Positions 1-64,000 of a stretch of 64,000 nucleotides of DNA are shown here, piece after piece. The notes below the pieces were generated by a model, which saw only the letters and a program-made list of their open reading frames with translations, was not told where the DNA came from and made no database searches. The number at the start of each line of letters is the position of its first letter. Position 1 is the stretch's first letter. A program made the position numbers and the translations under genes. The stretch covers positions 186,001 to 250,000 of the forward strand of contig NZ_CP039290.1 in the NCBI RefSeq assembly GCF_004798705.1, in the 5' to 3' direction. This stretch comes from Arthrobacter sp. PAMC25564 (GTDB lineage: Bacteria; Actinomycetota; Actinomycetes; Actinomycetales; Micrococcaceae).

Positions 1-15
1 CCCGGACGGACAGCC

Positions 16-396
16 ATGACGGCACCCCCGGACCTGCGCCGACAGCACGACGTCGAGCTCACCATCCGCCTGACAGAGGCTCCGGGAGCCCCCGAATACA
101 CCTTCCGGCTCGAGGCCACGGACGGCGCCGTGGCCGCCTCATCCACCCTGCCGGATCCCGCCGGGGCCTTGGCAGCCCTGCGCCAGCATGGCGAGGAGAT
201 CTTCTTCCCCAAACCGGGGCCACCGAAACTCTGCACGCAGCAGTATGGCGGTCCGCAGACTGCCGTCGTGACGGGTTGGTTCCTGGGCCGCGAAGTGCAC
301 AGCAGCTTCAGCCGCACCGATGGCTGCGAGATCTCCCGCTGGCGGGCCATGGCCCCGTTGCTGGGCGGGGTGTCCGGATCCAGCGGCGCGGTCTGA
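16..396 (+). CDS. SSI-like (subtilisin inhibitor family) protein, possibly 5' partial
   Basis: The C-terminal half resembles the Streptomyces subtilisin inhibitor fold: a cysteine at the start of the reactive-loop region (LCTQQYGG, residues 72-79), a strand pair with GWFLG, and a second cysteine in DGCEISRW. These two cysteines match the loop-holding disulfide of SSI; the second disulfide of the family is absent. By alignment the P1 position would be Gln rather than Met or Lys, so specificity is unclear. No signal peptide is visible from the ATG at 16, but the reading frame is open to the window edge, so a longer N-terminus is possible. It converges on a large secreted subtilase, with a shared hairpin between the stops. 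Family assignment is by eye; an inhibitor role is inference. Confidence 0.6.
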   Translation: MTAPPDLRRQHDVELTIRLTEAPGAPEYTFRLEATDGAVAASSTLPDPAGALAALRQHGEEIFFPKPGPPKLCTQQYGGPQTAVVTGWFLGREVHSSFSRTDGCEISRWRAMAPLLGGVSGSSGAV

Positions 397-402
397 GCGC
401 AG

Positions 403-446
403 AAACGGCAACGGCCGGCGGTGGATACCGCCGGCCGTTGCCGTTT
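403..446. terminator. Perfect 20-bp hairpin between convergent genes
   Basis: Arms at 403-422 and 427-446 are perfect reverse complements around the 4-base loop GGAT. The hairpin lies between the stop of the inhibitor-like gene (396) and the stop of the subtilase (465), so it probably ends transcription from both sides. There is only a short T-run after the stem. Confidence 0.7.
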
Positions 447-464
447 CCGAGGTGTGACGTCGGC

Positions 465-3400
465 CTAGATGGCGTTGTCCGGAGCCTTGCCATGATCCCC
501 GTTCTGGATCTTGGCCTTCTCCTTCTTCACCTTCTTACCCTTGTCCTTCTTGTCCTTCTTGTCCTTGCCGTCATGGTTGGCGTTGTCGCCCTCGTCACCG
601 GGTCCGTCGTTGCTGTCCTGGTCCTCCGACGTCGGCGGAACCACCACGACGCCTGCCGGGGTCACCAGGACGCTGACGAAGCTCGGATCACTTGCTCCGG
701 CAAACGTCACGCGGCCGAGGTAGGAGCCGGCAGCCAGCCCCTTCCAGTCCAGGGTGGCCTTGCCGGACTTGCCGTTGGCGAGCCGGAGCGGGTTCGGTGT
801 GAGCGTGGCATTGCCCATGTTTGCGCCCAGTACGGCCGCATCAACGGATGCCTTGGTGGCTCTGCCCTGCGGACTGGCAGACAAGTTCGCGTAGATCGTG
901 TACTCGCCCGGCGCGGGGTTCGGAATGGACACCGACTCGCTGGCGGACGTCGTCGCGGCGGTGAGCGGACCCTCGGGGGTCATCACATACAAGTCGAAGT
1001 CGGCATTCGGGTCGGAGGACAGGACCGAGAACTTCGCCAGCTGACGGTCGGCCGGAACCTGGACCGTCTTGACGAGGTTCGAGGCATCCGTGACGAAGTT
1101 AAGGGGTCCCGGGACGAGTGCCACGCCCGTGGAGTCCGCCTTGGAGAGGCCATCGAGGGCCATGGTGATGGGCGAGTCGGTACCGGAGAGGAGCCTGATG
1201 TCTCCGGAGCCGGTGCCGCCTTCGGAACTGAAGGCCACATCGCTGGCCGCCACGATGGACTGCGGACGGACCGCGACCGGCGAGGAAACCTTCTTGTTGG
1301 CGCCCTGCCAGGTCAATGCCCCCGTCGCGAACTGTCCCAGGGGTGCGCCCTGGTTCTCGAAGGAGACTTTGAACGTGCGCTTCTCACCGGCCGAGCTGAA
1401 GTTCAGCACGGCCGGGGTCACACTGACCTTCACGCCCGGAACATCCACCGTGGCCTTGTAGACCCCCGGGGTCAAGGCGGTCACCGTTCGGGTGACCTCG
1501 ATCTTTCCGGCCAGGTTGCCCAAGGCGAAGGATGGCACATTCATGTCGCGCGGCTTGGTGGTCCCGATCCCCGGGATACCCAGATCCATTCCGGTGCCTT
1601 GGATGAAGGCCAGGTAGTCGTCTGTGCCCGCGTCGTACACGAGGCCCGGATCCAGCACACGGGCCGGGTCCACCTGGCCCGCCCCGGTGGCGAAGACATC
1701 ACCATTCCTGGTCCCGTCGGCGTTCCTGACGTCGCCGGCGGTTGTCATCATGGCGGACTTCACCGCGGCCGGTGACCAGTTCGGGTTCTTGCCGAGGACC
1801 AGCGCGCCGAAGCCGGCAACGTGGGGTGATGCCATCGAGGTGCCGGAGAGGAAGCCGAAGTTGTCCCCGCCGGTGCCGATCGGTGAAACTCCGGCCAGGA
1901 CAGCAACGCCCGGAGCGGAAACGTCAGGCTTCAGCAGGTCGGATCCGGCGGCCAGCAGCGGCCCGCGGGAAGAGAATCCGGCGATCTGCGGCTGCGCCTC
2001 GAGGGCCAGGCCGGTGGTGTCCTTGTCGACCAGGGAAACCGTGATGGCCGGGTCGGCGGTGACCTTGGCCTTGATGGCCTCGGTGGCCGGGGGGTTCAGG
2101 TGGACAGTGGGGACGGAGTGTTTGTCCGTGTCCAGCGAGGAGTCGCTCAGGTTCACCAGGATCATGCCGACGCCGCCGCCGCGCTTGACCTCCGCGCTCT
2201 TGGCGACGCGGTCAAAGACGCCGCGGTCGCAGACCACGACCTTGCCGGCGGTTTTTGCCGCGTCAAGGGTGTCCGGGCCGCACAGCGCGGCATCCGGGTT
2301 CCCGGCCGCGGCAGCCGCGTTGGCGGCCAGCACGACTCCGGCGTTCGTAACCTGGCTGTTCATGATGCTGGCGCCGCGGTACTTGCTGCCGTCGGAGAAT
2401 TCAACGGTTCCCTGCAGCTCCTGCGAGAAACTGGTGGCCGCGACGGTGGTCAGCCACGGCGCGCCGTGGTTGACCGTGCCGGCCGCCGGACCGGAGTTGC
2501 CGGCCGAGACTGCCACGAAGATGCCGGCCGAGGCTGCGGACAGGAAGGCCAGCGAGACCGGATCGGTGGTCGTCGATGTCGCGCCGGAGATGGAGTAGTT
2601 CAGGACGTCCACGCCGTCCAGGATGGCCTGGTCGACGGCCTGGATCGCGGCGGAGGAGTAGCAGCCGCCCGAGTTGGGATCGTTGGCTTCCCAGCAGACC
2701 TTGTAGATGGAGAGCTTCGCGGCCGGGGCGATGCCGCTGGTCAGGCCGAAGCTGCGGCCGTCCACTTCTGCCTCGACATTGGCGTTTCCGGCGGCAGTGC
2801 TGGCCGTGTGCGTGCCGTGGCTGGCGACGTCGACCGGGGAGAGCAGTTCTTCCGGCGCACGGTCGGCGGCAGCGACGTAAGACTGGAATTCATTGGCGAA
2901 GTAGCGGGCGCTGAGGACCTTGGAGTTACAGGCAGTGCCGTCGAACCCCTCGCCGGCCTGGCAATCACCGGTGAAGGTGCCGCCGTCGGCCTTGAGCATT
3001 GAGATCTTGCCGTCAGCGGTGCGGTACGGCACCCCGACGACGGGGTCTCCGGTAAGGGGCTGGACCGGCGTACCGGCAAAGAAGGCGCTGGACGGGGTGT
3101 AGCCGGTGTCGATGACGCCGACGACGACGCCCTTGCCGCCCGCATCCTGGCCGCCGAACTTGGTGTTCCAGCTGCCGGTGGCGCCGCTGAGCTTGAGGAA
3201 ATCGGTGCTGGAATAGTCGGGCGCGTTTTCGGTATCCGGTGCAACGAGCAGGACGTCGGGGTCCTTGGCCAGCTTGATGGCCTGGTCTGCCGTCAGCTTG
3301 GCGCTGAAGCCGTTGATGGCCGCGGTGAACTGGTGCTGCATCCTGACGCGCTGCTGTCCGGCGACCTCGGACTGCTTCTTCTCGAGGTGGGCCTGGTACT

Positions 3401-3707
3401 TCTTCACCTCGGACTTGTTGGCGTCCAGCTTCCGGCCGGACTCCGGCTTGGTGGCCGGCAGGCCGTCCGTGCCGCCGTCATACGTGGCCGCCGGTTTTTC
3501 AGCCAGGACCACAATGTAGCGGCCGTCCTTATAGTTGCTCGGATCCAGATTCTTCTGCGCAACTCCGGCAACGGGCGATGCCTCCCGGGGTGCGGCGCTG
3601 GCGGGCGCGATGGCGGCTGTTGACAAGAGAACCGGCAAGCCCAGGGCCAGCGCCGCGGCCCTCCGGAGTCCCCCGTTTCGAAGGAAGCTCTTTCCTGGTG
3701 ATTTCAC
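465..3707 (-). CDS. Secreted S8 (subtilisin-like) serine peptidase, 1080 aa
   Basis: An exported subtilase preproprotein. Residues 1-38 form a signal peptide (basic start, hydrophobic core, ASA cleavage region). Residues about 62-157 look like the I9 propeptide. The catalytic triad is visible: Asp200 in VIDTG, His297 in SHGTH, Ser624 in SGTSMASPH, with oxyanion Asn404 in SAGNSGP. A protease-associated insert spans roughly 450-560. After the catalytic domain come an S8-type Fn3-like domain (about 712-818), a PPC-like beta domain with DFDLYVMTPEG (about 870-945), and an unusual tail: an Asp/Glu/Asn stretch followed by Lys-rich DKKDKKDK repeats to the C-terminus. There is no LPxTG sorting motif; the basic tail might hold the enzyme to the cell surface (inference). 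Start is GTG with AAAGG upstream. A strong leader hairpin precedes it. Confidence 0.93.
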   Translation of the reverse strand: MKSPGKSFLRNGGLRRAAALALGLPVLLSTAAIAPASAAPREASPVAGVAQKNLDPSNYKDGRYIVVLAEKPAATYDGGTDGLPATKPESGRKLDANKSEVKKYQAHLEKKQSEVAGQQRVRMQHQFTAAINGFSAKLTADQAIKLAKDPDVLLVAPDTENAPDYSSTDFLKLSGATGSWNTKFGGQDAGGKGVVVGVIDTGYTPSSAFFAGTPVQPLTGDPVVGVPYRTADGKISMLKADGGTFTGDCQAGEGFDGTACNSKVLSARYFANEFQSYVAAADRAPEELLSPVDVASHGTHTASTAAGNANVEAEVDGRSFGLTSGIAPAAKLSIYKVCWEANDPNSGGCYSSAAIQAVDQAILDGVDVLNYSISGATSTTTDPVSLAFLSAASAGIFVAVSAGNSGPAAGTVNHGAPWLTTVAATSFSQELQGTVEFSDGSKYRGASIMNSQVTNAGVVLAANAAAAAGNPDAALCGPDTLDAAKTAGKVVVCDRGVFDRVAKSAEVKRGGGVGMILVNLSDSSLDTDKHSVPTVHLNPPATEAIKAKVTADPAITVSLVDKDTTGLALEAQPQIAGFSSRGPLLAAGSDLLKPDVSAPGVAVLAGVSPIGTGGDNFGFLSGTSMASPHVAGFGALVLGKNPNWSPAAVKSAMMTTAGDVRNADGTRNGDVFATGAGQVDPARVLDPGLVYDAGTDDYLAFIQGTGMDLGIPGIGTTKPRDMNVPSFALGNLAGKIEVTRTVTALTPGVYKATVDVPGVKVSVTPAVLNFSSAGEKRTFKVSFENQGAPLGQFATGALTWQGANKKVSSPVAVRPQSIVAASDVAFSSEGGTGSGDIRLLSGTDSPITMALDGLSKADSTGVALVPGPLNFVTDASNLVKTVQVPADRQLAKFSVLSSDPNADFDLYVMTPEGPLTAATTSASESVSIPNPAPGEYTIYANLSASPQGRATKASVDAAVLGANMGNATLTPNPLRLANGKSGKATLDWKGLAAGSYLGRVTFAGASDPSFVSVLVTPAGVVVVPPTSEDQDSNDGPGDEGDNANHDGKDKKDKKDKGKKVKKEKAKIQNGDHGKAPDNAI

Positions 3708-4008
3708 GAGTGATTTGAACCTTTCGTACGGATCGGCCCCAGCGACCTTGCCGGGCTCAACAAGCTGACGGGGCCGCTCGAGCCCAAGCTCGTGCGACCC
3801 CGACGGAGACCAGCCGATTCATACAGTACAGACTGAGAGTGGTATATGACATGCAACACAAAAACTAATCAGAATTTGTCACGCAATTCGACACAGGGCC
3901 CTCCGGAGAGCCCTTTGGTTCCGCTCGTTAATGGCACACCAAGGCGGCGCCGTCGCAGCGGAGGGCAGCTTCCGGCGGGCGATGGGCGCGGTATCTACTG
4001 CGGGGTGC
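3708..4008. other. Intergenic region upstream of the subtilase
   Basis: This stretch holds the subtilase leader hairpin, an AT-richer segment at about 3805-3895 that probably contains the promoter (minus-strand TTGCAT followed by TACTGT is a weak candidate), and then sequence downstream of the minus-strand small membrane gene. No convincing gene is seen. Confidence 0.5.
3767..3804 (-). promoter_or_regulatory. Structured 5' leader hairpin of the subtilase gene
   Basis: Arms 3767-3783 and 3788-3804 pair at 14 of 17 positions plus one G-U around the loop TTGG (minus-strand RNA). The loop-side GGGCTC can alternatively pair with GAGCCC at about 3752-3757, giving two mutually exclusive folds 60-100 nt before the GTG start. 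I do not recognise a known riboswitch class. Confidence 0.45.
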
Positions 4009-4194
4009 CTACTGCCGCGGGGTCCTGACCACGTCGCTGATCCAGGCCCGCGTTTTCTCGTCCAGGGGCGCAGCCACATTGCTGTCCTTGACTGCACGGT
4101 CCGCCTTGATCTTCTGCACAACCATCCGGCCAAGTCCGGCAAATACGACGGCGGCGAGCACGGGCAACAGCACGGACTTCGGTTTCTCAGCCAT
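4009..4194 (-). CDS. Small single-pass membrane protein, function unknown
   Basis: A 61-residue protein with one N-terminal hydrophobic segment (residues 8-21, LLPVLAAVVFAGLG) followed by a basic and then acidic tail. A short lysine pair before the segment and a charged tail suggest an inner-membrane anchor with a cytoplasmic C-terminus, but topology is not certain. It reads as a typical conserved small actinobacterial protein with good codon use; I cannot assign a function. It is divergent from purS, so the two may share the intervening regulatory region. Confidence 0.65.
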   Translation of the reverse strand: MAEKPKSVLLPVLAAVVFAGLGRMVVQKIKADRAVKDSNVAAPLDEKTRAWISDVVRTPRQ

Positions 4195-4523
4195 GCGCTC
4201 ATCCTACTGACGGCGCACCTCCCGGACCATAGCCGCAGCCGTCTCTTCCGCTGGTGGCACCGGACAGCGCCCGGTTTTATGGCGGCTGCCGGGCCGGGGG
4301 CCACGCGTGCAGGCCAGTGCCCAAATTCACACTCACAGCGCGAATACGCCGGGGCGCACCGCGGCCGGTAGAATGGGCGTGCAAGCTCGCGGAGCGCACG
4401 TCCACTTTCTTTCATTGACCCCGCCTGTTGTTCACTGCGGTGATCACGACGGGGCCAGGAGCGGCGTGAGACGGCACGACTCCGCTGCGCCCTTACCCAA
4501 CGCTCACGCACAGGAGTTGCCGG
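4195..4523. promoter_or_regulatory. Divergent intergenic region, purSQL promoter region
   Basis: No gene is seen in these 329 bases. A TAGAAT hexamer at 4369-4374 is a fair -10 candidate for the purSQL operon, without a clear -35. Between it and purS lies a 140-nt leader with GC-rich inverted segments (CCCCG near 4420 with CGGGG near 4450). AGGAG ends 7-8 bases before the purS ATG. Confidence 0.35.
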
Positions 4524-4775
4524 ATGCCCCGGATCGTTGTCGATGTCATGCCCAAGCCCGAGATTCTGGACCCGCAGGGGAAGGCCATCGTGGGTGCACT
4601 CCCCCGGCTCGGCTTCACCGCCTTCAGCTCTGTCCGTCAGGGAAAGCGCTTTGAACTCACGGTCGACGGCGAGGTGACGGAGGAAATCCTGGCCCAGGCC
4701 CGGGACGCCGCGGAGACCCTGCTGTCCAACCCGGTGATCGAGGACGTCGTCAACGTCGAGGTCGTCGAGGCCTGA
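4524..4775 (+). CDS. purS: Phosphoribosylformylglycinamidine synthase subunit PurS
   Basis: PurS is the small structural subunit that bridges the glutaminase PurQ and the synthetase PurL in step four of purine synthesis (FGAR to FGAM). The 83-residue length and pattern ([11 protein letters not shown] start, DPQGKAI, GKRFEL, NPVIEDV) fit the family well. The ATG has AGGAG at a suitable distance. Only one base separates its stop from purQ, showing a translationally tight purS-purQ-purL operon. Confidence 0.95.
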
Positions 4776-4776
4776 G

Positions 4777-5547
4777 ATGACTGAACTCCCCCTGATCGGC
4801 GAGGCTGTTGCCGTCGCCGCGCACGCTCCTGGTGCTGGCAAGCTCGCCGGTGCGAAGATCGGCGTCGTCACCTTCCCCGGCACCCTGGATGACCGTGATG
4901 CCGCCCGTGCGATCCGCCTCGCCGGAGCCACCCCGGTGGCGCTGTGGCACGCCGACACCACCTTGGGCGACGTCGACGCCGTCGTGATTCCCGGCGGTTT
5001 CTCCTACGGTGACTACCTCCGCGCCGGCGCCATCGCCCGTTTCGCGCCGCTGATGTCCAAAATCATCGACGCCGCCAACTCGGACGCCAAACTTCCTGTG
5101 CTCGGCATCTGCAATGGCTTCCAGATCCTCACGGAATCGCACCTGTTGCCGGGCTCGATGATCAAAAACGACCACCTCAAGTTCATGTGCCGCGACCAGG
5201 TCCTCCGGGTGGAAAACAACGCCACCGACTGGACCCGGGACTACGCCGTCGGCCAGGAAATCACCGTCCCGCTGAAGAACCAGGACGGCCAGTACATCGC
5301 GGATGAGAAGACGCTGGACGCCCTCGAGGCTGAAGGACGCGTGGTGTTCCGCTACGTCGGGTTCAACCCCAACGGCTCCCGCCGCGACATCGCCGGCATC
5401 TCCAACGCGGCCGGCAACATCGTGGGGCTCATGCCGCACCCCGAGCACGCGGTGGAGGCCGGTTTCGGCCCCGAGAACGGCCCCGGCACCGAGGGCCTCG
5501 GTTTCTTCACCTCTGTCCTGAACAAAATCGTGGGAGACAACAAATGA
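4777..5547 (+). CDS. purQ: FGAM synthase glutaminase subunit PurQ
   Basis: A class I glutamine amidotransferase that supplies ammonia to PurL. The nucleophile is Cys112 in LGICNGFQ; the His-Glu pair is His221/Glu223 in MPHPEHA. The 256-residue protein carries about 25 extra N-terminal residues before the usual [12 protein letters not shown] start; whether the annotated ATG or a later codon is used cannot be settled, though the ATG lies one base after the purS stop. Its 3' end overlaps purL by ATGA. Confidence 0.96.
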
Positions 5548-7940
5548 CGGAGACCTCGCGCCCCATCGGCACCCTAACCTCGCAAGCTCGGCCCGGGAAC
5601 CCTGCCGGCGTGGACCCAGGCCCCGCGGGCGGAAACGTCACCGCGGCCAAGAAGTTCAACATCGACACCGTTGAAAACGCCGCCAAGACCCCCGACGTCG
5701 AACTGCCTTGGGCCGAGCTGGGCCTGAAGCAGAACGAGTTCGACGAGGTCGTCAAGGTCCTGGGCCGCCGCCCGACCGGCGCCGAACTCGCCATGTACTC
5801 CGTGATGTGGAGCGAGCACTGCTCCTACAAGTCCTCCAAGAACCACCTGCGCCAGTTCGGCGAAAAGGTGACCGAGGAGATGAAGAAGGACATGCTCGTG
5901 GGGATCGGCGAAAACGCCGGCGTTACGAACCTGGGCGACGGCTGGGCCGTGACGTTCAAGATCGAGTCCCACAACTCGCCGTCGTTCGTGGAGCCCTACC
6001 AGGGCGCGGCCACCGGCATCGGCGGCATTGTCCGCGACATCATCTCGATGGGTGCCCGCCCGGTCGCCGTGATGGATCCGCTGCGTTTCGGCGCCATCGA
6101 CCACCCGGACACGGCCCGCGTCATGCACGGCGCCGTGGCCGGCATCGGCGGCTACGGAAACTCCCTGGGCCTGCCCAACATCGGCGGCGAAATGGTCTTC
6201 GACTCCGTGTACCAGGGCAACCCGCTGGTCAACGCGCTGGCCGTCGGCGTCATGCGCCACGAGGACATCCGGCTCGCCAACGCCTCCGGCAAGGGCAACA
6301 AGGTGGTGCTCTTCGGCGCCCGGACCGGCGGCGACGGGATCGGCGGCGCCTCGGTGCTGGCCTCGGAGTCCTTCGACGACACCAAGCCGTCCAAGCGCCC
6401 CGCCGTCCAGGTGGGCGATCCCTTCGCCGAGAAGGTCCTGATCGAGTGCTGCCTGGAGCTGTTCAAGGGTTCACTGGTCGAGGGCATCCAGGACCTGGGC
6501 GCCGCGGGCATTTCCTGCGCCACCTCCGAGCTCGCCTCCAATGGCGACGGCGGCATGGAAGTTGAACTGACCTCCGTCCTGCTGCGGGACCCCACCCTGA
6601 CCCCGGGCGAAATCCTGATGTCCGAGTCGCAGGAACGCATGATGGCCGTGGTCACCCCGGAGAACATCGCCGCATTTGAAGCCGTGATGGACAAGTGGGC
6701 TGTCGAGTACTCCTGGCTGGGCGAGGTGACCGACACCGGCCGCCTGATCATCACGTGGGAAGGCGAAGTCATCGTCGACGTCGACCCGCGCACCGTGGCC
6801 CACGATGGTCCGGTCTACGACCGCCCCTATGCCCGCCCCGAATGGCAGGACGCGGTCCAGGCCGACTCCTTCACCGGCTCCGTCCAGGATGCGGGTCGCC
6901 CCTCGGCGCCCGCGGAACTGGCCGCCGCCATTACCGAACTAGTTGCCTCGCCGAATATGTGCGACAAGTCCTGGATCACCAAGCAGTACGACCGCTACGT
7001 CGGCGGCAACACCGCGATGGCGTTCCCGGACGACGCGGGCGTGGTCCGGGTGGACGAGGAAACCGGTCTGGGCGTAGCCTTGGCCACCGACGCCAACGGC
7101 CGCTACACCTACCTCGATCCGTACCACGGCGCGCAGCTGGCACTGGCCGAGGCCTACCGGAACGTCGCCACTTCCGGCGCCGTGCCGATGGCCGTCAGCG
7201 ACTGCCTGAACTTCGGCTCTCCCGAGGACCCCGCCGTCATGTGGCAGCTGGCCGAGGCCATCCGCGGCCTGTCCGACGCCTGCATGGTGCTGGGCATCCC
7301 GGTCACCGGCGGCAACGTGTCGCTGTACAACCAGACCGGCACCGTCCCCATCCACCCCTCCCCCGTGGTGGCCGTGCTGGGCAAGTTCGACGACGTCGCC
7401 CGCCGCACGCCGTCAGGCTGGCGCGAGGACGGCCAGGCCATCTATCTGCTGGGCACGACAGCGGCAGAACTGGACGGTTCGGAATGGTCCAACATGCGCG
7501 GACACCTCGGCGGGCTGCCGCCCAAGGTCGACCTCGCGGCCGAACGGGCGCTGGGTGAAATCCTGATCAATGCGTCCCGGGACGGCATGGTGGACTCCGC
7601 GCACGACCTCTCCGAAGGCGGCCTAGCGGCAGCCCTCGTGGAGTCCTCGCTGCGCTACGGCGTCGGCGCCCGGATCGCGCTCCAGGATGTCCTGGACCGC
7701 GACGGGGTGGACCTGTTCACGGCGCTGTTCTCCGAATCCCAGGGCCGCGCCATTGTAGGCGTCCCCCGCTCGGAGGAGATCCGCTTCAAGGACATGTGCA
7801 CGGCCCGCGGCTTCGCGCACGTCCGGATCGGCGTGGTCGACGCTGAGGGCGGCAAGCTGGAGATCAACGGCGTCGAGACCATGAACCTTGACGCGCTCCG
7901 CGAAGCCCACGAGGCGACCCTGCCGAAGTACTTCGGCTAA
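5544..7940 (+). CDS. purL: FGAM synthase subunit PurL with in-frame repeat insert
   Basis: The ATP-dependent synthetase subunit of the PurS/PurQ/PurL complex, converting FGAR to FGAM. The 798-residue small-type PurL has the expected [12 protein letters not shown], the ESHNSPS loop, [14 protein letters not shown] and the C-terminal [10 protein letters not shown] region. It starts inside the purQ stop (ATGA), so translation is coupled. Residues 13-25 ([13 protein letters not shown]) are encoded by a 41-base element found again inside acs; this explains part of a roughly 40-residue N-terminal extension ahead of the conserved NIDTVENA region. The gene ends 72 bases from a convergent gene with a palindrome between. 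Confidence 0.97.
5578..5618 (+). repeat. In-frame intragenic repeat, copy 1 (in purL)
   Basis: A 41-base element matching 37 of 41 positions of 14827-14867 in acs. Read in the purL frame it gives [13 protein letters not shown]. The centre contains GGGAACCC. The two host genes are unrelated, yet the element sits in the same reading phase in both. Confidence 0.85.
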
Positions 7941-7951
7941 CCCACCTCCAT

Positions 7952-8007
7952 CGATTGCTCCGCAGCTGCCCTTTTGAACCCTCAGAACGGCAGTTACGGA
8001 GCAATCG
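7952..8007. repeat. Palindromic intergenic element, copy A
   Basis: Arms 7952-7970 and 7989-8007 pair over 19 bases (17 Watson-Crick plus two wobble). It lies between the convergent purL and DUF559 gene stops and likely works as a two-way terminator. Arms and centre resemble the elements at 9011-9062 and 9382-9429. Confidence 0.75.
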
Positions 8008-8011
8008 TTCG

Positions 8012-8953
8012 TTAACGGCCCGGACGCCAGCCGGCCTGGACAAGCGCGGTCCGGATCTTGGCCACTGCGGCCCTGGCATCACCATGCATGTGGCGCTTGG
8101 AGATCCGGACCTCTGTCCAGCCGACGGCCGTGTACCGCTCGGAGCGGGCGATGTCCCGGACGATCTGCCCCTCGCCACTGTGGTGCGCCCCCTCGTACTC
8201 GATGCCGATTTTGTATTTCCGGTAGGAGAGATCCGGCTCATGGTGCCGTGCGCCTTCCGCATCGATGATGGGGACGTTCAGTTCCGGTTCCGGCAGGCCG
8301 GCCCGCACCATGGCAAGCCGCAGCAATGATTCCTGCGGCGAATCGGAGCCCACCCGGATCAACTTGATGGCCTCTTTGGCCCTCCGTAGGCCGCGCTTAC
8401 CCTTATGCCGGTCGATCATCCGCTGCAGATCCGCGAGGCTGCAGAGCGGCATATCCCGGCCCTCAAATTCCGCTCGGGGCACCCTGACGCAACTGTCGCC
8501 GGCAACCACGAGTCCGTCCAGAGTCAGCATTTCGGCAAGATCCAGCCAAGTCCGCTCAGGAGTGGTGATGGGAATCCCGTCCAGAATCGTGATCTCATCC
8601 TCATAGAGCTTCATGCGGTGGACGACGATGTGCGGCCGGTTGAGGTGGGCCTCCCCCTCCGGGCGAATGATGTGATACATCTCGGTGGCCTCCTTCTGCT
8701 GTCGCCCCGGCAGCCCCAACAGGCCCAAGGCGGTGAGGTGGGATGCGGTGCATCGCTCATTGACCTCAAGGAAAGGCCGCACTCGCACGCTCAAGGGGAG
8801 CTCCGCCGTCGGGCCCAGGGAACGAATTCCCTTGCCCATCGCCCTCAGCGAGCCGTGACGCAATCGCTTGGGCGACACGCCAGCCAACGTCGCTTCGGCG
8901 ACGGTGAAGGGGCGGTCCTGGAAGTCCTCCGGCAACGGCTGCGCGGTTTTCAT
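8012..8953 (-). CDS. DUF559-type nuclease-like protein with N-terminal winged-helix-like region
   Basis: A 313-residue protein of a family common in actinobacteria. The N-terminus (FTVAEATLAGVSPKRLRHG) looks like the winged-helix region seen in AbiEi-like proteins; the middle (ITTPERTWLDLAEML) matches the conserved linker; the C-terminus carries a PD-(D/E)xK-like DUF559 core, with EPDLSYRKYKIGIEYEG giving the acidic residues. The reading frame continues upstream to 9061, but that part is a translation of the palindromic repeat, so the ATG at 8953 (MKTAQPLPED) is chosen. No toxin partner adjoins it. The biological role is unknown. Confidence 0.75.
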   Translation of the reverse strand: MKTAQPLPEDFQDRPFTVAEATLAGVSPKRLRHGSLRAMGKGIRSLGPTAELPLSVRVRPFLEVNERCTASHLTALGLLGLPGRQQKEATEMYHIIRPEGEAHLNRPHIVVHRMKLYEDEITILDGIPITTPERTWLDLAEMLTLDGLVVAGDSCVRVPRAEFEGRDMPLCSLADLQRMIDRHKGKRGLRRAKEAIKLIRVGSDSPQESLLRLAMVRAGLPEPELNVPIIDAEGARHHEPDLSYRKYKIGIEYEGAHHSGEGQIVRDIARSERYTAVGWTEVRISKRHMHGDARAAVAKIRTALVQAGWRPGR

Positions 8954-9010
8954 GGCTTCATAAGACCAGATCGGTGACGAGTCCGCAGAAGTTATCCACA
9001 ATCCCGGTCC

Positions 9011-9062
9011 ATTGCTCCAGGCCTGCCCTTCTGGGCACTCAAAAGGGCCGTTGTGGAGCAAT
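9011..9062. repeat. Palindromic intergenic element, copy B
   Basis: Outer arms ATTGCTCCA at 9011-9019 and its complement at 9054-9062 pair perfectly, followed by a mismatched block and an inner CCCTT/AAGGG pair around CTGGGCACTCA. Same family as 7952-8007 and 9382-9429. It lies between the DUF503 stop and the DUF559 gene start, both on the minus strand. Confidence 0.7.
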
Positions 9063-9068
9063 CGATGG

Positions 9069-9377
9069 TCAGTCGTCGCTGCGGAGTTCCCGCTGGCGGG
9101 CGCTGAGCAGCTCCATCTCCGGACGTGCCGCCACGAAGCGTTCGACGGCGGCGAGAACCTCCAGCAGGTGTGCCCGGTCGGCCGCGACGAGCCCGGCGCC
9201 GATCACCGTGCGCCGGTACTGGTCCTGCAGCCCGGCCTCGGTCACGGAGACGTCGAAGCGGCGCTTGATTTCGGCCAGCACGGGCCGCACCACCGAACGC
9301 TTCTCCTTCAGGGTGTGGACATCGCCGAGGAGGAGGTCGAATTCAATCCAGCCGATCCACATGCCTCTATTCTTCAT
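9069..9377 (-). CDS. DUF503 family protein
   Basis: A 102-residue protein with the family signature GWIEFDLLLGDVHTLKEKRS near the start, followed by the ferredoxin-like beta-alpha pattern of DUF503 (YlxP-like) proteins. The function is not established; relatives are found near ribosome-assembly genes in other bacteria. Two starts are possible: ATG at 9377, with GGAG at a good distance inside the neighbouring repeat, or ATG at 9362 (MWIGW), which is the usual family start but has AGAGG too close. If 9377 is right, the repeat copy C provides the ribosome-binding site. Confidence 0.85.
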   Translation of the reverse strand: MKNRGMWIGWIEFDLLLGDVHTLKEKRSVVRPVLAEIKRRFDVSVTEAGLQDQYRRTVIGAGLVAADRAHLLEVLAAVERFVAARPEMELLSARQRELRSDD

Positions 9378-9381
9378 CCAT

Positions 9382-9429
9382 TGCTCCGTAAGTGCCGTTT
9401 TGGGCGCTCAAAAAGGCAGCTACGGAGCA
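9382..9429. repeat. Palindromic intergenic element, copy C
   Basis: Arms 9382-9396 and 9415-9429 pair at 13 of 15 positions. The centre TTTTGGGCGCTCAAAA is nearly the same as the centre of the perfect palindrome at 49023-49070. It separates the DUF503 gene start from the monooxygenase-like gene stop. Confidence 0.75.
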
Positions 9430-9439
9430 CTCGATGGGA

Positions 9440-9757
9440 TTAGATGGTGAGTTCGCCCATCCGGTCCCAGCCCTCGCCGTCGAGCTGGCGGCTGATGATC
9501 CGGGGCGTCTCCAGCAGCGCCTGCGGCAGGTCCGCCATGGCCTGCTGGAAGTGTGCGCTGCTGACGTGGGCCCCGGCGGCGCCGTCCTTGAAGGCCTCGA
9601 CCAGGACAAATTCGTTGGGGTCCTCCACGCTGCGGGACCAGTCGAACCAGAGGTTGCCGGGTTCCTGGCGGGTGGCCCGGGTGAAGTCCTCCACGAGGCC
9701 GGGCCAGCGCTCGGACCAGTCTGGCTTGACCTTGAATTTGACGACGATGAAGATCAT
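9440..9757 (-). CDS. Antibiotic biosynthesis monooxygenase (ABM) fold protein
   Basis: A 105-residue dimeric alpha/beta barrel protein of the ABM/YgiN-like group, often annotated as putative quinol monooxygenase. The start MIFIVVKFKVKPDW, the NLWFDWSRS strand, the FVLVEAFKDGAAGAHVSS turn and the HFQQAMADLP helix fit the family. The frame runs further upstream, but the ATG at 9757 gives the standard family N-terminus. Substrate is unknown. Confidence 0.85.
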   Translation of the reverse strand: MIFIVVKFKVKPDWSERWPGLVEDFTRATRQEPGNLWFDWSRSVEDPNEFVLVEAFKDGAAGAHVSSAHFQQAMADLPQALLETPRIISRQLDGEGWDRMGELTI

Positions 9758-9855
9758 TGGCTGAAGCCTTCCGTTCGGATCTGACTCGGATGTGACACGT
9801 CCCATTCTTTCAAGTCAGGAACGCGGAGTCAGATCCCGCCCGTCCCGGCCGGACC

Positions 9856-9882
9856 AATGGGCTGTAAGTGACCCCGCGTTGC
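9856..9882 (+). repeat. Half copy of the 24126-24192 palindrome
   Basis: These 27 bases match the right arm of the hairpin at 24126-24192 except for one base. The partner arm is missing here, so this copy cannot form the long hairpin. It lies between the ABM and DUF1990 genes. Confidence 0.6.
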
Positions 9883-9917
9883 AAGGGTCCGTTGCTCCGG
9901 CATCTGCCGGCTCCTGC

Positions 9918-10466
9918 TCAGTTCACGCCTGCGGCCAGTTCTTGTGCACTCCCAAGGTAGCGGGAAGTGATGAGAGCCCGCGCCCGCTTGGCCAGCGCGC
10001 CGCCGGCCGCGTAGAACCAGCTCGACGGCACGCCGAAGGCGGTGATTTTGATCAGCACCATGCCATTCCCATCGATGGAGATCTCAAAGGCCTCCTCGCC
10101 GCGGACCGGATGGCCCGGCAGCGTGCCGTAACCGAATCCTGCCGACTGGGGCCCGTCCCCGGGCACCGGGGCGCGCACCCAGACGACCTCGCACGGCGCG
10201 TCAATCCGGAACGGCCCGGCGCCGAAGCCGCTCACCACGCGTGCGCCCGGGACCACGGCGTCGGACTCCGCACGGACCCGCAGACCGGCCCCTCTCTGGA
10301 GCTGCCACGTCAGCATGCCTTGGACGGCCCGCCGGTATGCCGCGGGGCCGTGCCCCAGATAAGCCTCCGAGACGAGGCATTCAACGTCCGCCGGGAGTGG
10401 CCCGTGCTCCGTGGATCCGATGCCCGCATAGTTCAGTCCGCCGGGGGCAATCCGCGGCCCGTTCAT
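9918..10466 (-). CDS. DUF1990 family protein
   Basis: A 182-residue protein with the DUF1990 pattern: N-terminal NYAGIGSTEHGPLP, central RVVSGFGAGPFRIDAPCEVVWV, and GFGYGTLPGHPVRGEEAFEI. DUF1990 proteins have a START/SRPBCC-like beta-grip; no reaction is established. Its start overlaps the upstream MmcQ/YjbR gene by four bases, so both are probably translated together from one message. Confidence 0.85.
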   Translation of the reverse strand: MNGPRIAPGGLNYAGIGSTEHGPLPADVECLVSEAYLGHGPAAYRRAVQGMLTWQLQRGAGLRVRAESDAVVPGARVVSGFGAGPFRIDAPCEVVWVRAPVPGDGPQSAGFGYGTLPGHPVRGEEAFEISIDGNGMVLIKITAFGVPSSWFYAAGGALAKRARALITSRYLGSAQELAAGVN

Positions 10467-10885
10467 GGCCGCGCCTGCTGCGGGGTTCCCATGCTGAGCG
10501 TGGCCCAGCCGAGCTGTTCCTGCTGCCGCCGGCTCAGCGTGGCGACGACGAGGTCATAGGAGTCCTCGACCAGGTCCCGCACCATCGAATCGGGCAGGGC
10601 GCCGTCGAGCCGGACGCCGTTCCAGTGCTTCTTGTTCAGGTGCCAGGCGCCGGCGATCTCCGGGTGGGCGGCCCGCAGCTGTTCGGCGAGCACCGGGTCG
10701 CATTTCAGGCTCACGGACCAGTCGTCCGGGTCCATGGCGGACAGGGCAAACATCTTGGCCTCGTGGCGGGCACCACCGGAAACCGCGGCACGCACCTTGA
10801 AGACGGATGTCTCCGGGCCAAAGGGGAAGTCCTCGAAAGCGCCGGGGAAGCCGAGGCACAGCCGGCGCAGTGCAACTACATCCAT
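10463..10885 (-). CDS. MmcQ/YjbR family protein
   Basis: A 140-residue protein of the MmcQ/YjbR (CyaY-like fold) family: LRRLCLGFPGAFEDFPFGP at the start, KMFAL, VSLKCDP, then HLNKKHWNGVRLDG, and a C-terminal helix SYDLVVATLSRR. Members are proposed DNA-binding or ligand-binding proteins; the role is unproven. It is the first gene of a two-gene unit with the DUF1990 gene (four-base overlap). Confidence 0.88.
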   Translation of the reverse strand: MDVVALRRLCLGFPGAFEDFPFGPETSVFKVRAAVSGGARHEAKMFALSAMDPDDWSVSLKCDPVLAEQLRAAHPEIAGAWHLNKKHWNGVRLDGALPDSMVRDLVEDSYDLVVATLSRRQQEQLGWATLSMGTPQQARP

Positions 10886-10946
10886 GGTTCGAGCCTACTT
10901 CCGTCCACGGACATTTGGCACGGAGATCCGGCGAGATCAGAGCGGC

Positions 10947-11852
10947 TCAGGCGACGCCGAGGAAATCCTCGAGCAGCACCACTTCAAGGCCGGCGGCCAG
11001 CTGGGCTGCACGGAAGGCGGCCAGGTCGGCGGCGAACTCGGGGCGGAAATGCATCAGCACAATGTCCCCCGGGCGCAGCGCATTCCCGTACTGGTAGTCC
11101 ATGCGCCCGGCATTGGCCTTGGCCTCCCAGGTCACGACCGCTTTCATTCCGGCTGCGGCGACGGCCTGCCGCAGGGCAGTGGAGTAGGCGCCTCCCGGCG
11201 GCCGGAACAGGGTGGGGCGGCGTCCGAACTGCTGCTGGGCGTAGTCCTGCATCCCGGTGATCTCGGCGAGCTGCTGCTGGTACCCGAGTTGAGTGACCAT
11301 GTTGATGTTGTGGCTGATCGTGTGGTTTTCCACCAGGCTGCCCTGCACGGCGAACTGCTTGAAGAAGGCCGGATCGTTCTGGACGAAGTTCCGGGTGAGG
11401 AAGATCGATGCCGGGTAGTCGTATTCGGTCATGAGGCGCACCATCTCCGGGGTCCTCGTAATGCCGTCGTCAATGGTCAGGAACACCACAGGGTGTTTCG
11501 TCTCGATCCTGGTCAGGACGGGCGCGAGTCCGTTTTGCACCGGCGGCAGCTTGAAGTCCGGGATGAAACTGCGCCGGATGCGCTTGCTTCCCGGGCGGCG
11601 CAGGGCCGCGGGTGCCGTGGGATCTCCGGGGACCGCGGCATTTCCCTGCCGGACCGTCAGCAGCGCGGGAAGCGGCTGCCCGGCGCCCGGTGCGGCGCCG
11701 GGGCCGGGGCCGGCCGCGGCTGCCACTCCCGCCGTCGTGCTTCCCGGCACCGCGCACGCGCCCAAGGCCGCCATCAGGGAGGCTCCCAAAAGGCCCAGTG
11801 CCGCCCGCCGTCCGGGGGTGGCCGGGAGCACTGTCGGATGGTGCTCACACAT
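10947..11852 (-). CDS. Lipoprotein polysaccharide deacetylase (NodB/CE4 domain)
   Basis: A membrane-anchored carbohydrate esterase. The ATG at 11852 has AGGA seven bases upstream and gives a lipoprotein signal with lipobox LGAC (Cys33). A Pro/Gly/Ala linker follows. The NodB domain has TIDDG (Asp128, Asp129), the metal histidines in HTISH (177/181), RPPGG at 217-221, and a late LMHF. These residues fit an active, metal-dependent N-deacetylase acting on cell-wall or extracellular glycans. It stands alone between small cytosolic genes. Confidence in fold is high; the exact polymer is unknown. Confidence 0.9.
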   Translation of the reverse strand: MCEHHPTVLPATPGRRAALGLLGASLMAALGACAVPGSTTAGVAAAAGPGPGAAPGAGQPLPALLTVRQGNAAVPGDPTAPAALRRPGSKRIRRSFIPDFKLPPVQNGLAPVLTRIETKHPVVFLTIDDGITRTPEMVRLMTEYDYPASIFLTRNFVQNDPAFFKQFAVQGSLVENHTISHNINMVTQLGYQQQLAEITGMQDYAQQQFGRRPTLFRPPGGAYSTALRQAVAAAGMKAVVTWEAKANAGRMDYQYGNALRPGDIVLMHFRPEFAADLAAFRAAQLAAGLEVVLLEDFLGVA

Positions 11853-11964
11853 GGCTGGTCCTGGCTTCTTGGGGGATGATTCAGCAGAACAGTAGCAGAG
11901 CAAAACGGCGGGTCGGTGACGCGCCGGATGGGGGGGGCCGGCCGCCGGCGGTCAGGGGCCGAAA

Positions 11965-12396
11965 CTAGAGGCCGAAACGCCGGGCATCCAGCGCCGGACA
12001 GGTGTTCATAATCACATCGAGGCCGGCGGCCTTGGCCCGTGCTGCGGCCGCTTCATCGATGACGCCCAGCTGCAACCAGACGGCCTTGGCCCCGACGGCG
12101 ATCGCCTGGTCCACGACGGCGCCCACCTTCCGGGAATTCAGGAAGCAGTCGACGACGTCGATGGGCCGCTTGGCGGCCGGAATGTCGGCCAGGCTTTTGT
12201 ACCCTGTCTCGCCGTGCACGGTATCGCCGGGAAGGTTTACCGGGATGATCTCCATGCCCAGGCGGTCCCGGATGAACAGGGCGGTATCGTACGCGGCACG
12301 CCATTCGTTGGTGGTCAGCCCGACGATGGCCCACCGGCCCTTGGTGCGCATGAGCCTTTCGAGGACTGCCGGATCGTTCACGTGGGCCATGACCAA
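11965..12396 (-). CDS. CoA-binding (YccU-like) protein
   Basis: A 143-residue Rossmann-fold protein of the CoA_binding_2 group: WAIVGLTTNEWRAAYDTALF near the start, then IPVNLPGDTVHGETGYKSLAD, DVVDCFLNS and KAVWLQLGVIDEAAAARA, ending with an NTCPALDARRF metal-or-ligand-like tail. A paralogue sits at 17698-18195, at the far end of the divergent SAM-riboswitch operon. The ATG two codons downstream is an equally possible start. Function of this family is not defined. Confidence 0.88.
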   Translation of the reverse strand: MVMAHVNDPAVLERLMRTKGRWAIVGLTTNEWRAAYDTALFIRDRLGMEIIPVNLPGDTVHGETGYKSLADIPAAKRPIDVVDCFLNSRKVGAVVDQAIAVGAKAVWLQLGVIDEAAAARAKAAGLDVIMNTCPALDARRFGL

Positions 12397-12532
12397 AGCC
12401 TAACCTCCACGGCGGCGGGCCACGGGCACGTCGCCGCAGGCCCTCAGCATCCGGAGCCGGCTCCGAACAAATGACAGCCAGGCGCCCTTCTTCAGGCCCG
12501 GAACCGAATATTACGAAGTAAACCGCCCCGAT

Positions 12533-12561
12533 TTGGGAAAAACCAGCGATTCCGTTTTAGT
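12533..12561 (+). promoter_or_regulatory. Candidate promoter of the SAM-riboswitch operon
   Basis: TTGGGA at 12533-12538 and TTTAGT at 12556-12561 are separated by 17 bases. A start about seven bases downstream would put the first nucleotide at the edge of the riboswitch P1 stem, which fits the usual layout. Confidence 0.4.
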
Positions 12562-12570
12562 TGGAAACGA

Positions 12571-12738
12571 CCATCCCGAGCGGCCAAGAGACCTGGATCG
12601 ATGAAGCCGCAGCAACCCTGGTCGCTGGAATCTTCCCTGGACTCCCGCGATAGCAAGGCAGAGAGCCTCGGGAAAGGCCGGACCGACCACCCGGCTTCAC
12701 AGGCTCTTTCCGTAGGGTGCTACTGCCAGGACCGATGG
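12571..12738 (+). ncRNA. SAM-I (S-box) riboswitch
   Basis: The conserved core CGATGAAGCCGCAGCAACC lies at 12599-12617, preceded by the GAGCGGCCAAGAGACC segment and followed near the 3' end by GGTGCTACTGCC, all typical of S-box leaders. P1 is formed by CCATC (12571-12575) and GATGG (12734-12738). There is no terminator between P1 and the ATG at 12748; instead the 3' strand of P1 shares two bases with the GGAG ribosome-binding site (12737-12740), so ligand binding should block translation. The downstream metY and sfnG genes fit SAM-sensing control of sulfur assimilation. Confidence 0.9.
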
Positions 12739-12747
12739 AGTGCCCCC

Positions 12748-13092
12748 ATGACTGCTGTCCTGTCCTATTCCGCGCCAGATTCGTCCCCGGACGTCCCTGC
12801 CGCCGATACCCCCGATAACCCGCTGGTGAAGCAGGCGCACCCTCCCGCGCCCACCGGCAACAATGTTGCGGCAACCGGTATTCAAGCCCTGCAGGCTACT
12901 GGCGTTGCGGCAACCCCGGCAGACGCCGCCCAGCCAGCCTTGCCCGAATCGGGCCGGTGCGGCTCCCCGGCGAACGGATGGTCCCCCGCCGGGATCCCGG
13001 CCAACGGCTGGGCGCGTCTGCGACGTGGGCTGAAGATCACCGATGCCCTTCCGGACCTCACGAAGAAATGGACGGTAGCCCGATGGGCGTAA
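12748..13092 (+). CDS. Small riboswitch-proximal ORF, function unknown (114 aa)
   Basis: This ATG is the first one after the SAM riboswitch, seven bases from GGAG at 12737-12740, so it is the start the riboswitch most directly controls. The product is Pro/Ala-rich at first and ends with a basic, Trp-containing segment (KITDALPDLTKKWTVARWA). Its stop overlaps the synthetase start by ten bases (13083-13092), so ribosomes finishing it could reinitiate on acs. I recognise no domain; it may be a leader whose role is coupling, or a diverged gene. Confidence 0.5.
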   Translation: MTAVLSYSAPDSSPDVPAADTPDNPLVKQAHPPAPTGNNVAATGIQALQATGVAATPADAAQPALPESGRCGSPANGWSPAGIPANGWARLRRGLKITDALPDLTKKWTVARWA

Positions 13093-15134
13093 GCATCACA
13101 ACAGCCACCGAGGCAATCGATAGCGGCAGCCCCGCCACCGAAGCTGAACGCATCGCGTTCTGGGAGGCCGCAGCCCTCCGCCTCGACTGGGAACAGGGGC
13201 CGGGAACAGCTCCGGCCGGCAAGCCGTGGCACACCGCGCACCGCCGGGTTCCGGCCGACGTCGAGGCCGGCACCGGCCCGGACATCACCTGGTTCGAAGG
13301 CGGCAAGCTCAATGTGGCCTACAACTGCGTGGACCGGCACGTTGAAGCCGGGCGCGGGGACAAGGTGGCGCTGCACTTCGAGGGCGAACCGGGCGACCGC
13401 CGCTCCATCACCTATGCCGAGCTCCAGCGCGAGGTCTCCAAAGCCGCCAACGCCCTCCTCGCCCTCGGCATCACCAAGGGCGACCGTGTGGTCATCTATC
13501 TTCCGGTCATCCCGGAAACCATCATCATCACCCTGGCGGTGGCCCGCATCGGAGCCATCCACTCGCTCGTCTTCGGCGGCTTCTCCGCCGAGGCGCTCAA
13601 GTTCCGGGTGGAGGACACCCGTGCCAAGCTGCTCGTCACCACCGACGGCCAGTTCCGCCGCGGTGCCGCAGTCCCGGTCAAGGACAACGCGGATGCCGCC
13701 GTCGCCGGCCACAACGAGATTGAGCATGTCCTGGTGGTCAACCGCACCACACCGCCGGAGCTGCTGGACACCGTCCCGATGACCGAGGGCCGCGACGTCT
13801 GGTGGCACGACACCGTCGGGCGGGCCTCCGAGGTCCACACCGCGGAGGCCTTCGACGCCGAGACACCGCTGTTCATCATGTACACCTCCGGCACCACCGG
13901 CAAGCCCAAAGGCCTGGTGCACACCTCCGGCGGCTACCTCACGCAGGCGTCCTGGAGCTTCGAGCACCTCTTCAGCAACCCGGATCCGGCCCTCCGGGAC
14001 CAGGACGTCCACTGGTGCACGGCCGACCTCGCCTGGGTCACGGCCCACACCTACGAGATTTACGGCCCGCTCTCCAACGGCGTCACCCAGGTGATCTTCG
14101 AGGGCACGCCGAACACCCCGCACCCGGGCCGGCACTTCGAAATCATCGAACGCTACGGTGTGACGCAGTACTACACGGCGCCCACCCTGGTCCGCTCCCT
14201 GATGGGCTGGTTCCCCGACGGCGTCCCGGCCAGCTACGACCTCTCCTCGATCCGGCTGCTCGGCACCGTCGGCGAGGCCGTCAACCCCGAGGCCTGGCGC
14301 TGGTTCCGCGAGAACATCGGCGCCGGCACCGCGCCGGTGGTGGACACCTGGTGGCAGTCCGAGACCGGGGCCACCATCCTCTCCCCCGCCCCGACCGACT
14401 CGGAGTTCAAGCCCGGCTGCGCGGCGCGGCCGCTGCCCGGCGTCGGCACCCGGATCGTGGACGCCGCCGGCAGCACCGTTCCGGCGGGTGTCCAGGGCTT
14501 CATCGTGGTGGACGCCCCCGGCCCCGCCATTGCCCGGACGGTGTGGGGCAACCCGCAGCGCTACTTCGATTCGTACTGGCGCCAGTACGCCGAACAGGGC
14601 TGGTTCCTCGCCGGTGACGGCGCCAAGTATGACGACGACGGCGACATCTGGATTTTGGGGCGGGTGGACGACACCCTCAACGTCTCCGGGCACCTGCTGT
14701 CCACGATCGAGATCGAATCGGCCCTCGTGTCCCACCCGGACGTGGTGGAGGCCGGGGTGTGCCCCGTCGCGGACCCGAAGACCGGGCACGCCATCGTGGC
14801 ATTCGTGGTCCCCACCCGTTCCCTCCCCTCGCAAGCTCGGGCAGGGAACCCTGCGGGCGTGGGCCCAAACTCATTTGCTGAGGAGCTCCGCCACCACGTC
14901 GCGAAGGCGATCGGCCCGATCGCCAAGCCGCGCGACGTCGTCGTGGTCCCGGATGTCCCCAAGACCCGCAGCGGCAAGATCATGCGGCGGCTGCTCACCC
15001 AGCTGTTCGAAGGAACGGCGCTGGGCGACACCACCTCACTCCAGAACGAACCGGCCATCGCCGACATCCAGCACGTATTGCGCGAACGCACAGCGGCCAC
15101 CGCTGCCGCGCCGGCCCTCCCCACCCAGAAGTAA
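13083..15134 (+). CDS. acs: Acetyl-CoA synthetase (AMP-forming) with in-frame repeat insert
   Basis: An ANL-family acyl-CoA synthetase that activates acetate with ATP and CoA. The AMP-binding motif TSGTTGKPKG is at residues 268-277, WCTADLAWVTAHTYEIYGPL and TWWQSETG follow, and the catalytic, acetylatable Lys is Lys632 in RSGKIMRR. At 683 residues it is somewhat longer than usual; residues 583-595 (SQARAGNPAGVGP) come from a 41-base repeat also present in purL, placed between the beta strand ending VVPTR and the helix EELRHHVAKAIG of the mobile C-terminal domain. The ATG at 13083 gives the conserved N-terminus. In this operon MetY releases acetate, which this enzyme could recycle (inference). 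Confidence 0.93.
   Translation: MGVSITTATEAIDSGSPATEAERIAFWEAAALRLDWEQGPGTAPAGKPWHTAHRRVPADVEAGTGPDITWFEGGKLNVAYNCVDRHVEAGRGDKVALHFEGEPGDRRSITYAELQREVSKAANALLALGITKGDRVVIYLPVIPETIIITLAVARIGAIHSLVFGGFSAEALKFRVEDTRAKLLVTTDGQFRRGAAVPVKDNADAAVAGHNEIEHVLVVNRTTPPELLDTVPMTEGRDVWWHDTVGRASEVHTAEAFDAETPLFIMYTSGTTGKPKGLVHTSGGYLTQASWSFEHLFSNPDPALRDQDVHWCTADLAWVTAHTYEIYGPLSNGVTQVIFEGTPNTPHPGRHFEIIERYGVTQYYTAPTLVRSLMGWFPDGVPASYDLSSIRLLGTVGEAVNPEAWRWFRENIGAGTAPVVDTWWQSETGATILSPAPTDSEFKPGCAARPLPGVGTRIVDAAGSTVPAGVQGFIVVDAPGPAIARTVWGNPQRYFDSYWRQYAEQGWFLAGDGAKYDDDGDIWILGRVDDTLNVSGHLLSTIEIESALVSHPDVVEAGVCPVADPKTGHAIVAFVVPTRSLPSQARAGNPAGVGPNSFAEELRHHVAKAIGPIAKPRDVVVVPDVPKTRSGKIMRRLLTQLFEGTALGDTTSLQNEPAIADIQHVLRERTAATAAAPALPTQK
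14827..14867 (+). repeat. In-frame intragenic repeat, copy 2 (in acs)
   Basis: Matches the purL copy at 37 of 41 positions. Here the centre is a perfect GCAGGG-AA-CCCTGC hairpin. The acs frame reads it as SQARAGNPAGVGP, the same phase as in purL. Confidence 0.85.
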
Positions 15135-15143
15135 AGGAACACC

Positions 15144-16352
15144 ATGACCGACATCAGCAACGTCGCCCGTCTTTCCGAGCCACTCAAGTTCGCCTACTGG
15201 GTCCCCAATGTTTCCGGCGGACTGGTGGTCTCCACCATCGAACAGCGCACCGGCTGGGACTTCGACTACAACAAGAAACTGGCCCGGATTGCCGAGAACT
15301 CCGGTTTCGAATACGCCCTGACCCAGACCCGCTACGCCGCCTCCTACGGCGCCGACAAGCAGCACGAGGCGACCTCCTTCAGCCTGGCGCTGCTCGCCGC
15401 CACCGATCGGCTCAAGGTCATCGCCGCCGTCCACCCCGGCATGTGGCACCCCGGCGTGCTCGCCAAATACCTGATCACCGCGGACCACATTTCCAACGGC
15501 CGCGCCGCCGTGAACATCGTCTCCGGCTGGCTCAAGGATGAATTCACCAACTTCGGCCTCGAGTGGCTGGAACACGACGAGCGCTACGTCCGCACCGAGG
15601 AATTCATCAACGTCCTCCGCGGACTCCTGACCGAGAAGAACTTCAGCCAGTCCGGCAAGTACTACAACATCACCGACTTCACCCTGCAGCCCGCCCCCCT
15701 GGATGTTCCTGGGCGCGCGCACCCGGAGATCTTCTTCGGCGGCAACTCCACCGCGGCGCAGGCCACGGCCGGGCGGGTGGCGGACTGGTACTTCTCCAAC
15801 GGCAAGGACCTCGAGGGCTTCAAGGAGAACATCGCCGGCGTCGTCGCGGCGTCCTCTGAAACCCTGCGCGGTACCGAGGGCCGGCTCGCGGCACCCCACT
15901 TTGGCCTCAACGGCTTCGTCATTGCCCGCGATTCGGAGAAGGAAGCCCGCGACACTCTCCGCGAGATCATCGAGAAGGCGCACAAACCGGCCGTCGAGGG
16001 TTTCCGCGACGCGGTCCAGGAAGCCGGGCCCTCCACCAGGGACGGCAAGGGCATGTGGGCCGACTCGAGCTTCGAGGACCTGGTCCAGTACAACGACGGC
16101 TTCAAGACCCAGCTGATCGGCACCCCCGAGCAGATCGCCGAGCGGATCGTGGAGTACAAGAAGATCGGCGTGAACCTGTTCCTCACCGGCTACCTGCACT
16201 TCCAGGAGGAGGTCGCGGCGTTCGGCCAGGACATCCTGCCGATCGTCCGCGAGCTTGAGGCAGACCTCGCGCGCAAGCACGGCACGGAACTGGATCTGTC
16301 CGGGACGCCGGTGGCTTCGGCCAGCTCAACCACCGGGCTGGTGAACGCGTAA
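15144..16352 (+). CDS. sfnG: Dimethylsulfone monooxygenase SfnG (FMNH2-dependent)
   Basis: A bacterial luciferase-like monooxygenase that oxidises dimethylsulfone to methanesulfinate so its sulfur can be used. The match to SfnG is strong along the length: KFAYWVPNVSGGLVVS at the start, GFEYALTQTRY, NGRAAVNIVSGW, LEHDERY, WYFSNG, FEDLVQYNDGFKTQLIGTP and YLHFQEEV. Length is 402 residues with a short extra C-terminal tail. AAGGA precedes the ATG by a normal gap and its stop overlaps metY (TAATG). Control by the SAM riboswitch fits a sulfur-starvation role. A flavin reductase partner is not in the window. Confidence 0.92.
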   Translation: MTDISNVARLSEPLKFAYWVPNVSGGLVVSTIEQRTGWDFDYNKKLARIAENSGFEYALTQTRYAASYGADKQHEATSFSLALLAATDRLKVIAAVHPGMWHPGVLAKYLITADHISNGRAAVNIVSGWLKDEFTNFGLEWLEHDERYVRTEEFINVLRGLLTEKNFSQSGKYYNITDFTLQPAPLDVPGRAHPEIFFGGNSTAAQATAGRVADWYFSNGKDLEGFKENIAGVVAASSETLRGTEGRLAAPHFGLNGFVIARDSEKEARDTLREIIEKAHKPAVEGFRDAVQEAGPSTRDGKGMWADSSFEDLVQYNDGFKTQLIGTPEQIAERIVEYKKIGVNLFLTGYLHFQEEVAAFGQDILPIVRELEADLARKHGTELDLSGTPVASASSTTGLVNA

Positions 16353-17701
16353 TGGCTGACCGCACCTTCGGTTTCCGCACCCGCGCCCTGCACGCCGGCG
16401 GCACCCCCGACGCCGAGCACGGCGCCCGCGCCGTCCCGATCTACCAGACGACGTCCTTCGTGTTCAAGGACACCCAGGACGCGGCCAACCTCTTCGCCCT
16501 GCAGAAGTACGGCAACATCTATTCGCGGATCGGCAACCCCACGGTCGCCGCGTTCGAGGAGCGCATCGCCTCCCTCGAGGGCGGCATCGGTGCGGTGGCC
16601 ACGTCCTCCGGCATGGCGGCCGAATTCATCACCTTCGCGGCCCTCACCCAGGCAGGGGACCACATCGTGGCCGCCTCCCAACTCTACGGCGGCACCGTCA
16701 CCCAGCTCGATGTGACGCTGCGACGCTTCGGCGTCGACACCACCTTCGTCGCGGGCACCGATCCGGCGGACTACGCGGCGGCCATCCGGGAGAATACCAA
16801 GGCGATCTTCGTCGAGGTGGTGGCCAACCCGTCGTCGGAAGTCCAGGACCTTGAGGGGTTGGCGAAGGCGGCGCACGACGCCGGTATCCCGCTCGTCGTC
16901 GACGCCACCCTGAGCACGCCGTACCTCGTGCGGCCGATCGAACACGGGGCGGACATCGTGATCCACTCCGCCACGAAGTTCCTCGGCGGGCACGGCACCA
17001 CCCTGGGCGGAGTGGTGGTCGAGAGCGGCCGCTTCAACTGGGGCAACGGCAAGTTCCCCACCATGACCGAACCCGTGGCCTCCTACGGCAACGTCTCCTG
17101 GTGGGGCAACTTCGGCGAGTACGGCTTCCTGACCAAGCTGCGCTGCGAGCAGTTGCGCGACATCGGACCGGCGCTGTCCCCGCAGTCGGCGTTCCAGCTG
17201 CTGCAGGGCGTGGAAACGCTCCCGCAGCGCCTGGACGAGCACCTGAAGAATGCCCAGGCCGTCGCCGAATGGCTTGAGGCCGATGAGCGCGTGGCCTACG
17301 TGAACTTCTCCGGCCTGCCCTCGCACCCGCACTTTGAGCGGGCCAAAAAGTACCTGCCGCTGGGACCGGGCTCGGTGTTTTCCTTCGGTGTGAAGGGCGG
17401 CCGTGCCGCGGGACAGAAGTTCATCGAGTCCCTGCAGCTGGCCTCGCACCTGGCCAACGTGGGCGACTCCCGGACCCTGGTGATCCACCCGGGCTCCACG
17501 ACCCACCAGCAGCTCAGCCCCGAGCAGCTGGAGGCGGCCGGCGTCCCGGAGGACCTGGTGCGCATTTCCATCGGCCTCGAAGACATCGAGGACATCCTTT
17601 GGGACCTGGACCAGGCGCTTACCGCGGCGTCCGAGGCCGGGGCCTTCCCCGCGGACAGTTCAACCGAGGCTGACGCCTGCACGATTGGAGCGCTGTCATG
17701 A
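16352..17701 (+). CDS. metY: O-acetylhomoserine sulfhydrylase (aminocarboxypropyltransferase)
   Basis: A PLP enzyme of the Cys/Met metabolism family that makes homocysteine from O-acetylhomoserine and sulfide, releasing acetate. The PLP lysine is Lys209 in SATKFLGGHGTTLGG, and the N-terminal TRALHAGG, YQTTSFVFKD and YSRIGNPT segments are typical of MetY. Length (449) is normal. Coupled to sfnG (TAATG) and to the following gene (ATGA). O-succinyl versus O-acetyl preference cannot be read off directly, but MetY-type length and sequence favour acetyl. Confidence 0.95.
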   Translation: MADRTFGFRTRALHAGGTPDAEHGARAVPIYQTTSFVFKDTQDAANLFALQKYGNIYSRIGNPTVAAFEERIASLEGGIGAVATSSGMAAEFITFAALTQAGDHIVAASQLYGGTVTQLDVTLRRFGVDTTFVAGTDPADYAAAIRENTKAIFVEVVANPSSEVQDLEGLAKAAHDAGIPLVVDATLSTPYLVRPIEHGADIVIHSATKFLGGHGTTLGGVVVESGRFNWGNGKFPTMTEPVASYGNVSWWGNFGEYGFLTKLRCEQLRDIGPALSPQSAFQLLQGVETLPQRLDEHLKNAQAVAEWLEADERVAYVNFSGLPSHPHFERAKKYLPLGPGSVFSFGVKGGRAAGQKFIESLQLASHLANVGDSRTLVIHPGSTTHQQLSPEQLEAAGVPEDLVRISIGLEDIEDILWDLDQALTAASEAGAFPADSSTEADACTIGALS

Positions 17702-18195
17702 GCAGTGAAGAAACCAGAACCTGGACCGGCCCGTCCGCGCCGGAACGGCTGAACCTGCTGCGGCAGGCGAAGTCGATCGCCATTGTGGGCGCCTCGGACA
17801 AGCCGTCCCGCGCGAGCTACTTCGTGGCCACCTACCTGCAGTCCTCCACCCGGTACAAGGTGTACTTCGTGAACCCGGTGGTGAAGGAAATCCTGGGCGA
17901 GCCGACGTACGCCTCGCTGGCGGACCTGCCGGAGAGCCCGGACATCGTGGATGTGTTCCGCAAGCACGACGACCTGCCCGGTGTCCTGGACGAGGCCATC
18001 GCGGCGGGCGCCAAGACGCTGTGGCTGCAGCTGGGGTCCTGGCACGAGGACGTGGCCAAGGAGGCGGAAGCCGCCGGGCTCGACGTCGTGATGGACCGCT
18101 GCGTGAAGATTGAGCATGCCCGTTTCCACGGCGGCCTGCACCTCGCCGGCTTCGACACCGGCGTCATTTCCTCGAAGCGCCAGGTCCTGGCCTAG
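17698..18195 (+). CDS. CoA-binding (YccU-like) protein, last gene of the SAM operon
   Basis: A 165-residue CoA_binding_2 protein: SIAIVGASDKPSRASYFVATYL at the start, VYFVNPVVKEILGEPTYASLAD, DVFRKHDD and KTLWLQLGSWHEDVAKEAEAAG, ending with MDRCVKIEHARFHGG. It overlaps metY by four bases. Relatives often adjoin metY in actinobacteria, but no activity is known. It is paralogous to the divergent gene at 11965-12396, so two such proteins frame the riboswitch locus. Confidence 0.9.
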   Translation: MSSEETRTWTGPSAPERLNLLRQAKSIAIVGASDKPSRASYFVATYLQSSTRYKVYFVNPVVKEILGEPTYASLADLPESPDIVDVFRKHDDLPGVLDEAIAAGAKTLWLQLGSWHEDVAKEAEAAGLDVVMDRCVKIEHARFHGGLHLAGFDTGVISSKRQVLA

Positions 18196-18212
18196 CGCCT
18201 CCGGCACGTTCG

Positions 18213-18307
18213 GATCCCGGACTCGCGGCTCAGGCGCCGGGGTCGCCGTAAGGCAACCGCGAGCCTGCACCCGACCCGCGAACCGGACGGACCGCGAACC
18301 GGACGGA
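18213..18307. repeat. Hairpin and 16-bp tandem duplication in a convergent gap
   Basis: CTCGCGG near 18222-18230 pairs with CCGCGAG near 18257-18263, a likely terminator stem for the metY operon. Just after it, the 16 bases at 18276-18291 are repeated exactly at 18292-18307, ending at the stop codon of the minus-strand membrane protein gene. Confidence 0.55.
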
Positions 18308-19111
18308 TCAGGGCTGGCCGGGGAGCTTCGTCGGAACCACGCCCGGAAGGGTGGGGCTGACCGGTGCGGGGGCCTCGGGCAGGCTCCGGCCATCAGCCGG
18401 GCCATCGCCGGGACCGGGAAGTCCGTGCTGGCCGGGAAGGTCGTGAACCCCGGGAGCGACCGGGCGTTCGCCCTGCGGGGGAAATAGTCCGCCACGGCCG
18501 GCGCCCGGAGGCGTCGTGGGGCCGGACGGCGGCGGGACGGCAGCAGCCGTCGAGCCGGGAGTCCCGCTCCCGGGCGAAGCAGCAGCGTTGGTCGCCGCAG
18601 CCGTGGGCGCCGCGGGAACGGCCGGAATGTCAGCCGGGGACGGCTGGGCATGTTCCGGGGCCGGGGTACGGGCGGCCGGCTGGAACAGGACGCCGATGGC
18701 CTGCCCGACGTTGTGGCGGAAGTCCTCGCTGGACGCTGCCACGGCGCCTGCCCCGAGGCTCATGGCACCCACGACGGCGCCGCCCACTATCGCCAGGCGG
18801 CGATTCCGGTTCCGGCGGCGGTCCGTCAGGCTCGTGACGCCCGGTGGCAACGTGCCGTCCGCCGGAGCCGGCGGGGATACGACGGCGCGCATCGCCGTCG
18901 TCGGGCCTGCGGCAGCACTGTCGGCAACGGAACCGCCGGCACCGGCGGCCAGCAGCGCCGCGAGATCAGCCCGGGGCGCAGGGGCCCGCTCCGGGACCAG
19001 TGCGCGGAGCTGTTCCAGGGATTCGCGGAGTTCGGTGGAAGCCTCGAGGCCGGAATCACGGAGCATCGCCTGGATGCTGCCATCCTGCTGGGGGTCACGT
19101 GTGCCGGTCAT
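18308..19111 (-). CDS. Putative anti-sigma factor or sigma-linked membrane protein
   Basis: A 267-residue protein whose start overlaps the ECF sigma stop by four bases. Residues about 1-100 are cytosolic and include ELRESLEQLRALVPERAP; a basic patch RRRNRNRR precedes one transmembrane segment (about 109-128, LAIVGGAVVGAMSLGAGAVA); the rest is a long Pro/Ala/Gly-rich tail likely outside the membrane. Layout and coupling suggest an anti-sigma factor, but I see no zinc-binding HxxxCxxC motif, so a ZAS-type mechanism is not supported. Confidence 0.7.
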   Translation of the reverse strand: MTGTRDPQQDGSIQAMLRDSGLEASTELRESLEQLRALVPERAPAPRADLAALLAAGAGGSVADSAAAGPTTAMRAVVSPPAPADGTLPPGVTSLTDRRRNRNRRLAIVGGAVVGAMSLGAGAVAASSEDFRHNVGQAIGVLFQPAARTPAPEHAQPSPADIPAVPAAPTAAATNAAASPGSGTPGSTAAAVPPPSGPTTPPGAGRGGLFPPQGERPVAPGVHDLPGQHGLPGPGDGPADGRSLPEAPAPVSPTLPGVVPTKLPGQP

Positions 19112-19656
19112 GATGCTGCGTGGTCCTTTTCGGTGACGAGTTCGCGCAGGGCACTGAGCCCGCGTCGCTGAAGCTGTTTGACGGCACCCGGCGTCTTGTC
19201 CATGATGCCGGCCACCTGTTCGATGGAGAGGTCCGCGACGATCCGCAGGACCAGGACCTCCCGTTGCTCCTCGTTGAGCCGGGACAGGGTGCCGGACATG
19301 CCGCCGAGGGATCCGAGAGCCTCATCCTCGGCGGACTTGGCGTACCGGGCGTCGTCCCGGGGATCGTATTCGGCCAAATAGGGCGTGCGTGCGGCCCGCC
19401 GCCGGTAATCGACCAGCCTGGCGTGGGCCACAGAGAAGATGAAGGTCCGCAGACCGCTGTGGCCACCGGTGACCTTGGCCAATTTCGGCAGGACGTCCAC
19501 GAAGACGTCCTGGGTGAGCGCCTCGGCGTCCTCTACTCCGCGGGCCCGGAAGTAGCCCAGCACCGCGGGGGAAACGGCGGTGTAGACGGCGCTGAAGCCT
19601 GAGGGCTCGCCAGCTAGGGCGGCTGACAATTCGTCATCGCTTAGCTGTTCTGCCAA
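19108..19656 (-). CDS. ECF-family RNA polymerase sigma factor
   Basis: A 182-residue sigma-70 family factor. Region 2 covers FSAVYTAVSPAVLGYFRARG to TFIFSVAHARLVDYRRR, with the DAEALTQDVFVDVL helix; region 4 includes LNEEQREVLVLRIVADLSIEQVA and the recognition helix TPGAVKQLQRRGLSAL. It is translated together with the downstream membrane protein. The next upstream minus-strand gene encodes a secreted VPA-repeat protein, a possible target or partner. The inducing signal is unknown. Confidence 0.93.
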   Translation of the reverse strand: MAEQLSDDELSAALAGEPSGFSAVYTAVSPAVLGYFRARGVEDAEALTQDVFVDVLPKLAKVTGGHSGLRTFIFSVAHARLVDYRRRAARTPYLAEYDPRDDARYAKSAEDEALGSLGGMSGTLSRLNEEQREVLVLRIVADLSIEQVAGIMDKTPGAVKQLQRRGLSALRELVTEKDHAAS

Positions 19657-19743
19657 GAGGCTGTCCTTCCGTTACTGCTGGGGTGCGGCCCCGGCAAGTC
19701 TAGCGGCCGCACCCCCGATGCCTCCGTGGGAGGCGTTCCGTAC

Positions 19744-20244
19744 TTACTTGTCGAGCTTGGGCAGCTCGGCTGACGGGGTGGCCGGAACGGCAGGAACAGC
19801 CGGTACGCCCTTGGTACCCGGCACCGCCGGGACGGCAGGGACGGCTGCGTGGACGTCAGCGTTGGCGTGAGCCTCGCCGGCTGCGCCCTTGGCAGCGGCG
19901 CCGCCCTTGACGTCGGCACCGCCCTTGTCAGCGTCGGCGGAGCCCTCGGCGCCACCTTCGGTGCCGTCAACGTCGGCATCGCCCTTGGCGGAGCCGTCAG
20001 CGGAGGGGGCCGCCGGAACGGCAGGGGTGGCCGGGACCGCCGGCGCAGCGGGAAGTTTGGGGGTGGCCGGGACGGCGGGAACGGCCGGGGTGGCGGGCAC
20101 AGTGTGGGCCACTTCAGCCCGCTGGGTGCCGGACTGGGTGCTGGACACCTGGGCCGCGTTGGCCAGCCCGATGCCGGAGAATCCTCCGACCGCCAGAACG
20201 GCGGCGCCGATAGCAATCTTGGTGGTCTTGCTAACACTCTTCAT
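19744..20244 (-). CDS. Secreted low-complexity protein with VPA/TPA repeats
   Basis: A 166-residue product starting MKSVSKTTKIAIGAAVLAVG with an export signal ending near ANAA. The mature part has two blocks of VPAVPATP-type repeats flanking a Gly/Ala/Asp-rich centre (GSAKGDADVDG, GGADVKGG). Such proteins are typically surface or wall-associated with little folded structure. The frame extends upstream, but the ATG at 20244 gives the signal peptide directly. No function is recognised. Confidence 0.75.
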   Translation of the reverse strand: MKSVSKTTKIAIGAAVLAVGGFSGIGLANAAQVSSTQSGTQRAEVAHTVPATPAVPAVPATPKLPAAPAVPATPAVPAAPSADGSAKGDADVDGTEGGAEGSADADKGGADVKGGAAAKGAAGEAHANADVHAAVPAVPAVPGTKGVPAVPAVPATPSAELPKLDK

Positions 20245-20388
20245 CACAGGGATACATCCTTTGGTTGGCGGAAGGCCGGCCGGATGCCTGATGGGGGTCC
20301 AGGCTCCGGCGGCGCTTACAAAGGAGTAATCGCTGGGGTACCCCGAAAGGTTACGCACCGATCGGAGTTTCTTTTTCTGGGTTAACGA

Positions 20389-20430
20389 CGACGGCGGCGG
20401 GCCCCCTGTCCGGGTGGCCCGCCGCCGTCG
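20389..20430 (-). terminator. Terminator hairpin downstream of purA
   Basis: Arms 20389-20403 and 20416-20430 pair perfectly over 15 bases with a 12-base loop. It lies 24 bases beyond the purA stop. There is no strong T-run on either side. Confidence 0.7.
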
Positions 20431-20453
20431 GGCGTCAGTTGTTTGTCAGACCG

Positions 20454-21743
20454 TCAGTCAAGGATCAGGTCGTTGATCACGATGGTCTGGTCGCGGTCCG
20501 GGCCGACGCCGATCGCGGAGAAGCGGGTGCCGGAGAGCTTCTCCAGTGCCAGCACGTAGTTCCTGGCATTCTCCGGAAGGTCGTCCAGGGTGCGCGCGCC
20601 GGTGATGTCCTCGGTCCAGCCTTCGAAGTACTCGAAGATCGGCTTGGCATGGTGGAACTCGGTCTGGGTCATCGGCATTTCGTCGTGCCGGACGCCGTCG
20701 ACGTCGTAGGCTACGCAGACCGGGATCTGCTCGATGCCGGTGAGCACGTCCAGCTTGGTGACGAAGTAGTCCGTGAAGCCGTTGACGCGGGAGGCATGGC
20801 GCGCCAGCACGGCGTCGTACCAGCCGCAGCGGCGCGGTCGGCCGGTGTTGACGCCGAATTCGCCGCCGGTTTTCTGCAGGTACAGGCCCATCTCATCGAA
20901 CAGCTCCGTGGGGAACGGCCCGGCGCCCACACGGGTGGTGTACGCCTTGATGATGCCGATGGAGCGCGAGATCCGGGTGGGGCCGATGCCCGAGCCCACG
21001 GAGGCGCCGCCGGCCGTCGGGTTCGAGGAGGTGACGAACGGGTAGGTGCCGTGGTCGACGTCCAGGAACGTGGCCTGGCCGCCCTCCATCAGCACGACCT
21101 TGCCCTCGTCCAGCGCCTTGTTCAGGACGAAGGTGCTGTCGATGACGAGCGGGCGGAGGCGTTCGGCGAAGGACAGGAAGTACTCCACGATCTCGTCCAC
21201 CTCGATGTTGCGGCGGTTGTAGACCTTGACCAGCAACTGGTTCTTCTGGCGCAGCGAGCCTTCGACCTTCTGGCGCAGGATGGACGCGTCGAAGACGTCC
21301 TGGACGCGGATGCCCAGGCGGGCCACCTTGTCCATGTAGGCGGGGCCGATGCCGCGGCCGGTGGTGCCGATGGCGCGGCTGCCCAGGAAACGCTCGGTGA
21401 CCTTGTCCAGGACCTGGTGGTAGGGCGCCACGAGGTGCGCGTTGGCGGAAATGCGAAGCTTGGAGGTGTCCGCGCCGCGGGCTTCCAGTCCGTCGATCTC
21501 CTGGAACAGTGCTTCAAGGTTCACCACGCAGCCGTTGCCGATGATCGGAACCGCGTTCGGGCTCAGGATGCCGGCAGGAAGGAGCTTGAGCTCATACTTC
21601 TCACCGCCTATGACGACGGTGTGCCCCGCGTTGTTGCCGCCGTTGGGCTTGACGACGTAGTCGACGCGGCCGCCAAGCAGGTCAGTGGCTTTACCTTTGC
21701 CTTCGTCGCCCCATTGGGCTCCGACGATCACGATTGCTGGCAT
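20454..21743 (-). CDS. purA: Adenylosuccinate synthetase
   Basis: Converts IMP, aspartate and GTP to adenylosuccinate, the first committed step to AMP. The 429-residue enzyme shows [11 protein letters not shown] with catalytic Asp13, NNAGHTVV with His41, GRGIGPAY, and the C-terminal [18 protein letters not shown]. The ATG at 21743 is preceded by GGGGGAGG at a good distance; a longer frame starting at 21758 lacks this. It is monocistronic with its own promoter and hairpin terminator. Confidence 0.97.
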
Positions 21744-21833
21744 GGGATCCTCCCCCATTCGTTCGGGCCGGACCGCAGTTGGTTCACCGAAGTGACTTCA
21801 CCGGAGCTCAGCGCCGTTCATCAGAATGCCCCA

Positions 21834-21862
21834 AACCTACCGCTGTGCTTCTTACCCATCAA
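21834..21862 (-). promoter_or_regulatory. Candidate purA promoter
   Basis: On the minus strand TTGATG (21857-21862) and TAGGTT (21834-21839) are spaced by 17 bases, giving a leader of about 85 nt before the purA ATG. Confidence 0.5.
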
Positions 21863-22009
21863 CGACAGAGTTCCGGGGCTCTTACCACCCAAGTTTAGCC
21901 GATGCGGGTGACAAGTACCGCTTTGGCACCCGCCCCTGCCCTGCCCGCCGCGCCGCGACACAATGGCCAGTCGATTTGCCAGTTCCCGGAATTATGTGAG
22001 AGTGGCCAC

Positions 22010-23218
22010 ATGAACCAGAACACCGACCACATCCGCGTCACCCACGCCGGCTCCTTGCCCCGCACCCCGGAACTGATCGCCGCGAACGAGGCCAAGGAAG
22101 CCGACGGCATCACCCCCGAATTCCTGGACCTGCTGGAAAGCTCGGTGGCGGACATCGTCCGGCGCCAGAAGGACCTCGGCATCGACATCCCCAACGATGG
22201 CGAGTACGGCCACACGATGTCCAGTTCGGTGGACTACGGGGCGTGGTGGAACTACTCCTTCTCCCGGCTCGGCGGCCTGGAACCGACCGATGTGGACCGC
22301 TGGGCCGACGCCGGTGTGCACCGCTCCACACCAGGCAACATCGTCCTGACGTCCTTCCCCGACCGCCGGGACCGGCAGAAGTTCAACGAGGCCTACAACG
22401 ATCCGTCCTCCGGGATCCTGGCCCACCGCAAAAGCGTCACCCAGCCCAAAATCGCCGGGCCGCTGAGCTACACCGGTCACGCGCTCGTCGGCTCGGACAT
22501 CGCGAACCTGAAGGCTGGCCTGGCCGCGGCGGGACTGACCGAGGGTTTTGTGGCCTCCCTGTCGCCGGGGTCCTGCGCCCGCGTCGCGAACGAGTACTAC
22601 AAGACCGACGAGGAGCTCCTCTACGCCTGCGCCGACGCGATGCGCGAGGAGTACAAGGCCATCATCGACGCCGGCCTGACGGTCCAGCTGGATGACCCCT
22701 CGCTGGCCGAAAGCTGGGACCAGATCAACCCCGAGCCCAGCCTGGCGGACTACCTCAAGTTCATCCAGCTCCGGGTCGAGGCCACCAACTGGGCCCTGCG
22801 CGGCCTCCCCCAGGACAAGATCCGCCTGCACGTCTGCTGGGGATCCTGGCACGGCCCGCACACCACGGATATCCCCTTCGCGGACATCCTCGATTCGGTC
22901 CTGCAGGTCACCGCCGGCGGCTACTCCTTCGAAGCGGCAAATGTCCGCCACGAGCACGAATGGCGGGTGTGGGAAGACTCCAAGCTCCCCAAGGGCAAGG
23001 TCATCATCCCCGGCGTCGTATCGCACGCCACGAACGTGGTGGAGCACCCGGAGCTCGTGGCGGACCGGATCGTTCGTTTTGCCGAGCTGGTGGGGCGCGA
23101 AAATGTGATTGCGTCCACAGATTGCGGACTCGGCGGCCGGGTCCATCCCCAGATTGCCTTCGCCAAGCTGGAGGCCCTTGGCGAAGGCGCCCGCCGCGCC
23201 AGCAAGCGGCTCTGGTAG
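22010..23218 (+). CDS. Cobalamin-independent methionine synthase-like (MetE C-terminal family) protein
   Basis: A 402-residue stand-alone relative of the MetE C-terminal barrel. It has the opening RVTHAGSLPRTPEL, IDIPNDGEYGH, the IAGPLSYTGHALVG region, DDPSLAESWD, the zinc-ligand motif HVCWGSWHGPH and the late Cys in STDCGLGG. Related proteins include epoxyalkane:coenzyme M transferase-like enzymes and putative alkyl transferases acting on a thiol; the true substrate here is unknown. The ATG at 22010 matches the family start; the frame extends upstream without support. It is divergent from purA and lacks S-box control. Confidence 0.85.
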   Translation: MNQNTDHIRVTHAGSLPRTPELIAANEAKEADGITPEFLDLLESSVADIVRRQKDLGIDIPNDGEYGHTMSSSVDYGAWWNYSFSRLGGLEPTDVDRWADAGVHRSTPGNIVLTSFPDRRDRQKFNEAYNDPSSGILAHRKSVTQPKIAGPLSYTGHALVGSDIANLKAGLAAAGLTEGFVASLSPGSCARVANEYYKTDEELLYACADAMREEYKAIIDAGLTVQLDDPSLAESWDQINPEPSLADYLKFIQLRVEATNWALRGLPQDKIRLHVCWGSWHGPHTTDIPFADILDSVLQVTAGGYSFEAANVRHEHEWRVWEDSKLPKGKVIIPGVVSHATNVVEHPELVADRIVRFAELVGRENVIASTDCGLGGRVHPQIAFAKLEALGEGARRASKRLW

Positions 23219-23451
23219 CTGGCGGGGAAAGGCAGCCGGTTCCGCGCGCGGGTACCGGGAACACCGCCGGCCGTCACTGCGGCGGCGTCCGGCGGCCCGG
23301 CATTTCGCAGGGCTTGATAGACTGATAAGGATCGACCAGGAATCGGTCCACACCACATTTTCAAACCATACCGGACTCTGCGTGCCCCGCATTTGGCGTG
23401 CCCACATCCGGTCTGGCAGCGTTACCAATCCCGCAGGAGATGCAGCAATAT

Positions 23452-24084
23452 ATGACAGCCTTGGCCACTGAAAATTTCCGCGAAGAGCTCCTGAGCCGTC
23501 GCTACGAACCCAGCGTCGCGGCCGTCAACGAGCTCTGCGACACCCTGCGGGCCAACAAGGCTGGCACCAATGTACCCTACGTTGATCCGATGCACGACGT
23601 CGACGAATGCCGCATCATCAGCCTCTTCTCCAACATCGGGACCGAGGATGAGTCCGGCTTCATCACCGCCGGGGACGAGGAAGCCGCCACCCGGATGCTC
23701 GGCGTCCAGTGGAAGCTGGGCCTGCGCCCGGAATACATCATGCCGTGGAACGTCCACCCCTGGTACGTACCCGGTGAGCCCAACGGCAAGTTCACGCCGG
23801 ACCAGATTTCCGCCGGCCTCAAGCCGCTGCTGAAGTTCCTCGCCGTCGTGCCCCGCGCCTCCGTGATCGTTGCCCACGGCACCGAGGCCAACCGCCTCGC
23901 CAATCTGCTGCTCAAGACCGAAGTGCCCATGATCTGGCGCCGCGGCCTGAAGACGTACAAAGTCCGCTCGCTCAGCGGCCGTGCCTTCGCTGGCACCCCG
24001 GCCCGGCAGGAGCAGTACCTCGAAGAAATGCACACTGCGTACGCGGATGCCATGGCCCGGACCGGACTCGCGAAGACCAGCTAA
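23452..24084 (+). CDS. Uracil-DNA glycosylase superfamily-like protein
   Basis: A 210-residue protein with the pattern of the actinobacterial UDG-like family: YVDPMHDVDECRIISLFSNIG (motif-1-like, with PMHD where classic UDG has QDPYH), EYIMPWNVHPWYVPGE, and the late VIVAHGTEANRL. It lacks the Fe-S cysteines of family 4/5 enzymes. DNA repair is therefore plausible but activity is unproven. AGGAG lies 12 bases before the ATG at 23452 and directly against an upstream in-frame ATG at 23440; I chose 23452. Confidence 0.6.
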   Translation: MTALATENFREELLSRRYEPSVAAVNELCDTLRANKAGTNVPYVDPMHDVDECRIISLFSNIGTEDESGFITAGDEEAATRMLGVQWKLGLRPEYIMPWNVHPWYVPGEPNGKFTPDQISAGLKPLLKFLAVVPRASVIVAHGTEANRLANLLLKTEVPMIWRRGLKTYKVRSLSGRAFAGTPARQEQYLEEMHTAYADAMARTGLAKTS

Positions 24085-24125
24085 GGCATCCTCCGCCGTC
24101 GTCGGCTTAAAGCCGTCGTCTTTAA

Positions 24126-24192
24126 AGCAACGCGGGGTCACTTGCGGCCCATCCACCACGGTGGAATGGGCCGTAAGTGACCCCGCGTTGCT
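24126..24192. repeat. Long near-perfect palindrome between convergent genes
   Basis: The two 32-33-base arms (24126-24157 and 24160-24192) pair along almost their whole length, with one G-U pair and one bulge. It sits between the UDG-like and DUF3151 stops and probably works as a two-way terminator. A half copy is at 9856-9882, so this is a dispersed element. Confidence 0.8.
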
Positions 24193-24206
24193 GTCTGGAT
24201 CCGGGT

Positions 24207-24632
24207 TTAGCCCTCGGCCTCGATGGCCGCCTTGGCGGTGGGATCGGAGTCCGTGAGGAACTTCTCGATCCGCTCCGGCTCCTCGGCCTCGCCAATCGCG
24301 GCGGAGGCACGGCCCAGCGAATACAGGGCGCGGAGGAAGCCGCGGTTGGGTTCGTGCTCCCACGGGATCGGCCCGACGCCGCGCCAGCCGTTGCGGCGCA
24401 GCGAATCCAGGCCGCGGTGGTAGCCGACCCGCGAGTAAGCGTAGGAATCGATGGTCCGGCCCTCTTTCCACGCTTCTTCGGCCAGGATGGCCCAGAGCAG
24501 CGAGGACGTCGGGTGCTTCTCCACCAGGTCCAGGGCTTCCTGGCCCAGGGCCAGGTGCTGGTAGATTTCGGTCTCCGCGGGCAGGAGCGTGGGCTCGGGG
24601 CCCATCAGGTTCTTGCGGAAGTCGTCGGACAT
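24207..24632 (-). CDS. DUF3151 family protein
   Basis: A 141-residue actinobacterial protein with the standard start SDDFRKNLMGPEPTLLP, a helix-rich body (LALGQEALDLVEKHPTSSLLWAILAEEAW) and GVGPIPWEHEPNRGFLRALYSLGRA. DUF3151 genes typically neighbour class II aldolase genes, as here (two bases apart). No function is known. Confidence 0.92.
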   Translation of the reverse strand: MSDDFRKNLMGPEPTLLPAETEIYQHLALGQEALDLVEKHPTSSLLWAILAEEAWKEGRTIDSYAYSRVGYHRGLDSLRRNGWRGVGPIPWEHEPNRGFLRALYSLGRASAAIGEAEEPERIEKFLTDSDPTAKAAIEAEG

Positions 24633-24634
24633 GC

Positions 24635-25654
<1,020 letters not shown>

Positions 25655-25782
25655 GCTGACTCCTCATGTGAATTTCGTCTGCGGGCTGGTTGACCCTGGA
25701 GTGAACCTCGTCGGCTACGCACCATCCTAGCCATTCCTTGCGACGGCGCAGTGTTTCCGGTCACGCGGCCCTGTAATACTCG

Positions 25783-26478
25783 TTAGCCGTGTCCCGGGAG
25801 CTGGCCGAAGACGTGCCGGCGGATCCAGGCGTGCATCGCGATGGCCGCGGCGGAGGCGGCGTTGATGGAGCGGGTGGAGCCGAACTGCTCGATCGACAGG
25901 GTCGCGAGCGCGGCCTCGTGGACCTCCGGCGTCAGGCCCGGCCCTTCCTGCCCGAACACCAGCACGCAGTCCTTGGGCAGTTCGTAGGTTTCCAGCGGCA
26001 CGGAGTCCGGGAAGATGTCGATCCCGATGATCGCCAGCCCCTCCCCCTGCGCCCAGGCCACGAAGTCCTCGACCGTGGGGTGGTGGCGGATGTGCTGGTA
26101 GCGGTCGGTGACCATGGCCCCGCGGCGGTTCCACCGGCGTCGGCCGATGATGTGCACCTCCTTGGCGAGGAACGCGTTGGCGGTGCGCACCACCGTGCCG
26201 ATGTTGAGGTCGTGCTGCCAGTTCTCGATGGCGATGTGGAAGTTGTGGCGTCGGGAATCGAGGTCCGCAACGATCGCGTCGTGCTTCCAGTAGCGGTACT
26301 TGTCCACGACGTTGCGGCGGTCGCCCTCGGCCAGGAGTTCCGGATCCCAGTGTCCGCCCCCGGGCAGCTCGCCTTCCCAGGGACCGACGCCGACCTCCGC
26401 CTTCGCCTCAGCCTCTGGCTCTGGCTGGGCCGCCGGGGCGGTACGGGGTTCGCTGGGAGTCTCGGGTTCAGTCACCAC
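25783..26478 (-). CDS. TrmH/SpoU-family RNA 2'-O-methyltransferase
   Basis: A SPOUT-fold methyltransferase of 231 residues. Motif 1 is NIGTVVRTANAF, motif 2 is VFGQEGPGLTPEV, motif 3 is SIEQFGSTRSINAASAAAIAMH, which together form the trefoil knot that binds SAM. An acidic, Pro-rich N-terminus of about 35 residues is poorly conserved. The start is one of two adjacent GTG codons; a TCTAAT -10 lies only 5-8 bases upstream, suggesting a leaderless message. The RNA target (tRNA or rRNA) is not evident. Confidence 0.9.
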   Translation of the reverse strand: MVTEPETPSEPRTAPAAQPEPEAEAKAEVGVGPWEGELPGGGHWDPELLAEGDRRNVVDKYRYWKHDAIVADLDSRRHNFHIAIENWQHDLNIGTVVRTANAFLAKEVHIIGRRRWNRRGAMVTDRYQHIRHHPTVEDFVAWAQGEGLAIIGIDIFPDSVPLETYELPKDCVLVFGQEGPGLTPEVHEAALATLSIEQFGSTRSINAASAAAIAMHAWIRRHVFGQLPGHG

Positions 26479-26483
26479 TCAAC

Positions 26484-26491
26484 ATTAGACT
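26484..26491. promoter_or_regulatory. Overlapping divergent -10 elements
   Basis: TAGACT on the plus strand (26486-26491, for the HAD gene) and TCTAAT on the minus strand (89 to 84, for the TrmH gene) share the same bases. Divergent transcription from one short region is likely and may be mutually exclusive. Confidence 0.4.
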
Positions 26492-26528
26492 GGGGGACAC
26501 GAAGCGGCACACTACGGCGGAGGACACC

Positions 26529-27383
26529 ATGGCGGACCAGCGCGCGGACCAAAGGGCAGAGCCAGACGAAACACGTACATCGGCGTCGTTGTACCGCAGC
26601 GGCCAGGACATCGAGTGCTGGCTGACGGATATGGACGGCGTGCTGGTCCATGAGAACCAGCCCATCCCCGGGGCCGCTGAACTCATCCAGCGCTGGGTAG
26701 ACACTTCCCGGCGGTTCCTGGTCCTGACCAACAACTCCATCTACACGCCCCGGGACCTCGCGGCCCGGCTGCGGTCCTCGGGCCTGGAAATCCCGGAGGA
26801 GAACATCTGGACGTCGGCGCTGGCCACGGCCCAGTTCCTCAAGGACCAGGTGCGGGGCTCGGAATCGGGCAACCGCGCCTACACGATCGGCGAGGCAGGG
26901 CTGACGACGGCGCTGCACGAGGCCGGCTTCATCCTCACGGACCAGGACCCGGACTTTGTGGTGCTCGGCGAGACCCGTACCTATTCCTTTGAGGCCATCA
27001 CCATGGCCATCCGCCTGATCCTGGGCGGCGCGCGGTTCATCGCGACCAACCCGGACGCCACCGGCCCGTCGAAGGACGGCCCGATGCCGGCCACCGGCGC
27101 CATCGCGGCGCTCATTACGAAGGCGACCGGCCGGGAGCCCTACATCGTGGGGAAGCCGAACCCGATGATGTTCCGCTCGGCGATGAACCAGATCGACGCG
27201 CACTCGGAAACGACGGCCATGATCGGGGACCGGATGGACACGGACATCATTGCCGGCATGGAGGCCGGGCTGCACACGGTGCTGGTGCTCAGCGGCATCA
27301 CGCACCGGGACGATATCGCCGCGTACCCGTTCCGGCCCAACCAGATCCTGAACTCCGTGGCGGACCTGAAGAACCAGATCTAG
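26529..27383 (+). CDS. HAD-IIA family phosphatase (NagD-like)
   Basis: A 284-residue haloacid dehalogenase-type phosphatase. The nucleophile motif WLTDMDGVLVHE, the Thr/Ser motif LTNNSIYTP, the Lys in IVGKPNPMMF and the metal motif IGDRMDTDIIAGMEAG are all in place, with a C2-type cap between. A polar, charged N-terminus of about 28 residues precedes the domain. Substrates of this group are small phosphorylated metabolites such as p-nitrophenyl phosphate, UMP or glycerol phosphate; here unknown. Confidence 0.92.
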   Translation: MADQRADQRAEPDETRTSASLYRSGQDIECWLTDMDGVLVHENQPIPGAAELIQRWVDTSRRFLVLTNNSIYTPRDLAARLRSSGLEIPEENIWTSALATAQFLKDQVRGSESGNRAYTIGEAGLTTALHEAGFILTDQDPDFVVLGETRTYSFEAITMAIRLILGGARFIATNPDATGPSKDGPMPATGAIAALITKATGREPYIVGKPNPMMFRSAMNQIDAHSETTAMIGDRMDTDIIAGMEAGLHTVLVLSGITHRDDIAAYPFRPNQILNSVADLKNQI

Positions 27384-27400
27384 CGGCGCCGCCAGAACGC

Positions 27401-28468
27401 TCAGAACGCTGTCTTCTTCCCGCCGCCGGCCGGCAGCGGGAAGAGCTCGTCCTCGAGTTCTTCAATGATCGGACGGTAGACGGACGGGCTCCATCCCGGG
27501 CTGGCATGGGCGGGCCGGGCCCCGTCCGTGCGCAGCCCGTCGGAGGCCATGTTCGCCGCAAAGGTCAGCCGCCAGCCGTCCCGGGCGGTCTCATAGTCCA
27601 CGGTGCTGTCCTTGGGATTGCCGATGAACGCCATCCGGGTTCCGCCGAGGTTTCCGACGTAACGGCTCGCGTCAAAGTGGTAGATGTAGGCGGATTCGGA
27701 CTGGATCAGCACGCTGGAGGGCGCGATCGGAGACAGCTGTTCCAGGGTCTGGTCCCACACCTGGCCCCAGCTGCGCTCATCCTTGTGGAGCATCCGTTCG
27801 CCGAGCTCGTAGCCGCCCCGCAGCACCGTGGGGAAACGGAATCCGCTCTCGTAGAGGAACACCACCCCCTCGAACCAGCTCTGGTCCAGCACGTCGGATC
27901 GGCTGAAGGGGCTGGAGTCGAGCAGGATGAAGGACGCTTCGACACCGTGCAGTTCGCGGAGGCGGGCGGCCACTTGGGTTGCCACCATGCCACCGAAGCT
28001 GTGGCCGTAGAAATAGAGGGTGCTGAGCTTGTGGGCGCGCACGTGCTCGATCACGGCGATGACGATCTTGTCGATGTCCAGCCCCACGTTGGAGTACCCG
28101 ACGGCGGCAAGCTGGCCCCGCTTAGTGAGGGAACCACGGAGGGCGTTCAGGATCCACAGCGCCTCCTCCCAGCTCGTCTTGTAACCGGGAAACAGGAACC
28201 AGCTGGCGTTCGGGAAGTATTTTTCGGCCGTCTCGTCCGGCACCGTGAGGATCTTGTTCACCCGGCGCTCGGACTGCACCCACCTCGTGAAGATCATGTC
28301 CGCGGCCAGCAGTGAGGCGGACCCCGTCCCGGTCAGGAAGCTCCGCCGCGAAAACCTCTTCAGTTCGGCGGCATGCCGGAGCCAGCGGGTCTCGGTGGAA
28401 CCGGGCCCGCCCTGATCCTCGGCTTCCGGTACAGGCGGCACTCCTCTACCGTAGCCACTGCAGATCAC
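27401..28468 (-). CDS. Alpha/beta hydrolase with Tat-type signal
   Basis: A 355-residue protein. Residues about 38-58 (FSRRSFLTGTGSASLLAAD) form a twin-arginine signal, so a folded protein is likely exported or membrane-tethered. The nucleophile elbow is GHSFGG, with LLDSSPFSR after it; the final His is not obvious and may lie in the poorly conserved C-terminus. The exact start is unsure: the GTG at 28468 has no clear ribosome-binding site, and a GTG about nine codons later follows AGAGGA closely. Role unknown. Confidence 0.7.
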   Translation of the reverse strand: MICSGYGRGVPPVPEAEDQGGPGSTETRWLRHAAELKRFSRRSFLTGTGSASLLAADMIFTRWVQSERRVNKILTVPDETAEKYFPNASWFLFPGYKTSWEEALWILNALRGSLTKRGQLAAVGYSNVGLDIDKIVIAVIEHVRAHKLSTLYFYGHSFGGMVATQVAARLRELHGVEASFILLDSSPFSRSDVLDQSWFEGVVFLYESGFRFPTVLRGGYELGERMLHKDERSWGQVWDQTLEQLSPIAPSSVLIQSESAYIYHFDASRYVGNLGGTRMAFIGNPKDSTVDYETARDGWRLTFAANMASDGLRTDGARPAHASPGWSPSVYRPIIEELEDELFPLPAGGGKKTAF

Positions 28469-28523
28469 GGATCAGCAACGGGGCCTGCAGTCTGGCCCCA
28501 TGGCGGACGCCAGCGCGCAGCTG

Positions 28524-29072
28524 CTAGGCAGGCTCCGGCTGCTGGCCGACTTCGCGCCGGCTGATCTCGAGACCGATCTCCTCGTAGCTCGCCAGCAGTT
28601 CCGTGCGTGCCATATCCGCGGGATTGTCGAGCAGGCCGAACACGGAGTCGCTGGCGGCGAGCAGTTCGTCGTCGGAGTAGCGGGCCAGCGGGCCCGTTCC
28701 GGAGGTGTCAAGGGAGGCCGCGAGGTCCGTGGACAGCTCGAGCGGTTCCAACTCCGCGGCGGGGCCGTCGTCGTGCGGGTTCAGTTCGAGGGAGACGCCG
28801 GCTCCGAGCGGCAGCCCTCCGGAGCTGCCCGCCGGGATGCCGCTGCCGACGGCGTTCAGGTCATTGCGGAGACCGGCCAGGGCCGATGATTCGACGAAGG
28901 CCGCGCGGCCCAGGTGGACGTGGATGCGGGAGGTGATGCCCATCCGGCGGACCCGCTGGATGATCTGCATCAGCGAAGGCCGGGAGTCCTGCGTGAGGCT
29001 CCCCCGGATGTCGATCCGGACGACGTCCAAGGCGATGTCGAGTTTGACGCGGGGGTGAAGGGTCTGGTCCAT
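28524..29072 (-). CDS. STAS-like protein, possible anti-anti-sigma relative
   Basis: A 182-residue protein whose first 80 residues resemble a STAS domain: KLDIALDVVRIDIRGSLTQDS, then RIHVHLGRAAFVESSALAGL, where a SpoIIAA-like protein would have the regulatory serine. The C-terminal half is acidic and of unknown structure. It lies just downstream of the GAF-ANTAR gene on the same strand, so both may belong to one signalling unit. Assignment is tentative. Confidence 0.55.
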   Translation of the reverse strand: MDQTLHPRVKLDIALDVVRIDIRGSLTQDSRPSLMQIIQRVRRMGITSRIHVHLGRAAFVESSALAGLRNDLNAVGSGIPAGSSGGLPLGAGVSLELNPHDDGPAAELEPLELSTDLAASLDTSGTGPLARYSDDELLAASDSVFGLLDNPADMARTELLASYEEIGLEISRREVGQQPEPA

Positions 29073-29167
29073 AGGTACTCCAAATGAAGGTGTCTATGGC
29101 CGACGGCTCAACCTCATCCAGCCTAACCTTGGCAGGGCATGCACACAAGTCAGAGTCCGCTTCCGGA

Positions 29168-29962
29168 TCAGACGGCTTTTTTCCGGGCGGGCTCTTCGAA
29201 GTGCGTCCGGGTCCCGGATCCGCCCACCGACTGCACCAGCGAGGTTGCGATGTCCCGCAGTTTGACGTTGCCGTTGCTGGACGCCTCGGTGAGGATCCGG
29301 ACAGCAGTCGCCTGGTCACAGCGGTTCTGCGCCATGACAATGCCCACGGCCATGTCAATCACGGTGCGGGATTCAAGCGTGGCCCGCAGGTTCGTGGCAC
29401 TGTCCGTGTGCAGCGAGAACCGGACGGCGAGCCGCAGCGCCTGCGAAATTTCGCGGGTGTATCCCCGGGCCCGGGCGGCAACGTCGCCGTCGAACTTACG
29501 CGGCATGTCCGAGTACAGGTTCAGCGCGGCCTGGGCCTCGCCCTGGAGGTGGAACGGCACGGACAACACCGAGCGCAGCCCGTGCGAGGCCACGGCACTG
29601 GCATAGTCCGGGCCCCAGCGGTCTTCCTCGAAGAGATCCGGAACGTAGACCTCGCGCTCTTCCTGGGCTGCGGTCAGGCACGGACCCTGGGACAGCCGGT
29701 ACTGGATCTCGTCCACTTCCCGGGCGGAGTCGCTGCTCCAGCCGATCGTGGCGGCCTTGCGGTCCCTCAACAGCGTGATGCCGCACAGTGCGTCATCACC
29801 GGCGCCAGCCACCTGGTGCGCCGAGAAGCGCGCGAGTTCGTTGAGGAACTCCTCGAAATCCGCGCTGTCCAGGATGAGGTTCTGGATCCGGTCGACGGTG
29901 TTCACCGACTGTTCGGTACCCAGGGTTTCTGCGACCGCCAGGGACTGTTCGGACGGGGGCAT
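29168..29962 (-). CDS. GAF and ANTAR domain transcription antitermination regulator
   Basis: A 264-residue regulator. A GAF domain spans about residues 25-175 (LCGITLLRDRKAATIGWSS, SQGPCLTAAQEEREVYVPDL, LRSVLSVPFHLQGEAQAALN) and an ANTAR RNA-binding domain about 190-250 (LRATLESRTVIDMAVGIVMA, RILTEASSNGNVKLRDIA). ANTAR proteins bind paired hairpins in leaders and prevent termination. The ligand of the GAF domain and the RNA targets are unknown; this architecture is expanded in actinobacteria. Confidence 0.92.
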   Translation of the reverse strand: MPPSEQSLAVAETLGTEQSVNTVDRIQNLILDSADFEEFLNELARFSAHQVAGAGDDALCGITLLRDRKAATIGWSSDSAREVDEIQYRLSQGPCLTAAQEEREVYVPDLFEEDRWGPDYASAVASHGLRSVLSVPFHLQGEAQAALNLYSDMPRKFDGDVAARARGYTREISQALRLAVRFSLHTDSATNLRATLESRTVIDMAVGIVMAQNRCDQATAVRILTEASSNGNVKLRDIATSLVQSVGGSGTRTHFEEPARKKAV

Positions 29963-30061
29963 GGCGCGTGTTCTCCAGTGGCAGGGGCTGATGGGCAGGT
30001 AGGGAAATGATAAGCCACCGTACTGTCCCCGTCCACACGCCTCCTGCCGGCGGAAGCAGGC

Positions 30062-30631
30062 CTAGTCGAGACCGAGTTCGTCCTTACCGAAGGCGAAAAG
30101 GTAGGGAACGCCGGCTTCCGCTTCGATCTTTTCCTTGGCTCCGGTGGCGCGGTCAACGATCACCGCGACGGCGACCACGTTGCCGCCGGCCTTGCGGACG
30201 CCCTCGACGGCGGTCAGCGCGGAGCCGCCCGTGGTGGAGGTGTCCTCCAGGACCAGCACCTTGCGGCCCTCGACCGAGGGGCCCTCGACCTGGCGGCCCA
30301 TGCCGTAGGACTTCTGCGCCTTGCGGACGACGAAGGCGTCCACGGGGCGCCCGGCGTCGACGGCGGCGTGCATGACGGCGGTGCCGACCGGGTCTGCCCC
30401 CATGGTGAGCCCGCCGGCGCACTCAAAGCCGATGCCGGCGTCGTCCATCAGCGCGAGCATGACCTGGCCGACCAGCTTGGACGCCTCGTGGTGCAGGGTG
30501 ATGCGGCGCAGGTCGATGTAGTAATCGGCCTCCGCGCCGCTGGAGAGGATGACCTTGCCCCGGACGACTGCCAGTTCCTTGATCAGTTCCAGCAGGCGGG
30601 CACGGGCAGCAGAGTCACTAGTGGCAGTCAT
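30062..30631 (-). CDS. pyrE: Orotate phosphoribosyltransferase
   Basis: Makes OMP from orotate and PRPP in pyrimidine synthesis. The 189-residue protein carries the PRPP loop [19 protein letters not shown], the [18 protein letters not shown] substrate strand and the [18 protein letters not shown] region. A TAAACT -10 is seven bases from the ATG, so the message may be leaderless. No other pyr genes adjoin it. Confidence 0.95.
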
Positions 30632-30690
30632 GGGTCCCAGTTTAGTGGTTTCTGGATGCGGGATTCCCAGCCGGCTGCCCAGATGTCGCC

Positions 30691-30720
30691 GGGGCCACGG
30701 GGATTCGAGTGGCCCCTTTT
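30691..30720 (+). terminator. Intrinsic terminator-like hairpin upstream of the ligase operon
   Basis: GGGGCCAC (30691-30698) pairs perfectly with GTGGCCCC (30709-30716), followed directly by TTTT. It points along the plus strand, 68 bases before the ligase ATG and after no plus-strand gene, so it could be an attenuator or an insulator against read-through. Confidence 0.55.
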
Positions 30721-30787
30721 GTGCGGGCGCCGAGGCACGGGTCTTTTTACTCTAGGCAGCCCGGGCCGGCAGGAGTCCGATGGAAGC

Positions 30788-32617
30788 ATGACGGCAGGAA
30801 CCGAACCTTCGATCCGCTGGCCCACGATTCCCAAAGACCTTGGCAGCCTCCGGGTGCGGCCGAACCTGGTGGACTATGGCGCGGCGTGTGCCGCGTTCAC
30901 ATGGGATGAAGCCCGCCACGAACTGTCAGGACTGCCCGGCGGCCGGGGCATCAACATCGCCTATGAGGCCGTGGACCGGCACGCAGCCGGCGGCCGCGGC
31001 CGACGCGAGGCCCTCCGGTTCGTCCGGGCCGACGGCACCAGCCATTCCCTGAGCTTCGCCGAGCTCGCCGAACAGACCAACCGCTTTGCCGGCGTGCTGC
31101 GCGGCCTCGGCATCGGGCGCGGTGAGCGCGTCTTTTCGCTGGCAGGCCGCGGCCCCGCGCTGTACATCGCCGTGCTCGGCACGCTCAAGAATGCCAGCGT
31201 CTTCTGCCCGCTGTTCTCCGCCTTCGGCCCGGAACCCGTGCGCCAGCGGCTGCAGCTGGGCTCGGGCCGGGCGCTGGTCACCACCCGGGCGCTGTACCGC
31301 AAGAAGATCGCGCAGCTGCGCGATTCGCTTCCGGAGCTGCGCCACATCCTGTTGACCGACGCCGACGGCCAGCCGGAACCGGGCACCCTGGACCTCGCCG
31401 CGCTGATGCGCGAAGCCCCGCCGGACGGCGGGATTGCCCCGACGCAGGCCGAGGACATGGCCCTGCTGCACTTCACGTCCGGCACCACCGGCACCCCGAA
31501 AGGCGCCATCCACGTCCACGACGCCGTCACCGCGCACCACGCGACCGGCAGCTCCGCCCTGGACCTGCATCCGGAGGACATCTACTGGTGCACGGCCGAC
31601 CCGGGCTGGGTCACCGGCACCTCCTACGGCGTGATCGCGCCCCTCACCCACGGCGTGACGACGATCGTGGACGAGGAGGAGATGGACGCGGACCGGTGGT
31701 ACCGGATCCTCGCCGAACAGCGCGTCACCGTCTGGTACACCGCCCCTACGGCCCTGCGGATGCTCATGAAGGCCGGGGCGGAGCGCGCCGCGGGCCATGA
31801 TCTGTCCGCACTGCGCTTTGTCGCCAGCGTGGGCGAACCGCTCAACCCGGAGGTCGTGGTCTGGGGCCAGGAGGCCTTCGGCCAGCCCGTGCATGACAAC
31901 TGGTGGCAGACCGAGACGGGCGGCATCATGATCTCCAACTACGCCGCCACGGAGATCCGCCCGGGCTCGATGGGGCGCCCGCTGCCCGGCGTCGAGGCGG
32001 CCCTCGTGGCCCGCGACGGACAGGACAAACCGATCGTCCGCGACGGCGCGGCCGTGCTCGTGACGGCGCCGGACGCGGTGGGCGAACTGGCGCTGCGTCC
32101 TGGCTGGCCCTCGATGTTCCGCGGCTACCTGCACGAGGAGGAGCGCTACCGCCGTTGCTTCGTGGGTGGCTGGTACCTCACCGGCGACCTCGCCAAGCGC
32201 GACGCCGACGGGTACTACTGGTTTGTCGGCCGCGGCGACGACGTGATCAAGTCCTCCGGGCACCTGATCGGCCCCTTCGAAGTGGAAAGCTCCCTGATGG
32301 AGCACGCCGCCGTGGCCGAGGCCGGGGTGATCGGCGTCCCCGACCCGGTGGCCGGCGAAATCGTCAAGGCCTTCGTGGAACTGCGCCCGGGCTGGGAACC
32401 CTCCGAGGCGCTCCAGCTGGACATCATCGGCTTCGCCCGCAAGCGGCTGGGTCCGGCCGTGGCGCCACGGCTGCTGGACTTCACCCCGGCCCTGCCCCGG
32501 ACCCGCAGCGGCAAGATCCTCCGCCGCCTGCTCAAGGCCCGCGAACTCGGCCTGCCCGAGGGCGACACCTCCACCATCGAAACGCCGCCCGCCCCGACAC
32601 AGCAGGCACAGCAATGA
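30788..32617 (+). CDS. AcsA-type acetyl/acyl-CoA synthetase of the 2-oxoacid dehydrogenase-ACP operon
   Basis: A 609-residue ANL-family ligase closer to Bacillus AcsA than to the acs in this window: [73 protein letters not shown] and the catalytic Lys in RSGKILRR. It should adenylate a short carboxylic acid and transfer it to a thiol. The ATG at 30788 fits the family N-terminus. It overlaps the E1 alpha gene (ATGA), so the ligase is produced in step with the dehydrogenase subunits and the ACP. Whether the acceptor is CoA or the ACP is open. Confidence 0.88.
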
Positions 32618-33648
32618 GCGGCCCGCTGGATCCGGCGCCGCGCCCGCTGGATCCGGAGCACGGGCGGCATCTGCTGCTGCAGATGCTCCGCGTGCGGCAG
32701 CTCGAAGAGAAGTGCGTCGAGCTGTACAGTGCCGCCAAGATCCGCGGCTTCCTGCACGTCTACATCGGCGAGGAAGCCGTCGCAGCGGGGGTCCTGGAGG
32801 CGCTGTCCCCGGACGACGCCGTCGCCGCCACCTACCGGGAACACGGCCACGCGCTGCTCCGCGGCGTCCCCGCCGGGGCGATCCTGGCCGAAATGTACGG
32901 CTGCGTCGAGGGCTGCTGCCGCGGCCGGGGCGGCTCGATGCACCTCTTTGACGCCGCCACGCACTTCTACGGCGGGAACGCAATTGTCGCCGGGGGGCTG
33001 CCGCTCGCCGTCGGCCTGGCGCTCGCGGACAAAATGGCCGGGCGGCCCAACGTCACCGTGTGCTTCTTCGGCGAAGGCGCCGTCGCCGAGGGCGAGTTCC
33101 ATGAGAGCCTCAACCTCGCGGCGCTCTGGCAGCTCCCCGTGCTGTTCTGCTGCGAGAACAACCTCTACGCCATGGGAACCGCGCTGGGCCGCTCGGAATC
33201 ACAGACGGACATCGCACTCAAGGCCTCCGGCTACGAGATCCCGGCCTGGGCCGTGGACGGCATGGACGTGCTCGCCGTCGAGGAGGCCGCACGCCGGGCC
33301 GTGGACGCCGTCCGCTCGGGCGGCGGCCCGCATTTCCTGGAACTGCGCACCTACCGTTTCCGCGCCCACTCGATGTTCGATCCCGAACGGTACCGCGAGA
33401 AGGCCGAGGTCGCGAGATGGCAGGAACGGGACCCCATCGCCCTGCTCCGCAGCAGAATGGAGGCAGCGGGCCAGCTCTCCGAGCCGGAGTGGGCACAGCT
33501 GCAGGCGGATGCCGCCGCGGAGGTTACCGCCGCCGTCGCCTTCGCCGAAGCCGGGACACTGGAGCCGGTCGAGGAGCTCACGCGCTTCGTCTACAGCGAG
33601 TGGGGCACCGGCAGCGACGGCGCCGGCAGCGAGCGGAGCGAGCCATGA
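32614..33648 (+). CDS. Thiamine-dependent 2-oxoacid (pyruvate/acetoin-type) dehydrogenase E1 alpha
   Basis: The alpha subunit of an E1 heterotetramer. The 344-residue protein has [39 protein letters not shown], and the thiamine diphosphate motif in [20 protein letters not shown] to CCENN. Acetoin dehydrogenase and branched-chain or pyruvate E1 alphas share these features, so the substrate cannot be fixed. It overlaps the ligase and E1 beta genes by ATGA on both sides. The C-terminus is Gly/Ser/Glu-rich. Confidence 0.9.
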
Positions 33649-34625
33649 AATCCAGCTACCGCGAGGCGCTCCGGGCCGGGATCCGCGAAGCGATGCAGCG
33701 CGATCCCCGGGTGTTCCTGATGGGCGAGGATGTGGGAGCCTACGGCGGATCGTTCGCGGTAAGCCTGGGGCTGCTGGAGGAATTCGGCCCGGAGCGGATC
33801 CGTGACACGCCGCTGTCCGAGTCCGGCTTCGTCGGCGCCGGCATCGGGGCGGCCCTCGGCGGGATGCGCCCGATCGTGGAGATCATGACCGTGAACTTCA
33901 GCCTGCTCGCGCTGGACCAGATCGTGAACAACGCCGCCTCGCTGCTGCACATGTCCGGCGGGCAGTTCCACGTGCCGCTCGTCATCCGGATGACCACCGG
34001 CGCCGGCCGGCAGCTGGGCGCCCAGCACTCCCACAGCCTCGAAGGCTGGTACGCGCACATCCCCGGCCTGCGCATCCTCGCCCCGGCCACCCTGGCGGAT
34101 GCCCGCGGGATGCTGTGGACGGCACTCGAGGATCCCGATCCGGTGCTGATCTTCGAGCACGGCTCGCTCTACAACGTCGCCGGGGAACTCGACGACGACG
34201 CCGGCCCGGTGGATATCGACACCGCCGCCATCCGGCGTCCCGGCCAGGATCTTTCGCTGATCACCTACGGCGGGACGCTTCCCGCCGTGCTCGACGCCGC
34301 GGAGCAGCTCGCGGGCGAGGGCATCGACGCGGAGGTGCTGGACCTGCGCACGCTCCGCCCGCTCGACGAGGCCACCATCCTCGCCTCGGTCGCCCGGACG
34401 CACCGGGCGGTGGTGGTGGACGAAGGATGGCGCAGCGGGAGCATCTCCGCGGAAATCAGCGCCCGGATCACCGAGCATGCCTTCTTTGACCTGGACGCGC
34501 CCGTGGGCCGGGTCTGCAGCGCCGAGGTGCCGATCCCCTATGCCAAGCACCTGGAACTGGCCGCCCTGCCCTCGGTGGAGCGGATCGTCGCCGCGGCGCG
34601 GGAGGCGGCAGGGGCGCATGGGTGA
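33645..34625 (+). CDS. 2-oxoacid dehydrogenase E1 beta
   Basis: The beta subunit partner, 326 residues: [93 protein letters not shown] and the C-terminal [13 protein letters not shown]. Fits the transketolase-like central and C-terminal domains of AcoB/PdhB. The gene overlaps E1 alpha by four bases and E2 by eight. Confidence 0.92.
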
Positions 34626-36078
34626 CTTCCTGATGCCTTCGCTCGGGGCCGACATGGAGCACGGCAAGATCGTCGAGTGGCTGGTCAAGCCCGGCGACTA
34701 CGTGCGCCGCGGGGACCTCGTGGCCGTCGTCGACACCGACAAGACCGTCATGGACGTGGAATCCTTCCAGGAGGGCGTCGTCGCCGAGCTGTTGGTGGAC
34801 CTGGGCGAAACCGTGCCCGTCGGCACCCCGCTGGCCCGGATCACGCAGACCCCGGCCGAGACCGGTGCGCCGGCCCGCGAGGCGCCGCCGCGCGCGAAGC
34901 CCGCCCCGGGCATCCCGGCGGCAGCAGCCCCGCCACCAGCTGTCCCGGTTGCGCCGCCGGTCCGGCACCTTGCGCACCGGCTGGGGGTGGACCCGGCCAC
35001 GATCCACGGCACCGGCAGGGACGGGGCCATCACCCGGGCAGACGTGGAGCACGCGGTGGCAGCCCGGCCAAGCACCGCCGGCCACGTCCGGTCCTCGCCC
35101 CGGGCCCGGCGCCTCGCTGCCGAGCTTGGCGTCGACCTTGCAGCCATTGCCGGCACCGGTCCGCAGGGCGCCGTGACGGTGACCGACGTGCAGGGCGCCG
35201 TGCAGGGCGCCGTGCAGTGCGCCGCGCAGGGCGCCGTGCAGGGCGCCGTGCAGGGCGCCGCGCAGGGCGCCGTGCAGGGCGCCGTGGGCAGCCGTGCGGA
35301 GGAAACCGTTCCGGAGGCAGCTGTACCGGAGACCTTGGCCCCTGCACCACAGGTGCATCCCGGGGCGCCCCGGGAGGAGCCGGCCGGAGGAAAGCCTGCG
35401 GAGGGGCGCGAGCGGGTAGCCAGCCTGCGCCGCGCCATCGGCACGCTGATGGCGCGCTCGAAGAAGACCATCCCGCACTATTACCTGAGCACCACCGTAG
35501 ACCTGCGCGCCGCCGTCGCCTGGATGCAGTCCGTCAACGCCCAGCGGCCGGTCGCCGCCAGGCTGGTCCCCTCCGCGCTCCTGCTCAAGGCCGCGGCACT
35601 CGCGGCCAAGGAGGTGCCGGAGGTCAACGGTTTCTACGACGACGGCGGGTTCCGGCCGAGCGCCCGCGTGCATCTTGGCATCGCGGTGGCCCTGCGCCAG
35701 GGCGGCCTCGTGGCACCGGCGATACACGACGCCGACACGCTTCCCGTGGACGTGCTGATGGAGCAACTGCGGGACCTCGTCAGCCGTGCGCGCGCCGGCC
35801 GGCTGCAGCGTGCTGAAATGGCTGACCCGACCATCACCGTGACCAACCTCGGAGACCTCGGCGTGGAGAGCGTGTACGGGGTCATCTATCCCCCGCAGGT
35901 CGCCATGGTCGGCTTCGGCCGCGTCATGGAACAGCCGTGGGCGCAGAACGGGATGCTCGGCGTCCGTCATGCCGTCATTGCCACGCTCTCGGCCGACCAC
36001 CGCGTCAGCGACGGGCTGCGCGGCGGCCGCTACCTCGCCCGCATCGAAGAACTGCTGCAGAAACCGGAGGAACTGTGA
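34618..36078 (+). CDS. 2-oxoacid dehydrogenase E2 acyltransferase with expanded QGAV linker
   Basis: A 486-residue dihydrolipoyl acyltransferase. The lipoyl domain (1-80) has the target Lys42 in [11 protein letters not shown]. Two peripheral subunit-binding domains follow: about 116-147 ([19 protein letters not shown]) and about 160-193 ([22 protein letters not shown]). Right after the second comes a tandem repeat of eight four-residue units (QGAV, with QCAA and QGAA variants, about 192-223), then a Pro/Ala linker and the catalytic domain (about 265-486) with the acyltransferase motif DHRVSDG (His461). No E3 gene is present, so a housekeeping lipoamide dehydrogenase must serve. The gene lies 13 bases before the ACP gene. 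Confidence 0.93.
35191..35286 (+). repeat. 12-bp tandem repeat in the E2 gene (8 units)
   Basis: Eight in-frame units of CAGGGCGCCGTG or close variants run over 96 bases. Units 3 and 6 carry GCG for GTG, giving a 36-base higher-order period (QGAV QGAV QxAA). The first unit continues the end of the second binding domain, from which it probably expanded. Confidence 0.9.
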
Positions 36079-36091
36079 AACGGGAAGCACC

Positions 36092-36334
36092 ATGAACGAA
36101 CAGGACGCCCGCGCGGCGGTCCAGGCCGCCATCGCCAAGGTCGCCCCCGATGTGGACCTGGCGGAGGTGGCCGAGGATTCCCGCCTGCGGCAGGACCTTG
36201 AACTCGATTCACTGGATTTCCTGCGGCTCGTGGAAATCATCGACACGGACACCGGGATCGACATTCCCGAGCGCGACTACCCCGAGGTGGCCACGGTCAA
36301 AGGCCTGATCGGCTACCTCGCGGCCCACGGCTAG
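36092..36334 (+). CDS. Acyl carrier protein in the dehydrogenase operon
   Basis: An 80-residue acidic four-helix carrier. The phosphopantetheine serine is Ser40 in ELDSLDFLRLVE, with FSR-like TVKGLIGYLA at the end. GGGAAG precedes the ATG. It differs from the fatty acid AcpP by context: it ends an operon of ligase, E1 and E2, and no fatty acid or polyketide synthase gene is near. A carrier could accept an acyl group from E2 or from the ligase; both ideas are inference. Confidence 0.92.
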   Translation: MNEQDARAAVQAAIAKVAPDVDLAEVAEDSRLRQDLELDSLDFLRLVEIIDTDTGIDIPERDYPEVATVKGLIGYLAAHG

Positions 36335-36348
36335 AAGCGCCGGGCCGG

Positions 36349-37620
36349 TCAGGCCCGCCGCTGGGCCCGGCGGGCGAACGCCGGGGCGTGCTCGGGCCGG
36401 GGACCGAAGGCGATCAGCCGCGGCAGGACTCTGCGGAGCACCGGCGCATGCCGGGCCACGAAAAGCAACGGCCGCGGCACCCCGGAGCGCTTTCCGGCCA
36501 GGATGGGGCCGAACAGCGTGTGCTGCAGGACCCGCTGGGCGGTCTGGACAACGACGGTGGGCATGCGCCGCCGTCGTTGCACTGCCGCCAACTCCTTCTC
36601 GGGTACGGCGCCGCGCAGGAGGGCCGGGGCGAGGAGCGCCGCCGCGGCCACGGCATCCTGGATGGCCAGGTTGATGCCCACTCCGCCCGCCGGAGACATG
36701 GCATGGGCCGCGTCGCCGATGCAGAGCAGCCCGTCCAGGTGCCAGCGGCGCAGCCGGTCCAGGCGGACGTCGAGGTGGTGCAGCTCAGCCAGTGAGGCGA
36801 TGGCGTCCACACGGTCGGCCAGGTCCGGGCGCAGCGCCGCGATCCGTGCACGGAACCGCTCCACACCCTCGGCCTGGATGAGGGCGTCGGCGCCCTTCGG
36901 CGCGAGGTAGCCCATCTGGTAGTAGTCATCACGGAAGAGCGCCACGAGGGCCTCGCCCTTGCCGAAAGCGGGCACGATGCCGGCCACCGGGCCGTGGTCC
37001 GGGGAGTCCGCGGAGACCGGGCCGGCGGCACGCCGCGGCAGCCTGAACCACCAGACGTCGAACGGCACCGGGAAGTCCTTCGGCACCAGCCCGGCGGTGC
37101 GCCGCAGCACGGAGTGCCGGCCGTCGCAGGCTACGACGAGGTCCGCCTCGATCCCGCGCGCCGCGCCGTCCGCCGTGCGGTAGCGCACTCCGGTGACCCG
37201 GGCGCCGTCGCGCATCAGGGCCGTCACGTGGTGTTCCATCCGAAGGGTGAAACCTGGCTCCCGGGCAGCGGCCCCGGCGAGGAAGTTCAGGAAATCCCAT
37301 TGCGGCATCATGGCCACGTAGTTATAGGGCGGCTTCAGCGAGTCGAACTCGCCGACCGCCACCTCGCCGACGCCCGGGACCGGGAAGGCGACGTTCTGCA
37401 GCCGGCTTTGCGGGAGGCGGCGGAATTCCTCGCCCAGGCCAAGCTCGTCGAGCAGCCGGATGGTGGAGGGGTGGACGGTGTCGCCACGGAAATCCCGGAG
37501 GAAGTCTGCATGCTTCTCCAGCACGGTCACCTTCACCCCTGCCCGGGCCAGCAGCAGGCCCAGCATCATACCTGCGGGGCCGCCGCCCACCACGGCACAT
37601 CCGGTCTTCTCCATGGCCAC
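36349..37620 (-). CDS. FAD-dependent monooxygenase (PHBH family)
   Basis: A 423-residue flavoprotein monooxygenase. The FAD Rossmann motif is VVGGGPAGMMLGLLLARAG, the DG motif is VVACDGRHSVLRR, and the FAD ribityl motif is GLLCIGDAAHAMSPAGGVGINLAIQDA. The C-terminus is basic. Aromatic hydroxylation with NAD(P)H is usual for the family; the substrate is unknown. It converges on the ACP gene with 14 bases between stops. ATG at 37620 or two codons later are both possible. Confidence 0.9.
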   Translation of the reverse strand: MAMEKTGCAVVGGGPAGMMLGLLLARAGVKVTVLEKHADFLRDFRGDTVHPSTIRLLDELGLGEEFRRLPQSRLQNVAFPVPGVGEVAVGEFDSLKPPYNYVAMMPQWDFLNFLAGAAAREPGFTLRMEHHVTALMRDGARVTGVRYRTADGAARGIEADLVVACDGRHSVLRRTAGLVPKDFPVPFDVWWFRLPRRAAGPVSADSPDHGPVAGIVPAFGKGEALVALFRDDYYQMGYLAPKGADALIQAEGVERFRARIAALRPDLADRVDAIASLAELHHLDVRLDRLRRWHLDGLLCIGDAAHAMSPAGGVGINLAIQDAVAAAALLAPALLRGAVPEKELAAVQRRRRMPTVVVQTAQRVLQHTLFGPILAGKRSGVPRPLLFVARHAPVLRRVLPRLIAFGPRPEHAPAFARRAQRRA

Positions 37621-37664
37621 ACGCTACGCCGTTGGAGTGGTTTTCGCTGCGCAACGGCGCCGGA

Positions 37665-37722
37665 GCTACGCAGAATACCCGGCGCTGCGCGGATCCGCGC
37701 AGCGCCGGGTATTCTGCGTAGC
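37665..37722. repeat. Perfect 58-base palindrome downstream of the GntK-GH3 gene
   Basis: The 29-base arms are exact reverse complements centred on GGATCC at 37691-37696. It lies between the FAD monooxygenase start and the GH3 fusion stop, both minus strand, and likely ends the glucuronide operon. Confidence 0.8.
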
Positions 37723-37736
37723 GCAGGTCCGGAACC

Positions 37737-40052
37737 CTAGAGCCGGGTGTCGAAGGAATCGCAGAAGACGTTCCCGTTGAACGTCCCCTGGAACTCCGAT
37801 TTACCCTGGATCTTGTCGATGGTTGCCCGGATGGCCTCACGTGTTCCGGCGTGGGCGTGGATGGCCGTCTTCACCATCGGCACGTCAATCAGGTGGTTGG
37901 GCTGGTTGAGCGACACGAACACGGTGGGGACCTCGGTGACGTACCAGGGAATCTCTGCGGCCATCGGGGTGGACCACTTGATCCGGATGGCAGCTTCCTG
38001 GGCGAAGCCCAAGACGCAGGCGAAGACAAACGCGGCGTCGTACTTGTCGGCGTAGCCGCCGGTGGCTTCCTCCGAGATGATCGACATGAAATTCACACCG
38101 GTCTCCCCCTCCGCCTCGCGCTGGTCGGCCGTCTTGAACAGGTGCACCTCGAAGCCGGCTTTCTGCAGCTCGTCCTTGACGGTGTCCAGGTAGGCCAGCG
38201 GATCGGCGCGGGTGAAGTCCGCGCCGCCGGAGATGCCGTACAGCCGGATGCGTTTGTGCGTCTCCGGCGTGATCGGCAGGTTGTTCGCGGTGTCCTTGAC
38301 CAGGGTGACGGTCTTGTCCGCGATCCCGGCCGCGATGGCCCGGTGGGCCTCGCTGCCGATCAGGTCCAGGGCTTCAACCGGCGGAACCAGGCTTTCGCGG
38401 GGCTTCGTGTGCAGCCCCAGGGATGCCTTGAGCGCCAGGATCCGGCGCAGGGCGTCGTGCAGGCGCTCCTCCGTGATGACCCCGGACTTGTAACCGTCCA
38501 TCATGTAGCCGAAGTCCTCGGCCGGGTTCCGGAAGAACAGGAACATGTCGCAGCCGGCCGCAATGGTGGCCGGGACGAGCTCGCTGCGCTTCATGGCCTG
38601 GGTAAGGCCGATCATCTGGGACGCGTCGGTGAGGATGAGCCCGTTGAAGCCGAGTTCGCCGCGGAGCAGGTCCTGCAGCAGTTCGGGGGCCAGGCTGGCG
38701 GGCATGATGTCCTTATCCGCCGTACCGGGACGGAAGTGCCTGGTGAGCTCCGGAGCGCCGATGTGGCCGATCATGATGGACTGCACACCGTGGGCGATCA
38801 TTTCCCGGTACACGTGGCCGTATGTCTTGCTCCATTCCCGGTAGCCGAGGGTGTTGTAGGACGTGACCACATGCTGGTCGCGCTCGTCGATGCCGTCGCC
38901 CGGGAAGTGCTTCATGGCGCATACGGTGGGCGACTCGCTGATGCCGTCGAAGTACTCCTTGGCCCGCTCCACCACGATTTCCGGGGTGTTGCCGAAGGAC
39001 CGGGTGGAAATGACGGTGTTCCGCCAGTTGTAGTGGATGTCCACGATCGGGGCGAACGCCCAGTTGCAGCCAAGGGCTGCGGTCTCGACGCCGGCGACCT
39101 GCCCCATCTGCCGGGCGATTGATTTGTCCGGATGCGAGCCGGCCTGCAGGTGGGTGGAGACGAAGGTCCCGTCGTCGCAGCTTCCGGCGCCGCCCATTTC
39201 CGGGTTGGAAGCCACCAGCAGCGGGACCTTGGTCCTGGACTGCGCGTAGCGGATGTGTTCCTGCACGGCGGCCGAGGGGCCGGGCCGGTAGCGCATGCCG
39301 CCGACGTGGTAGTTGTCCAGGACGCCGTCGAGGTACTCCGGGGAGTAGTCGTTGTTGTGGTTGATGAACAGCTGGCCGATCTTTTCCTCGAGCGACATCG
39401 ATGCCAGGGTGGCGTCCACCCAGGCGATGGCGTCGCCGTCGAGGTTGAAGGGTGCCGCGGCCAGATCCACCAGGAACGGTCCGGCAACGTCCGCGCCGGG
39501 CTGCGCCGGACGGGCGGCCCCCCCGGCGAGGCCGGCCAGCGCCTCGCTGACCACGCGGTCCACCGGGGCAGCGATGTCCACTACGACGCCGGACTCGTCC
39601 GCTCCCAGCGCTTCCAGTGTCGCCAGTTGCGAGTCGAGCAGCGCGGCCGGCATGAAGTGGCCGCTGCGGCCTTCCAGCCGGGCACCGAGGACGTCCTTGC
39701 TGCCGTGCAGGTGCAGGAACACGGTGTCCGGCGCCTGGGCGCGGATGGCGTCCCGGTAGCTGCGCTTGAGTGCGGAGCAGGCCAGGACCAGTCCGCCCGC
39801 CCCGACGCTGGCGCTGGCGAGTGCGCTGCCGACGGTGGCCAGCCAGGGCCAGCGGTCCTCGTCCGTCAGCGGGGTGCCGGCCGCCATTTTGGCGACGTTT
39901 TCCACCGGGTGGAGCGAGTCGCCGTCGAGGAAGGGTACGTCCAGTTCACGGGCGACGAGGTCGCCGATGGTGGTCTTGCCGCAGCCCGAAACGCCCATAA
40001 CAACAACGCGGCGCCCGCTAAGGGCTGTCGTTTCCAAGTCGTTGTTCATCAC
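37737..40052 (-). CDS. Gluconokinase (GntK) - glycoside hydrolase family 3 fusion
   Basis: One 771-residue protein with two enzymes. Residues about 14-175 are a GntK-type kinase: P-loop GVSGCGKTT (20-28), [31 protein letters not shown] and [16 protein letters not shown]. Residues about 205-600 are a GH3 N-terminal barrel: KHFPG at 381-385, a D-x-H dyad (Asp392/His394) as in NagZ-like enzymes, and nucleophile Asp476 in [12 protein letters not shown]; residues about 600-771 form the GH3 C-terminal domain. Both parts keep key residues. It overlaps ManD by four bases, so it is the last gene of the glucuronide operon. The kinase may phosphorylate gluconate or, by context, 2-keto-3-deoxygluconate. 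Confidence 0.9.
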
Positions 40053-41278
40053 CAGTCGTGGACCGTTCCGTCGACGAGGCGGTTGTAGGGCAGGTAGGCC
40101 TGCTGGTACGGGTAGGCCGCGGCGGCCTCGGCATTGAATTCGACGCCGATGCCGGGCTTGTCGCCCGGGTGCAGGTAGCCGTCCTTGAACGTCATGGACT
40201 GCTCGAAGACCTCGTTGGTCTTGTCGGAGTGCTGCATGTATTCCTGGATGCCGTAGTTGTGGATGGCCAGGCCGACGTGCAGCTGCGCGGCGAAGCCCAC
40301 CGGGGAAATGTCGGTGGGGCCGTGGAAGCCGGACTTGATCTGGTACTGGGCGGCGAAGTCCATGACCTTCTTCAGCGGCGAGATCCCGCCGAAGTGCGTC
40401 GAGGCGGCCCGGACGTAGTCGATCAGCTGTTCCTTGATCAGGGTCTGGAAGTCGTACACGGTGTTGAAGATTTCGCCGATGGCCAGCGGGGTCGTGGTGT
40501 GCGACCGGACCAGGCGCAGTGCTTCCTGGTTCTCGGCCGGGGTGCAGTCCTCGAGCCAGAACAGGTCGTAGGGTTCCAGCGCCTTGCCGAGCTTGGCCGC
40601 CTGGATCGGGGTCATCCGGTGGTGCCCGTCGTGCAGCAGCGGGATCTCCGGGCCGAACTCGTTGCGGACGGCCTCGAAGACGGTGGGCAGGTGCCGCAGG
40701 TAGGCGCGGGTGTCCCAGTCCTCTTCCTGTGGGAAGGCGCCGCGGCCGGCGGGCTCGTAGTCGTAGCGTTCCCCGGAGGCCTGGGCCTGGGCGGCGACGC
40801 CGTAGACGGCCTTGATGCCCGGGACGGCGGTCTGGATGCGGATGGACTTGTAGCCCAGTTCCAGATGCTCGCGGACCGAATCGAACAAGGACTCGAGGTC
40901 CGAGCCGGAGGCGTGCCCGTAGGCGCGCAGCCCATTCCGGGACGCCCCGCCCAGGAGCTGGTAGACCGGCATCCCGGCCATTTTACCCTTGATGTCCCAC
41001 AACGCCATGTCGACGGCGGCAATCGCGGCCATCGTCACCGGCCCGCGGCGCCAGTAGGAGCTGCGGTACAGGAACTGCCAGGTGTCCTCGATCCGGTGCG
41101 GGTCCTTGCCGATCAGCAGCTGCGCGATGTGCTCCTTGAGGTACGCGGCGACGGCCAGTTCACGCCCGTTCAGGGTCGCGTCACCGATCCCGGTGACGCC
41201 GTCGTCCGTGGTGATCCGGAGGGTGACGAAGTTACGGGACGGGCTTGTCACGAAGACTTCCGCGGCAATGATTTTCAC
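40049..41278 (-). CDS. manD: D-mannonate dehydratase, ManD (enolase superfamily)
   Basis: Dehydrates D-mannonate to 2-keto-3-deoxy-D-gluconate. The 409-residue protein starts at a GTG ([13 protein letters not shown]) with AAAGGA upstream; a longer frame is not supported. ManD signatures include [58 protein letters not shown], and the C-terminal [10 protein letters not shown]. Although some ManD-family members prefer gluconate, the adjacent UxaC and UxuB make mannonate the obvious substrate. The stop overlaps the GntK-GH3 start (ATGA). Confidence 0.92.
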
Positions 41279-41325
41279 AGCTGGTCCTTTCGAGCGGGGC
41301 TGGGGCGGTGCTGGGTCGGTGTGTG

Positions 41326-42762
41326 CTAGTTGCTGGCTGAGGCGGGCGGCGTGGCTGCGCCTGAACGGGCTGCGGCGGCGCCGGGCGTTGTGGGTTTTTC
41401 GTCGGCTGCTGCCGTGATGGCGGCGCCTTCGGAGTTCTTGCGGCGGTCCTGGATCTCGGTGAGGATCCGGGCGTGCATGGCGTCGGTGAGCGTGTACCTG
41501 GACATCACCAGGACGGCCAGGATGGTCATGATCGCCGGCAGAGCACCGGCCGCGAACTGGATGCCGAATACCGCATCCGCCGTCTGGGCTGCGCCGGACT
41601 TGTAGCCGCCCAGGGCCAGGGCGTAGGCGGCAAGTGCGCCGCCCACCGCCTGGCCGGTCTTCCGGGTGAAGGAGAACAGGGCATAGGTGATGCCTTCGGT
41701 GCGCACGCCGGTGCGCCATTCACCGTATTCAACGGTGTCGGCTTCCAGCGCCCACACCACGATGTTGACGGCAAGGACGCCCACCAGGCTGACAACGAGG
41801 CCGGCGAAGCCGATCCAGACCTGACTGGCCGGGGTGAGGAAGATGACCGCGCCGCCGATGACAGTCAGCAGCGCCGAGTAGATGTAGACGCGCTTCTTGC
41901 CGAGGTTCCGGACCAGCCTGGGCATGAAGCCCGCCAGCACGAAGGTGAGTGCCAGCTGGACGATGGAGAGAACCGGGTACAGGTCAAGGCGGTGCAGCAC
42001 GTCACGCAGGTAGTACAGCTGCACCGAGGTCAGCGCCAGGTATCCGGTCAGGAAGAAGAAGGAGCTCAGGCACAGCATCAGCAGCGGCTTGTTGCCCTTG
42101 AGCGTGTCCATGCTCTGTCTGAACGTGACGTTGGGGACGGCGCGGTGCACCCTCTCCTTGGCTGTCAGCACGGTGAAGAAATACAGGGCGGCACCGATCG
42201 CCACGAACACCAGGGTGATGGTGGTGAAGGTTCCCTGCAGGTCAGCGCCGGGCTTGATGAGCGGAGCGACGAAAATTCCGAGGGCGGAACCGACCAGCAA
42301 GGCGCCGATCATCCGGGCGGAGCCCAGTTTGGCCCGGTCCCCCGGGTCCTGGGTCATCGCACCGGCCAGGGAGCCGTAGGGGATGTTGACCAGGCTGTAG
42401 GCCAGGCCGAGGGCCGCGTATGTGACGTAGGCGTAGAGCAGCGTGCCGGATTCGCCCAGTTGCGGGACGGAGAACGTGGCAACGCTCAGCAGGAGCAGCG
42501 GGATGGAACCGAACATGATGAACGGGCGGAACTTGCCGAACCGCTTGCTGAACGCACGGTCCACCACCCGGCCGGCAAAAACGTCGGCGAAGGCATCGAA
42601 GATCCTGACCGCCAGCAGCAGTGTTCCGGCGGCCGCGGCGGAGATCCCGGCCACGTCGGTGTAGTACACCAGCAGGAACATCGTGGCGGTGGTGAAGGCG
42701 AGGTTGTTTGCCGCATCCCCGGCTCCATAGCCGATGATGCTGAGCTTGTTCAGCTTTTTCAT
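41326..42762 (-). CDS. UidB-like glucuronide:cation symporter (GPH family)
   Basis: A 478-residue GPH-family transporter with about 12 membrane segments. The start [19 protein letters not shown] and the loop [17 protein letters not shown] with cytosolic basic residues are typical, as is [15 protein letters not shown] before a late segment. It sits between the beta-glucuronidase and mannonate dehydratase genes, which supports import of glucuronides or glucuronate. The cytosolic C-terminus is Ala/Pro-rich. Confidence 0.9.
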
Positions 42763-42824
42763 TGTGTGGGCTCCTTTACCCGTTGCCGGCCCCTGGAGGC
42801 CGGCGATACTGCATATGAAAAGGG

Positions 42825-44633
42825 CTATGCACTGGTGGAGTTCTTGTTGCCGGCCAGCGCAGTCCAGCGCTGGCGCAATGCGTAGGCTGCGGGCTTGGGG
42901 CGGCGGTCCCGGGTGAAGACACCCTTCTTGTTGCCGTCCACGCGCATGATGCCGTTGGAGGTCTGGAAGTCCGCGAAATTCCAGACCTGTTCGCCCACCA
43001 TGGCGTCCACGCGGTCAAAGACCCGGTGGTACATGGCCAGGAAGGCGGCCTGGTATTCCTCGCTCCAGGGCTGCTCGTAGATCGAGTGGAAGCCGGGCAT
43101 GGTGTCCGGTCCGTACTCGGTCATGATCATGGGTTTGCCGTACTTGGCTTCCCATTCCCGCAGTTCCTTCTCGAGGACCTGCTCCGCGGTTTCGAGGTCG
43201 CCGTTGTTCAGATACCACCCGTAGTAGCGGTTCAGCATGATGACGTCGAACAGATCGCCCAGGAGTTCCTTGTCCGGGGTGTCGAACATGACGTTGACGT
43301 AGCCCACGGGACGGGTGGGGTCCAGTTCCCGGGTCAGCTCCACGAGGGGCTGGAAGTATTCGCGGGCACCTTCCTCGGAGCCATTGGGTTCGTTTGCGAT
43401 GGACCAGATCACGACAGAGGGGCGGTTCTTGTCCCGGGCCACGAGCTCGGAAATGGCCTGCCGGTGGTTGGCGGCGGTTTTGCCGTCCACGCCGCCCTCG
43501 GTATAGGTCTTCTTGGAGATGCCGCCGAAGACGGCGCCGAAGCCCAGGTGCAGCCCCACGGCCGCGGTTTCGTCGATCACCACGATGCCGTGCCGGTCGG
43601 CGAACTCCATGACCTCTTCGGCATAGGGGTAATGGGAAGTCCGGAAGGAGTTCGCGCCCACCCAGTCCAGGAGCTGGAAATCATTGACCATCTGGGCGTT
43701 GCTGTGGCCTTTGCCGATGGCGATGTGGTCCTCGTGCATGCCGAAGCCGGTGAAGTAGAACGGTTCGCCGTTGATCAGGAATTCGTTGCCGCGGACCTCC
43801 ACGGTGCGGACGCCGACCGGCAGCGTGTAGCTGTCCAGCAACTGGCCGCCGTCGCGGATCTCGGCGGTGAGGCTGTAAAGGTAGGCGGCGCCCGGCTTCC
43901 AGAGCACGACGTCGTTGATCACCAGGGTGCCTTCGGCGCCTTCGGCCCTGGCCACTTCGGCGCCGTCGGCGTCTTTCAGGACGACGGCGACTGCTTCGGT
44001 GCCGGTACCGCCGGCGGTCGCGATCGTGTAGTCGACGCTGCCGGTGGGGCCGTCGAAGCCGGTGACCACGGTGATATCGTCCACCGTCACGGCCGGTGTG
44101 CTGTACAGCCAGAGGCTGCGGTGCAGGCCCGCATAGTTGTAGAAGTCGTGGAGGTAGCTCTGCTGGCGGCGGCCGTCCTCGGTCACGGTGATGCTGCCGG
44201 GCGGGATCGTGGCCTGGGTCAGCTCGTTGTTGACGGAGACGGTGAGGCGGAAGGTCTGGCCCGGCGTCACGTGTCCGGTGATGTCAGCAGCGAACGGCAT
44301 GTAGCCGCCGGTGTGCTGGGCCACGAGGACATCGTCCACCCACACCATTCCCTCGTGCGTGGCGGAGTCGAGCCGGAGATGGATGCGCTCCCCTGCCCAG
44401 CCGCGGGGGACGCGCACCTCGCGCTGGTACCAGACGTAGCCCACGTGGTCGCGGATGGCTTTGTCGGGGAAGACGTCGTTGTAGCTGGCCGGGACGCCCA
44501 TTTCCAGGGGCGACTGCAACGGGCCCTTGAACCATTCCTCCTGGTGGCCGCTGCGGTCAAAGTCCACCTTGAACCGGTAGAGGCCGTCGAGGTTGATGAT
44601 CTCGCGGGTTTCACTTGCCTGGGGCTTCAGCAT
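42825..44633 (-). CDS. uidA: Beta-glucuronidase (GH2)
   Basis: Hydrolyses beta-D-glucuronides. The 602-residue protein parallels E. coli UidA over the full length: acid/base Glu415 in IANEPN, nucleophile Glu506 in MTEYGPDT, and a near-identical C-terminal region with EEYQAAFLAMYHRVFDR, GEQVWNFADFQTS and GNKKGVFTRDR, whose Asn-Lys contact the carboxylate of the sugar. No signal peptide, so the substrate must be imported. The ATG at 44633 has AAGGA eight bases upstream; the longer frame reads through the promoter. A LacI-type operator with promoter lies just upstream. Confidence 0.96.
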   Translation of the reverse strand: MLKPQASETREIINLDGLYRFKVDFDRSGHQEEWFKGPLQSPLEMGVPASYNDVFPDKAIRDHVGYVWYQREVRVPRGWAGERIHLRLDSATHEGMVWVDDVLVAQHTGGYMPFAADITGHVTPGQTFRLTVSVNNELTQATIPPGSITVTEDGRRQQSYLHDFYNYAGLHRSLWLYSTPAVTVDDITVVTGFDGPTGSVDYTIATAGGTGTEAVAVVLKDADGAEVARAEGAEGTLVINDVVLWKPGAAYLYSLTAEIRDGGQLLDSYTLPVGVRTVEVRGNEFLINGEPFYFTGFGMHEDHIAIGKGHSNAQMVNDFQLLDWVGANSFRTSHYPYAEEVMEFADRHGIVVIDETAAVGLHLGFGAVFGGISKKTYTEGGVDGKTAANHRQAISELVARDKNRPSVVIWSIANEPNGSEEGAREYFQPLVELTRELDPTRPVGYVNVMFDTPDKELLGDLFDVIMLNRYYGWYLNNGDLETAEQVLEKELREWEAKYGKPMIMTEYGPDTMPGFHSIYEQPWSEEYQAAFLAMYHRVFDRVDAMVGEQVWNFADFQTSNGIMRVDGNKKGVFTRDRRPKPAAYALRQRWTALAGNKNSTSA

Positions 44634-44721
44634 CTGGGGAATCCTTACGCGTCGTTGCGGGGTGGGACCGTCGGTGGATCGGCCGGGCCGGTGCTGGCGG
44701 CCAGCGTTTTCTCTGGCTGTA

Positions 44722-44764
44722 ATCCTAGTCACGTGGCAAACATTTGGCAAGCGGTTGCCAAATG
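44722..44764 (-). promoter_or_regulatory. uidA promoter with overlapping LacI-type operator
   Basis: A perfect operator spans 44741-44764: ten-base arms CATTTGGCAA and TTGCCAAATG around GCGG. On the minus strand the inner arm TTGCCA (44745-44750) is also a -35, followed at 17 bases by -10 TAGGAT (44722-44727). Repressor binding would exclude polymerase. Confidence 0.75.
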
Positions 44765-44865
44765 TTTTCTGCGGCGCCGTCCAGCCGCTGCTGAAACGTT
44801 CGCTGCCCGGGCCCGAAGCGGATGCTGCAGGCCCGGGCAGCGCGACGCCTGTGGATTGGTGCGCC

Positions 44866-46311
44866 TTACTCCTGGACAGCCGGCCCGGAGAAGCTGCCGC
44901 CCAGATCTTCGATGAGGCGGACCACGTCGTCGTCGCCGGCGAGGTCGGGGCTGAGCAGGGCCAGCAGTGCGCGGACACGCCCGGCGCCGCCCCGGGTGTT
45001 GGCCGCGACCACGTCCGCCGCCAGCGGATCGTGGAACGCTGGCGCCGCGGCGCTGAAGTCCATCCAGGCCGCGATCACAAGGGCCGCGGCTGCCCCGGAC
45101 CGCCCCTGCGCCCGCTCGGCGAGCAACACGGGAACCGCCCTCATCCGGAGCTTGGTGCTGCCGTCCATCGCGATCTGGGCCAGGTGGTGGGCTATCCGGG
45201 CATTCCGGAACCGGGCCAGCAGTTCGGCGCGGTATTCGGGGATCCGGAGGTCGGCGCCGTGCAGGTTGGCCTCCGCTTCGTCCCAGAACTGTTCCACAGC
45301 CTGCAGGCAGACGGGGTCCGCCAGCGCCCCTGCGACGGTGGTGTGGCCGCGCAACTGCCCGGCGTACGCCAGCAGCGAGTGCGCGCCGTTGAGGAGCCAC
45401 AGTTTCCGGTTTTCGTAGGGCTCGATCTCGTCCACGAACACCGCTCCGGCGTCCTCCCAGCGCGGGCGTCCGGCAGGGAAGCCGCCGCTGAGCACCCAGT
45501 TACGGAAGGGCTCGGCCACCACCGGCGAGTTGTCGCGGTAGCCGCAGGCGGCCTCCACCGCCGCGAGGTCCGCTTCGGTCGTGCGAGGCGTGATGCGGTC
45601 CACCGAGGTGCTGACAAAGCTGATCTGCGCATCGATCCAGGCCGCCAATCCGGCGTCCCAGGCCTCGGCAAGACCGACTACTGCGTTGTGGGCAACCGTT
45701 CCGTTGTTGGAAAGGTTGTCGCAGCAGACGACGGCGAGCGGGCCGCCGCCGGCGGCCCGGCGGGCGGCGAGGGCAAAGACGAGCCGGCCCAGCGGCGTCA
45801 CCGGCGTTCCGCTGCCCGAGGCCAGCAGGTCAAGGTCCGCCACGACGTCGGCCGCTGCCCGGTCCAGGCTGCCGTCGGCGCCCAGGCGGTAGGCGGCCTC
45901 GGTGATGGTCAGGGTGATCACCGCCGTGGCCGGCGCTGCCACGAGCTGGGCAAGCCGGCCGACGTCGGCGCCGTCGATTGCGTCGACAATGCTGCTGACG
46001 ATCTCGAAGGAGTCGCCCGTGTCACCGCGCTCAACCACCGTGTAGAGGCCATCCTGCTCGGCCAGCGCCAGCGCCGCGTCGGGGCGGCGGCCGGTGAAGG
46101 AAGCGATGCCCCAGGCCGCAGCGTCGCCGGCATGGTGGGTGTACCACGCCTGGTGCGAGCGGTGGAAGGCCCCCAGGCCCAGGTGGACGATCCGCACGGG
46201 TGCCTTCGCCGAGGGGCGGAGCCGGCGGTTCAGCTGCGGAAGGGTGGATTCCTGCGGTGCGGAGGCAGGCGCAGAGGTTTCAGTGGCCGGGGCGGCCTCG
46301 TGGATGGTCAC
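44866..46311 (-). CDS. uxuB: D-fructuronate (mannonate) reductase, mannitol dehydrogenase family
   Basis: Reduces D-fructuronate to D-mannonate with NADH. The 481-residue polyol-specific long-chain dehydrogenase has the N-terminal IVHLGLGAFHRSHQAWY motif, VVCCDNLSNNG, and the catalytic KLWLLNGAHSLLAY. A Ser/Ala-rich N-terminus precedes the domain. It overlaps uxaC by four bases, coupling the isomerase and reductase. Confidence 0.9.
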   Translation of the reverse strand: MTIHEAAPATETSAPASAPQESTLPQLNRRLRPSAKAPVRIVHLGLGAFHRSHQAWYTHHAGDAAAWGIASFTGRRPDAALALAEQDGLYTVVERGDTGDSFEIVSSIVDAIDGADVGRLAQLVAAPATAVITLTITEAAYRLGADGSLDRAAADVVADLDLLASGSGTPVTPLGRLVFALAARRAAGGGPLAVVCCDNLSNNGTVAHNAVVGLAEAWDAGLAAWIDAQISFVSTSVDRITPRTTEADLAAVEAACGYRDNSPVVAEPFRNWVLSGGFPAGRPRWEDAGAVFVDEIEPYENRKLWLLNGAHSLLAYAGQLRGHTTVAGALADPVCLQAVEQFWDEAEANLHGADLRIPEYRAELLARFRNARIAHHLAQIAMDGSTKLRMRAVPVLLAERAQGRSGAAAALVIAAWMDFSAAAPAFHDPLAADVVAANTRGGAGRVRALLALLSPDLAGDDDVVRLIEDLGGSFSGPAVQE

Positions 46312-47735
46312 AGCTTGAAGACCCTTCGGGGAGCGCCGTCGACGAGGTCGACGATCAGTTCATGGGCGCGGTCCTCGCTGACCCGGTGCTCCGCCACGAG
46401 GCGGGCCAGGAACGACGCTTCGATCCGGCGGGAGGCGTCGTGCCGGGCCGGGATGGAGCAGAAGGCTCGGGTGTCGTCGATGAAGCCGGAGGAGCGCGAA
46501 AAGCCTGCGGTTTCGGTGACGGCGGAGCGGAAGCGCAGCATGGCGTCCGGCGCGTCCAGGAACCACCACGGGGCACCGAGGTACACCGAGGGGTAGAAGC
46601 CGGCCAGGGGCGCGAGTTCGCGCGAGTAGACCGTCTCGTCCATGGTGAAGAGCACCAGGTGGAAATCCTTGTGGTTGCCAAAGTCCTGCAGGACGGGCCG
46701 GATCGAGGCGGTGTAGTCGATCGCGAAGGGGATGTCGTGCCCGGTGTCCGCACCGTACTTATTGAACGTATCCGTGTGGTGGTTGCGGAAGGAACCCGGG
46801 TGGATGGTCATGACCAGCCCGTCTTCAACCGACATCCGCGCCATCTGGTACATCATGTGGGCTTCGAAGTCTTCGCGCTCGGCGGCGGTGGCTTCGCCGG
46901 AACGGGCCCGCTCGAAGAGGCGCTCCGCGTCTGCGGCGTCCAGCTTGAGGGTGCGCGGCGTGCGCACGCCATGGTCGGACGAGACTGCGCCGTGCTCCAC
47001 AAAGTAACGACGCCGGCTCTCCAGGGCCGTGAGGTAGCCGGCGAAACCGCTGCCGCCGTCGCCCGCCGCCGCGATGAGGCGCTCAACGTTGCCGGCCCAG
47101 GCGGGGTTGGCCGGGTTCAGGTAGGCGTCCGGCCGGAAGGTCGGGAGCACGCGGCCGTGGAAGGTGGCATCCTGGGCCAGGGCCTTGTGGGCGGCCAGGT
47201 CATCCAGCGGATCGTCGGTGGTGGCCAGCACCTCGATGTTGAAGTCCTTGAACAGCTGGCGGGGCCGGAAACCCGGTTCGATCAGCTTGGCCGAGATGGC
47301 GTCGTAGCTGGCATCGGCAGACTCCGCCGAGATTTCCTGCTCCAGGCCAAAAACGCTGTGGAACTGGTCGCGGAGCCAGTAGCCGGAGGCGGTGCCCTCG
47401 AAGAGCGGCCAGGCCTCGCAGAACGCACGCCACACCTTGCGCGATTCCGGTGCCGCGGCGGACGGGTCGGCCTGGGCACCGGCCTGCGGGCGCAGCTGCT
47501 CCAGCGGGACGCCGCTCGCGTGGATCAGGCGGGTCACGTAGTGGTCCGGGCTCACCAGCAGCGCCGCGGGATCGGGGAAGGGCGTGTTGTGCTCGATGAC
47601 AGCGGCGTCAACGTGCCCGTGCGGGGAAATGATGGGAAGATCCTGGACCCGGGCCAGGAGCTCGCGCGCAATGCTGCGCGTGCCGGGATCCGCGGGGAGG
47701 AGCCGGTCTGGGTTGGCGGCAATCGACTGTGACAT
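46308..47735 (-). CDS. uxaC: Glucuronate isomerase
   Basis: Isomerises D-glucuronate to D-fructuronate. The 475-residue amidohydrolase-like protein has the metal-binding SPHGHVD (His39, His41), NIEVLATTDDPLDDL, FRPDAYLNP, MTIHPGSFRNHH, DIPFAIDYTASIRPVLQDFG and ETVYSRELAPLAGFYPSVYLGAPWWF. First gene of the minus-strand pair with uxuB; no clear ribosome-binding site precedes the ATG. A LacI-type operator lies 30 bases upstream. Confidence 0.95.
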   Translation of the reverse strand: MSQSIAANPDRLLPADPGTRSIARELLARVQDLPIISPHGHVDAAVIEHNTPFPDPAALLVSPDHYVTRLIHASGVPLEQLRPQAGAQADPSAAAPESRKVWRAFCEAWPLFEGTASGYWLRDQFHSVFGLEQEISAESADASYDAISAKLIEPGFRPRQLFKDFNIEVLATTDDPLDDLAAHKALAQDATFHGRVLPTFRPDAYLNPANPAWAGNVERLIAAAGDGGSGFAGYLTALESRRRYFVEHGAVSSDHGVRTPRTLKLDAADAERLFERARSGEATAAEREDFEAHMMYQMARMSVEDGLVMTIHPGSFRNHHTDTFNKYGADTGHDIPFAIDYTASIRPVLQDFGNHKDFHLVLFTMDETVYSRELAPLAGFYPSVYLGAPWWFLDAPDAMLRFRSAVTETAGFSRSSGFIDDTRAFCSIPARHDASRRIEASFLARLVAEHRVSEDRAHELIVDLVDGAPRRVFKL

Positions 47736-47764
47736 AGATCAATGGTCCGGCCTCACTCACCGGC

Positions 47765-47782
47765 TTGTCAACCGGTTGCCAA
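47765..47782 (-). promoter_or_regulatory. LacI-type operator upstream of uxaC
   Basis: TTGTCAA (47765-47771), CCGG and TTGCCAA (47776-47782) form an operator with one mismatch between arms. The minus-strand arm reads TTGACA, a consensus -35, but I see no good -10 at 17-18 bases. Confidence 0.65.
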
Positions 47783-47909
47783 AAATTGCCAGCTGCTTGC
47801 GGGTGCCGGGCAGGTGATGTCGGCGACTCGGAATTCGGCTGGCGCTGCGCAATTTCTCCGGCGACCCGGGAATTCCCGCAGCGGCAGGAATTTTGCGCGG
47901 CGCGGGAAA

Positions 47910-48989
47910 CTAAGGGCGTCGCTGGGGCAGGAGCCGGCCGCTGGAGCCGCGGAGGACCAGCTCGGTCTCCACGCGCAGCGTCGGGGCAGCCCCGGCCACA
48001 CCGCCGGCGCCGCCATGCAGCATATCCAGCAGGATCGTGACTGCAGCCGAGCCGCATTCGCCCAGCGGGGAGCGCACCGTGGTCAGCGGCGGCGTGGTGA
48101 AATCTGCGCCGAAAATGTCGTCAAAGCCCACGATGCTGATGTCGTCGGGCACGGCCACGCCGGCGGCCTGGAGTTCCTGCATCAGGCCGATGGCCAGGAG
48201 GTCGTTGTAGGCCAGCACGGCCGTAGCGCCGCTGGCCAGGACATCACGCGCCGCTTGCCGGCCGCCGTCGACGGTGGGCTTGCTGGATTCCACCCTCACG
48301 GCTTCCAGCCGGGACCATTCGCAGGCCGCCTGGACACCTTCCCAGCGCCGCGCGGACATCCAGGATTGCCGCGGTCCGGCCACGAAGGCCACTTTCCGGT
48401 GGCCGTTGGCGGCCAGGCTGCGGACCGCCTCGCCGATTCCCTTGTTGACGTCCGGGACAACAGAAGGAACGCCCTGGACCTCGCGGTTGATCACCACCAC
48501 CGGTTTGTCCAGGCCGAGTTCACGGATCTCGTCGTCGTCCATGCGTGGGCTGGCCAGAATGAGGCCGTCCGCGGCCGCCATCATGCGCCTGGCCGCGGTC
48601 ACCTCCGTCACCGCGGACTCCGCAGAGTCCGCCAGGATCAACGTGTAGTCGCGGAGCGCGGCGGTGGCCCCAGCGCCCCGGATGATGTCGAAGAAGGTGG
48701 GGTTGGTGATGTCGGCGACGATCAGGCCCAGGGTACTGGTCCGGCCGGTGGGCAGGGCGCGGGCAAAGGGGTTGACGTGATAGTTGAGCTCGGCGGCGGC
48801 ATCCTCGATCAGCCTCTGGGTCTTCGCGCTGACCCGGCCCGGTTTGCTCAGCGCCCGGGAGACAGTGGAAGGATTGACTCCGGCAACCCTGGCGATGTCA
48901 TAAATGGTCGCACTGGACTTGCCGCCCCGGCCATGCTTCTTGACCGGTGCCGTGGTTGCGGCGTCGTCGGGCTTCGCGGGTTCAGTCAC
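47910..48989 (-). CDS. LacI-family repressor of the glucuronide locus
   Basis: A 359-residue regulator. The helix-turn-helix is in ATIYDIARVAGVNPSTVSRAL with hinge ELNYHVNPFARAL; the periplasmic-binding-like core includes LGLIVADITNPTFFDIIRGA and VGFDDIFGADFTTPPLTT. It resembles the second LacI at 58857-59876 in both regions, so the pair are paralogues that may read related operators. Located directly upstream of uxaC on the same strand; inducer unknown, with a glucuronide, fructuronate or mannonate likely. Confidence 0.92.
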   Translation of the reverse strand: MTEPAKPDDAATTAPVKKHGRGGKSSATIYDIARVAGVNPSTVSRALSKPGRVSAKTQRLIEDAAAELNYHVNPFARALPTGRTSTLGLIVADITNPTFFDIIRGAGATAALRDYTLILADSAESAVTEVTAARRMMAAADGLILASPRMDDDEIRELGLDKPVVVINREVQGVPSVVPDVNKGIGEAVRSLAANGHRKVAFVAGPRQSWMSARRWEGVQAACEWSRLEAVRVESSKPTVDGGRQAARDVLASGATAVLAYNDLLAIGLMQELQAAGVAVPDDISIVGFDDIFGADFTTPPLTTVRSPLGECGSAAVTILLDMLHGGAGGVAGAAPTLRVETELVLRGSSGRLLPQRRP

Positions 48990-49022
48990 CGCCCCATCCT
49001 ACCGAGGAAACAACCCGACTAG

Positions 49023-49070
49023 CTCGCAGTTGTTGTCGTTTTGAGCGCTCAAAACGACAACAACTGCGAG
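49023..49070. repeat. Perfect 48-base palindrome, same core as intergenic elements
   Basis: Arms of 24 bases pair exactly; the centre is TTTTGAGCGCTCAAAA. Flanking CGACT and AGTCG extend the stem with a small bulge. It follows the Gfo/Idh stop (49103, minus strand) and likely ends the ABC operon. The core matches copies A-C at 7.9-9.4 kb, with different outer arms. Confidence 0.8.
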
Positions 49071-49102
49071 TCGGTTGGGCTGGGGTTGCCGGCTAGACGC
49101 GG

Positions 49103-50269
49103 CTAGGCGCGTTCGGGGAACTTGCCTTCTTCGGCGATCCGCTTGTTGAGCTCCGCGAGGAACTCGTCCTCGTCGAAGTCCAGGCCCACTTCCTTGCCCG
49201 TCCAGCTGGAGAGGTGGATGGCGTTGGCGAGGCGCACGCCGTTGATGCCGTCCGACCCCGGGGCCAGCAGCGGAGTGCCGTCCAGGATGTTGGCCGCGAA
49301 GTTCTCCAGGACACCGGCGTGCTGGGCACCCCAGACGGATTCGAACTCGATGACCTCGGTGGTGTAGTACTCCTCCGGGTTCAGCTGGCCCATAAAGAGC
49401 TTCCGGACGTCGCCCATATCCATGCCCTCGCTGAGCTCGCGCTCAGGCTTCTTCAGGCGGGTCACGGTAGCGGTCTTGCTGTTCTCGACCACGATTTTGC
49501 CCTGGTCACCCAGGATCTCGAAGCGATCGGTGCCGGTGAGGTCGTGCGTGGCGGTGACAAAAACGCCGGTGACGCCGTCTCCGTAATCGACGACAGCGGT
49601 GACTTCATCTTCGACGGCGATGTCCCGGCGGAAGCCGTAGGCAACCTTGGAGTAAACGGACTGCGGCACGCCGCAGATCCACTGCCACAGGTCCAGCTGG
49701 TGCGGTGCCTGGTTGACCAGGACGCCGCCGCCTTCGCCGCCCCAGGTGGCGCGCCATTCGCTGGAATTGTAATAGCCCTGCGGGCGCCACCAGTTGGTGA
49801 TGATCCAGTTGCTGCGGCGGATGGCACCGATCTCGCCGTTGTCCACGATCTCTTTGAGCTTCTTGTACAGCGGGTTGTTGCGCTGGTTGAACATGATGCC
49901 AAAGGACAGCTCCGGCTTGCTGGCAGCGAACTCGTTCAGTTCCTTGACCTGCTTGGTGTAGACGCCGGCCGGCTTCTCCACGAGCGCGTGGATGTTGTGC
50001 TTCAGGGCCTCGATGCCCATCTCGGGGTGCAGGAAGTGCGGAACGCAGGTGACTACCGCGTCGACGTCGCCGCTTTCGAGCATGGCGATGTAGTCGTCGT
50101 AGAACGGCGCGTCCGGGTAAGTGGCCGAGGCAACTTCCCTCTTGGCCGGATCAGTGTCGCAGATGGCACCGATCTCCATATTGGGGACCAGGCCGTCCGT
50201 GATGAACTTGGCGTACATGCCGCCCTGCTGGCCCAGGCCGATGATGCCGAGGCGTACTTTCTTGCTCAT
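49103..50269 (-). CDS. Gfo/Idh/MocA oxidoreductase 1
   Basis: A 388-residue NAD(P)-dependent sugar or cyclitol dehydrogenase. The Rossmann motif is GIIGLGQQGG (residues 8-17), EKPAGV at 98-103 holds the catalytic Lys, and QAPHQLDLWQW carries the active-site His of the C-terminal domain. It is the last gene of the operon (ABC importer, isomerase, oxidoreductase), 21 bases behind the isomerase gene. Likely oxidises a hydroxyl of the imported sugar; which one is unknown. Confidence 0.92.
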   Translation of the reverse strand: MSKKVRLGIIGLGQQGGMYAKFITDGLVPNMEIGAICDTDPAKREVASATYPDAPFYDDYIAMLESGDVDAVVTCVPHFLHPEMGIEALKHNIHALVEKPAGVYTKQVKELNEFAASKPELSFGIMFNQRNNPLYKKLKEIVDNGEIGAIRRSNWIITNWWRPQGYYNSSEWRATWGGEGGGVLVNQAPHQLDLWQWICGVPQSVYSKVAYGFRRDIAVEDEVTAVVDYGDGVTGVFVTATHDLTGTDRFEILGDQGKIVVENSKTATVTRLKKPERELSEGMDMGDVRKLFMGQLNPEEYYTTEVIEFESVWGAQHAGVLENFAANILDGTPLLAPGSDGINGVRLANAIHLSSWTGKEVGLDFDEDEFLAELNKRIAEEGKFPERA

Positions 50270-50290
50270 GTGGTGTTTCTCCGTATTGTC

Positions 50291-51151
50291 TTAGAACAGC
50301 TTGGCGTGGCCCATGGCCACGAGGTTGTCGTAGGAGGTCTGCAGGGCGTCCCAGACGGTCCGGCCATAGAGCTCGTCCTGCTCCACCAGCAGGTACTGGG
50401 CGCCGGCGGCCTGGGCTGCATCGATGATCGAGGGGAAGTCGAGGTTGCCTTCTCCCACCTCCGCGAACTGGACCACGTTCTTGAACGCCTGCATGAAGCC
50501 CGGAAGGTCCCCGGTTTCCAGCATCCCGAAAGCGGCCTCCGGCAGCTCACCGATCCGGTAGTCCTTCAAATGGACCATGGCCGTCCGGCCGGCGTACTTC
50601 CCGATGGTCCGCACCGGATCCAACCCGCCGCGCTGCACCCAGTGGACGTCGATTTCCATGCCCATGGCCGGGGAGTTCTCCGCGATGATGTCCAGCATGT
50701 ACTTGCCGTCGAACTTCGCAAACTCGATGTGGTGGTTGTGGTAGTACAGGCCGATCCCGTGTTCGGACAGCCGCTCGGCGTAGCCGTTGGCTTCCTTGGC
50801 GAAGTCGATCACGGCTTCGATGGACTTCATCGCAGGGAACGGCAGCATGCCGATGCGCAGGAGCCTGGAGTCCAGGCGCTTGGCGTCGTCGACGATCTTG
50901 TCGAAGTGGTCCTTGAGGGAGTCGCCGGGGCGCCCCTTGGGCATCTCCATTGCCACGGACAGCGCGGCGATGTCCATCCCGAGCTCGGTGCGGGACCGGT
51001 CCAGTTCCGCGACGTTCTCCGCCGTCATGGGAATCTGTGAGATCTCGACGGCGTTGTAGCCGATCGCACTGACCTTCCGGAGCGTCTCGAACGCCCCGAT
51101 TTCACTGAAGCTGTCCTTCAGCATCATTGCCTGTACGCCTATTGTGGCCAT
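50291..51151 (-). CDS. TIM-barrel sugar phosphate isomerase/epimerase 1
   Basis: A 286-residue AP-endonuclease-2-like barrel. Metal ligands are visible in YYHNHHIEF, the EIDVHWVQRGG strand, MVHLKDY and the final Glu in EVGEGNLDFP. Such enzymes act as isomerases, epimerases, dehydratases or, next to Gfo/Idh dehydrogenases, as lyases on keto-sugars. It is co-directional with and 47 bases after the ABC ATPase. Confidence 0.88.
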   Translation of the reverse strand: MATIGVQAMMLKDSFSEIGAFETLRKVSAIGYNAVEISQIPMTAENVAELDRSRTELGMDIAALSVAMEMPKGRPGDSLKDHFDKIVDDAKRLDSRLLRIGMLPFPAMKSIEAVIDFAKEANGYAERLSEHGIGLYYHNHHIEFAKFDGKYMLDIIAENSPAMGMEIDVHWVQRGGLDPVRTIGKYAGRTAMVHLKDYRIGELPEAAFGMLETGDLPGFMQAFKNVVQFAEVGEGNLDFPSIIDAAQAAGAQYLLVEQDELYGRTVWDALQTSYDNLVAMGHAKLF

Positions 51152-51198
51152 ATTGGTCCTCCCCTGGTTATCTGTTCGGTGATTTTCGTTGCAGCCCT

Positions 51199-52107
51199 CT
51201 ACGCGAGGGCAGCGGCCTGTTCGTTCTGCTGCCGCTGGACCTCAAGCAGCCGGTGGCGGTCAGCGCGGCGCTTCTCCTGGCGGTCCGGATCCGGCACGGG
51301 GGAAGCGAGGAGCAGCCGCTGCGTGTAGGGGTGTTCGGGGTCCCGGGTGACGACGTCGGCCGACCCCTGTTCCACGATCTCTCCGCGGTACATGACAGCC
51401 ACGCGGTGGCTGATGTGGCGGACCACATCGAGGTCGTGGGAGACAAACAGATAGGACACGCCGGTGTCCCGCTGGATCTGCAGGAAGAGGTCAAGAACGC
51501 GTGCCTGGGTCGTCAGGTCAAGGGCGCTCACGGGCTCGTCGCAGACAATCAGCTTCGGAGACAGAGCCAGGGCACGGGCGATCGCCACGCGCTGCCGCTG
51601 GCCGCCGCTGAATTCGCGCGGCAGGCGGTTGATGGCATCGGAAGGCAGGCCCACCTGGTCCAGCAGTTCACGGACCCGCTTCTTGGCCTCGGCCGGGGAT
51701 TTGCCCTGCACTCCCAGGGGCTCGGCGAGGATGTCCCCGATTTCCAGGGCAGGGTTCAGCGAGGTGTACGGGTCCTGGAAGACCACCTGGAGGTCGCGGC
51801 TCAGGACACGGCGCTGCTTGCGGCTGGCATGGCTGATGTCCTGGCCCTCAAAGGTGATCTTGCCTCCGGTGACTGGCGCGAGGCCCAGGACGGCCCGTCC
51901 CAGCGTGGTCTTCCCTGAACCGGACTCTCCTACGAGTCCGAGGGTTTCGCCCTGGCCGATGGAGATGTTGATGTCGGTAAGGGCCCGGAACGGCTTGGCG
52001 CGGAAGCCCTTTCCGGGGTATTCCACCACCAGGTTATCGACCCGGAGGAGACATTCACGTTCGCCAGCGGGACCTCTTGCAGCGTCGGTGGCTGTGGTTG
52101 CTGTCAT
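51199..52107 (-). CDS. ABC importer ATPase (OppF/DppF-like)
   Basis: A 302-residue ATPase with Walker A GESGSGKTT, signature SGGQRQR, Walker B LIVCDEPVSAL and the C-terminal oligopeptide-transporter extension (DPEHPYTQRLL). It overlaps the permease-ATPase fusion by four bases. Works as the second nucleotide-binding domain of the importer. Confidence 0.93.
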   Translation of the reverse strand: MTATTATDAARGPAGERECLLRVDNLVVEYPGKGFRAKPFRALTDINISIGQGETLGLVGESGSGKTTLGRAVLGLAPVTGGKITFEGQDISHASRKQRRVLSRDLQVVFQDPYTSLNPALEIGDILAEPLGVQGKSPAEAKKRVRELLDQVGLPSDAINRLPREFSGGQRQRVAIARALALSPKLIVCDEPVSALDLTTQARVLDLFLQIQRDTGVSYLFVSHDLDVVRHISHRVAVMYRGEIVEQGSADVVTRDPEHPYTQRLLLASPVPDPDRQEKRRADRHRLLEVQRQQNEQAAALA

Positions 52108-53939
52108 GATGCCGCCCCCTGGGAGGTCGCTGATACGAGCATGGACATGGGTTCCTTGCCCTCGAGCATGGAGGCCAGGAGGGTGCGGGTGTAGATGTCC
52201 TTGGGATCCCGCAGGATCTCCCGCACCGGGCCTTCCTCGACGAGCCTTCCGTTCTGCATCACCACAACGCGGTCGCAGAGGTCCGCGACGACGCCGAAGT
52301 TATGCGTCACCAAGATGACGCCAACGTTGAGCCTGCGCTGCAGATCGCGGATGAGGTCCAGGACCTCGGCCTGGACTGTGACGTCCAGGGCCGTGGTGGG
52401 TTCATCGGCGATGATGAGGTCCGGTTCGCAGCTGATGGCGCCGGCGATGAGGACGCGCTGGGCCATGCCGCCGGAGACCTCATGCGGATAGGCGTTGAAG
52501 GTCCGCTCCGGGTTGGCGATTCCGACGTCGGACAACAGTTTAAGGGCACGCTTCCGGGCCTCGTACTTGGAACTGCCCAGCACCCGCATCATCGGCGTCA
52601 CCAGCTGGGACCCGACAGTGAAGGCTGGGTCCAGGTTGGACATCGGCTCCTGCGGAATGTAGGAGATCCGCTTCCCGCGCAGGGGCGAAAGCCTGCCCTG
52701 GTTGACCCGCTCATCGCCGGGAGCCACGGTGTAGGTGCCGTCGAACTGGATGCTGCCGGCCACAATCCGGGCATTGTCCGGAAGCAGGCCAAGGATGGAG
52801 AAGGCCGTCTGGGACTTGCCCGAGCCGGATTCGCCCACGATGCCCAGGACTTCGCCTCGGTCCACGTGGAAGGAGACGTCGTCGACAACCTTCTTGATGG
52901 AACCATCGGCCTGCGGGTAGCCAACGCCCAAGTGCGAGACCTTGACCAGGTGGTGTTCGGTGCCCAATTCCACCGCAGCGACCGACTTGCGGCTGGCGCG
53001 GGTGGTGGGTTCCGCCGTTGTACGATCAGTTGCTGTGCCAGCGGGTGCCGGCAGCTTCTTGCGGGCCTTGAACTTGATGCCGTCTTCGAGTGCGTCGCGG
53101 ACTGCGTTACCCAGCAGCACCAGGCCACCGATGCTCAGGCCAATGGCCAGGGCCGGCCAGAGCAGCAGAGTCGGGTTGAGGTAGACGTTCTTGAAGCCCT
53201 CGCTGAGCATCACACCCCACGTGGCGATGGTCGGATCGCCCAGGCCAAGGAACTCAAGACCGGACTGGATGGCAATGGCGACGCCGCAGACCATGGCGGT
53301 CTGGATGATGATGGGTGCGCGGACCACGGAGAAAATGTGCCGGCTGATGATGCTCGCATCGCTGAGGCCGGCCACACGGGCTGCGTCCACATACAGCTCG
53401 TTGCGGACCGCCTGGACGGAGGTCCGGGTCAGGCGGAAGTAGCCGGGGCTGATGAGGATGCCGAAGGCGATCATCGAGATCCACACGGACGGGCCGAAGG
53501 CTGCCCGCACGGTGAGCAGCACGATGATGCCGGGCAGGCTCATGAGGATGTTGACCACCCAGTTGGCCGCCGAGTCGAACTTTCCACCGTAGTAGCCGGC
53601 GATCAGTCCGGCCGGCAGGCCGATGCCGATGGCCACCGCTGCACAGAGCAGGGCCGAGAGCAGCGTGGTCCGTGCGCCAAAGACCAGGCGGCTCCAGACA
53701 TCGCGGCCCACGCTGTCGGTGCCCAGGATGTTGCTGGTGTCCGGAGTTGCAAGCGACTTGCCGATGTTGGCGAAATTGGGGTCAAAGGGCGCCAGGACAT
53801 TGGCCAGCACGGCCAACAACACCATCACGGCCAGGATGATGATGGCTGCCAGACCCATGGGATTCTTCAGAATCCGGGTAACGACACGCGAACGGACCAC
53901 CGTTCCCGTTTGGCCGCTCGCGGCTGCAGGCTGGCTCAT
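52104..53939 (-). CDS. Fused ABC permease (OppC-like) and ATPase (OppD-like)
   Basis: A 611-residue fusion. Residues about 25-300 are an OppC-type permease with GTDSVGRDVWSRLVFGART and the coupling-helix region AARVAGLSDASIISRHI; after a Pro/Thr-rich linker, residues about 330-585 are an ATPase with Walker A GESGSGKSQ, signature VSGGMAQR and Walker B LIIADEPTTAL. This fusion occurs in actinobacteria and fixes one-to-one stoichiometry. The ATG at 53939 overlaps the OppB-like stop. Confidence 0.92.
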   Translation of the reverse strand: MSQPAAASGQTGTVVRSRVVTRILKNPMGLAAIIILAVMVLLAVLANVLAPFDPNFANIGKSLATPDTSNILGTDSVGRDVWSRLVFGARTTLLSALLCAAVAIGIGLPAGLIAGYYGGKFDSAANWVVNILMSLPGIIVLLTVRAAFGPSVWISMIAFGILISPGYFRLTRTSVQAVRNELYVDAARVAGLSDASIISRHIFSVVRAPIIIQTAMVCGVAIAIQSGLEFLGLGDPTIATWGVMLSEGFKNVYLNPTLLLWPALAIGLSIGGLVLLGNAVRDALEDGIKFKARKKLPAPAGTATDRTTAEPTTRASRKSVAAVELGTEHHLVKVSHLGVGYPQADGSIKKVVDDVSFHVDRGEVLGIVGESGSGKSQTAFSILGLLPDNARIVAGSIQFDGTYTVAPGDERVNQGRLSPLRGKRISYIPQEPMSNLDPAFTVGSQLVTPMMRVLGSSKYEARKRALKLLSDVGIANPERTFNAYPHEVSGGMAQRVLIAGAISCEPDLIIADEPTTALDVTVQAEVLDLIRDLQRRLNVGVILVTHNFGVVADLCDRVVVMQNGRLVEEGPVREILRDPKDIYTRTLLASMLEGKEPMSMLVSATSQGAAS

Positions 53940-54877
53940 GAAACACGCACCTTCGGGTTGAGCCAACCGTTGATGAGATCCACCAGCAGGTTGACAATAA
54001 TGACGATGACAACGGTGTATAACACCACACCCATGACCAGCGGGATGTCTCCCATGGTGGTGGACTGGACAGCCAAAGCGCCCATGCCCGGCAAGGCAAA
54101 GATCTGCTCGATGATGACCACACCACCGAGCATGCCCACGAACTGCAGGCTCAAGACGGTCAGTCCGGCCGGTGCGGCGCTGCGCAGCACATGTTTGAAG
54201 AGGATCTCGCGCTCACTGATTCCACGGCTGCGCAGGGTACGGACGTAGTCCTTTTCCAGTTGCTTGATCACAGCACTGCGGATCTGCTGCGCACCGCCGG
54301 TGACACCATTGATCAACAGAGCGATAACGGGCAGCGCCATGGAGGCGATCCACACGCCCGCGTCGGCACCGGGGACGATGGAACTGGTGGCCGGGAAGAT
54401 CTTCAGCTGGATGGCGAAGAGCGTCACCAGGACGATGGCGATGACGAATCCGGGGATGGCGTCGCCGACGACGGCGGCGGTCTGGACGGCCCGGTCGATC
54501 CAGCCGCGCTTCACCGCGGCGGCCATGCCCAGCAGCGTGGCACAGATCGCGATCAACACAATGGCGACCACCACCAGCGTCAGGGTCACCGGCAGCCGGT
54601 TCTCCAGTGCGTGGACCACGGGCTCGGAGGTGAACCAGGAGGTGCCGAAGTCTCCGGTGATGGCGTGTCCGGCCCAGGTGAAGAACCGCGGCAGGAGCGG
54701 CTGGTCCAGCCCCAGAGCGATTTCCTTGGCCTGGACCTGGTCCTGGCTGGCGAACTCACCGAGGATATTGCGCGCAATGTTGGCGCTGGAGAAATAGAGG
54801 AGGAAATAGGTGATGAAGGAGATCGCGCAGAGCACCACGATGCCCGCGGCAACTCGGCGAAGAATAAAGGTCAGCAT
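53936..54877 (-). CDS. ABC permease (OppB-like)
   Basis: A 313-residue permease with six predicted membrane spans starting MLTFILRRVAAG; it keeps the FGTSWFTSEPV loop and the EKDYVRTLRSRGISEREILFKH coupling helix of the OppB/DppB family. GGAG lies six bases before the ATG. Partner of the OppC part of the fusion. Confidence 0.93.
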   Translation of the reverse strand: MLTFILRRVAAGIVVLCAISFITYFLLYFSSANIARNILGEFASQDQVQAKEIALGLDQPLLPRFFTWAGHAITGDFGTSWFTSEPVVHALENRLPVTLTLVVVAIVLIAICATLLGMAAAVKRGWIDRAVQTAAVVGDAIPGFVIAIVLVTLFAIQLKIFPATSSIVPGADAGVWIASMALPVIALLINGVTGGAQQIRSAVIKQLEKDYVRTLRSRGISEREILFKHVLRSAAPAGLTVLSLQFVGMLGGVVIIEQIFALPGMGALAVQSTTMGDIPLVMGVVLYTVVIVIIVNLLVDLINGWLNPKVRVS

Positions 54878-54951
54878 TGTGCGCTCCGTTTTGGATGGCT
54901 GCGGGTGTGGGACCGATGGGGAGGGGCTGCCCCTCCCCACCGGCGGCCATG

Positions 54952-56481
54952 CTATTTCGCGGGGGCGTAGTTGTAGAGGGACGGAACCGCCTGCTGCAGC
55001 TGCGGTGTCACCGTGACCGCCTTAGACGTGTAGTACATCTGGTTCAGACGGTACAACGGGGCAAACCAGGCGTTGTCCGTGACGTAGGTGTTGACGTCCT
55101 TGGCCAGTTCTGCGCTGTTCGCAGCACCGTTGTGGACGGCATCAATCTTGGCCTGCAGTTCCGGGCTGGTGTTCTTGAACGGGTTGTACAGCGCGGTGGT
55201 GGAGATCATCTGATTGATGGCAACCCACGGCTCGCCCTGGTAGAGCTGGAACGGAGCGGCCGCGAACTTTCCCGCAGCAAAGTCGGCAATCAGGTTGGCT
55301 TGCGGTTCCGGCACGGCCTCCACCTTGATGCCGATGTCTCCCAGCTGCTGGGTAACTATGGCAACCAAGGACTCGTAACCGGTGAACGTGGGCAGCTTAA
55401 GCGTGAATCCGCTGGCATAGCCGGCCTCGGCCAGCAGGGACTTGGCCTTCGCGGGGTCGTAGGTGTACTTGGTGTCCAGGTCCTTGATGTAGGCGCCGGA
55501 CTCCGGGCCGAACACCTGCGACGTCACCGTTCCCTGGCCCAGGAGTTGCTGGTCCAGTATGGTCTTGCGGTCAAAGGCGTAGTTGATGGCCTGGCGGACC
55601 TTCACATTGGCCAGTTCCGGGTTGATCTTGCCGTCCCGGTCGAAGAGCAGCAGCCCCTGCCAGTCAACCTGGCTCGCGTTGAGCTTCATGCCGGCCGCGT
55701 CAGCCTGCTTGCCGGTCTTGGGGTCAAGGAGCGCGCCGTCGATCTGGCCGGAGACCAGGGCGTTCGTGCGGGCGGTGAGGTCGGTAAGGACCTTGAAGGT
55801 GACCTTGGAGAACTTCTGCAGGTCGGTGTTCCAGTAGCCCTCGCGCTTGGTGAAGACGTACTGCGAGCCAACCACCGAGCTGGCCTTGTCCATGACGTAG
55901 GGGCCGGTGCCGTCGGGCGCAGCCGCCATTTCCGGGGTGCCGAGCACCTTGGGGCTGCCCATCAGGCCTGCGGCCTGCGTCAGGTAGTACTCAAAGGCGG
56001 GGTCCGGGGTCGTCAGGGTGATCTTGAGGGTGCTGTCATCGACCACTGCAACGTCGCCCAGGGAGGCAACCTGGTAGGCGTCGGATCCCTTGACCTTCTT
56101 GAAGTAATCCAGGTTGGCCTTGGCCGCGGCGGCATCGAACTTGGCTCCATCGCTGAAGGTGACGCCGGTGCGCAGGCTTACCGTCAGAACCGTGTTGTCA
56201 GCGTTGTACTCCCACTTGGTGGCCAGCATCGGAGCGAGCTTGCCGTCCGGGAGTCGCTGGATCAGCGTGTCGTAGGCGGCTTGGAAAATCGGCATCGTGT
56301 GACCGATGTGCGCCACCGAGGTATCGAAGGACTTGAGGTCGACGACGGTGCCCAGGGTCAGGCTGGTGGTGCCGGCTGCGCCGGCGCCGCCGGCAGCCGG
56401 GGCGCTTCCGCCGCAGGCTGTCAGCGCAAGGGAGGCGCTGATGATGAGGGCAGCTGCCGCTGCCTTGGGACCTAACTTCAT
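54952..56481 (-). CDS. Family 5 extracellular solute-binding lipoprotein
   Basis: A 509-residue SBP_bac_5 lipoprotein; the signal ends in lipobox LTAC with Cys23. Family marks include LATKWEYNADNTVLTVSLRTG, TFSDGAKFDAAAAKANLDYF, DPAFEYYLTQAAGLMG and RQAINYAFDRKTI. These proteins bind peptides but also oligosaccharides and nickel; neighbours favour a carbohydrate or glycoside. The ATG has AGGAG seven bases upstream. First gene of the operon, 100 bases from a LacI-type operator. Confidence 0.93.
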   Translation of the reverse strand: MKLGPKAAAAALIISASLALTACGGSAPAAGGAGAAGTTSLTLGTVVDLKSFDTSVAHIGHTMPIFQAAYDTLIQRLPDGKLAPMLATKWEYNADNTVLTVSLRTGVTFSDGAKFDAAAAKANLDYFKKVKGSDAYQVASLGDVAVVDDSTLKITLTTPDPAFEYYLTQAAGLMGSPKVLGTPEMAAAPDGTGPYVMDKASSVVGSQYVFTKREGYWNTDLQKFSKVTFKVLTDLTARTNALVSGQIDGALLDPKTGKQADAAGMKLNASQVDWQGLLLFDRDGKINPELANVKVRQAINYAFDRKTILDQQLLGQGTVTSQVFGPESGAYIKDLDTKYTYDPAKAKSLLAEAGYASGFTLKLPTFTGYESLVAIVTQQLGDIGIKVEAVPEPQANLIADFAAGKFAAAPFQLYQGEPWVAINQMISTTALYNPFKNTSPELQAKIDAVHNGAANSAELAKDVNTYVTDNAWFAPLYRLNQMYYTSKAVTVTPQLQQAVPSLYNYAPAK

Positions 56482-56563
56482 TGTTGGCTCCTGTCTGTGA
56501 AAACCGGTGGGGACTTCATTGTTGAGCGAGTGTGGCGTGCACCACACCCGCTCTGTGAGACTC

Positions 56564-56603
56564 ACAGTACGCATTGTTGCCTATATTGGCAACCGATTGT
56601 CAT
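56564..56603 (-). promoter_or_regulatory. ABC operon promoter with LacI-type operator
   Basis: The operator ATTGGCAA-CCGA-TTGTCAT lies at 56585-56603. On the minus strand TTGCCA (56587-56592) serves as -35 and TACTGT (56564-56569) as -10, spacing 17 bases: the same layout as at uidA. Confidence 0.7.
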
Positions 56604-56766
56604 TCTTTTTCAAAAGTTCAACACCGGACTTGACGGGAGCCGGGATGTTCCCTGCCATGGCAGGCCGGATTCGGGGCGGCAGCACGCCGGCGCCGGACGC
56701 AACCGCTTGTAATCCACGCGCGAATTCAGCGGCACGTCGGTGGTGAGGCGAAGCCTCAGCACCGCC

Positions 56767-57777
56767 TCAGCCCACGGCGTCGAGCGACTCCGGGTAGCTT
56801 TGGCGGTAGATCTCCTTGACAATCCGCAGCGACTTTTCTGCTTCGGCGGGGTTGATCCAGAACGGCCCGTCATCCCCCAGCCGGGCATAGAAGTCAGTGA
56901 TCAGCAGCTCATGGGAGACGCCCCAGTACGCCCGGCCGCCGGATTCCAGCACGCGCTCCGGCACCACGTCCACGCGTCCGTCCCCATACGTCACCGTGAG
57001 GTCGCCGCGCAGGCTCAGGGTGGCCCGCTCCGTGATGATGTCCAGGGTCACCGGAGCATTCACCGCGTTGGCAAGCGTGGCGTAGAAGACGCTGCGCGCC
57101 CCGTTGGCGTGCTCCGCCACGAATTCGGCGGTGTCCTCCACCTCGATGGCCCCGCCCAGGAAGCGCGTGGACGCATTGCCGCTCACCGTGACCACGTCGC
57201 CCACCAGCCACTGCAGCAGGTCCACGGTGTGGATGGCCTGGTTCATCAGGAGTCCGCCGCCGCCCCCGGCCCAACTGCCCCGCCACGGCCGGTCCAGGTA
57301 GTAGCCGGCGCCCCGCTGCCACATCACCGTGGCCGACGCGCCGAGGACCGCCCCGAGCTCACCAGAGGACAGCAGCGCCTGCATCGCCTGCGACGTCGCG
57401 TTGTACCGGTTCTGGAAACATACGGCGATCTTGGCGTGGCTGTTCGCGGCGGCCTCAACGAGCCTTCGACCCTCGGCAAGGGTGTGGGCCAGGGGCTTCT
57501 CGACGATGACGTTGACGCCGCGCTCGAGGCAGTCCGCCGCCAGGGCGGCATGCTGGTCATGGGGCGTGGTGATGTGGACCACGTCCGGCCGTGCCTCGGC
57601 GATGAGGCCCAGGTGGTCCACGAAGCCGGGAACACCGTAGGCGGCCACCGCGGCAGCCAGCCGGCCCGGATCCGTGTCGCAGACGGCCACCAGTTCGACG
57701 CCGTCGAGCTTGGAAATGGCCCCGAAGTGGACAGACGAGACATCACCGCAGCCGATCACTGCCGTCCGGACCGTCAT
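56767..57777 (-). CDS. Gfo/Idh/MocA oxidoreductase 2
   Basis: A 336-residue oxidoreductase with AVIGCGDVSSVHFG at the start, EKPLAHTLAEG with the catalytic Lys, and QAIHTVDLLQWL with the His. It overlaps the isomerase-2 gene by four bases, forming a two-gene unit. It differs clearly from oxidoreductase 1, so both probably act on different intermediates or positions. Confidence 0.9.
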   Translation of the reverse strand: MTVRTAVIGCGDVSSVHFGAISKLDGVELVAVCDTDPGRLAAAVAAYGVPGFVDHLGLIAEARPDVVHITTPHDQHAALAADCLERGVNVIVEKPLAHTLAEGRRLVEAAANSHAKIAVCFQNRYNATSQAMQALLSSGELGAVLGASATVMWQRGAGYYLDRPWRGSWAGGGGGLLMNQAIHTVDLLQWLVGDVVTVSGNASTRFLGGAIEVEDTAEFVAEHANGARSVFYATLANAVNAPVTLDIITERATLSLRGDLTVTYGDGRVDVVPERVLESGGRAYWGVSHELLITDFYARLGDDGPFWINPAEAEKSLRIVKEIYRQSYPESLDAVG

Positions 57778-58622
57778 GAAAGCGTCACCCCGTTCCTGGC
57801 GGCGAGCCCGGCGAAGGCCCGGGCGGCGGCACCGAACGCCACCGGGCCGGAGAAACCGCCCAGCTCATGGGCGCTGGCCAGGTGCGGTTCGAGCGAGGCG
57901 AAGCCGGCGAATCCGTCGGCCTTCAATGCCGCGATGGTGGCGTCGAGCTCGCCGTCGCCCTCACCGGCGGGCACCACTTCGCCGCTCGCCATGATCGCAT
58001 CCTTGACCTGGAAGTACTCGAGGTAGGGGCGCAGCATCGCGTAGCCGTCCGTGTAGGGCTTGACCCCCACTTGGACGAAGTTGGCGTTGTCCCAGGCGAT
58101 CCGCAGGGCCGGCGAATCGACGGATTCCATGATGTCCAGGACCCGTTCGGGCGTATCGCCGTAGATACCCTTCTCGTTTTCGTGCAGGAGCACGACGCCG
58201 GCCTGCGCGGCTTCCGCTGCGAGCGCCCTCATCCGGATGAGGACATCCTCGCGGATGTCTTCCGGGCTCTGGCCGACGCCCCGGTAGAAGGAGAAGATGC
58301 GGATGTAGGTGGTATCCAGCGCCCTGGCGACGGAGATGATCTGGCGCAACCGCTCCACCTCGTGTTCCACCGGCAGGCCGACGTCAACCTTCCCGATCGG
58401 ACTCGCAACCGCCGAGACCTTGAGGCCCTTGTCGTCCAGGATCGCCTTCAGCATGGCCACCTGCTCAGGCTCCAGTTCGGAGACATTGGTGCCCCAGGCG
58501 CTGCGGACTTCGATGTGGCTGGCACCCAGGGCCAGCAGCACGGCCGCCTGCACGGCAGGGTCCGGATCCACCTCGTCGCCGAATCCGGACAGCGGCCATA
58601 CTGCGGTTGATGTTTCGGTCAC
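57774..58622 (-). CDS. TIM-barrel sugar phosphate isomerase/epimerase 2
   Basis: A 282-residue barrel with metal ligands in VLLHENEKGIYG, IAWDNANFVQVG, FQVKDAI and the late Glu in GEGDGELD. The GTG at 58622 has AAGGAGC at a good gap; the longer frame reads through the promoter. First gene of the pair with Gfo/Idh 2. The operator between it and the divergent LacI suggests direct control. Confidence 0.85.
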   Translation of the reverse strand: MTETSTAVWPLSGFGDEVDPDPAVQAAVLLALGASHIEVRSAWGTNVSELEPEQVAMLKAILDDKGLKVSAVASPIGKVDVGLPVEHEVERLRQIISVARALDTTYIRIFSFYRGVGQSPEDIREDVLIRMRALAAEAAQAGVVLLHENEKGIYGDTPERVLDIMESVDSPALRIAWDNANFVQVGVKPYTDGYAMLRPYLEYFQVKDAIMASGEVVPAGEGDGELDATIAALKADGFAGFASLEPHLASAHELGGFSGPVAFGAAARAFAGLAARNGVTLS

Positions 58623-58717
58623 GGGAAGCTCCTTGGGTTGCGTCGACGCTGAACGGGCTGCCGTGGAATCCGGCTCCGGTGCGCGGTGACTCAGTTCACA
58701 GATCGGGTGTTGCCGCC

Positions 58718-58758
58718 AGTCTAGTTCCGCCCGCACATGATGACAACCGATTGCCAAT
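58718..58758 (-). promoter_or_regulatory. Promoter and LacI-type operator of the isomerase-2 unit
   Basis: The operator ATGACAA-CCGA-TTGCCAAT lies at 58740-58758. On the minus strand TTGTCA (58741-58746) is a -35 with -10 TAGACT at 58718-58723, again 17 bases apart. It lies in the divergent gap, so it may also control the LacI gene. Confidence 0.7.
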
Positions 58759-58856
58759 ACGGGCGCGGATATGGCAATCTTGGGCTAGCGGTGCTGTGGC
58801 ACGTGTCACAGCACCGACTTTCCCCTTCCGGGTCATCACGTTCAGAGAGGAGCGCC

Positions 58857-59876
58857 GTGGCTGCACCAGCCGGAGTCAACCGCCCTGCCACGATCCACGA
58901 CATCGCTGCAATGTGCGGCGTCGCGGCGTCAACGGTTTCACGGGCGCTCTCCACGCCGGAGCGGGTCAATTTTCGCACCCGTGAGCGGATCGAAGCCGCT
59001 GCGGCCGAGCTGAACTACACTCCGAACAGCCAGGCCAAGGCCTTGAGCTCGGGACGGACCGGTGCCGTGGGAGTGCTGGTTCCTGACATCACCAACCCCT
59101 TCTACTTCGACCTGATCCGCGGAACCCAGCTCCAGCTCAAGGCGGCAGGCTACACCCAGTTGCTGGTGGACACCGAGGAGTCGGACGAGGTGGAAGCCAG
59201 CACTATGGAACAGCTGCGCAAGAGTGCCGACGGAATCATTGTTGCCGCCTCGCGGCTGAGCGATGACGTCCTGCTTGCCGCCGCAACGAAAATGCCCATG
59301 GTCACCGTCAACCGCGATGTTCCCGGAGTGCCGGCGGTCATCATCGATACCCCCTCCGCGACCAGCCAGGCCCTGGACCACCTGATCTCACTGGGCCACA
59401 CGCGCGTCGCCTTCATGGGAGGTCCGCTGTCCTCCCAGTCCAGCACGCGGCGCTGGACTGCCCTTTCGGAAGCTGCGGAGGAGCGCGGGATGGAGGTCCT
59501 CAGACTTGGACCGTTCGCGCCGAAGACACAATCGGGTGCGGCCGCAGCGGATTCCGCCGTTCACAGCGGGGTGACCGCCTGCATAGCCTTCAACGACCTT
59601 ATTGCCATCGGGATGCTCCAACGCCTCCGTGAACGCGGCATCCGGGTTCCGGAGGACATGAGCATCGTCGGGTGCGATGACATCTTCGGCGCAGACTTCT
59701 GCAACCCCCCTTTGACCACCATGACCTCCCCGATTGAACAGGCCGGACGGGTAGCCGTGTCGATGTTGCTGGCCCAGCTCAATCCCCTGTCCGGGGGCGC
59801 CAACCGCAGTCGTTCGGTGATGCCCACCCACCTGACGGTTCGCGGTTCCACCGGGGCGGCGCCGGGAACTTCCTGA
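58857..59876 (+). CDS. LacI-family regulator 2
   Basis: A 339-residue regulator beginning at GTG (AAPAGVNRPATIHDIAAMCG) with AGAGGAG upstream. HTH is ATIHDIAAMCGVAASTVSRAL; the core has VGVLVPDITNPFYFDLIRG and VGCDDIFGADFCNPPLTTM, close to the first LacI. Divergent from the isomerase-2 unit, with the operator between. Confidence 0.92.
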   Translation: MAAPAGVNRPATIHDIAAMCGVAASTVSRALSTPERVNFRTRERIEAAAAELNYTPNSQAKALSSGRTGAVGVLVPDITNPFYFDLIRGTQLQLKAAGYTQLLVDTEESDEVEASTMEQLRKSADGIIVAASRLSDDVLLAAATKMPMVTVNRDVPGVPAVIIDTPSATSQALDHLISLGHTRVAFMGGPLSSQSSTRRWTALSEAAEERGMEVLRLGPFAPKTQSGAAAADSAVHSGVTACIAFNDLIAIGMLQRLRERGIRVPEDMSIVGCDDIFGADFCNPPLTTMTSPIEQAGRVAVSMLLAQLNPLSGGANRSRSVMPTHLTVRGSTGAAPGTS

Positions 59877-59917
59877 CCGTGTTGCCGGGGGCAACCGGAT
59901 GATTCCGGCCGCAACAG

Positions 59918-59947
59918 TTGAGCCCGGTTGACACCGCTGGCTAGGCT
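59918..59947 (+). promoter_or_regulatory. Candidate leaderless promoter of nadE
   Basis: TTGAGC (59918-59923) and TAGGCT (59942-59947) are spaced by 18 bases. The nadE ATG begins seven bases after the -10, where transcription would start, and no ribosome-binding site fits. Confidence 0.45.
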
Positions 59948-59954
59948 TTGAACC

Positions 59955-60779
59955 ATGCGTGAACTCCAGGCGAAAATCATCGAAGAAATGGGCGTGCAGC
60001 CCCGGGTCGACCCCGCCGGGGAGGTGCGCAGGCGCGTCACGTTCCTGAAGGACTACCTCAGGGCCACCCGCACCAAGGGCTTCGTGCTGGGCATCTCGGG
60101 CGGGCTGGACTCCTCGCTGGCCGGACGCCTGGCCCAGCTGGCCGTAGAGGAACTGGAAGCCGAAGGGGTGGACGCGAACTTTGTCGCGGTCCGGCTCCCC
60201 CACGGCTTCCAGCACGACGAGGAAGACGCCCAGGCTGCACTGGACTTTATCGGCGCCAAGACCGAGTGGACCTTCAATATTGCCCCGGCGGTGGAGGGTT
60301 TCGAGGCCGAGTTCGAGAAGACCACCGGCGAAGCCGTTTCAGACTTCACCAAGGGCAACATGAAGGCCCGCTCCCGCATGATTGCGCAGTACGCGCTGGC
60401 CGGCGAGCATAACTACCTTGTCATCGGCACGGACCATGGCGCCGAATCGGTGACGGGATTCTTCACCAAGTTCGGCGACGGCGGCGCGGATGTACTCCCG
60501 CTCTTCGGTCTCAACAAGCGCCAGAACCGTGCGCTCCTCGTTGAACTGGGCGCGCCGACGCGGGTCTGGGACAAGGTGCCCACCGCCGACCTGCTCGACG
60601 GCAGGCCCGGCCGCACCGACGAAGACGAACTCGGTCTCAAGTACGACGAGATCGACGATTACCTTGAGGGCCTCGAAGTCCCCGACGGGGTGGCCGAACG
60701 GATCGAACAGAAATACCTCAGCACCCGGCACAAGCGGACCGTTCCGGTCACACTCGGCGACACCTGGTGGCGGGAGTAG
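59955..60779 (+). CDS. nadE: Ammonia-dependent NAD+ synthetase
   Basis: Amidates deamido-NAD to NAD with ATP and ammonia. The 274-residue enzyme has the P-loop SGGLDSS (48-54), [55 protein letters not shown] and the C-terminal [13 protein letters not shown]. There is no glutaminase domain, so ammonia must be supplied freely. Confidence 0.96.
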
Positions 60780-60803
60780 GGTACGGCGCCGTCGCGGGCG
60801 TGA

Positions 60804-61781
60804 TCAGTTCCTGACTTTCACGGTTCCCTTCATGCCCATGAAGTCGTGGAGGGCACAGATGTAATCGAACTCCCCCGCCTTGTTGAAGGTCACGGTGTAG
60901 GTGGTGTCCGGCGGGATGATCCCGGAGTTGAAATCCCCGCCGGTGAAGTTGCGGGGATCACCGAGCGGCACGAACGGATTGGCCGGCTCCGTGCCGAAGG
61001 TGACCGTATGCGGCGCGCCCATGCCGTTGTTCACGAAGGCCACCGTCTCGCCCACGTGGACCACGATGTCCTGGTTCACAAACCGCATGACCATGGAAGT
61101 TCCGTTGTCCGTTCCGGCGATAACGGTGTGCTGATTGGCCTGGTCCCGGGCCACGTCCCATTGCTTGAGGCCGTCGCGCAGGATCTTCTGTTCCTGCTTC
61201 ATTGCCTGGCTGTCATACTCCGACTGGGAATACGGGTAGTCCGTTCCCGTGGCCCGGACATGGACCGTCCCCTTCATGGCCATCCCGTGCACGAGGCAGT
61301 AGTACGTGAACTCGCCCGTGTCCGGGAACGTCAGGGTGTACTTCTTCGCTTCGGTGAAGCCGCTGTCGGACACGTTCGACATAACACCGGAGTTGTAATA
61401 CGCATGTCCGTCATAGCTATCCCCGCCCTGCCTGAGGATGCTCAGCGGATCCATCGGGTTGAACGGCTGGGTGGACTCCAGCGACTGGCCGTCGGCCAGG
61501 AAGCTGACGGTGTGGATTTCCGCCGAGTTCGCCTTCCACGTGACTTTGTCGCCGGCATTGATGTAGACGTTTTCCGGCAGGAAGGCCATCCCCTGGATCG
61601 CCTGGTCAGAGGATTCGGAACCGACCTGGACGGTCCAGGTCCGCGAGGATTTGCCGCCGTCTGATTTGCCTTCTGCGAAGGCGGTGCCGCTGACCGCCAA
61701 GGTCATTAACAGAGCTGTGATGGATGCAAACAGGACGCGCAGCAGGCGCCGCATTCGAGACGTTTCAGCATGAGGAGTCAA
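60804..61781 (-). CDS. Secreted protein with two cupredoxin (type 1 copper) domains
   Basis: A 325-residue protein with an export signal (RRLLRVLFASITALLMTLAV to AFAEG). Domain 1 has possible copper ligands His90, Cys162, His165 and a following Met; domain 2 has His258, Cys309, His312 and a following Met (CALHDFMGMKG). Both resemble plastocyanin/azurin-like domains, and an acidic spacer of about 60 residues joins them. Electron transfer or copper handling outside the membrane is likely. The TTG at 61781 has AAAGGAG at a good gap; ATG at 61754 is the alternative. No oxidase gene adjoins it. Confidence 0.8.
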   Translation of the reverse strand: MTPHAETSRMRRLLRVLFASITALLMTLAVSGTAFAEGKSDGGKSSRTWTVQVGSESSDQAIQGMAFLPENVYINAGDKVTWKANSAEIHTVSFLADGQSLESTQPFNPMDPLSILRQGGDSYDGHAYYNSGVMSNVSDSGFTEAKKYTLTFPDTGEFTYYCLVHGMAMKGTVHVRATGTDYPYSQSEYDSQAMKQEQKILRDGLKQWDVARDQANQHTVIAGTDNGTSMVMRFVNQDIVVHVGETVAFVNNGMGAPHTVTFGTEPANPFVPLGDPRNFTGGDFNSGIIPPDTTYTVTFNKAGEFDYICALHDFMGMKGTVKVRN

Positions 61782-62085
61782 CCGACTCACTCCTTTGAAT
61801 CTGGCATGAACGGCCGGTAACCGGCCTGGTATCTTTTCACGGCCGCCGTCGACCACGACGGCGGCCGGGGCCGGACGGGTGCGCGTCCGCCTGGCTTCTT
61901 CCGCTCCCTCAACCGCTCCGGACGGGGTGGGCAGAGGAAGCCGCCGGAAACAGGCCCGCTGCCGGGTACTAGCATCGATGTGCTTTTACAAGCAGTTCTC
62001 ATCGTGCTCCGCAGCCGATGATTTGTCGAGACGCTGTGGCAAGATCCGTGGCGATGCGCTGACCCGCCGGCGCACCGCCGGCGTC

Positions 62086-62862
62086 CTACCCGGTGCCCTG
62101 GAGCAGCGTCGAGATCCGGTGGGCCTCCTCCATCAGCAGGCGCCCCAGGAGCGGCTGGCGGTCCTCCTTGAAGCGCGGCTGTATGCCGGTCAGGGACAGC
62201 GCCCAGGCCGGACGGCCGCGCCGGTCAAAGACCGCCGCGCCCATTCCCCAGCTGCCTTCCAGCACGAGCCCGGGATTGACCGAATAACCGGCCTGCCGTG
62301 TTTCCGCCAGGTTCCTCCGGACCAGCGCCTCGGTGTGGGCCGCCGCGAAACTGCCGGCGTGCGTTGCCCACGAGGCCAGCAGTTCCTCCTGCTCCCCCTC
62401 GGGCAGGAACGCCATGATGGCGGTCCCGGCAGAGGCGACGCCCAGCGGAAAGCGGACGCCCTCGTGCAGCACGAAGGAACGCACCGGGAAGCTGCCTTCC
62501 TCACGGAGCAGGCACACGGTCTCGGAGCCGCGGCGGACGGAAAAGAAGGCGCTCTCGCCGGTCTCCTCGGCCAGCCGGCGGAGGCTGGGCCGCGCGATGT
62601 CCTCCAGCGGGAACCGGGCCGAGGCCACGGACCCCATCAGCAGGATCTCCGGCCCCAGTACCCAGTTTCCGCTGCTCGCGTCCTGGTCCAGCAGGCCCTC
62701 GGCCGCGAGGGAGCTGAGCAGCCGGTGCACCGTGGGGCGGGTGAGGCCGGATTCCCGGACCAGCTCCACGAGCGCGGAGCCCTCGGGTTTCCGTCCCACG
62801 ATCCTCAGCAGGGCCGCAACCCGGCTCACCACCTGGGCGCCCTGGACGGGTAATGAATTCAT
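62086..62862 (-). CDS. IclR-family transcriptional regulator
   Basis: A 258-residue regulator. The winged helix is in VVSRVAALLRIVGRKPEG and LVRESGLTRPTVHRLLSSLAAEGLL; the effector domain has ETVCLLREEGSFPVRSFV, FPLGVASAGTAIMAFLP and GYSVNPGLVLEGSWGMGAAVFD. It is divergent from the CoA-transferase genes. IclR regulators of the PcaR type control beta-ketoadipate genes, so this one may respond to 3-oxoadipate or a similar acid (inference). Confidence 0.92.
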   Translation of the reverse strand: MNSLPVQGAQVVSRVAALLRIVGRKPEGSALVELVRESGLTRPTVHRLLSSLAAEGLLDQDASSGNWVLGPEILLMGSVASARFPLEDIARPSLRRLAEETGESAFFSVRRGSETVCLLREEGSFPVRSFVLHEGVRFPLGVASAGTAIMAFLPEGEQEELLASWATHAGSFAAAHTEALVRRNLAETRQAGYSVNPGLVLEGSWGMGAAVFDRRGRPAWALSLTGIQPRFKEDRQPLLGRLLMEEAHRISTLLQGTG

Positions 62863-62898
62863 CTTCTCCTCGGGTTTTCCGGATCGTTATCGATAAAG

Positions 62899-62915
62899 TA
62901 TCCATATTGTGGATA
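62899..62915. promoter_or_regulatory. IclR-type operator 1
   Basis: TATCCA (62899-62904) and TGGATA (62910-62915) form a perfect inverted repeat with a 5-base spacer, 37 bases before the IclR start. It would allow autorepression. Confidence 0.6.
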
Positions 62916-62972
62916 GTCAACAGCCTAGCGTCCACACTGTAAAAATGCAGGTTTTTCGCCAAACTTTGTGCA

Positions 62973-63002
62973 TTGACAGCCCCTGCAGGGGCACCGTACG
63001 CT
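62973..63002 (+). promoter_or_regulatory. CoA-transferase promoter with internal palindrome
   Basis: TTGACA (62973-62978) and TACGCT (62997-63002) are spaced by 18 bases. The spacer begins with a perfect 14-base palindrome, GCCCCTGCAGGGGC (62979-62992), a possible activator or repressor site. Confidence 0.6.
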
Positions 63003-63020
63003 CCAATATCAGAACAACCG

Positions 63021-63033
63021 TCCACAAAGTGGA
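63021..63033. promoter_or_regulatory. IclR-type operator 2
   Basis: TCCAC-AAA-GTGGA is a perfect inverted repeat about 20 bases after the -10, so a bound protein would block elongation or initiation. It shares TCCAC/GTGGA with operator 1 and with a half-site TCCACA near 62931. Confidence 0.6.
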
Positions 63034-63117
63034 TCGGAAATTGGATCGGAAGGCCGGGTAACCCCGGCTCGGGCCGCGGCCCATCACCCAAGCTCAACCG
63101 CTCAATGAGGAGATGTA

Positions 63118-63846
63118 ATGTCAAAGGTGAAATCCGGAGCAGCCGCCGCGCTGCAGGACGTACTGCGGGACGGCATGACGCTGGCCGTGGGTGGCTTTGG
63201 GCTCAGCGGCATCCCGGCGGACTTGATCGAGGCCGTCCGGGATTCCGGCGTGAAGGACCTCACCGTGGTGTCGAACAACATGGGCGTGGACGGCAAGGGC
63301 CTCGGCGTGCTGATCGAAGCCGGCCAGGTCCGCAAGGTCATCGCCTCCTACGTGGGGGAGAACAAGCTCTTCGCCGAGCAGTACCTCGCCGGGAGGCTGG
63401 AGGTCGAGTTCACCCCGCAGGGGACCCTCGCCGAGCGCCTCCGCGCCGGCGGCGCCGGCATCCCCGCCTTCTACACGAAGACGGGCGTCGGGACCCTCGT
63501 CGCCGAAGGCAAGCCGCTGGCCGAGTTCGACGGCGAAACGTATGTCCAGGAGCGCGCCATCAAGGCCGACGTCGCGCTGGTCCACGCGCACACCGCCGAC
63601 ACCGACGGCAACCTGGTCTACCGCTACACCGCGCAGAACTTCAACCCGGTGGTGGCCACGGCCGGTGCCGTGACCGTCGCGGAAGCCGAGGTGATCGTCG
63701 AACCCGGCGCGCTGGACCCCAACCACGTCACCACCCCCGGCGTCTTCGTCCAGCGCCTCGTCCAGGCCAGCGGCCGGGTCAAGGACATCGAACAGCGGAC
63801 GGTCCGCCCGCGCGCCGGGGCCGCGCCCGCCGTCGTACCCGCCTGA
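63118..63846 (+). CDS. 3-oxoacid (3-oxoadipate or acetoacetate) CoA-transferase subunit A
   Basis: Transfers CoA from succinyl-CoA to a 3-oxoacid together with subunit B. The 242-residue protein has GMTLAVGGFGLSGIPADLIEA, LTVVSNNMGVDGKGLG, SYVGENKLF, EFTPQGTLAERLRAGGAGIPAFYT and NLVYRYTAQNFNP. ScoA and PcaI are hard to separate by eye; the IclR neighbour favours PcaI. GAGGAG lies before the ATG. Confidence 0.92.
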   Translation: MSKVKSGAAAALQDVLRDGMTLAVGGFGLSGIPADLIEAVRDSGVKDLTVVSNNMGVDGKGLGVLIEAGQVRKVIASYVGENKLFAEQYLAGRLEVEFTPQGTLAERLRAGGAGIPAFYTKTGVGTLVAEGKPLAEFDGETYVQERAIKADVALVHAHTADTDGNLVYRYTAQNFNPVVATAGAVTVAEAEVIVEPGALDPNHVTTPGVFVQRLVQASGRVKDIEQRTVRPRAGAAPAVVPA

Positions 63847-63878
63847 ACTGCACCTAAAGACTTTTGAGGAGAAACACC

Positions 63879-64000
63879 ATGGCCTGGACCCGGAATGAAA
63901 TGGCTGCCATCGCGGCCGAAGAACTCAACGACGGCGACTATGTCAACCTTGGCATCGGCATCCCCACGCTGGTCGCCAATAACCTGCCCGGGGGCGTCCG
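63879..64000 (+). CDS. 3-oxoacid CoA-transferase subunit B, 3' truncated by window end
   Basis: The first 40 codons encode [19 protein letters not shown] followed by [17 protein letters not shown], the standard N-terminus of the B subunit. GAGGAG precedes the ATG. The catalytic glutamate lies beyond the window. It follows subunit A by 32 bases in the same operon. Confidence 0.9.

Follow-up and report, generated by a model that had tools for sequence, protein, structure and literature searches.

We found that the repeat shared by purL and acs in Arthrobacter sp. PAMC25564 belongs to a dispersed family of palindromic elements, which is probably a non-autonomous, frame-neutral mobile hairpin of the Micrococcaceae that favours hairpin loops; we infer mobility itself from comparisons of filled and empty sequences. 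Positions are those of the window, the whole 64,000-nt stretch analysed (contig NZ_CP039290.1, 186,001 to 250,000, forward strand). The original prediction described a 41-base repeat at 5578-5618 and 14827-14867. We confirmed the identity of 37/41 positions, and the Acs copy is read SQARAGNPAGVGP, with the PurL copy read likewise in the same phase. When 81 bases spanning the purL copy were used to query the 4.17-Mb genome, the acs copy was recovered at E 1.7e-10, above chance, together with seven further places at E<=0.001 (9 matches including the query itself), so that more than two copies exist. However, the true unit is longer than 41 bases: the element measures 59 nt, from TCCCC to CCCA, and the inserted unit, which is also the usual net insertion, is 57 nt (TCCCC...GGGCCC).

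The purL copy occupies 5560..5618 on the + strand, in-frame near the start of purL (phosphoribosylformylglycinamidine synthase, 5544..7940, +). It is absent from all 29 further purL loci examined, a subset of 58 genomes with a match. The acs copy (14809..14867, +) lies within the AMP-binding C-terminal domain and is read PTRSLPSQARAGNPAGVGP; its host gene, acs (acetyl-CoA synthetase), spans 13083..15134 on the + strand, with a start picked by similarity in a reading frame open from 12957. An insert of this family was present at this place in 5 of 30 acs loci, all five from the same genus and none from a distant one. An AlphaFold model of Acs had a mean pLDDT of 36 and was set aside as evidence.

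The folded strand forms a long hairpin of nested stems. Its apical loop, TCGCAAGCTC (5580..5589 in the purL copy and 14829..14838 in the acs copy, both +), is constant, as is a bulge, and the stems vary with compensation; the element ends in imperfect inverted repeats (TCCCCAC / GTGGG). In the purL copy the covarying middle stem spans 5566..5608 (+), where 5566-5569 pairs with 5605-5608 and includes one T-G pair. Across copies this stem is 93% paired, and all four of its pairs have been altered on both sides, in 100 such cells; in the shuffle test 0 of 500 shuffles matched the covariation on any of five measures, and copies from other genera are 97% paired. The perfect GCAGGG-AA-CCCTGC hairpin noted earlier is indeed present in the acs copy, but it is not the conserved fold: over 107 copies it showed no covariation (0.020 vs 0.024 shuffled, with 398 of 500 shuffles as high), and the nested hairpin around TCGCAAGCTC is supported instead. 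By eye the variable stem seems to depend on the host site, a pattern partly explained by orthology and the spread of composites. An Rfam scan of four element loci gave no family matching the element; an msiK RNA was located near one copy.

The genome of PAMC25564 itself contains 11 model matches. The element was identified in 59 of 61 genus genomes, this one included, with 0 to 57 copies per genome among congeners, and in a wider family sample it was present in 32 of 149 genomes and 10 of 32 genera. All seven positives of an order-wide sample fell within the same family, the Micrococcaceae. A phage search returned no element match, and the plasmid matches were confined to two records of Arthrobacter sp. 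StoSoilB13. No description of the repeat family was found in the open-access literature, subscription journals lying outside that search; predicted REPs of Arthrobacter livingstonensis, which may include this family, are tabulated in PMC12306157.

Most copies are extragenic and few lie in genes. Both flanks were coding in 3 of 107 copies by a strict test and in 10 of 170 rows by a looser one (one of them, L166, doubtful, and two rows representing one gene), both samples being non-random; both tests miss mazG and the gene-start copies of purL and cysH, and the looser one also misses L142. In-frame copies were nevertheless read in acs, purL, cysH, mazG, a biotin carboxylase (three in tandem), a helicase and others, that is, in unrelated protein genes whose orthologues lack them, as is the case for Rickettsia palindromic elements. 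The sites that we read were variable loops, linkers and termini of conserved enzymes. The common reading phase pointed out earlier is true of purL and acs, but the element is not bound to one phase, as cysH carries it in another frame and mazG on the opposite strand. A length of 57 nt, being divisible by three, lets the element sit inside essential genes, adding a tolerated 19-residue linker; and since the unit is also open in most frames (the purL/acs phase in 131 of 132 copies), a gene would gain 19 Pro/Gly/Ala/Ser-rich residues rather than break. In purL and acs its role is most likely that of a tolerated flexible linker only.

Comparison of filled and empty sites showed that most differ by 57 nt (19 codons), without target duplication. 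The cysH gene of PAMC25564 has a net gain of 57 nt against 4 of 5 orthologues, and its mazG against 4 of 6. At H3 sites, 6 of 7 filled sites were longer by 57 nt, compared with 2/2 empty sites, and for H2, another hairpin repeat that carries the element in its loop, the same gain was found in 9 of 12 filled sites against 16 distinct empty ones (the H2-like members of 19 distinct pattern matches, all with a gap of 3). The exceptions were 56 and 58 nt, as well as 51 nt in cysH and 45 or 60 nt in mazG against some orthologues; purL gave a net +69 against locus L190, and acs only +36 against locus L211. Target duplication of 3-9 nt was at chance level over 109 sites. Among these sites the 5′ foot is biased, with T at flank position -3 in 74, and the last three flank bases were most often TGC (21), CGC (12), TAG (10) or TGA (9); a stop triplet closes 24 of the left flanks. 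The two flanks are complementary to each other beyond expectation (mean -22.6, reached by 0 of 200 re-pairings, vs -20.2 for re-paired flanks; 113 sites). However, pairs of flanks below -15 kcal/mol were no more frequent (0.78 vs 0.76), and therefore strong host hairpins make up a minority of the sites. Many copies lie in ordinary spacers, loops not being the sole insertion sites.

The element also appears to insert into hairpin loops, including its own. In three orthologous pairs a single 57-nt block lies between CTCGCAAG and CTCGG (CTCAG in one), cleanly and without duplication, so that one copy is placed within the apical loop of another. The gain was 57 nt at 17 of the 19 scorable nested sites (34 inspected), and the nest junction CTCGCAAGTCCCCA was found 83 times, distributed over 52 of 206 genomes, while a reversed control gave 4 places. 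One such nest lies in-frame inside acs, and the loop of H2 is likewise occupied. The inner copies are very alike, 14 of 19 having A at the loop T position, and a single composite that travelled as a whole may be the ancestor of some nests. The repeats also form tandem arrays, of about 54-57 nt or of 27-nt half units. L313, classed automatically as nested, was judged not to be so on inspection by eye, and the nested-site counts given here do not use that automatic classification. Frame-neutral length and nesting in each other's loops go beyond what had been noticed originally.

These observations bear on how the family spread. A REP/REPIN family mobilised by a RAYT (the Y1 transposase TnpA-REP) since lost in most lineages would account for the short imperfect palindrome with its bulge, the lack of target duplication, the many copies lying mainly outside genes, as REPs do, and the biased 5′ foot; intragenic REPs are also described in PMC3733652. 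Nevertheless, a search for the Y1/RAYT domain PF01797 was positive in only 1 of 61 genus genomes, PAMC25564 having none, while the same search detected it in 5 of 14 control genomes. No element occurs in the stretches around the two PF01797 genes of that single genome, and the foot bears no GTAG or CGTC tag, TGC and CGC being commonest, so we consider this origin unlikely. In 5 loci with paired copies, the intervening genes looked ordinary by eye, with no recognisable transposase and no autonomous copy, which also counts against a mobile hairpin; nor was a parent IS with shared terminal inverted repeats found through PF01797 or through these genes. A classical MITE of a DDE transposon would likewise be short and dispersed with imperfect inverted ends, but the chance-level duplication and the three duplication-free nest junctions make it very unlikely.

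Selection for a structured regulatory RNA or an mRNA 3′-end signal, copied by recombination, would turn the covariation into a mark of function rather than mobility. The strong compensatory change in the stem, seen even among copies at seemingly one orthologous place (L080, L157, L163), the constant loop and the copies that follow a stop triplet agree with this. Hairpin-templated correction, however, could yield compensatory changes without function, and copy numbers ranging so widely between congeners, insertion into unrelated enzymes and into the element itself, and the absence of an Rfam match for the copies scanned render a selected RNA improbable. Passive spread, in which nests and tandems arise by recombination or slippage between existing repeats and composites travel as units, fits the arrays, the half units and the near-uniform inner copies; it is distinctly unlikely in view of the one-unit gains at orthologous filled and empty sites (cysH, mazG, H3 and loops), some of them without another copy. 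Excision of a genic insert from the message, or its bypass by the ribosome, would suit the hairpin form, and the frame-neutral length leaves frame keeping uninformative on this point. This seems extremely unlikely, since the genic copies read sit in variable loops, linkers and termini, which is what presence of the peptide would lead one to expect, and the purL/acs phase is almost always open.

The most probable reading remains a mobile hairpin. The element would be moved by a recombinase specific for single strands or cruciforms, with a gene located elsewhere, that presumably reads the loop and stem, and single-stranded loops may be the preferred targets; each insertion would add 19 Pro/Gly/Ala/Ser-rich residues and leave the gene unbroken. 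We tentatively propose, as a possibility, that the family represents a transposable hairpin of a new class: a single-strand unit of 57 nt that enters hairpin loops precisely, those of its own kind among them, without target duplication or a known single-strand transposase, and whose frame-neutral length and composition would let whole genera carry layered, nested linkers in essential enzymes. In-frame palindromic insertions are already known from Rickettsia and REP-rich genomes, and they raise the questions of how such units move and what makes proteins tolerate them. Here, in a common soil genus, copies number in the hundreds, filled and empty sites compare cleanly, the unit has an exact length, the fold covaries strongly and insertions are layered. 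The family points toward an undiscovered enzyme acting on hairpin loops, and its copies serve as a natural record of where acs, purL, biotin carboxylase and other enzymes accept insertions.

Among known systems, integron attC sites are folded single-strand sites with conserved core boxes that are read by an integrase. Our data support the earlier suggestion that the repeat is a palindromic element, mobile now or in the past and tolerated by proteins, that can be compared with Rickettsia palindromic elements: these too are palindromic, form several families and lie in-frame in unrelated genes of one bacterial lineage (PMC10969869). They are about 150 bp there, against 57 nt here, a comparison by description only. 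In contrast to them, the Arthrobacter element is mostly extragenic and its copies nest in each other's apical loops. REPs of the GTAG and CGTC families (PMC3733652) are short, mainly intergenic palindromes of which some lie in-frame inside enzymes, and two species carry unlike REPs at nearly the same position of recB; the Arthrobacter element differs in having no GTAG tag, scarcely any PF01797 in its genus, a longer nested fold and a constant loop. Recognition of REP by TnpA-REP (PMC8266576) similarly involves a folded single strand, contacts to its bulge and loop, and a motif at the 5′ foot, although the search of the PAMC25564 genome found no such enzyme. Finally, insertion sequences that enter REP palindromes (PMC1525189) also take a palindrome as the target of a mobile element, whereas in Arthrobacter the incoming element is a hairpin too and belongs to the same family as its target.

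With 81 bases surrounding the copy in purL as the query, we identified nine places in the 4.17-Mb genome of Arthrobacter sp. PAMC25564 at E<=0.001, the query site itself included, so that the repeat indeed has more than two copies; the acs copy was matched at E 1.7e-10, and a longer query added weaker copies. The two stretches on which the original prediction was based are identical at 37 of 41 positions and are translated as a 13-residue peptide in PurL and as SQARAGNPAGVGP in Acs. The predicted repeat is real, but 41 bases were too short: the unit runs from TCCCC to CCCA and occupies 5560-5618 of the window in purL and 14809-14867 in acs. Among 132 single copies whose length was measured, 112 have 59 nt and the remainder 49-61. 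A covariance model built from ten copies of this genome (R1) gave 11 matches in it, and at least one match at E<=0.1 in 59 of 61 genomes of the genus (range 0 to 57 per genome). Under strict filters, which lose weak matches, the family sample had the element in 32 of 149 genomes, spanning 10 of 32 genera (E<=0.001), and the order sample in 7 of 248 genomes (E<=0.0001), all seven within its own family. An exact-pattern scan of named genomes gave at least 112 loci; among the matches listed (80 titles) were Arthrobacter, Pseudarthrobacter, some contigs of one Micrococcaceae MAG and one MAG titled Renibacterium. Plasmid matches came only from NZ_AP024648.1 and NZ_AP024649.1, two very large replicons of Arthrobacter sp. 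StoSoilB13.

Comparison of orthologues bore out an insertion in both genes, as the insert was absent from purL in all other 29 loci fetched, and from acs in all seven loci from other families. At the acs site, which lies within the AMP-binding C-terminal domain where the loop of a solved Acs is shorter, an insert of the element family is present in 5 of 30 loci (our genome and the fetched loci L210, L213, L214 and L212, the last nested), and L215 and L227 carry other repeats. When five copies of our genome were tested with joined-flank queries against 206 genus genomes, each had contiguous matches; among those fetched, the copy at 4114270 has a clean empty site in L276, and at the FKBP-gene site a relative (L261) retains an apparent remnant. 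Copies within genes are few: in non-random samples, 3 of 107 passed a strict coding test and 10 of 170 rows a loose one, one of them doubtful. Besides acs of several species, and purL, cysH and mazG of our genome, the hosts are, by Pfam, a luciferase-like monooxygenase (L169, C-terminus) and a biotin carboxylase of another genus (L257 1285-1457, three tandem copies in frame, PLPNLAGSAGYPGGSGP x3), and, named from reading the sequence, a thiolase (L246 and L248, C-terminus), an Lhr-like helicase (L247, middle of the protein) and a bifunctional aldolase/dehydrogenase (L142, linker).

The element also inserts into itself. The nest junction, CTCGCAAG followed by TCCCCA, had 83 occurrences, spread over 52 of 206 genus genomes, against 4 of the reversed control. 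In many of the 30 fetched loci, the apical loop of one element held a second element, mostly with the loop TTCGCAAGCTCA, and the stem of the outer one was different; the other loci were truncated, had a changed outer remainder or were no nests at all (L313, L323), and L178 and genome G027 had tandem 27-nt half units in place of nests. In three orthologous pairs (L150/L324, L172/L316 and L137/L307; flank identity 78-96%), both members have the same outer element but just one has the inner element, and they differ by a single 57-nt block. The copy in L150 has an additional block of ~190 nt on its left, indicating that this flank was rearranged. Both nested layers are in frame within acs of L212. 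Whole units (about 54-57 nt) and 27-nt half units also form tandem arrays, seen in L287, L286, L069, L153, L178 and G027:C58:90289-90356.

Two further repeats are also insertion targets. H2, G[GA][TC][TC]TCGACARGCTC..CACCG (GGTTTCGACARGCTCAACCACCG type), is a small hairpin whose loop, TCGACARGCTC, nearly equals that of the element and whose stems covary (GGTT/AACC, GGTC/GACC, GATC/GATC, GATT/AATC). It is present at 28 places in genome G454 and occupies the same permissive purL and acs sites as the element: the N-terminal stretch of PurL, where it is read SVVEPVE (L184, L192, L208) or STSSIT (L183, L198), and acs of L227 and apparently L174. In L105 an H2-like repeat seemingly bears the element inside acs. 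The third repeat, H3 (GCTCGCTCGTTCCTCGCTTAGACGC), has a single exact position at which it is either filled or empty (L076, L110, L116, L172, L276 and others); an H3-like sequence is read in frame in acs of L215.

Filled and empty sites differed by 57 nt in most comparisons. Of 34 nested sites inspected, 19 could be scored, and 17 of these gave 57 nt (the remaining two, 56 and 58); the difference was likewise 57 nt at 6 of 7 filled H3 sites versus 2 empty ones, and at 9 of 12 filled H2 sites versus 16 distinct empty ones (the others 56, 58 and one truncated copy). The element was absent from the five fetched orthologues of cysH, four of which are 57 nt shorter than ours (51 for the fifth), and from the six of mazG (57 nt for four; 45 and 60 for the other two). 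Our PurL is 19 residues longer than that of L180 and 23 longer than that of L190. Relative to L211, the acs loop is extended by 19 residues in L105 and by only 12 in our genome, which has therefore lost residues. Among 132 copies of 59 nt, 131 are open in the purL/acs phase and 74 to 125 in each of the five remaining frames. Reading-frame selection might be invoked for the 57-nt length; however, only a single one of the 19 nested sites passed the loose coding test (in L212, within acs), and among 20 filled H2/H3 sites no more than 2 borderline ones did, indicating that the length belongs to the element itself and does not stem from such selection.

We further studied the fold. Across 107 copies, 93% of the cells of the middle stem (columns 13-16 with 56-60) were paired, with both-sided change at all four pairs (100 cells), and the whole structure exceeded all 500 shuffles on all five measures. 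Most of these copies were fetched by a scan pattern that fixed the inner stem and loop, which hence had little room for variation. A set of 26 copies from other genera was fetched by R1 independently of that pattern; in these the middle stem was 97% paired, two inner-stem pairs had also changed on both sides, and the loop TCGCARGCTC was constant; percentage paired, changed cells and covariation score were all above shuffles (0/500), while the count of both-sided pair changes alone was not (203/500 as high). The outermost stem was only 57-60% paired, and the hairpin originally named, GCAGGG-AA-CCCTGC, lacked covariation. Folded as ssDNA, one strand of the acs copy was better than shuffles (z -2.69; other strand -0.10), as was one strand of the copy at 4135411 (z -3.65; other strand -1.97). 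The latter (L011 1495-1565), 3′ of a stop codon, has a different loop, CTCGCTCCGCTTCGG, and a nearly perfect outer palindrome, CTAGTCCC...GGGACTAG; an msiK RNA (RF01747, 62.6 bits) lies at L011 360-418, in the neighbourhood of one copy. The copies in L080, L157 and L163, at what looks like one orthologous place, differ by a compensatory change, the middle stem being TTG/CAA or TCG/CGA. Selection for mobility may account for compensatory stem changes, as may a function of the hairpin or hairpin-templated correction during replication.

At 109 distinct single sites, no target duplication was found above chance; T stood at -3 in 74, and a stop triplet ended the left flank in 24. Flanks of 113 sites were more complementary than re-paired ones (mean duplex energy -22.6 versus -20.2, sd 0.43; 0/200 re-pairings as low), indicating that some copies lie within the loops of host hairpins. 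As pairs below -15 kcal/mol were not more frequent (0.78 versus 0.76), a minority of strong hairpins accounts for the effect. The data thus show that the element is present or absent at matching sites, has a set unit length, leaves no duplication, inserts in loops and keeps its fold; it would plausibly move as a folded single strand through an enzyme.

The Y1 transposase domain of TnpA-REP/RAYT (PF01797) was found in 1 of 61 genus genomes (L239 and L240, both G032), and the element was absent from the stretches examined around these two genes. The lack of a RAYT in our genome and of a GTAG tag sets the element apart from REP-RAYT systems, and the missing target duplication sets it apart from DDE-type MITEs. 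In the open-access literature searched, we found no description of either the exact frame-neutral unit or the self-nesting in apical loops; a table of predicted REPs of Arthrobacter livingstonensis (PMC12306157) may or may not include the element. The suggested parallel with Rickettsia palindromic elements holds: the element behaves like those in-frame palindromic insertions of about 150 bp (PMC10969869), and like intragenic REPs, likewise in-frame palindromic insertions, of which different ones are reported to occupy about the same recB site (PMC3733652).
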